In this document: piece after piece, positions 1 to 24,270 of the stretch
Layout of the letters: each line of letters starts with the position of its first letter
Position numbering within the stretch: position 1 is the stretch's first letter
Virus record (IMG/VR): IMGVR_UViG_3300010885_020433
Span: 1-24,270 of that record
Source of the DNA: a virus
DNA length: 24,270 nucleotides
Strand: one strand, 5' to 3'
The notes under the pieces: generated by a model
Told to the model about the DNA's origin: nothing
Seen by the model: the letters and a program-made list of their open reading frames with translations, nothing else
Database searches by the model: none
Translations under genes and position numbers: made by a program

Positions 1-1304
1 TCCACGCCATAACCACCAGCGTCACTACTGACCAAGACACGGATGTTGGGATCTGTATTGAATGCAATTTTGTTCTCCTCTTTTGTCTTAGCGTCTATCT
101 GGCCGGTGTAGATGTGAGATCTCTCAACGCCTAATCTTTCTTGAATCATCTTTACCATGTCTACGTAAGTAGCAAAAATCACTACTTTGTTGTCCGGCCT
201 CTGATCAAGAAAGTTGGTTACGTACTCTAAAAGAACTTTTAATTTAGGTGAGTCTACAATGCCATCTAAGTCGCCATCATTAACTAAGTCGTAAGCGTAC
301 TGTGAGCCTTCACCATTAGCCTCAGTAAACTTCCTAGCGCTTGTGCGAATCAAGTCAGGGTGTGAGCAAAGCATCTTTAAGCAACCAACTTTAGACATAA
401 TAGCCCCACGAACTTCATCAGCCCGAACGTTACTACCACCGTCAAACCCATAATGGGAGTTCAAGCTAAAAGACCCACCAAACATATCTTGCGCTTTATC
501 TAACTCTAGCAACAAGTCGTTAGTTATTTTTGTGTAAAGCTTGGCGGCTTTCCTATCAAGAACAATAGAGATAGGTTCTTTATGAATGGAGTCTGGAAGA
601 AAAGGGGATACATCTGGATCACCTTGCGACTTTCTTACAGAAGCCTCTTTCATCTTCTCATGGAGCATAGGCAGATTACGATACCGCTCTACACTTCCCC
701 AACTGTTCCTTACGATAAAAGCCTGGTCAAAAATATCAAAGCGCCCCAGAACGGTGTTGTCTACAAACTGCATAATGCTGTACAACTCTTCTGGCTTACC
801 ATTCTCAATGGGAGTTCCGGTAAGAGCAAACTTAATTGGAGAAAAGTTTAATCGCTTTACGTGCAAAGACCTTTTGGACCTAAAAGACTTAATAGCAGTA
901 GCCTCATCTAAAACTACAAAGCCATGCGGAAGATCTTTGACGAGGCTCCAGTCATTAACTACCTGTTCGTAGTTCATAATGATGTAGTCAACGCCGGACT
1001 CTCTCCAGTTAAACGCATCTTGATATTGCTTAGCGCGTTGTTTAGGAGTTCCGTCAATAACTAACGGCTTAGAAGTACCGTCAGTAAACTTAGTTATTTG
1101 ATTAGCCCATTGGTATTTAAGACTAGATAAACAGATTACTAACCCAGGTTCTTTAATGGTGCGATTGTCCATAAGACGCTCTAAAGCGGCAATTGTTAAA
1201 ACAGTCTTGCCTAAGCCAAGATCGTATGCGACAAGCATTTGTTTTTGCTTGCACATACGATCTACGGCTTCGACTTGGTAGGGTAGAAGTTCCCCAGTAA
1301 ACAT
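1..1304 (-). CDS. SNF2-family DEAD/DEAH-like helicase, C-terminus cut by window edge
   Basis: This is a superfamily 2 ATPase/translocase of the SNF2 type; phage versions sit in replication and recombination modules and remodel DNA or protein-DNA complexes. I translated it from the only open frame running to base 1. Seen: a Q-motif-like LPYQVEAV (residues 7-14), Walker A DLGLGKT (28-34), a Walker B/DEAH-type LDEAT (132-136), motif III LTGTPIEN (161-168), and near the cut end the second RecA lobe with VVIFATYVDMV (motif IV) and VLVSSDAGGYGV (motif V). About 434 codons are present; the last motif (VI, arginine finger) lies outside the window. The ATG at 1304 lies 1 base past the stop of the lysin gene, with only a weak ribosome site, so translation is probably coupled. 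The family is certain; the exact role is inference. Confidence 0.93.
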   Translation of the reverse strand, partial: MFTGELLPYQVEAVDRMCKQKQMLVAYDLGLGKTVLTIAALERLMDNRTIKEPGLVICLSSLKYQWANQITKFTDGTSKPLVIDGTPKQRAKQYQDAFNWRESGVDYIIMNYEQVVNDWSLVKDLPHGFVVLDEATAIKSFRSKRSLHVKRLNFSPIKFALTGTPIENGKPEELYSIMQFVDNTVLGRFDIFDQAFIVRNSWGSVERYRNLPMLHEKMKEASVRKSQGDPDVSPFLPDSIHKEPISIVLDRKAAKLYTKITNDLLLELDKAQDMFGGSFSLNSHYGFDGGSNVRADEVRGAIMSKVGCLKMLCSHPDLIRTSARKFTEANGEGSQYAYDLVNDGDLDGIVDSPKLKVLLEYVTNFLDQRPDNKVVIFATYVDMVKMIQERLGVERSHIYTGQIDAKTKEENKIAFNTDPNIRVLVSSDAGGYGV

Positions 1305-1305
1305 G

Positions 1306-1722
1306 TTAGCTAGGCATCTTAGTTAACTGTAGGTCAACATCGTTGTACTGTGATGCCCAACCTAGGTACTTCTTACCCCAATGCTTTTCAAACCAATCAA
1401 TGTGCACTTCGCCGATGTAACCAGGAGTAGGTGCATCTGTAGAGATAACCACATCCTTCTTATCGGACTGCATCGCCACATGCCCATACTGGCCACCCTC
1501 CCAAAAATGAACGGCACCGACACCTGCCTTCTTTGGATCGGTATGGCGGTGTGCTTTAGGCACATGATTCCACGCGTCAATTGCTGATGCGTACTTTACG
1601 GGCAGACCCCAAGCGTTCTGGCAAGTCGCATGACAACGACCTACTGGAATGTCCTTGTGCTGAAGACGCCATACGTTCATGTGTGAGAACGCTTGCATCC
1701 CTGTAATTCTTGATACTGGCAT
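1306..1722 (-). CDS. CHAP/NlpC-P60-like cysteine peptidase, probable endolysin
   Basis: A 138-residue single-domain protein that looks like a papain-fold peptidoglycan hydrolase. Seen: a CQNAWG segment with candidate nucleophile Cys34 (Cys30 is the alternative), followed by a helix, then GVGAVHFW and YGHVAM with candidate catalytic His81, an STD strand (94-96), and a closing WGKKYLGWASQYND segment. The order Cys, then an 'AVxFW...GHVAM' strand pair, then 'RWGxxYLGW' is one I recall from small lysin domains in actinobacteria and their phages. There is no cell-wall-binding domain and no signal peptide, so it would need a holin or another export route. An AGGAG site lies just before the ATG and overlaps the stop of the 26-residue membrane peptide gene. 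Its placement between primase and helicase genes is unusual for a lysin. A virion-associated or non-lytic role cannot be excluded. Confidence 0.75.
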   Translation of the reverse strand: MPVSRITGMQAFSHMNVWRLQHKDIPVGRCHATCQNAWGLPVKYASAIDAWNHVPKAHRHTDPKKAGVGAVHFWEGGQYGHVAMQSDKKDVVISTDAPTPGYIGEVHIDWFEKHWGKKYLGWASQYNDVDLQLTKMPS

Positions 1723-1731
1723 TTTGATCTC

Positions 1732-1812
1732 CTACAGATCTTTCTCAAAATAAATAGCAGCAACTATTGCTATGCCTAACAATACACCTAAAATGCTAAC
1801 AATAGTTAACAC
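1732..1812 (-). CDS. 26-residue single-span membrane peptide (possible holin-like or accessory lysis peptide)
   Basis: A GTG-started micro-ORF read directly from the sequence. It starts inside the last codons of the primase gene and stops just before the lysin gene. Its product is almost wholly one hydrophobic helix (LTIVSILGVLLGIAIVAAIY) followed by a short charged tail ending FEKDL. An AGAGG-type ribosome site lies about six bases before the GTG, and its stop codon TAG forms part of the AGGAG site of the lysin gene, so the two look translationally coupled. This position suggests a lysis partner such as a minimal holin. Known holins are usually longer, so the function is inference. It is too short to be certain that it is a gene. 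Confidence 0.5.
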   Translation of the reverse strand: MLTIVSILGVLLGIAIVAAIYFEKDL

Positions 1813-2762
1813 GATAAACCTCTTACCCCATACAAAATAGCATGCTTTGCTGAGGCTACACCCTGTCTAATTTCAAACCTACTCATCCCGCCAATGTCTT
1901 TCATATCTGTATGTGAGTAATCAAAAAACCAAGCATCTTTTCCTTTTTTTAACAGATACTCAACCATTTTTTTGGATGCGGATAGTCCGGCATCATCGTT
2001 ATCTAAAGCAAAAATAACTCGGTCAGCGCCCATAATGTAAAACAATTGTTCGCTAGAAACCATGGATCCGTAAATAGCAACCCCCCCAGTAATACCTACT
2101 GACTCAAGCCGAACAACATCTAATGGAGACTCCACAACTATCATATCTCCTCCAGGATACTGTTGGTAGCCATACAAAGACATACTCTTTTTTACACCTG
2201 CTGGGTAGTTATTAAAGTATCTAGTTGTGTGACCTTTTTCTTGCCAGCCTAAAAGCTTTCCAGTTTTAATTTGACGCTGAGGAATTATCCAATTAGATCC
2301 TTTTGCACTCCACAAAAGCTGGTGCACATCTGCGGCCTCTTGCGTGAGGCCTCTAGAGCGTAATGCTGGCAAGGGTGGAGCAGAAAAAGCCGCTAAAGAT
2401 GCCTCTGAAATGTAAACCAAATCTTCAAATACTTCTTTAGGTTTAAATAAAGCTTTCTCTACAATGGTTAAAAGGTCTCCGCCTTTGTTAATCCATGAGT
2501 GCGCTTGATCTAAGTCGTAAGACCCGTCTGCTAACCTAAACTCATTTATCTTAGCGACTAGGAGAGACAGGTTCCCTTTAAATTGGCATGAGAAACAAAT
2601 GTGAGCACCCGTATCAGCATTGATGTACCAAGACGGATTTTTGTCCACCTTACCTGTGCGCTCTTCGTGTGCAGGACAAAGGCCTTGGACTTCGTTCCCT
2701 GTAATACTGGTGTGCTCAATACCTAAACTATCTAGGATATCTACCATCTCGTCGGGGGTCAC
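1806..2762 (-). CDS. DNA primase with zinc-binding and Toprim domains
   Basis: A 318-residue DnaG-type primase that would make RNA primers at the phage replication fork together with the DnaB-like helicase encoded just upstream. Seen: an N-terminal CHC2-type zinc site with Cys29 and His32 in CPAH and Cys56 and Cys59 in CFSC; and a Toprim domain with the glutamate motif VVESPLD (Glu211), a YGSM turn, and the metal-binding DNDD (254-257). It is shorter than bacterial DnaG and lacks the C-terminal helicase-binding domain, as is common for phage primases. The start is a GTG that overlaps the helicase stop (GTGA), with GGAGG four bases upstream. The functional call is secure from the two motif sets together. 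Confidence 0.92.
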   Translation of the reverse strand: MTPDEMVDILDSLGIEHTSITGNEVQGLCPAHEERTGKVDKNPSWYINADTGAHICFSCQFKGNLSLLVAKINEFRLADGSYDLDQAHSWINKGGDLLTIVEKALFKPKEVFEDLVYISEASLAAFSAPPLPALRSRGLTQEAADVHQLLWSAKGSNWIIPQRQIKTGKLLGWQEKGHTTRYFNNYPAGVKKSMSLYGYQQYPGGDMIVVESPLDVVRLESVGITGGVAIYGSMVSSEQLFYIMGADRVIFALDNDDAGLSASKKMVEYLLKKGKDAWFFDYSHTDMKDIGGMSRFEIRQGVASAKHAILYGVRGLSC

Positions 2763-3988
2763 ATGTCCTCCGCAGTAATCTCTCGGAAGTTACCGGTATT
2801 CCAATCCCAAACTAATGAGACTTCCATAGGGCTACAGTTACGACCAGCAAGAAGTTTTAAAACGCGTGTGTCTTCAACCGCATCGTCTTCGCGCTGCAGG
2901 GCAAGCAAAACGTCAGCATCCTGGAAAAAGGAAGAGGAGTAACCGATAGAGTCAGCGGTAACTTGACCTTTACGCATCTTCCACTCAAGAGCCTGTGTAG
3001 AAATGATGATAGGGATCTGGTACTTCTGGGCTAAGCGCTTCATTGAGCGAGTAATGTTAGTCAAAGCAAGAGCGGTGTTGGCTTCGCCAGACTGCTCATC
3101 AATCATCAAATAAGTACCATCAACAAAAAGAACATCTGGTTGAAGTAACTGAACCTTGTTCGCTAGCCCTGAAATAGTCGACGCACTAGAAGACTCGCTA
3201 AGCCAAAACTTATGCTTCATGGTAGCCATACCTCTGAGCTTGGCTTGATACCTAATCTCTTCATCTCGCGTAAGGGTGCCAGTAGTTAATCGGTGATGGG
3301 ACATACGCGCCCTCATGGCGTCGTAACGATTGATCTGTTCCTGATTGCTCATCTCAAAAGATTGAAATACTGGAACAGCGCCGTTCATATGAATGTTGTG
3401 CGCCATTTGCAAAGCAAGAGTAGATTTACCAGTTTTAGGTGGAGCCACAATTACAATCAGTTGACCTTTTTGAATACCGCTGGTGGCAGCATCTAGGCTT
3501 TTAAATCCGGTAGCAAGACCGCGCAAACCGTTCGGCAAGTTCTTTCGTTCTACGTACTCATCCCAACGACGCTCCGCTTCAAACGTAATGTCAACGTCAG
3601 TTACGGATGTTAAGCCGTCTTCCTCAAGCCTAGCCAAAGTCTTCTGCATTACCATCATGGCAGCTTCATGGTTGCCAGAGTCACTAACAGTAAGAGCAGC
3701 GCTGTGAATAGCAGAGTTAATGATGGATGCGCGTTTTGCCTCAATCAACTTATCCACTAAATAGTCAAGGTTGTCTGTGGAATCCGTAAACTCGTACGTA
3801 GGGAAGTTGTCCCTAATTATTTGCAAAGTAGGGCACTCACCATAGTTAGTGTGGTGATCCCTAACGTATTCCCAAAGTCTTTTTTCTGAGTCGTTACTAA
3901 ACCAAGATGAAGTAACCCCTCGCATAAACAGGGGAGTAAAGTTTTTGTCTTGCAGTGCTCGGCTTAGTAGTCGTTTTTCGTAGTCCAT
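2759..3988 (-). CDS. DnaB-like replicative DNA helicase
   Basis: A 409-residue hexameric helicase of the DnaB/RecA superfamily (SF4), expected to unwind the fork. Seen: an alpha-helical N-terminal domain (about 1-110), a linker, then the RecA-like domain with Walker A PPKTGKST (183-190), FEMS (211-214, a DnaB helicase signature), Walker B VLFVD (286-290), ISTQ (329-332, the usual sensor position) and GRN near 382, in the place of the arginine-finger region. The usual VDYLQLM segment reads VDGTYLM here. AAGGGG five bases before the ATG overlaps the stop region of the preceding gene. The DnaC-like loader, initiator candidate and primase are encoded in the same operon, giving a nearly self-contained initiation set. 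Confidence 0.95.
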   Translation of the reverse strand: MDYEKRLLSRALQDKNFTPLFMRGVTSSWFSNDSEKRLWEYVRDHHTNYGECPTLQIIRDNFPTYEFTDSTDNLDYLVDKLIEAKRASIINSAIHSAALTVSDSGNHEAAMMVMQKTLARLEEDGLTSVTDVDITFEAERRWDEYVERKNLPNGLRGLATGFKSLDAATSGIQKGQLIVIVAPPKTGKSTLALQMAHNIHMNGAVPVFQSFEMSNQEQINRYDAMRARMSHHRLTTGTLTRDEEIRYQAKLRGMATMKHKFWLSESSSASTISGLANKVQLLQPDVLFVDGTYLMIDEQSGEANTALALTNITRSMKRLAQKYQIPIIISTQALEWKMRKGQVTADSIGYSSSFFQDADVLLALQREDDAVEDTRVLKLLAGRNCSPMEVSLVWDWNTGNFREITAEDM

Positions 3989-3997
3989 GTGATCCCC

Positions 3998-4393
3998 TTA
4001 AAAGTCTAGTCCCCAGCTACCATACATAAATTGGTTCTCTGGGTCAATTACGCCTACAACCTCTGGTCTATAGGGCAAATCCGTCGCCAGTTTTTTAGGC
4101 GAAGCATAGTGTGAATAGTATCGAAAAGGATTAGTACCTACCCGATCTAAGTTGTTGTAAAGAAGCTCTAATTCATCATTGTCGTACTCAAATGAGACCA
4201 GCTCTAGTGTGATACCTGCGTGAGTAGTGTAGTTGTAAAACTTGTTTAAAAGAATCCTGTCAAATTTAATGTCCACACTTTTTACTGGGATGAACTTAAA
4301 CTTTTTTTCAATTATTGGAAACTTTATTAACAGGACATCTGCATTTACAAGTACACGCTTTGGCATATCATTGCTCAAGTCGCCCTTGTACAT
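3998..4393 (-). CDS. Conserved-looking protein of unknown function in the replication operon
   Basis: A 131-residue protein that I do not recognise with confidence. It is a mixed alpha/beta sequence with an N-terminal strand KRVLVNADVLLIKFP, a central TTHAGITLELVSFEY segment, and a C-terminal block reading YRPEVVGVIDPENQF followed by YGSWGLDF. The N-terminal strand and the late VVGVID strand faintly recall HAD-like folds, but the DxD motif such enzymes need is absent (it reads NAD), so an enzymatic call is not justified. The ATG directly follows the stop of the SWIM-protein gene (TAAATG), and the DnaB helicase gene follows after nine bases, so it is part of the replication transcript. Confidence 0.75.
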   Translation of the reverse strand: MYKGDLSNDMPKRVLVNADVLLIKFPIIEKKFKFIPVKSVDIKFDRILLNKFYNYTTHAGITLELVSFEYDNDELELLYNNLDRVGTNPFRYYSHYASPKKLATDLPYRPEVVGVIDPENQFMYGSWGLDF

Positions 4394-4690
4394 TTAACAG
4401 GTCTCAATCCGGCCATGCAATAAAATGAATTTTCTAAAGTCTTCTGGAGACTTGTTAGCCTGTGCCAGTTCTACATCAGTGTAGGGTCGGGAAATCGGAA
4501 GTGGGTACTTGCCACCATTCTCTTTAGCCTTTGCACTAACGTACTTTACGTGCTTGCACTTATTAGTACTCGCAAAACCTGGACAAGTACAAACGTAACC
4601 TTTTGACTTTACGCTGCTTACTTCATAGATACCAGGACCCGGATTGTAACTCTGGCTAAGGAAAACTTGTAGGGTCTGTGGTGAAACCAT
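4394..4690 (-). CDS. Small SWIM-type zinc-finger protein
   Basis: A 98-residue protein with a SWIM zinc signature: Cys34-Thr-Cys36, then eight residues, then Cys45-Lys-His47, in the sequence VCTCPGFASTNKCKHVKYV. SWIM fingers bind DNA or mediate protein contacts and are known from SNF2 helicases, transposases and Rad51-associated proteins; the phage also encodes an SNF2 helicase (1-1304). The rest is basic and helical, and no other domain is visible. An in-frame ATG at 4702 overlaps the stop of the loader gene, but the ATG at 4690 has GGAG six bases upstream, so I chose 4690. The protein's role is inference; DNA binding in replication or recombination is plausible. Confidence 0.8.
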   Translation of the reverse strand: MVSPQTLQVFLSQSYNPGPGIYEVSSVKSKGYVCTCPGFASTNKCKHVKYVSAKAKENGGKYPLPISRPYTDVELAQANKSPEDFRKFILLHGRIETC

Positions 4691-4696
4691 GATCAA

Positions 4697-4700
4697 CTCC
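4697..4700 (-). promoter_or_regulatory. Ribosome binding site deciding the SWIM-protein start
   Basis: GGAG on the minus strand, six bases before the ATG at 4690. It lies inside the coding sequence that would result from the alternative ATG at 4702, which argues for the downstream start. Confidence 0.6.
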
Positions 4701-4701
4701 A

Positions 4702-5391
4702 TTATTTCCGCAAATCCCCTCGTATAGATTCTAACTCAATTGTGACAAAAGCTTCGTGTATAAAGGAACCGGTTGCTGATCCATAAACGGATTCCCAAGC
4801 ATCTACTGGAAGATTAGTGGTCACAATAGTAGGAAGACCTAGATTAAAACGAGTACGCAGTACGTGATGAAGCATGGTCTTTTGCCAGCCTGATCCGGAG
4901 TTGTGCTCCTTGCCAACATCATCAATGATTAGTGCCCTGATGTTGTAGGCATCGTCTGGGCACTCTCCATGAATACCTAAAAACAAGCGCTCCTGCTCGT
5001 CGGTGCCGCCACTAATGAGTTCGCCTTTTAACTCAATCAAAGAATTAAAAGTAATGAAATAACAAGGCTTGATCAGCGATCGGTTCTCTGCAACGCAAAA
5101 AGCCTCAAGAGGGTAATCCCTTAGCATGGCTTGAATGACAGAAAGAGCCAGCGTAGTTTTACCGTGACCAGGCTCACCTACAAGAAGTAGACCTTTTCCA
5201 CAAGTAGGCTGACCATCTGCACGGATTACGTCCCCATTTTTTACTTTAGCTATCCACTTCTTAATGATCTTTAAATCATCGGAAGTAACTTCAGTGCAAT
5301 CTTCAAGCTCCCAACCTAGACGAGCACGTGGGATTCCAGCGGCCTGAACCCATGTCTTTCTTCTAATAGGCAGGTCATCAACGCTAAACAT
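4702..5391 (-). CDS. DnaC-like AAA+ helicase loader
   Basis: A 229-residue AAA+ ATPase of the DnaC/IstB type, expected to load the DnaB-like helicase onto melted origin DNA. Seen: Walker A GEPGHGKT (72-79), Walker B ALIIDDVG (153-160), a sensor-1-type TTN (191-193), and an arginine near the C-terminus (ESIRGDL). An upstream in-frame start at 5529 would add 46 residues, but that stretch is the out-of-frame reading of the CxCxxCxC gene and is not protein-like. The ATG at 5391, overlapping that gene's stop by a few bases and preceded by GCGGGG, gives the normal length for the family. Together with the winged-helix gene upstream, it forms an initiator-loader pair comparable to lambda O and P. Confidence 0.9.
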   Translation of the reverse strand: MFSVDDLPIRRKTWVQAAGIPRARLGWELEDCTEVTSDDLKIIKKWIAKVKNGDVIRADGQPTCGKGLLLVGEPGHGKTTLALSVIQAMLRDYPLEAFCVAENRSLIKPCYFITFNSLIELKGELISGGTDEQERLFLGIHGECPDDAYNIRALIIDDVGKEHNSGSGWQKTMLHHVLRTRFNLGLPTIVTTNLPVDAWESVYGSATGSFIHEAFVTIELESIRGDLRK

Positions 5392-5575
5392 CTTTAGCCC
5401 CGCATACGCAGTTTCCGCAACCGCACCCACCATCCTCAGTGTCCTCAAGGGCTTGAATGTAAGCAATTCTTTCACGCATACGCTCAATAGTTTCTCTAGT
5501 AATACCGGCTTCTCTGTAAGCCTTTTCAACTTCAGTAACCTGACTCAACTCAAATTCACGACTTATGTCACTCAT
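5384..5575 (-). CDS. Small protein with C-terminal CxCxxCxC cluster
   Basis: A 63-residue protein: a charged helical N-terminal two-thirds (about 10-45, rich in Glu and Arg) and a glycine/cysteine tail with Cys51, Cys53, Cys56 and Cys58 (GGCGCGNCVCG). Four closely spaced cysteines suggest metal binding, although no His or distant Cys completes a classical zinc finger. Its ATG overlaps the end of the winged-helix gene and its stop overlaps the loader ATG, so it sits between initiator and loader in a coupled chain. I do not recognise a named family. The alternative view is that this stretch is the N-terminus of the loader in another frame, but the codon-like composition and junction geometry favour a separate gene. 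Confidence 0.7.
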   Translation of the reverse strand: MSDISREFELSQVTEVEKAYREAGITRETIERMRERIAYIQALEDTEDGGCGCGNCVCGAKDV

Positions 5576-6464
5576 CTTCTAACCATTTCTGTGATTGTTT
5601 GGCTTGCGTAGATGCAAGTTCTTTTTGTGTATCTGTACGTAGCATAGCATTCGCCTGTTCGTGGAAAAAAGCAAATTGCTTAATGAAAGTTCGCCAAAGC
5701 TTTTCTGCATTAGTGAACTTGTCATGAGAAATACTTCTGAAAAATAGATCCACCATCAAGTATTCGACCTCACCATTGGTGGAGTAAATCTTTCTAGCAT
5801 GGCTAAGAGCCGAAATAAAATTAGTCTTACCAACTTGCCAAGGTGGGATGTTCCATAGATCCCTAACTCTGTCAGAGAACTCATACGCAATGTCAGTAGA
5901 CGTCCATTTTGTCAGATGCTTTTTTCGACCACGGATAGCCTGGCGAACAGCGGCCTTGGCTTCTTTCTGAGCAATGACATCCTGCTGGGCACGAGCTTTT
6001 TGCTCAGCAATTTCCTGCTCGTAATCATCTGTTCCGGTGCTATCAAAAATACCTTCCCAACCACCCATATTCATGCCCTCATTTATCTCAGATTCCACGT
6101 GTCGGAGGGTGTCTTTTTTACCCTCCGACTCTTGTTTACTATTTAGTATATTTATATATTTAGTATTAAACTGCTGAATCAGACTGTCGGAAAATCCGAC
6201 CGCTGCAGAGGTCGGAAAATCAAACCCTATGAGCATCTGTAGATAGTCTCTTCCATGCTGAGTTATCTCAACCTCGTAGTTGTATTGCTGACCTACCTTG
6301 TCACGCCCTCTGCGCAAATATCCAGCGTTTTCTAGCTCACGGGTAGTCTCATCCCAATAATGCTTCCCACCGTGCTTAAAGTGGCTCTGTAGGGCTTCTC
6401 TAGTGGGTCGTACGTCTTGGAATACACATGCAAAAAGAGCGCCCAAGGCCCTAGGTGAAATCAT
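5568..6464 (-). CDS. Winged-helix replication-initiator candidate (lambda O / DnaD-like organisation)
   Basis: A 298-residue protein with an N-terminal winged-helix-turn-helix domain (about 5-80: a helix with TREALQSHF, a recognition-like helix YWDETTRELENAGYL, then a wing with RRGRDKVGQQYNYEVEITQHG), a low-complexity linker (about 85-145), a charged coiled-coil stretch (149-178), and a C-terminal helical domain (about 185-275). The DNA encoding the linker carries the GTCGGA repeat cluster and AT-rich tract described separately. A helicase loader gene follows. This arrangement (DNA-binding N-domain, origin inside the gene, C-domain for partner contact) matches the lambda O plan, so I infer a replication initiator. 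A transcription-regulator role is the alternative. Start ATG overlaps the upstream stop as ATGA. Confidence 0.8.
   Translation of the reverse strand: MISPRALGALFACVFQDVRPTREALQSHFKHGGKHYWDETTRELENAGYLRRGRDKVGQQYNYEVEITQHGRDYLQMLIGFDFPTSAAVGFSDSLIQQFNTKYINILNSKQESEGKKDTLRHVESEINEGMNMGGWEGIFDSTGTDDYEQEIAEQKARAQQDVIAQKEAKAAVRQAIRGRKKHLTKWTSTDIAYEFSDRVRDLWNIPPWQVGKTNFISALSHARKIYSTNGEVEYLMVDLFFRSISHDKFTNAEKLWRTFIKQFAFFHEQANAMLRTDTQKELASTQAKQSQKWLEDE
6101..6129. repeat. Perfect 9-bp inverted repeat with GTCGGA arms
   Basis: GTCGGAGGG (6101-6109) and its exact reverse complement CCCTCCGAC (6121-6129) flank an 11-base T-rich spacer. No U-tract follows the stem on either strand, so it is a poor terminator. 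It reads more naturally as a paired protein-binding site or origin hairpin. Confidence 0.8.
6141..6166. repeat. Direct repeat ATTTAGTAT in the AT-rich tract
   Basis: ATTTAGTAT occurs at 6141-6149 and again at 6158-6166, a 17-base period, inside the AT-rich stretch. Repeated AT-rich units are typical of DNA unwinding elements. Confidence 0.65.
6186..6221. repeat. Palindrome and direct repeat of GTCGGAAAATC
   Basis: GTCGGA-AAA-TCCGAC (6186-6200) is a perfect 6-bp-arm palindrome. Its left part, GTCGGAAAATC, recurs at 6211-6221, exactly 25 bases downstream, which is about 2.4 helical turns. These are the second group of iteron-like elements. Confidence 0.8.
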
Positions 6465-7078
6465 TTACGCAAAACTTTCTTAAGTTCTTTGGCCAGTTCT
6501 TCAGCAAAGATCTTTGCTACAGCCTGAATGGCAGCGTAAAGAGGGTCTTCATAAATGTCCTCATCTTCAAATTCCTCATCCTCAACAGCTTCTTCAGCCT
6601 CTACTTTTTCGGCTTCCGAAAGTTCTTCTTGTTCAGGTATGATTGGGACCTCAGTTTCCTTGAGACCGTCTACCGAAATAATGTCTAGAAGACCATTAGT
6701 AAGATCTTTAGCAGTAACGCCAAACTCACTAGCAATAGCCAATACGTCCCGACAAACGCTGTCTTCGTCGTTCCATAGTAAAAGGATGTCCAAATCAGAT
6801 CCGTATTTTTTACAGGCTTCTCTGATAGGGGAGTCCACAATAGTTTTTGTAAACGATGAGTCTAAGTTTGCAATACGAGCATCTTTAGTGGCAAGGACTT
6901 CAACAGGTCTATCTTTGTCGGCAGCGTACTGGGAAACCCAAACTTGCCCCTCAGATGTGTTTTCAAAGACGGCTAGTACAGTCGTAACTCCGTCTTTTAA
7001 GTAGTAATAGTCGTCGATCAACGCTTCGACGTTAGCTCTACTGGTAACTCCGTTACCTGCAATAAGAATGTATCTCAT
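6461..7078 (-). CDS. Rossmann-like protein with acidic tail, first gene of the replication operon
   Basis: A 205-residue protein, first in the early operon. The N-terminal half (1-140) looks like a Rossmann-type alpha/beta fold starting MRYILIAGNGVTSRANVEAL, with later strands TVLAVFEN, VEVLAT, LDILLLW and IISVDG. It is followed by a strongly acidic linker (about 149-178, mostly Glu/Asp) and an amphipathic basic C-terminal helix ending ELKKVLRK. The GNG turn is compatible with nucleotide binding, but no family-defining motif is visible, so I leave the function open. The ATG has AAGGAG five bases upstream (7084-7089) and a candidate promoter beyond it. The acidic tail could mimic DNA or dock another replication protein; that is speculation. 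Confidence 0.8.
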   Translation of the reverse strand: MRYILIAGNGVTSRANVEALIDDYYYLKDGVTTVLAVFENTSEGQVWVSQYAADKDRPVEVLATKDARIANLDSSFTKTIVDSPIREACKKYGSDLDILLLWNDEDSVCRDVLAIASEFGVTAKDLTNGLLDIISVDGLKETEVPIIPEQEELSEAEKVEAEEAVEDEEFEDEDIYEDPLYAAIQAVAKIFAEELAKELKKVLRK

Positions 7079-7104
7079 GTAGTCTCCTTAGTATGGTGAG
7101 ACTT

Positions 7105-7132
7105 ATCTTACACAGGGTTACTTGATCTGCAA
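7105..7132 (-). promoter_or_regulatory. Candidate promoter of the early/replication operon
   Basis: On the minus strand, TTGCAG (7127-7132) and TAAGAT (7105-7110) are separated by 16 bases and lie upstream of the AAGGAG and ATG of the first early gene. Both boxes are imperfect matches to the vegetative consensus. The position at the only sizeable gap between the structural and replication modules supports it. Confidence 0.45.
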
Positions 7133-7134
7133 GT
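7120..7134. repeat. Small dyad ACTTG-CAGAT-CAAGT over the candidate -35 box
   Basis: A 5-bp-arm dyad (minus strand ACTTGCAGATCAAGT) overlaps the candidate -35 element. It could be an operator half-site pair or a short hairpin. No U-tract follows, so it is not a terminator. Confidence 0.3.
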
Positions 7135-7755
7135 CTAAGGTTCGTTAGATGGGTAGTACTCAGGCTGTGCGTACGCAATTTTCACAGAGTTAAGCGACCC
7201 GTTAATTAGTTGAGCCGTAGCTGGACCGGTCATTGTTACGCCAGCTTCATACTTAATTGGAGCTGGAGGAACTACGCTAAAAGTAGTAGGGTTATCAACA
7301 TTAGCCACAATCCCGTTTACAACGTTCATGTTTACTAGTACTTTAGCGGTATTCGTTGATCCAAGCGTTATCGTTGCAGTGGCTGTGTTGTACACCCAGA
7401 AAGACGAGTTTGTACGGCCTATTACTTTAAAGTCTCCATTGTACGCAGTAGATGTTAGCCCAGCAATTCTTACTTCAGCCCCTACGGGAAAAAAGTTTGT
7501 AGCGCTAAACAATGCCATTCCAACATTTGGAATGGAGGCGGCACCACTGGTAATTGTGGCTGACATTCCAGCTATTACAGTAGATGTTGTCTTACTTAGA
7601 CCAGAGACGTTTACAAGAGCGCCCACAAAAAAGTTATGCGGTTTTTCTGTAACGTATGTGAATACTGACTCTGTAGAGTTATCTGCCGCTCTATCTAAAT
7701 ATCCAGCAATCACATCAGCTGCAAGATTAGCAGCCTTTATGGATTTGTTAGCCAT
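7135..7755 (-). CDS. Accessory tail-fibre-like beta protein
   Basis: A 206-residue, Ser/Thr/Val-rich protein at the end of the structural operon, probably a receptor-region or fibre component. After a short helical start (1-25) it shows two copies of a beta motif: EKPHNFFVGALVNVSGL (37-53) and NFFPVGAEVRIAGL followed by YNGDFKVIGRTNSSFWVYN (87-123). The 'PHNFxVGxxV' unit also occurs in the neighbouring 1170-residue fibre protein (residues 855-866), which links the two. Its ATG lies eight bases inside the end of that gene. There is no Gly-X-Y collagen, peptidase or hydrolase motif. Attachment to the fibre is inference from position and shared motif. Confidence 0.75.
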   Translation of the reverse strand: MANKSIKAANLAADVIAGYLDRAADNSTESVFTYVTEKPHNFFVGALVNVSGLSKTTSTVIAGMSATITSGAASIPNVGMALFSATNFFPVGAEVRIAGLTSTAYNGDFKVIGRTNSSFWVYNTATATITLGSTNTAKVLVNMNVVNGIVANVDNPTTFSVVPPAPIKYEAGVTMTGPATAQLINGSLNSVKIAYAQPEYYPSNEP

Positions 7756-10700
7756 AATAAATCATGTCCGTAAGTCGTGTTTCAATGGTTCCTTGCGTGT
7801 TTACTCTGTTTAAGTATAAGTGGCTGGCACTTAAGTCAGTAGTGCTTTCCCACATAGAGTCCCTGTTTTCTTCCCAACTGTAGCCGTCAAATGATCCATC
7901 AAAATATGGGTTTACAGTCTGAGACTGTTCTACTAAAACTCCATCCAAAAGAGCGTTAACTACTCCGGTTGCATTCATAGTTTTTCTTAAGATAAGTGTG
8001 GCGTAAACTGCACCTGTAGGAGCACTTCCTGTAACGTTCAGCCTAGTCCATCCAATGTCAGATGTTACGGTAGTATCCGACCCTACTGCTGTGTCTAGTT
8101 GTACGTCACTAATGTTAAACCATCTTAGTTCTAGCCGATAAGTTGCGGAGTTTCCAGACGTTATTTTTAAGTAAGCGCTTGCAGCATACGAGTTACCTGG
8201 AATTACTTGTATGGCCGGTATGACTGCCCCGTTTGCGGAATACTGAACACCTGTATCTTTTCCTGAAGAAAATGCAATTGAATAGGCTGCGCTTCCAAAC
8301 TTTGCGCCGTTTGTTGTTGATCTGGAAGCAGTAGTCGAAGTTCCACTTGGGAATACCGACCATCCAGTATTGTCAGTTTCAAAAGATGGGTTTGGGCATA
8401 AGTTAACCCGATTGGCTTTTATGTTAAAAGTTGTAGTCTTTGCATCTTCAAACCTAGTCAGTCTTACAACGTTACTACTTCCTACTAAAGCGACATCAAT
8501 CATAGGTATTGATGCGACATAGGCGTTTGCTGGGTAGTCAAATGGTAAGTCTGTGCCAGATGTTTGAGAATATGTAAAACTATATACCCCTGTATTAATG
8601 TTTTGGTACACTCCAGTAATTACTTTAGTACTTGAATTATATATAGAATTACTAGGAATATAAACAGCTACCGTGTTGCCTACTTTAAAGTTGTGAGGCT
8701 CAACTGTGTAAATAGTCGCAACGTTACTTGTTAATTTAACTCTACTTATTTGAAGGGGTTTTGCTAAGTACGCTCCATCAACATAATAAAAAACAGGGGT
8801 AGATCCGCTAAGGTTATCAGCGCCTGTAATAGTGAATGATGGTTGACAATATGCGGCCGTACTAGGGCTAACTGCTGTAACATACGTTGGATACCAAGTA
8901 GTCTTGAAGTTAGTTTGACTTACAGGATCTGCGTTTGTTGGGGCAGAAAGAGTTCCAGTGCTGGTGCTAATTACACTTCCACTTGAGTCAAACCAAGTAA
9001 GAGCTACTGAAGTGGCTTTTGTGTTTCCCCCATTAGCGTTAAATTGTGCACAAAACGCGTATGGAGTGTTTGGCGTAACAGGAATAGAGTCTGCTGATCC
9101 AGGCTTACCAGAGATGTTGTTTTTAGAGAAATACAAAAGTTTGGTTGAACTTATTGAGTTAGTTATGGGATTAGATAACTCAAGCATGTACCCAGATTGC
9201 GACGCCGCGCCTTCTAGGTACATGTCATGTACTTTAACTATTTTAGTCCCATCGGGAATAGCACTGGGGGCTGAGTAGTCGTATGCTACGTAGTCGCCAT
9301 CTTTAGCTACGTAAGGCTTAACAGATGGAATTAAAGATCTTCCAGTACTTGAAAACTCAATTGCCGTATTGACAGTAAACGTTAACGAATCTTTAAAATA
9401 AACGTTTAGTCGACCCGCACTGTCATACATGACTGCTGTTACTACGTTTCCTACAAGAGGGTCGCCGTAATTCCCGTCGTATCTAGTTATCTTTGAGCCA
9501 ATTGTAATGTTAGCGCACCGATCATTAAGTACTACGTACGTATTAGTTATTGTTGCATTGACAGTAGACTTAAGTTTGCTTGATACGGCATATGGAATAT
9601 AGCCTTTTCTTAATCCGGCGTAGTAACTAATATTTGTATTAGACACTGTTGGTCTTACCATAAGGGCTTTAGATGTTATGTTTGTAGAAGCTGCTAAAGT
9701 GGCGCCATTTAAAGGGGTTGATGGTGGCTTGTTAATTATAAAAGTTTTATCGTCTATTACGGATGTAACTACCGTACCAACACTTAAAGCGCCTGTGCTA
9801 GAAGTGTTGCTAGGAGTATAAGTTACCAGTAGTTTTGATCCCGGCTTTAACTTAGATGTACTTCCTGTTGTTGTAACCGTTACAGTTGTGTTTGTAATTG
9901 TCGTATTATTTACCGTAACACTTGTAGATGCTGTTGAAGAGATGCAGCCAAGCAAAGTGTACGCATACTGCACAGTTCCATTTTTATCATAAGTTACTGG
10001 TGCTAAGTAGTTTGAAAAAGTATCAATAGTTGTTGATGAGAGGTCACTCAACTCCATAAGCCCACTAGAGTACTGGTTTACAGTTTCTCCAGTTGTAAAG
10101 TGGTATGGGGGGTTTGAATAGTAATCATTTGTAAAATCTGGATCGGGATACCAGGAACCAAAAGACTCAGCAAAAGATGAGGTGTTGTAGTCTAAAAGGT
10201 TATTACTACTACTTGTAGGGCTTACCTTATATCCACTGTATGCCTCTAAGTAGTTTTGAAGACCTAAAATTGATCCGCTGTAACTATAAGCTCGCACTAA
10301 ATTTGTAATGAGTTTTCTAGCTTGCTGGTTGCTAAAAGTATCTGTGTACGTAGCTCCTAGTTGCTTTAAGAAACTGTTAAGTACTTTGTCATCAGCTTTT
10401 ACTAGGTTAGTTAAATTAAAAGTTGCGTCTGATTGGGCTAGGTAAGTATCAAGGTGAAATGCAAAAAGGCTGATAAAGTCATCTAAGTCTTTATTGTAGT
10501 TGCCTCCGTACGCATTAAAGTAGAACTTTGGGAGTAACGATATTAAAGTATCTTTAGTGCTTTTTATTGAGTTAGTAGTCACAGCAAAACTGGATGCTTG
10601 CCCAAGTTTTTTCCACTTAGTCGCTTTATTAGGGGTAGAGATACTTGGCAAAGTTAAAGCCGTGGTTGAGTAAGATGCAAACAGTGCGTAATAGTATTTA

Positions 10701-11260
10701 GGTGCTTTTAAACTTTGTCCAGTCACCCCATAACTAGGGTTTGTCGTAAGCGCTGTTGAGGAGCCTGTGTCGTAAATGTGAAACGCGTTGGCTACACCTA
10801 GTTCGGTGGTGCTTATTTTACCGCCAATGTCTGCATTACTAGACGGGACTCTAAGTATGTCCCCCACAGCGTATCCGGATCCTCCACTAATTTCTACTCC
10901 CAAGTTGTCTATGAAGACGGTGGCTTTTTTTCCTAGGCTTGCGCCCGTAGAAATTGGAGTTGTGTCATTAATTGTTTTTCCAGATGCTCCACCAATAGAA
11001 ATGACGGATGCTCCTGTAGCAGATCCTCCAGTACCTACGTCAGTTACTCCAATAATTACTGCGTCAGATGTGGTGGAGTAGATTCGCACTCCATCATCTG
11101 GGTTTTGAGGATAGCCTGAAGTATTCCGCACTAGTACTAAGTCGTACCAATTTAAAGAGTCACTGATTAGCGGCCAACTAACATGGTTGACTAAATAATT
11201 AGATGGCCTAGCGTCAATAGGTACCCCATAAACAGCATCAACAGTTGATAAAGACGGCAC
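7748..11260 (-). CDS. gpI-like baseplate protein fused to a long receptor-binding fibre
   Basis: An 1170-residue protein. Residues about 232-345 match the plan of phage tail protein I (P2 gpI type): SLLPKFYFNAYGG, a run of amphipathic helices, then FLKQLGATY and YSGSILGLQNYLEAYSG. Before it is a beta domain with GGSGYAVGDILRV (126-138). After it come Ser/Thr-rich beta domains (about 440-650) and two carbohydrate-binding-like jelly-roll modules, about 695-835 (VTPNTPYAFCAQF ... YYVDGAYL) and 950-1115 (NLCPNPSFETDNTGW ... LLDGVLVEQ), closed by NPYFDGSFDGYSWEE. Normal gpI is near 200 residues, so this is a baseplate-to-fibre fusion that probably binds host surface sugars. It starts with GTG overlapping the gpJ stop, with GGTGGAG eight bases upstream. 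Confidence 0.88.
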   Translation of the reverse strand: MPSLSTVDAVYGVPIDARPSNYLVNHVSWPLISDSLNWYDLVLVRNTSGYPQNPDDGVRIYSTTSDAVIIGVTDVGTGGSATGASVISIGGASGKTINDTTPISTGASLGKKATVFIDNLGVEISGGSGYAVGDILRVPSSNADIGGKISTTELGVANAFHIYDTGSSTALTTNPSYGVTGQSLKAPKYYYALFASYSTTALTLPSISTPNKATKWKKLGQASSFAVTTNSIKSTKDTLISLLPKFYFNAYGGNYNKDLDDFISLFAFHLDTYLAQSDATFNLTNLVKADDKVLNSFLKQLGATYTDTFSNQQARKLITNLVRAYSYSGSILGLQNYLEAYSGYKVSPTSSSNNLLDYNTSSFAESFGSWYPDPDFTNDYYSNPPYHFTTGETVNQYSSGLMELSDLSSTTIDTFSNYLAPVTYDKNGTVQYAYTLLGCISSTASTSVTVNNTTITNTTVTVTTTGSTSKLKPGSKLLVTYTPSNTSSTGALSVGTVVTSVIDDKTFIINKPPSTPLNGATLAASTNITSKALMVRPTVSNTNISYYAGLRKGYIPYAVSSKLKSTVNATITNTYVVLNDRCANITIGSKITRYDGNYGDPLVGNVVTAVMYDSAGRLNVYFKDSLTFTVNTAIEFSSTGRSLIPSVKPYVAKDGDYVAYDYSAPSAIPDGTKIVKVHDMYLEGAASQSGYMLELSNPITNSISSTKLLYFSKNNISGKPGSADSIPVTPNTPYAFCAQFNANGGNTKATSVALTWFDSSGSVISTSTGTLSAPTNADPVSQTNFKTTWYPTYVTAVSPSTAAYCQPSFTITGADNLSGSTPVFYYVDGAYLAKPLQISRVKLTSNVATIYTVEPHNFKVGNTVAVYIPSNSIYNSSTKVITGVYQNINTGVYSFTYSQTSGTDLPFDYPANAYVASIPMIDVALVGSSNVVRLTRFEDAKTTTFNIKANRVNLCPNPSFETDNTGWSVFPSGTSTTASRSTTNGAKFGSAAYSIAFSSGKDTGVQYSANGAVIPAIQVIPGNSYAASAYLKITSGNSATYRLELRWFNISDVQLDTAVGSDTTVTSDIGWTRLNVTGSAPTGAVYATLILRKTMNATGVVNALLDGVLVEQSQTVNPYFDGSFDGYSWEENRDSMWESTTDLSASHLYLNRVNTQGTIETRLTDMIYYG

Positions 11261-13005
11261 TAGGACGCTCCACCTGAAGTATTTACCGTTATGTAACTAG
11301 TTTCAAGAATTGGGATCTCATTAAAAGCACATGACAAGTCACGAGATCCAGGCGTAGTTCCGTTTGCGCCTTGTACAACAATTGCTTTTCCTAGGTCATT
11401 AGTACCAAAAGTCGTTGAAGCACTAAGGGTAAGCGTAAGACCGCTATTTCCAATAGCCGTAATTGTCTTACCTACAGCATCGTGAGAAGTAGATCCGTTA
11501 ACGCTGGTAATGACTGACCCCAAAAAGATGTTCGCGTTTCCGGTTTGTAGCACCACAGACGTGGTAGAAGAAGTCCCAGTGGTTGAGTCAATCAAAGCTG
11601 ATTGTGAATAGATTTTATTTGTTGAATAAGGGTTTGCAATAATTTTTTCGTAATCGTTTACTGTTACGTACATGACACCTTCTACAGACTTACATGTAGA
11701 GTAAATGTCTCCTTCAGTAATCCTCTCGCCAAAGTCCACGTTGTCAATGTTAAATAGCGAGTACAGCGCATTAGATACAGCCGTTTGTACGTTTGTAGCA
11801 TTGTATTGAGGTAGAACCGTTACCGTTACGTTTAAATAAGGATAAACGGAAGTGAAGTCTTTAACGGAGATCGAAGTTCCAGGTGGGGTCTTATTAGTAA
11901 AATTACTAGACACAGAATTTGCCAAAGACGTGGATAGGGTGGTGCCGCCTTTAGCCGCCACATAGATTGTCACATTTGAATAAGAGTTGGATACAGCAGT
12001 AGCTTTAGCAATACCGTCAGTGTTTAGTGCAATTGCGGAATAATCAGCAAGAGATACTGCTCGGTTTCTAGCCCGTAATGCTTTAGGTGCGTTTACCCGA
12101 ATAGAGTCAGTTGATTCTTCTCCAGCACCCCCGCTAAAAGCGGCAGCGTTACTAACTGTAGGTAGCGCTCCTGTTACCGTAGCCGAGTCAATAGTAGTTA
12201 AAGTTTTAGCCGCAATGTTACCTAATACCGGATCTGTAGTGGTGTATCTGTAAGAGGCTTTGATTATAGATCCAAGTGGTGGGATTCTTCCAGATACCCC
12301 GTCACCAAACTGAATGTATGTGGTGCCTGTTCCATCAGTAAAACTGGAGTAACTAGGGTCATTAGGCCCAGCGTCAATCAAATAATCTATTTTAGTGTAC
12401 TGCACGGATCCGACAGTTATAGATAAGTCTGTAATAGATGGAATGACGTTCAGTTGCGCTAGTGCGTACGTTTGTGAGGCTGTTCCATCTGATGCGCTTG
12501 TTAGTTGCTCGTTAGAAACTAGGTTGCCTTGAGTAACCGCCCCAAGAGCTTTAAATGGAACAGTATTTGATGTAGCCACATTTAAAAAAACATCATCATC
12601 TAGAGTAAAAGAAATAGTCCCACCGGTAGCATCAGCCGTTGTCGTAAGGACAGTGCCCTTGTCAATTGTTGACTGCGTAGTGGTGCTGTAGTTCGAAAAA
12701 GTAACAACGCCCGTGGCAGGGCTAATGGAGGCTGGTACGTATCCAAGAAGTTTAGCGATGTTAAGTACAGTGTCTCGCTGGGTCGCAGTCTGCAAGAAAG
12801 ACTCATTAGCGGCTCTGTCAATTTGGTAGTTTACAAGATCACCTAGGTAAGCAAACAGTTCAATTAATACAATGCCAAAGTCAGTAGAGTCTCTAGATGT
12901 CCATTGAGGCGTAAAGTTAGGGATAAGGCCAATTAAGTCATCACGAATTGACGCGTAGTCCCTAGATGTGTAATCTACTTGTGGTAGATATAGACTGTCG
13001 GCCAT
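11260..13005 (-). CDS. Baseplate wedge protein, gpJ-like
   Basis: A 581-residue baseplate J family protein (P2 gpJ / T4 gp6-like wedge). The N-terminus is typical: YTSRDYASIRDDLIGLIPN (12-30), then DFGIVLIELFAYLGDLVNY (42-60) and a helix pair ending in NIAKLLGYVP. Next come YIQFGDGVSGRIPP (230-243) and the conserved RVNAPKALRARNRAVSLADY region (303-322), a wedge-forming domain. The C-terminal signature DLSCAFNEIPIL (556-567) is present, but it is separated from the preceding domain by an extra beta-rich segment (about 468-553) that repeats the theme seen in the sheath and fibre. ATG overlaps the gp25 stop (TAATG) with GAGG upstream. Identification is secure. Confidence 0.93.
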   Translation of the reverse strand: MADSLYLPQVDYTSRDYASIRDDLIGLIPNFTPQWTSRDSTDFGIVLIELFAYLGDLVNYQIDRAANESFLQTATQRDTVLNIAKLLGYVPASISPATGVVTFSNYSTTTQSTIDKGTVLTTTADATGGTISFTLDDDVFLNVATSNTVPFKALGAVTQGNLVSNEQLTSASDGTASQTYALAQLNVIPSITDLSITVGSVQYTKIDYLIDAGPNDPSYSSFTDGTGTTYIQFGDGVSGRIPPLGSIIKASYRYTTTDPVLGNIAAKTLTTIDSATVTGALPTVSNAAAFSGGAGEESTDSIRVNAPKALRARNRAVSLADYSAIALNTDGIAKATAVSNSYSNVTIYVAAKGGTTLSTSLANSVSSNFTNKTPPGTSISVKDFTSVYPYLNVTVTVLPQYNATNVQTAVSNALYSLFNIDNVDFGERITEGDIYSTCKSVEGVMYVTVNDYEKIIANPYSTNKIYSQSALIDSTTGTSSTTSVVLQTGNANIFLGSVITSVNGSTSHDAVGKTITAIGNSGLTLTLSASTTFGTNDLGKAIVVQGANGTTPGSRDLSCAFNEIPILETSYITVNTSGGAS

Positions 13006-13421
13006 TAGTTAACCTCAATTGTTTCGCCAGCCGCTGTTAAAGAGGCTTTAGTTACTGTAACGCTGTCTAGTATACCAGCAGGTGTTTTATAAGTTAGCCC
13101 TATCCGAAGTTCCCCATACATATCATTATTTTTTATGCTGAAGTCTACTAGGGTAAGTTCCGGCAGCCACGAGTTAAACATTTCCGCTACAGCCACTTGG
13201 AAGTCTTCTACTACTGTAGTTGAAGTCTCAAATAGCAACTCGTACATGTTGATCCCGTGCTCACGGTACCAAATGCGCTCATTACTACCTGTGGATAACA
13301 GCGACAAAACTTTCTGCTTCCACAGCAGTAAACTAGAGTCAAGTATGGTTCCAATTTTGCCATTTGATGAGATGTTAAAGGGAAGTTTGACTACATAAGT
13401 GTCTTGGATTAATGACGCCAT
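13005..13421 (-). CDS. Baseplate wedge protein gp25/gpW-like
   Basis: A 138-residue gp25-family protein (T4 gp25, P2 gpW), which holds the inner baseplate wedge together and is thought to start sheath polymerisation. Seen: VKLPFNISSNGKIGT (11-25), WKQKVLSLLST (34-44), the EHGINMYELLFE segment (54-65, matching the family's conserved 'GxxLxxLlFE'), and LTLVDFSI (89-97) before the C-terminal strands. An in-frame ATG at 13439 would add six residues, but the ATG at 13421 has AGGAG seven bases upstream and forms a TAATG overlap with the previous stop. Family identity is strong. Confidence 0.9.
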   Translation of the reverse strand: MASLIQDTYVVKLPFNISSNGKIGTILDSSLLLWKQKVLSLLSTGSNERIWYREHGINMYELLFETSTTVVEDFQVAVAEMFNSWLPELTLVDFSIKNNDMYGELRIGLTYKTPAGILDSVTVTKASLTAAGETIEVN

Positions 13422-13666
13422 TAAAATGCTCCTAGCCATAGTGGGAAATTAGGGTCTCCGCCTTCAAACATTACCCAACAACCATCTCCAGGAATTGGGA
13501 TATAACCACCAACAATAGGCCAAGCCCAACTAGTGCTAGTATTACCTAGTATCTGGGGTACTTTAAGTTTTATTCTTCCTTTTTCCTTTGGGTCATTAGT
13601 GTCTACAACCACGCCTCGATAAATTCCAAAAAACCTTTTGTCTTGCATTGCAGAATCTAAGTACAT
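13421..13666 (-). CDS. Spike OB-domain protein, gp5 N-terminal / gpV-like
   Basis: An 81-residue protein consisting of the OB-fold found at the start of T4 gp5 and in P2 gpV: RFFGIYRGVVVDTNDPKEKG (11-30), RIKLKVP, WAWPIVGGYIPIPGDGCWVMFE, and GGDPNFPLWLGAF at the very end. In known spikes this domain connects the hub to a trimeric beta-helical needle, sometimes with lysozyme. Here the protein stops right after the OB domain, so lysozyme and needle are absent. The TAATG overlap with the hub gene supports the ATG at 13666; a GTG at 13678 would add four residues but has no spaced ribosome site. It likely sits under the gpD-like hub encoded just before it. Confidence 0.88.
   Translation of the reverse strand: MYLDSAMQDKRFFGIYRGVVVDTNDPKEKGRIKLKVPQILGNTSTSWAWPIVGGYIPIPGDGCWVMFEGGDPNFPLWLGAF
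13429..13433 (-). promoter_or_regulatory. Ribosome binding site deciding the gp25-like start
   Basis: AGGAG on the minus strand, seven bases before the ATG at 13421 and inside the coding region of the alternative start at 13439. It supports the shorter protein. Confidence 0.65.
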
Positions 13667-14940
13667 TAAAACTTCCACCCCCCAGGGTTACTACTGCGCC
13701 ACTTACCTGTTTTAGTTATTGATCCACCGGCGTTTGGTCTGTTATGGCTAACGCTGAAATTGTTTTTTCTGTTAGTGCCATCAATAACAATAGGTGGTGA
13801 GACGTACACCGATGCTCCGTTATGCGCTACATTTTTTACCCTAGGCTTTAAATTGCGTACTCGTACAGCATTAGGGCGAGATACTTTTCTGCCTTTGAAC
13901 ACATTGGCATTTCCAATAGAGTCCGCACCTACAGTTAAATAAGTAGTGTAGGTGAAGACATTTGGATTTGTTTCTACTACGTGGTGAGTAGCGGCAATGA
14001 CAATCCAGTATCCAGAGTAGTCTTTACCTAGTCCATCTAAATAGATTGGCATGTCTGGGCGTAGATCCGCAGTGCCAAGTACTTTAACGTTGGCTCTGTA
14101 GGCAAACCTATTTCTTTCATCTGCCGCTGCTGCTTCTAGGGCAGCAGTTTTTTGATCCGGAATAACGGTATCTGTGGCAAAGCTATCAAAAAACTCAGTA
14201 GTAAAGTGTGTGCGTAAAGTTGTAGGCTGTTTTACATTGGTTACAATAAACCCAGAAGAGTTAGTTGGGTTTACTCCACCAAATTGCACTGCTGACTTGT
14301 AAGCATCTCCAAAGACATTACTCTCACCTACAAGCAAATTAAACTCGTAAAGGGTTGAGCCGGACGGGTTATTAGCCTCACGCATGTCAAAGTGCGGAGC
14401 GTTTTCTCTGTTTTCTTCAAAGTCTTTAGTCATACTCTTAAAGTGAAGAGTAGTATTTTCTACCCGAAATGTGAACCCGCACTGCTTAGCCAATCGGCTT
14501 AAAAGCTGTAGATCAGTTATGCCAGCCTGAACAATTTGAGGGTATACCCTAGGGTGATCATCTACATAGCATTGGAACCCGTGCTCAGCCGCAATCAATC
14601 TGGCTACTTTAGACGCAGTAGTGTTTTCAAACACTCTTTGTTTTGCTTGCTTTAACTGGTAAGACGCACCAATGATAGTAAGTTCTACGAACCTTGATCC
14701 TGGGCTAAGCCTTGTGCTTACATCATGGATGTACCCAACAAATGTTTTTTTAAATCCGTTGCCGATCAATTCACATTTAACAGGGTCGCCTGGCATCAGT
14801 TGAGCGTACTGCAGATCCCAGTCTCTAAAACTAACGGTTGTGAGTTCATGTGCGTAACGTTTTTGAGAAAGCGAAAAACTACGCACTCGTTGAGGCTTTG
14901 AGCGCGTATTTGGGAACTCAATAGTTACATAATTAAACAC
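13666..14940 (-). CDS. Baseplate hub protein, gpD / VgrG gp27-like
   Basis: A 424-residue hub protein of the gpD family (T4 gp27, P2 gpD, VgrG N-part), joining tail tube to spike. Seen: two tandem beta-barrel-type regions, VKCELIGNGFKKTFVGYIHD (55-74) and FVELTIIGASYQLKQAKQRV (84-103), the helical ASKVARLIAAEHGF (109-122), and the family's 'D-hxxLxRLAKxCGFxF' segment at 143-159. A basic, Ser/Asn/Gly-rich tail (about 350-424) extends beyond the family fold and ends with SSNPGGWKF. The ATG lies eight bases inside the LysM-protein gene. The spike OB gene follows with a TAATG overlap, which suits a hub-plus-spike pair. Confidence 0.9.
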   Translation of the reverse strand: MFNYVTIEFPNTRSKPQRVRSFSLSQKRYAHELTTVSFRDWDLQYAQLMPGDPVKCELIGNGFKKTFVGYIHDVSTRLSPGSRFVELTIIGASYQLKQAKQRVFENTTASKVARLIAAEHGFQCYVDDHPRVYPQIVQAGITDLQLLSRLAKQCGFTFRVENTTLHFKSMTKDFEENRENAPHFDMREANNPSGSTLYEFNLLVGESNVFGDAYKSAVQFGGVNPTNSSGFIVTNVKQPTTLRTHFTTEFFDSFATDTVIPDQKTAALEAAAADERNRFAYRANVKVLGTADLRPDMPIYLDGLGKDYSGYWIVIAATHHVVETNPNVFTYTTYLTVGADSIGNANVFKGRKVSRPNAVRVRNLKPRVKNVAHNGASVYVSPPIVIDGTNRKNNFSVSHNRPNAGGSITKTGKWRSSNPGGWKF

Positions 14941-15214
14941 TAGGTATCCGAATAGTAGTTCCTACTGGGAAGTGAATAAAGTCTTTTAACTCAGGGTTGT
15001 ACTCTGCAATAGCCCACCACAGAGATGGGTTTTGAAAGTATTGTTGTGCAAGTCCATGCCAAGTGTCGCTTGCCAGCGTTATGTGAGTAAAAAAAGAAAT
15101 GTTGGTGAGATCTTCAGAATTAAAAAATACAATAGGGTAGGCTTTGCCGTAAGGAGTTTTTGATAAATAGTCTACGGTAGAGTTTTCATACCTAGAGCCT
15201 GAGTAGATAGCCAT
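14933..15214 (-). CDS. LysM-domain tail protein, gpX-like
   Basis: A 93-residue protein whose C-terminal half is a LysM-like fold (about 45-92): HITLASDTWHGLAQQYFQNP, then WWAIAEYNP and FPVGTTIRIPSV. In contractile tails (P2 gpX, T4 gp53, Afp7-type) such domains brace the tube-baseplate junction rather than cut peptidoglycan. The gene lies between the CIS-tube-like gene and the gpD-like hub, exactly the usual place. The ATG follows two bases after the preceding stop with only a weak ribosome site, suggesting coupled translation. Confidence 0.85.
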   Translation of the reverse strand: MAIYSGSRYENSTVDYLSKTPYGKAYPIVFFNSEDLTNISFFTHITLASDTWHGLAQQYFQNPSLWWAIAEYNPELKDFIHFPVGTTIRIPSV

Positions 15215-15216
15215 AC

Positions 15217-16197
15217 TTAAGCACCCGTCGTTATTGTAGCTTGCGCTGTAGCAGATACACCGGCATTTGCCATAAGGTTAAATTGTACCGTAACATCGGA
15301 GATTAGCGGGATCATGTTTTTGGAAAAAGATATGTGCGATACTGACATGCTATTTACATATCCCAAATAACTAAGTGGGCCTAGGTCAATGCGCAACAAA
15401 GTAGGGCTAAGGAAACCGATATCAGAAGTTTTCTTTCCTGTAACTTGGTTAACCCAGTTTGGACCATTAATGGCTTTGTACAAGTATTCAATGTCTGCAA
15501 GGGTTCCGTACTTTTGCAGTTCAATAACTTTTTTAATAACTGCGTCTTTTTTACTTCCATCAAAGCTGTTCTGCATAGAGTAAAAGTCTGAAGAGGCGTA
15601 GAACGGAGCCATACTTTCGTACGTTGTTACTTTGGTGTCGCGGTTTGTTATTGGGTTTGCTAAAGACTTAATGCATGCAAAATCGTTGGTGCGATCAAGT
15701 CGCAAAGTAAAAGTTAAGTACTCTCCGCTTGGGAACGCTCCAGCAATGTCCGCAAACTTGTCTGCAAACGATGGCGTGATGTCCATGTTAATAGATACTG
15801 AGGTGTTAATTTCATTAGGGTTCCACAAAAACTGAAACCCATATCTAGGGTCTTTTGAATCACTGCCGTCATTGTATTTATTGCTGGTGATGTAGTTGCT
15901 GTCCACTCTGGCGTACCAGTAGATGCGACCACGGCGGTACTTGTGATTGGAGCCAAGAACTTGCTGCTCAGTGTTGACCGTAAACTCATTTGCGTATGTC
16001 GGCTCTACCGGCATGCTCCAATTATGAGGAGGCAAGTTCCACTGGTACTTGTACAAGCCTAGGGAGTTGCTTGTACTAGGGACTCCAGGAGTTTTTTGGT
16101 TTTTCTGGCTTCTTACAGCCCCAGTTACCCTCGTAGTAGCTCGAACATTAGACTTAGAGTTAATGTGCGTAGTGTTAGTAGTGGCTTTAAAAAACAT
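15217..16197 (-). CDS. Tube-initiator / LysM-adaptor protein, CIS-tube-like
   Basis: A 326-residue protein upstream of the LysM gene. The N-terminal 45 residues are basic and disordered-looking. The core includes FQFLWNPNEI (121-130), YLTFTLRLDRT (160-170), a helical YGTLADIEYLYKAI (230-243), and the C-terminal GPLSYLGYVNSMSVSHISFS (273-292) followed by PLISDVTVQFNL. This last pattern (xFxGxVxSxxVxxxxFxxxxxPLxxxVxVxF) is what I recall from the contractile-injection-system tube/adaptor family next to LysM proteins. It probably caps the tail tube at the baseplate, like T4 gp48/gp54 by position. AAGGAG precedes the ATG by a few bases. Structural role is likely; exact family is moderate confidence. 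Confidence 0.75.
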   Translation of the reverse strand: MFFKATTNTTHINSKSNVRATTRVTGAVRSQKNQKTPGVPSTSNSLGLYKYQWNLPPHNWSMPVEPTYANEFTVNTEQQVLGSNHKYRRGRIYWYARVDSNYITSNKYNDGSDSKDPRYGFQFLWNPNEINTSVSINMDITPSFADKFADIAGAFPSGEYLTFTLRLDRTNDFACIKSLANPITNRDTKVTTYESMAPFYASSDFYSMQNSFDGSKKDAVIKKVIELQKYGTLADIEYLYKAINGPNWVNQVTGKKTSDIGFLSPTLLRIDLGPLSYLGYVNSMSVSHISFSKNMIPLISDVTVQFNLMANAGVSATAQATITTGA

Positions 16198-16206
16198 ACC
16201 TACTCC

Positions 16207-17949
16207 TTATGCGTTCGTAGTAAAGACGGATGCAAGTGCGTCTTTAAGAAGGTTAGGATCGCTTCCAGGAGGAGCCGTAACATCAATGTAAATGTTTCCT
16301 GTGTAGACCGCTGATTTTCCTAGAGGCTTAGATTGCATAGAAGATGGGGTAGCGGTGTTACGGCTTAGCCCCATTATGCCTTTAGTAGGATCCCATGCCG
16401 CATTAGCCTGTTCGCCCATTTGGCTAACTACAGCTGTTGTTCCTGCGCCAACACCATACGCAGCTAATGCAGTAAGCGCCGCTACTTCTGGATTAGAGGC
16501 AATCAGTTCTACAAGGCCTTTAACTCCTTGCTTGGCTAAACTTCCTGCACTTTTAAGCCCTCCAACGTTTTTAACAAGATTCATTAATCCGCCTACACTA
16601 TTGCCAACGCCTTTCATTAGTACGCCTCCAGCGCCGCCTCTGGCACTAGCCATAGTGTTGCCCATAGTGTTTACATCAACTAGGAGTTTAGATAGCGTGT
16701 TTTCAGACATCATGCCTAATGTCTCATACAAACTTTGAGTAACGTCATTAGCCGCAACAAACGCTTCATTAGTAGTTCTAGAGTACCTACCAATTAGTTC
16801 AGACTCAGCGGCTGCTGCAGTACCTGTAGATAGCCCTGCTTGAGAGATAACACCTGTGGCTGCTAAATTGTTCTTAGCAAACGGATTTTTTGAAATGTCT
16901 CCATTTCTAACTTTTGTACCCTTGCCGTAAAGGCTCAATTTACTGTTTGCTAGTTGAATAAGGCCAGTAACTACTACGCTTTTTAAAGCCTCGTCCCCAC
17001 CAAAATACTGGTTAAGCAGACTATCTAATGCGTTTCCAGACATCATTGATTGAGCGATGTCTTCAGGGGTCACGCTTCTAGTATCGTTACGGGATAATAG
17101 TGACCATACTTTTTTAATAATACTAGGTAGGTCGTTCATCGTAGACCCATTTGATGATCGTACGTCAATCCCCAGCACTCGTAGCATGTTTACATTACGG
17201 GCTTGGTTAAGAGATCCCATAACAGCCATACCACCCTGTAAACCAATACCAGGGGCTAGGTTGGATGCAAGCGCAGCGCCACCTAGAATACCTGAGTACT
17301 GACTGGGTGCATCTTCTCCAGTGGTTCCTGCTAAATGTTTAACTTCATTAGTGCCTATTGCATAGTTGTTTAGACCAGGTAAAAGCCCCATTTGTGATCC
17401 CGAATTAATAGCATTTGCTACATCTAACGGACCAGTCGGAGTGCCACGACGGCTCATCTCATTCATCAAAGTGTAGCCAAGGCTATTACCTACTCGCTCA
17501 TTTCTATTAGGACCTATAGGACCTGTATGGCGAGCATCATAAAAACTATCTTTATTAGAAGAAGAACTGTAGAAACGGAGTCGGTCAGATATTGTTCCCA
17601 TAGTAAGGGCTTCTTGAGTTGTAGGTAGCATGCCTACAAGACCTGCTGTTGCAACGCCTAGACCGCTAAGAAGTCCGGTAGTCCTTTCCTTTCCACTACC
17701 GCTAAACTCTGGGGGTGCAGAAGTAGGGGTGAGAGAAAACCCTCTTGAAGAAGTCCCAGATCCTCCCATAGCTGCGCTCACAGAAGAAGAGAATCCGCCA
17801 CCCCCAGAAGTATGACCTCCTGAACCAGAAAGAGCTTTAAAGTGGCTTAATGCTTCAGAAAGTACACCTTTTAACCGAGTGCCTTCATCAGCAGCCCGCT
17901 TAATGGCATCTGCTGCCGCTTCAGCTGCTGCTGCAAATTCACCTGCCAT
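16207..17949 (-). CDS. Tail tape measure protein
   Basis: A 580-residue protein placed between the tail assembly chaperone and the baseplate genes, the standard position of the tape measure, which sets tail length and is ejected with the DNA. It begins with an alanine-rich helix (AAAAEAAADAIKRAA), followed by a Gly/Ser-rich segment (about 42-90), alternating hydrophobic stretches such as LLSGLGVATAGLVGML and VAALTALAAYGVGAGTTAVV, and a C-terminal strand block NIYIDVTAPPG. It is short for a myovirus; at roughly 0.15 nm per residue it predicts a tail of about 87 nm. No muramidase or peptidase motif is visible. AAGGAG before the ATG is formed by the last codons of the frameshift extension. Confidence 0.82.
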   Translation of the reverse strand: MAGEFAAAAEAAADAIKRAADEGTRLKGVLSEALSHFKALSGSGGHTSGGGGFSSSVSAAMGGSGTSSRGFSLTPTSAPPEFSGSGKERTTGLLSGLGVATAGLVGMLPTTQEALTMGTISDRLRFYSSSSNKDSFYDARHTGPIGPNRNERVGNSLGYTLMNEMSRRGTPTGPLDVANAINSGSQMGLLPGLNNYAIGTNEVKHLAGTTGEDAPSQYSGILGGAALASNLAPGIGLQGGMAVMGSLNQARNVNMLRVLGIDVRSSNGSTMNDLPSIIKKVWSLLSRNDTRSVTPEDIAQSMMSGNALDSLLNQYFGGDEALKSVVVTGLIQLANSKLSLYGKGTKVRNGDISKNPFAKNNLAATGVISQAGLSTGTAAAAESELIGRYSRTTNEAFVAANDVTQSLYETLGMMSENTLSKLLVDVNTMGNTMASARGGAGGVLMKGVGNSVGGLMNLVKNVGGLKSAGSLAKQGVKGLVELIASNPEVAALTALAAYGVGAGTTAVVSQMGEQANAAWDPTKGIMGLSRNTATPSSMQSKPLGKSAVYTGNIYIDVTAPPGSDPNLLKDALASVFTTNA

Positions 17950-17951
17950 GA

Positions 17952-18891
17952 CTACTCCTTAATAAATCTTTTGGCTCTATTGATCCAATTTTTTCTGTCC
18001 CTGCAAGACAGGTCTTTAATGTCTTGCAAAGACCATCCTTTAAAGGATCTAGAAAGTGCTTCGTATTGATCTAGAAGATTCTCGTACTCTTCTTCACTAG
18101 ACTCGAAACAAGCTAGCAAGACTTAGTGATACCGATAACTTTGCACCACATGCCTTGCATGCCTTACTCACCTCCGCAAGGCGAGGTCCAGGCACCTTAT
18201 TAAACAATTCAGTGATCAAAACTTCTCTATCTGAAATGCTTAAGTTAAGTGCAGTTGACTTACCAAAAGAAGGCTCGTCATTGACGGATACTAGGCAACT
18301 TGTCAAAATATCAGTAATGATTTCCGCATTTGATTTTTGATCGGCATCGGCAAGTTTTTTATTAGTTGACCCATTAGGCAAAGTCATAACAGCGATACCT
18401 GTTTTTAGAGGAACTTCAATAATGCGATCCCTAACAGGGCTGTCTAGTTCCATTACCGTTATGTCTTCTAGCACATTAACAGTAAGTTCATTAGTTGCAT
18501 CACATGACATACAGCCTTGTTTTACTACTACATCTGTACCAAAAGTTGCTGCATAGATGCCTAGAAGAATTGCGTCCCTATCTCCGGAAAGCAACTCATC
18601 TAGGTTCACATTGTTTGCTGGAATGTCACCTATGGCTACTAAACCTCTAGACAAAACTACTTCTAGAGCTTTAGCTGCCGTACTTGTTTTAGCAATAGCT
18701 TCTTCATCAGCGCCGTTAAGTTCACGAATTTCAGCGTGTTTAAGTACTGAGTTATCAGTGGTCAAGTAACCACCTGGAAGGTATACCTCATTTGACTCAG
18801 GGTATTCCGTAACCACGGTAGGTGCAGCTTGAGCAATAAAATCTGTGGCTAACCTATTTAGTTCTTCTGGATCCGTAATTGACTCGATCAT
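17952..18891 (-). CDS. Tail assembly chaperone, long form made by apparent +1 frameshift
   Basis: Predicted 312-residue product: residues 1-262 of the zero-frame protein, a +1 slip at UUU-C (18105-18108), then 50 residues in the new frame beginning ESSEEEYENLL, continuing SLQDIKDLSCRDRKNW, and ending FIKE before TAG at 17952. The extension is charged, helical and protein-like, has no start codon with a ribosome site, and fills the gap up to the tape measure gene. Two-product chaperones (lambda G/GT type) upstream of the tape measure are widespread among long-tailed phages; most use -1 shifting. A separately initiated small gene is the alternative (a TTG at 18117-18119 without ribosome site). 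Confidence 0.7.
18097..18891 (-). CDS. Tail assembly chaperone / gp26-like protein, short zero-frame form
   Basis: A 264-residue protein with a T4 gp26-like plan, in the chaperone slot between tail tube and tape measure. Two CxxC pairs (Cys127/Cys130 in GCMSC and Cys245/Cys248 in CKACG) look like a zinc ribbon formed from distant parts. The middle contains ALEVVLSRGLVAIGDIP and LSGDRDAILLGIYAATFG. The C-terminus ends SLASLFRV. An AAGGAG site lies shortly before the ATG. In this slot proteins coat or fold the tape measure during tube growth, though T4 gp26 itself is a baseplate hub assembly factor, so both readings are open. The downstream +1 frame supports the chaperone reading. Confidence 0.8.
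   Translation of the reverse strand: MIESITDPEELNRLATDFIAQAAPTVVTEYPESNEVYLPGGYLTTDNSVLKHAEIRELNGADEEAIAKTSTAAKALEVVLSRGLVAIGDIPANNVNLDELLSGDRDAILLGIYAATFGTDVVVKQGCMSCDATNELTVNVLEDITVMELDSPVRDRIIEVPLKTGIAVMTLPNGSTNKKLADADQKSNAEIITDILTSCLVSVNDEPSFGKSTALNLSISDREVLITELFNKVPGPRLAEVSKACKACGAKLSVSLSLASLFRV
18103..18108 (-). promoter_or_regulatory. Candidate programmed +1 frameshift site UUU-CGA
   Basis: Minus-strand codons TTT (18108-18106) and CGA (18105-18103) precede the zero-frame stop by one codon. A Phe-tRNA on UUU can slip forward to UUC, a better match, while CGA is often decoded slowly. The new frame is open only from 18122 downward, so the shift must fall within the last eight codons of the zero frame. 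Confidence 0.55.
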
Positions 18892-18923
18892 TATTCTCCT
18901 TATAGTGTTTAGTTTATTTTACT

Positions 18924-19559
18924 TTAGAATCCTGCTGGCTTCTTCAGTGAGTACCCTGTGCCGTCTGGCTTTAGGTAAACCGCAGTAAGACCTTCATGCT
19001 GAAGTGTCATAGTTTCAAGCATCAAACCTTGGCTATCTCCACCGCCGGCATTTAGATCGCTGTACCTAAGGCCAGAGATCCATGCGTTTTGCACGTAGAA
19101 CCCAAGACGAGGGGTATTTTTCTTATCCCCAGAGTTTGGGTGATCCATTACCTGAATAGTTACGTTGCAGCGGTAACTTAGGTTTCCGCTATCTTTAACA
19201 GCAAAACCTTCACCAGAAGATACGGTGAAAAGACCGCGAAGCCATGTCATAGCGCTATCATTACCAAATAGTGCTCCACGAGAAAGCGTCAATGGCTCAA
19301 ACTTAGTTAGACCTGGCATTTTGTGCATGGTGGTGTTGTACCCACCTTCACGGTATTCGACAGCCTCAATGGTTTGGCTAAGGCCGCCAATACCGCTAAA
19401 GCCACCGCTAAACTGGCGGATGCGGTCATCAAACGGCTTACCCGCACCTTTAGCTGCCTTGAATGCAACTCTAAACCTAAAGTTACGTAGTGGATCAGTG
19501 TAAATTGTGGCACGATCATCAATCGTGTTTAGTGCTTTCCTTGATTCTTTAATAGCCAT
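18924..19559 (-). CDS. Tail tube protein, T4 gp19-like
   Basis: A 211-residue protein forming the inner tail tube. Family signatures are visible: TDPLRNFRFRVAF near the N-terminus (21-33), FSGIGGLSQTIEAVEYREGG (54-73), MPGLTKFEPLTLSRG (81-95), and a later beta block with RCNVTIQVMDHP and LMLETMTLQHEGL. The gene directly follows the sheath gene, as in T4 (gp18-gp19). The ATG has AAGGAG about nine bases upstream. The protein is a little longer than T4 gp19 (163 residues), mainly in loops. Identification is secure from pattern and position. Confidence 0.93.
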   Translation of the reverse strand: MAIKESRKALNTIDDRATIYTDPLRNFRFRVAFKAAKGAGKPFDDRIRQFSGGFSGIGGLSQTIEAVEYREGGYNTTMHKMPGLTKFEPLTLSRGALFGNDSAMTWLRGLFTVSSGEGFAVKDSGNLSYRCNVTIQVMDHPNSGDKKNTPRLGFYVQNAWISGLRYSDLNAGGGDSQGLMLETMTLQHEGLTAVYLKPDGTGYSLKKPAGF

Positions 19560-19572
19560 TTTCTATTTCTCC

Positions 19573-21978
19573 TTAAACTGAGGTGCTAATTGTAGATCCG
19601 CCATCAACTTGACCGATTGTAATAATTACAAACTCTGCTGGGCGCTGTAGGGCTACGCCAACTTCTAGCCGAACTTCTCCAGCAGCAATAGATGCTGTGG
19701 TGTTGTTCGTGGAATCGCACTTAACGTAGTACGCCTGTTCAGCCGTAACTCCCTTTAGGCCACCCTCACGCCAGAACTGATCAACAATATCTGTTGCAGC
19801 TGCCGTCATCTCCGACCAAAGGTTCTGATCGTTAGGCTCAAACACTGCAAACTCAGTAGCTTTACGCAGATTGTAGGCAAGGTAGTTAACACTACGTCGC
19901 ACTGAGATGTAACGATCAGAGAACGTCTTGCTAAGCGTCCTACCTCCCATGACACATACGCCAGATCCGGTCACGTTTCTGATCACGTTAAGAGCAAGCC
20001 CATTAGAGTAGATAGAGTCGTATTCAGAGTTTGATACAGGGTATTGAGTGTTTAGCGCATTAAGAGTGGAAGAGAACCCTGCTGGGGTCTTCTGTACTCC
20101 CCTGTTAGCATCAGTGGATGCAAACAAAGCGGCAATCTGTCCACCAGGTGCAATGTTCTTATTTGGGCTGTTTACGGAGTAAGCATTGGGGACAGTGATG
20201 TAGGGGTAATACACTGCACCATAACCCGGCTTAGTAGTGTAGGCTCCCATTGCGGTTAGAACATCGGCTGATGTAGTGGCTGCAGTTCCGTCACTCTTTA
20301 CAGGGTCAATGATTACAAAAGAGTCACCTCTGTTGGCTGCGTATCCCATAAGCTTGTTTACATCTGAGGCTGCAGTAACATTTGGGGCATTAATAATTAG
20401 AGGCTGATCAATAGGGTCTAAGCGGGGAAGTACGTCAGTAACTGAGTACGACCCAACTGCACCAAAGTCAGCATTAATAGATCCGTCAGATCCAGCAGTA
20501 GTCAGGGCTTGTACAGCAGTGTTTCCGGCAGTTGTGGATACTCCAATTCGAATCTTTCCAGCACTTGTTGCGCCTACACCAGATGGGGAAATTACTATGT
20601 TAGGGGTTGCTGGAGTTGCGTATTTAAATGTCCCACCTCCAAAAATTGTGGAAGTAGTAGCCGACTGGCTCCAAACAAAAGCACCGTTAGTTCCAGTTCC
20701 GGCAAGAACAGGGCTCCAAAGGGCTGTAAAATATGGAAGATCCATGTATCCTGTGCCACCTGAGTTCTTATCAGTAACGGTAATCCATGAGGATGAGGAG
20801 TTAATAATGTTTGGAGCATACCTAGGATCAGCGCTATTCATGCTAAGCAAAGCAAAGTACTCACCGGGAATTGCTTGGCTAGATGTAACGTCCGATGATT
20901 GGGTAGCAGTTAATGAGTAATAAACCTGAACATCAAAGTACCCATCAACCGAGGACGGAAGAATGTCTGTCCAAATGTAGTTTCCGTAAGCTCCGTGATT
21001 TTTAGCGGCGATACTAAGCGTAGGAACAAAAGTGTTAGCTGTCGGGGCTACCGCGCCTGTGCCATTGATTTTAATAGCTGTGCCTGTAATAGCCGCTGCT
21101 GAGTAAGTTGAGCCCGTGTAGTAGATAGCAAATGCTTTACCATCAATAGAAACATCCGATACTACCCAAGTTTTTCCGTTAAGGAACGCGTAATTTGAAG
21201 CGGAGTCTACGCCAGAAAAAGTAACTAAGCGACCTGGTTCAAGGGTTGAAAACGTGCTAGTAGCAACAGCTCCAATGGACAGGATTTTCTTTTGGCAAGA
21301 TAGTGAGCCTGAGGGAACAGACAAAGTATTATTTGAAAGAGTGATTGTTTTAGTGTCCGTATCAATTGCTGTAATAATAGTGTTTGGCGCAATTGCTGCA
21401 TTAGCAGTAGACACAACCATGTTTACGGATAGAGCGGGGGAGGTTACTGATGAAACAGTAATTAGGTTAGAGTTTGCAATGTTAGCCTTTGGTACAGTAG
21501 TGCTTCCTGCAATAGACGCAGTAACAGCAGCATTATTGGTAGCGTCAAATGACCAGTCAGCCGCTTGAGCGATATAAATGTTGCTATCTTTTACAGCGCT
21601 TTCAGCAAGAGCTGCGTCCTTGTTTACGTTACGCACAATGTAGGCTTGTGTACCACCATTGTCAAAGAATGATTTAACTGCGTACTTAAGCGCAGTTGCT
21701 GACGCTTTATTAGTGGAAAACACGCTATCCACTTTTGGATCAAAAGGCGTAAGGTCATTACCTACACTAAACGCAAATTGAGTAGCAAAGTCATCAAAGT
21801 TAGTTACTAGTACCGGTGTACTAATAACATTGTTAGTGCTTAGTGCGGCAAGTGCCGTTGGGCCACGGTCTGCATATCCAATAAACGCGGCTATTGAATC
21901 GCCAGTAGCTCCTGCAATAGGCGCAGCTGCAGTCAATACTTCCTGCACATACGTACCTGGCTTATTATAGATAGCCAT
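19573..21978 (-). CDS. Contractile tail sheath protein
   Basis: An 801-residue tail sheath protein; it assembles around the tube and contracts to drive it into the host. Seen: the N-terminal PGTYVQEV (7-14) used for linking subunits, a FIGYADRGP strand, FFDNGGTQAYIVRN (104-117), AAKNHGAYGN (324-333), PLIINAPNV (526-534), and the conserved C-terminal domain SDRYISVRRSVNYLAYNLRK (687-706), with FEPND, LWSEM and FWREGGLKG (735-743). Between about 150 and 315 an extra beta-rich segment is inserted, with NAAIAPNTIITAIDTDTKTI and RLVTFSG...FLNGKTWVV. T4 gp18 is 659 residues, so this one is long. AAGGAG lies five bases before the ATG. The family call is secure. Confidence 0.95.
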   Translation of the reverse strand: MAIYNKPGTYVQEVLTAAAPIAGATGDSIAAFIGYADRGPTALAALSTNNVISTPVLVTNFDDFATQFAFSVGNDLTPFDPKVDSVFSTNKASATALKYAVKSFFDNGGTQAYIVRNVNKDAALAESAVKDSNIYIAQAADWSFDATNNAAVTASIAGSTTVPKANIANSNLITVSSVTSPALSVNMVVSTANAAIAPNTIITAIDTDTKTITLSNNTLSVPSGSLSCQKKILSIGAVATSTFSTLEPGRLVTFSGVDSASNYAFLNGKTWVVSDVSIDGKAFAIYYTGSTYSAAAITGTAIKINGTGAVAPTANTFVPTLSIAAKNHGAYGNYIWTDILPSSVDGYFDVQVYYSLTATQSSDVTSSQAIPGEYFALLSMNSADPRYAPNIINSSSSWITVTDKNSGGTGYMDLPYFTALWSPVLAGTGTNGAFVWSQSATTSTIFGGGTFKYATPATPNIVISPSGVGATSAGKIRIGVSTTAGNTAVQALTTAGSDGSINADFGAVGSYSVTDVLPRLDPIDQPLIINAPNVTAASDVNKLMGYAANRGDSFVIIDPVKSDGTAATTSADVLTAMGAYTTKPGYGAVYYPYITVPNAYSVNSPNKNIAPGGQIAALFASTDANRGVQKTPAGFSSTLNALNTQYPVSNSEYDSIYSNGLALNVIRNVTGSGVCVMGGRTLSKTFSDRYISVRRSVNYLAYNLRKATEFAVFEPNDQNLWSEMTAAATDIVDQFWREGGLKGVTAEQAYYVKCDSTNNTTASIAAGEVRLEVGVALQRPAEFVIITIGQVDGGSTISTSV

Positions 21979-21998
21979 TATTTCTCCTTAATAGGTGG

Positions 21999-22655
21999 TT
22001 AGATTACGGTTAGATCCGTAGGCACACTGATTTCTGTCCATGTGCCGTCTTTATTCTTGTTGATACTTACTTGACTTACTACTGGTGCACCATTAGGTAG
22101 CGTACTTGGGGTAAGTTCTGAGGCCACATTAACTGTGTAAACGTTTCGCAGAAGGCGCTTGTTACCATTTTCACCTTCGGCTCGATCGCTTTTGTACATT
22201 CTTTCTAGAAACATATGTCGGTAGGCTGTGCTAGTTCCTAAGTCATTAGGTACTGGCAAATGCCCACGGTTTGCTGGAAACTTTTCGTTCAACTGATAAA
22301 TTATAGCCCTATCATGGCGAGGGTGTCTTGAGTAAGACGTGATTTGATACGTTAAATCGTATGCGACTGGTACTTCATAGTCATACCATTTACTTGGATT
22401 GCCATTTGCATCAAGTCTGTATGAAGTAGTTCCCATGTAGTCAGCGTCATACAGTTGACCGGAGGACTGCCGATAATAAGCGGGATCCATACCCATAAAA
22501 TCAATGGTTACAAAAGGGAAAGACTGGCTTCTGATTTCTACATCGGGAAATCCAAACCATACGCCTACTGGCCTAGACGCAGTTCTTTCATCAGATACTG
22601 TCATACCGGATAGATATGCTTTAAGCGCTTGATCTTCAGCTAGCAGAAACGTCAT
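21999..22655 (-). CDS. Neck / tail-completion protein
   Basis: A 218-residue protein directly upstream of the sheath gene, the usual place of the tail terminator or neck protein that joins tail to head. It starts MTFLLAEDQALKAYLSG, then a beta-rich domain with PVGVWFGFPDVE, FPFVTIDFMGMDP, VPVAYDLTYQITSYSRHPRH, a helical IIYQLNEKFP, and C-terminal strands NVYTVNVASEL. The pattern 'strand - DLTYQITSYSR - D - helix' recalls tail terminator folds (lambda gpU type), but I assign it mostly by position. A start at 22688 would add 11 residues; the ATG at 22655 forms a TAATG overlap with the preceding stop and has GCGGGG upstream, so I prefer it. Confidence 0.7.
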   Translation of the reverse strand: MTFLLAEDQALKAYLSGMTVSDERTASRPVGVWFGFPDVEIRSQSFPFVTIDFMGMDPAYYRQSSGQLYDADYMGTTSYRLDANGNPSKWYDYEVPVAYDLTYQITSYSRHPRHDRAIIYQLNEKFPANRGHLPVPNDLGTSTAYRHMFLERMYKSDRAEGENGNKRLLRNVYTVNVASELTPSTLPNGAPVVSQVSINKNKDGTWTEISVPTDLTVI

Positions 22656-22981
22656 TAGATCAACCCCGCAGAACCTAAGTAATCGCAAAGCCCTTGATAG
22701 ATAGCGTTGCTTACGGTTTGTTTGCTAGATACCTCAAAAGATCTAATTGCAGGGCGTGGGGGAGCGCCTGTCTCAACATCCCCGTACTCAGCATTTGCTA
22801 CCGCAGGTTCTAAAGAACTAGGGATATGTAATCCCGCAGTGTCTTTATCTAGTGTTACCGCAATAGAGTTGCTAAGGTGATCGTCCCAGCCGTGCTTTGC
22901 GGTCTGAGACTTCCAGTTGTTTGAAAGCTGCGGAGTAACTTCCGCTAGTCTGTCCATTAAAGATTTAAGCGCTGCAGACAT
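22655..22981 (-). CDS. Head-tail connector / neck protein, HK97 gp10-like
   Basis: A 108-residue protein: an N-terminal helix (ALKSLMDRLAEVTPQLSNNW), a beta middle with IAVTLDKDTAGLHIPSS, then AEYGDVETGAPPRPAIRSFE (64-83) and a C-terminal helix. The 'YGdvetGAPPRPAIRsf' pattern is typical of HK97 gp10-type and related neck proteins, which sit at the head-tail junction. It is encoded just before the tail-completion gene, with TAATG overlaps on both sides. Family assignment is moderate; the structural role is well supported by the context. Confidence 0.7.
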   Translation of the reverse strand: MSAALKSLMDRLAEVTPQLSNNWKSQTAKHGWDDHLSNSIAVTLDKDTAGLHIPSSLEPAVANAEYGDVETGAPPRPAIRSFEVSSKQTVSNAIYQGLCDYLGSAGLI

Positions 22982-23100
22982 TATCTGAACCCGCGAGAAA
23001 GACCTGTAAGAAACCCAACCAAAAGACCAGCGTACTGCCCAAAAGTCGCTCCATGATGGAACTCTTGGTGAGACAACTGAGAGATTCTCTCATTAGTCAT
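22981..23100 (-). CDS. Small protein with hydrophobic segment, first gene of the structural operon
   Basis: A 39-residue protein starting MTNERISQLSHQEFHHG and continuing with a hydrophobic stretch FGQYAGLLVGFLTGL before a basic SRGFR end. The ATG at 23100 has AAGGAG seven bases upstream (23108-23113). Another ATG two codons earlier lies too close to that site, and a longer reading from 23196 would run back through the terminator hairpin region, so both are unlikely. Its stop overlaps the neck gene (TAATG). The function is not recognisable; a membrane or assembly helper is possible. Confidence 0.6.
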   Translation of the reverse strand: MTNERISQLSHQEFHHGATFGQYAGLLVGFLTGLSRGFR

Positions 23101-23107
23101 AGTCATT

Positions 23108-23113
23108 CTCCTT
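23108..23113 (-). promoter_or_regulatory. Ribosome binding site of the first structural-operon gene
   Basis: AAGGAG on the minus strand, seven bases before the ATG at 23100. It decides against the longer upstream starts. Confidence 0.65.
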
Positions 23114-23183
23114 GGCGGAGTTGCAGGGTTTTCGCAGGGGTCTTGAGTTAGTTCTTGCAGTAGAACTATTCCAATTGTAAATG

Positions 23184-23206
23184 AAAAAGCCCCCAAAAAG
23201 GGGGCT
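23184..23206 (-). terminator. Rho-independent terminator after the methyltransferase gene
   Basis: On the minus strand AGCCCCC and GGGGGCT form a perfect 7-bp GC-rich stem with a five-T loop (stem arms 23188-23194 and 23200-23206), followed by TTTT (23187-23184). No T-run follows on the plus strand. It lies 14 bases after the methyltransferase stop and separates that gene from the structural operon. Confidence 0.85.
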
Positions 23207-23220
23207 AAGTCATATTAGTT

Positions 23221-23847
23221 TTAGAGCCGAGATCCAATCCAACCAATAACGTTTACAGTCACAGCGTTACCCATCTGCTTGTAGCGGTGAGAGTCTGCCT
23301 GACCTTCTGTCCATCCATCAGGAAAGCCTTGTAGGCGTTCACACTCGGTTGGAGTTAGCCGTCGCACAACAGCTGGAGGCGCATCATCTGCCACAAAAGT
23401 CTGGGCGTGATGTGATTGAACAGATGGCTGGAGAGATTGTAGTGCTCTCGCCGTTTCAATCTCAGTTGCTGAGAAGTTATCTGCCTTTGCGTCTTCACGA
23501 ATGCTGTAAGCCACTGCTTGGCTTCCGGTTTGATCAAGCGTATAACTAGGATCACTTTCACTACCTACGCCTAAACCGTTCTGGTTCTTTTCCATTTCTC
23601 TACCATCCTGGATTGGGAATACGTAAGGCACGTTTCCTCCACCTGTTCCCCAGCGGCTAATAACCGTCTGGCTAATATCATCTTCATAAATACGTACGTC
23701 ACCAACCCGTGTACCGTCAATGATTAGCACGGTAGCACGAGTCTCTGTGGCGTTATCGAATACGTTCAATGTAGGGGTCACCTCTCCAGCAATCCATGTT
23801 TCATAATCAGTATCGCTTTGCGCTCTACGACTCTTGGTGAACCACAA
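23221..23847 (-). CDS. C5-cytosine DNA methyltransferase, C-terminal fragment after a frameshift
   Basis: The open frame holds the end of a Dcm-type cytosine-5 methyltransferase. Seen: a variable target-recognition-like region with GDVRIYEDDISQTV and WGTGGGNVPYVFP, then motif IX RRLTPTECERLQGFPDGW (near 162-179) and motif X RYKQMGNAVTVNVIGWIG (188-205). The fragment has no credible start: its first codons (TTG, then WFTKSRRAQ) overlap the other frame, and homologous sequence clearly begins around SDTDYETWIAGEVTPTLNVF. It is therefore best read as the 3' part of one gene whose upstream part is in the other frame (23825-24270). Such enzymes protect phage DNA against host restriction. The terminator follows. 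Confidence 0.85.
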   Translation of the reverse strand: MWFTKSRRAQSDTDYETWIAGEVTPTLNVFDNATETRATVLIIDGTRVGDVRIYEDDISQTVISRWGTGGGNVPYVFPIQDGREMEKNQNGLGVGSESDPSYTLDQTGSQAVAYSIREDAKADNFSATEIETARALQSLQPSVQSHHAQTFVADDAPPAVVRRLTPTECERLQGFPDGWTEGQADSHRYKQMGNAVTVNVIGWIGSRL

Positions 23848-24270
23848 TGTCAGTCACATCCTTGTAGTCACGAGCCTTTAACGCACTGGCTTTTTGATCC
23901 ATTTCGTAGTCACCAAAACCACGCATACGGGCGACTAGGTTGCCCTCAGGATCTTGGATTACAATCTTGTTTTCCTCAACCTGTTGTTGCTGTGGGAACT
24001 TGTGATCGCTAGCGCACAAGGCGCCAACTAGATCGGTTCCGACCACTCCCCTGCGACCTGCTCCAATAATGGGAGTATGACCACCGCCCATTCCCATAGC
24101 CTCAGTAAGGGTGGGGCTAAGGTCTACTCTGATAGAGGCGTTGGGACGTTGTCCACCGAGAACTCCGACCCCGCTACCTGCTCCAGTGCTGTCTGCAACT
24201 GAACCGGTAGCGTCTTGCCCCTGCGGTTCGCCCTGCGAAGAATCCCCTGCGCTGCTTTCGCACTCAGCGA
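23825..24270 (-). CDS. C5-cytosine DNA methyltransferase, middle fragment, cut by window edge
   Basis: The frame is open from the window end to a TAG at 23825. It carries a Gly/Ser/Asp-rich linker (QGEPQGQDATGSVADS region), then ASIRVDLSPTLTEAMGMGGG, a GALCASDHK segment, and a final KASALKARDYKDVTDIVV. The 'DLSPTLTEAMG' and 'ASALKARDYKD' repeats are characteristic of the variable region before motif IX in phage Dcm-type enzymes. The catalytic Pro-Cys motif lies outside the window. It ends in HQES and the enzyme continues in a different frame (23221-23847). An internal ATG at 24097 is not the true start because the similarity extends upstream of it. The upstream end is markedly GC-rich (about 60-63% over 24121-24240). 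Confidence 0.8.
   Translation of the reverse strand, partial: AECESSAGDSSQGEPQGQDATGSVADSTGAGSGVGVLGGQRPNASIRVDLSPTLTEAMGMGGGHTPIIGAGRRGVVGTDLVGALCASDHKFPQQQQVEENKIVIQDPEGNLVARMRGFGDYEMDQKASALKARDYKDVTDIVVHQES

Follow-up and report, generated by a model that had tools for sequence, protein, structure and literature searches.

A very probable lambda-type replication origin inside the winged-helix initiator gene of an uncultivated tailed phage

The DNA analysed here (the window) is a complete virus record of 24,270 bases, IMGVR_UViG_3300010885_020433, which carries contractile-tail genes for sheath, tube and baseplate. Positions 6101-6225 of the window very probably constitute a lambda-type replication origin located inside the gene for a winged-helix initiator. 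We consider it likely that the phage replicates from DNA encoding the disordered linker of its own initiator, and that a hairpin beyond an AT-rich tract acts there as a DNA structure. The architecture, its conservation, the pairing of the hairpin through sequence change and a step in GC skew are directly supported. A probable origin is defined for a family of uncultivated tailed phages whose initiator falls within neither of the Pfam families defining lambda O and RepA_N.

The replication module lies on the minus strand and comprises genes for the initiator, a 63-residue open reading frame (ORF), a DnaC-like loader, a SWIM-like ORF, an ORF of unknown nature, a DnaB-like helicase and a Toprim primase. 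The initiator gene (5568-6464, minus strand) encodes 298 amino acids and belongs to an aligned family of relatives in which the loader module is directly downstream. The loader (4702-5529, minus strand) matched PHROG 50 at 2e-25 and is 61-66% identical to its relatives; its alignment with them begins at about residue 46, so that the true start may be later than annotated. The preliminary description had recognised this loader correctly but had made it the immediate neighbour of the initiator, whereas the 63-residue ORF (5384-5575, minus strand), which has positional counterparts in L001 and L002, separates the two. The replicative helicase (2759-3988, minus strand) matched PF03796 at 4e-32 and PHROG 19 at 1e-61, and the primase (1806-2762, minus strand), with CHC2 zinc finger and Toprim domains, matched PF01807, PF13155 and PHROG 47 (2e-36). 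The features of lambda-type architecture, namely an origin between the winged helix and the C-terminal domain, several dyad iterons, an adjoining AT-rich tract and a nearby loader, were all found, and the earlier proposal of a lambda-like origin within the gene, in the linker DNA of a winged-helix initiator with loader, helicase and primase adjacent, was upheld. Elsewhere in the window (23221-24097, minus strand), two overlapping ORFs, judged by eye, resemble the end of a cytosine-5 DNA methyltransferase (LTPTECERLQGFPDGW...) and the part preceding it.

AlphaFold2 predicted an N-terminal winged-helix domain at residues 1-83 of the initiator (6216-6464, minus strand; pLDDT approximately 90), for which fold matches were of the MarR/PadR type (Z 9.5, 2.5 Å over 75 residues). 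Residues 82-145 (6030-6221, minus strand), whose DNA holds the origin, form a predicted disordered linker with a pLDDT of <50 and reduced synonymous change between relatives. The C-terminal domain (5571-5927, minus strand), well conserved in the alignment of relatives, was modelled as helical with a pLDDT of 79.6; it is probably the part that contacts the loader or helicase, as we infer, and its fold search gave no clear match (best Z 6.4). Modelling run on 24 relatives likewise yielded a confident winged helix, a disordered linker and a helical C-terminal domain. The repeat cluster encodes approximately residues 80-121, within the predicted disordered stretch, which agrees with its earlier placement in the DNA for a linker between the two domains. 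No Pfam match of the window initiator to Phage_rep_O (PF04492) or RepA_N (PF06970) was found up to E = 1, and none of 24 relatives matched either family at 0.1; the positive controls for RepA_N, L231, L237, L248 and L265, matched at 1e-20 to 1e-28. This lack of a family match is at the level of sequence, and a relation in fold to Phage_rep_O or RepA_N may exist. Searches with the initiator returned only weak matches, at chance level, in annotated phages and no match in cellular genomes.

The hexamer GTCGGA occurs at 6101 (+), 6124 (-), 6186 (+), 6195 (-) and 6211 (+), and 11 times over the whole window, compared with 4.9 expected from shuffles. In synonymous-codon shuffles, which preserve the protein and codon use, at least five copies in the gene arose in 1 of 2000 cases, and 31 of 2000 contained some hexamer or other at least five times within 121 bases. 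The five copies in 121 bases that had been pointed out are therefore present, but their bare number is less striking than it had seemed. Nor do they form a single iteron set, as had been supposed: the right-hand hairpin stems in relatives lack GTCGGA, which marks the hairpin as a separate element conserved in shape. The copies are split between two elements, a pair of dyad iterons and one hairpin beyond the AT-rich tract. Iteron 1 (6211-6225; GTTTGATTTTCCGAC on the coding strand) is an imperfect dyad and a direct repeat of 6186-6201 at a spacing of 25 bases. Iteron 2 (6186-6200) is the only perfect dyad of the two, a 15-bp sequence, GTCGGATTTTCCGAC, that is also present in relatives. Both the palindrome and the direct repeat 25 bases further, as first described, were recovered by repeat analysis.

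In the direction of the gene, the imperfect iteron (6225-6211) is followed by the perfect iteron (6200-6186), the AT tract (6169-6130), with AGTAAA near its end, and the hairpin (6129-6101). The order is thus iterons, AT tract, hairpin, as in lambda, and not paired iterons flanking an AT core as initially thought. The AT tract (6130-6169), a probable unwinding element, contains 35 A/T among its 40 bases and TATTTAGTAT twice, so that both its five G/C bases and its internal repeat had been given correctly. A 46-base tract ending in AGTAAA lies at the 99th percentile of A/T content within the gene. The AGTAAA motif itself (6135-6140, minus strand; 5'-AGTAAA-3' on the coding strand) contains a Ser codon that is always AGT in the first set of relatives, in which GTAA is retained where this Ser is replaced by Cys (L053-L055). 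The right-hand inverted repeat (6101-6129) reads GTCGGAGGGT-AAAAAAGAC-ACCCTCCGAC in the gene direction, with a 9-base spacer. It had been described with perfect arms of 9 bp; the repeat exists, with arms of 10 bp (GTCGGAGGGT / ACCCTCCGAC). Its predicted DNA fold has an energy of -10.4 kcal/mol (z -5.9), none of 400 synonymous shuffles gave an inverted repeat as good, and relatives have counterparts with different stems at the same position.

Starting from the loader and continuing with initiator profiles, the searches for relatives yielded more than 40 viral contigs. Among them, the perfect dyad GTCGGATTTTCCGAC is present in L029, L030, L032 and L281 and, with one change, in L033, L036 and L042; L033 and L036 contain two good copies of GTCGGGTTTTCCGAC, 49 bases apart. 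Variants of the dyad were observed in L040, L042 and L056, and a related word with GCGGG arms in L034 and L276. In the clade formed by L044, L049, L052 and L053, the linker is shorter and contains no recognisable iterons, and the AT tract and a hairpin are retained. In contigs of 31-93 kb, the dyad (at most one mismatch) was almost confined to the initiator gene.

The preliminary description had also suggested that GTCGGA might be a new iteron type. The iteron word is not new, because tandem arrays of GTCGGANNNTCCGAC occur in RepA_N and Phage_rep_O initiators and in other winged-helix proteins. We detected such arrays in 15 viral and 31 cellular stretches, among them the linkers of the RepA_N initiators L231, L237, L248 and L265, the linkers of the Phage_rep_O initiators L220 and L200 (the latter below the Pfam cut-off), and those of the other winged-helix proteins L153, L233 and L140. 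Single exact dyad matches in viral contigs were set aside as probably mostly due to chance, and only tandem arrays were used. A search of the openly accessible literature gave no match to the word. That winged-helix initiators of at least three kinds share one 15-bp iteron word suggests that the DNA-recognition module has been exchanged or has converged. Arrays of GTCGGANNNTCCGAC were also seen with a spacing of 50-51 bases in Cohnella lupini (L249, L255, L257) and Paenibacillus taihuensis (L242, L244, L250, L258, L262), and with a spacing of 41 bases in Chryseobacterium (L246, L253, L264) and an Alistipes MAG (L247, L256); these occupy several contigs, apparently outside initiator genes, and resemble dispersed chromosomal repeats. 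In L148 (7166-7228) and L139 (6730-6829), two or three dyad copies lie directly downstream of a small winged-helix-like ORF of 110 amino acids and are followed by an AT-rich stretch, an arrangement that perhaps represents an origin outside coding sequence.

The linker protein varies among the relatives in both length and sequence. Relatives with a protein identity of 27-40% have, at the corresponding position of the linker, an AT tract, a hairpin and dyads of either the same or a changed word. For 11 of 14 pairs, synonymous differences among unchanged codons were less frequent in the linker than elsewhere in the gene (p <0.05, best 6e-7), the pairs sharing sequences and hence not being independent. 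The alignment of relatives, which had been proposed as a check, thus revealed a DNA element that is kept while linker residues drift, together with depressed synonymous change.

Stems located directly after the AT tract in relatives include GTTACGAGGG, GTTCGCGAGG, TACGTGGGG, CACGGGG and CACCGAC, each with its exact complement. Given that MAFFT alignment of the hairpins misaligned the stems, we compared them by loop register; arm pairing extended on average to 3 of 7 positions across families, compared with 7 of 7 within a family. A rule that locates the 36 linker bases richest in A/T and takes the best inverted repeat closely following them was then applied to held-out, previously unseen relatives. 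In each of the 15 distinct complete linkers the AT tract was closely followed by a perfect inverted repeat, and additional stem sequences came to light (combined p of approximately 6e-16 against synonymous shuffles, with one failure, the linkerless fragment L312, included and phylogeny uncorrected; the relatives are not independent and the p-values ignore the tree). The stem list has 19 entries, a few of which (the weak clade and fragment L020) are chance, leaving approximately 15 true stems of 6-10 bp that are unrelated in sequence and span all three codon frames. Because such unrelated stems, in all three frames, occupy the same place, the hairpin is conserved by shape; nearly all relatives have a perfect inverted repeat directly behind the AT tract, and for most of them the comparison shows a hairpin next to the melting zone whose shape, not sequence, is preserved. 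The clade of L029-L033, L036 and L039 has weak hairpins at most (approximately 4-7 bp), and the element is therefore not universal. G-T pairs are absent from the stems, in part because exact arms were searched for. The dozens of relatives amount to a natural covariation experiment on a hairpin beside an unwinding tract.

The loops are also patterned, with triloops of the form GNA on one strand in seven of eight distinct stems; GNA loops make extremely stable DNA mini-hairpins (PMC4686876). The hairpin of the L014-L028 clade is CACCGAC[GGA or TCC]GTCGGTG, the loop being a triplet or its reverse complement, and GGA/TCC changes occurred at least twice on well-supported branches between close relatives. 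Folding or template switching of the stem in the course of replication would be expected to produce such a flip, the alternative being recombination between lineages. The switching within this clade looks as if the hairpin inverts.

Raw cumulative GC skew is confounded by gene orientation and composition, and we therefore used third codon positions of same-strand genes. The analysis covered ten contigs whose genes, up to 5 kb from the initiator gene in either direction, are all or nearly all co-oriented; in the window, one of the downstream bins had no usable genes. GC3 skew was lower upstream than downstream of the initiator gene in all ten, two of which, G009 and G010, are nearly the same phage. 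In every contig the step at the initiator gene ranked among the top 2-16% of positions, and in 7 of the 10 the linker was no more than 1.3 kb from the largest step. The skew check proposed earlier thus agrees with an origin at the initiator gene at a resolution of approximately 1 kb, with the switch usually placed slightly upstream of the linker, which it does not single out. Directly upstream of the initiator gene, on the minus strand, is an ORF of 205 amino acids (6461-7078) with a very acidic C-terminal part; this ORF or its vicinity tends to contain the largest GC3-skew step in several contigs.

The main rival explanation concerns the hairpin alone. Followed by the T-rich complement of AGTAAA, the hairpin might act on antisense transcripts as an intrinsic terminator, halting those that head for the origin and shielding the AT tract, the rest of the region still being an origin. 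A terminator scan marks 6101-6129 on the antisense strand, the antisense tails contain three to six T among their first eight bases, and for a terminator pairing would suffice with sequence left free. However, nearly all genes around the origin are co-oriented in the 10 contigs, which leaves no known antisense transcript, the tail often begins with G, GA or C and is interrupted, and neither the loop flip nor the GNA loops would be expected. We regard this explanation as unlikely. Still less probable is that the hairpin acts in the initiator mRNA, in control of translation or decay, and that the dyads, rather than being part of an origin, serve the initiator as an operator for autoregulation of its operon. 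The element does lie within coding sequence, and winged-helix proteins are often repressors, but a scan for promoter-like sites in the vicinity and a comparison with Rfam families were both negative. It is as DNA that GNA triloops have a documented stability (PMC4686876), and the AT tract, the neighbouring loader, the skew step and the match to the lambda and RepA_N origin plan would go unexplained. That the repeats are a functionless by-product of linker peptide composition or of mutation is barely credible: repeats are common in low-complexity linkers and the GGA/TCC flip is the kind of change made by template switching, which also makes palindromes, but synonymous shuffles rarely reach the observed inverted repeats, pairing stays while linker residues change, stems lie in different frames, and synonymous change is depressed in the linker.

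For an origin whose hairpin acts as DNA, we infer protein binding, melting and a role for the hairpin as follows. The N-terminal winged helix would bind the two dyad iterons (GTCGG-ATTTT-CCGAC) as dimers, and the resulting complex would melt the adjoining AT-rich tract. The C-terminal domain would recruit the DnaC-like loader, by which the phage DnaB helicase would be placed on the opened strands, to be followed by the phage primase. On opening of the tract, the inverted repeat beyond it would fold into a hairpin or cruciform, which most likely would mark or hold the bubble's edge so that the helicase can be loaded or priming can occur. More tentatively, lambda-type origins may have a general third element, a shape-kept hairpin beside the unwinding tract that is extruded as single-stranded or cruciform DNA on opening and guides the loading of the helicase, priming or the direction taken by the first fork; the right-hand 28-bp repeat of lambda would be one example.

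The window shares with lambda ori an origin placed where a winged-helix initiator gene (gene O in lambda) encodes the linker, dyad iterons with an A/T-rich centre, the order of iterons, 40-base AT tract and inverted repeat (39162-39189 in lambda), and a loader gene downstream. In lambda O, four dyad iterons of the form TCCCTC-AAAAC-GAGGGA precede the AT tract. A palindrome to the right of that tract is known from the early lambda literature. The lambda repeat, GTCAGAGAATTC-TGGC-GAATCCTCTGAC (28 bp), was equalled in 1 of 300 and 2 of 200 shuffles, and that of Salmonella phage SEN22, GTCCGAA-AGTG-TTCGGAC, in 2 of 200. Papers that describe the lambda iterons, AT tract and strand opening (PMC3349717, PMC7466680, PMC6022878) neither describe nor explain this right-hand repeat, which the shape-kept hairpin in relatives now makes testable. 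Repeats at the same position in HK446, Klebsiella phage 5, BUCT566 and PhiR30_1 were suggestive and individually not significant, and none beyond the AT tract was significant in the RepA_N genes checked; we therefore claim no universal hairpin rule. In contrast to lambda, the window initiator has no sequence match to Phage_rep_O, its iterons number two rather than four and have a different word, its loader is DnaC-like rather than lambda P, the phage encodes its own DnaB and primase, and the hairpin is perfect whereas that of lambda is imperfect. The lambda-O-family members L220 (whose annotated relatives are Acinetobacter phages) and L200 resemble the window in that their linkers, downstream of the winged helix, contain the same iteron word, in three copies, and then an AT-rich stretch, but they belong to a different protein family, and the right-hand inverted repeat is suggestive only in L200 (4 of 100 shuffles). 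In RepA_N plasmids, the origin lies in the part of rep that encodes the central linker, the protein sequence of which is dispensable (PMC5703833), and in the pSK41 type semi-palindromic iterons converge on or around a poly-A tract (PMC5703833, PMC7145576). The window initiator is not RepA_N by Pfam, and it belongs to a phage replisome module rather than to a plasmid-type replicon. The window and the pSK41-type replicons nevertheless both have an origin in linker-coding DNA and a winged-helix N-terminus, and several RepA_N genes carry the same dyad, GTCGGANNNTCCGAC, as the window.
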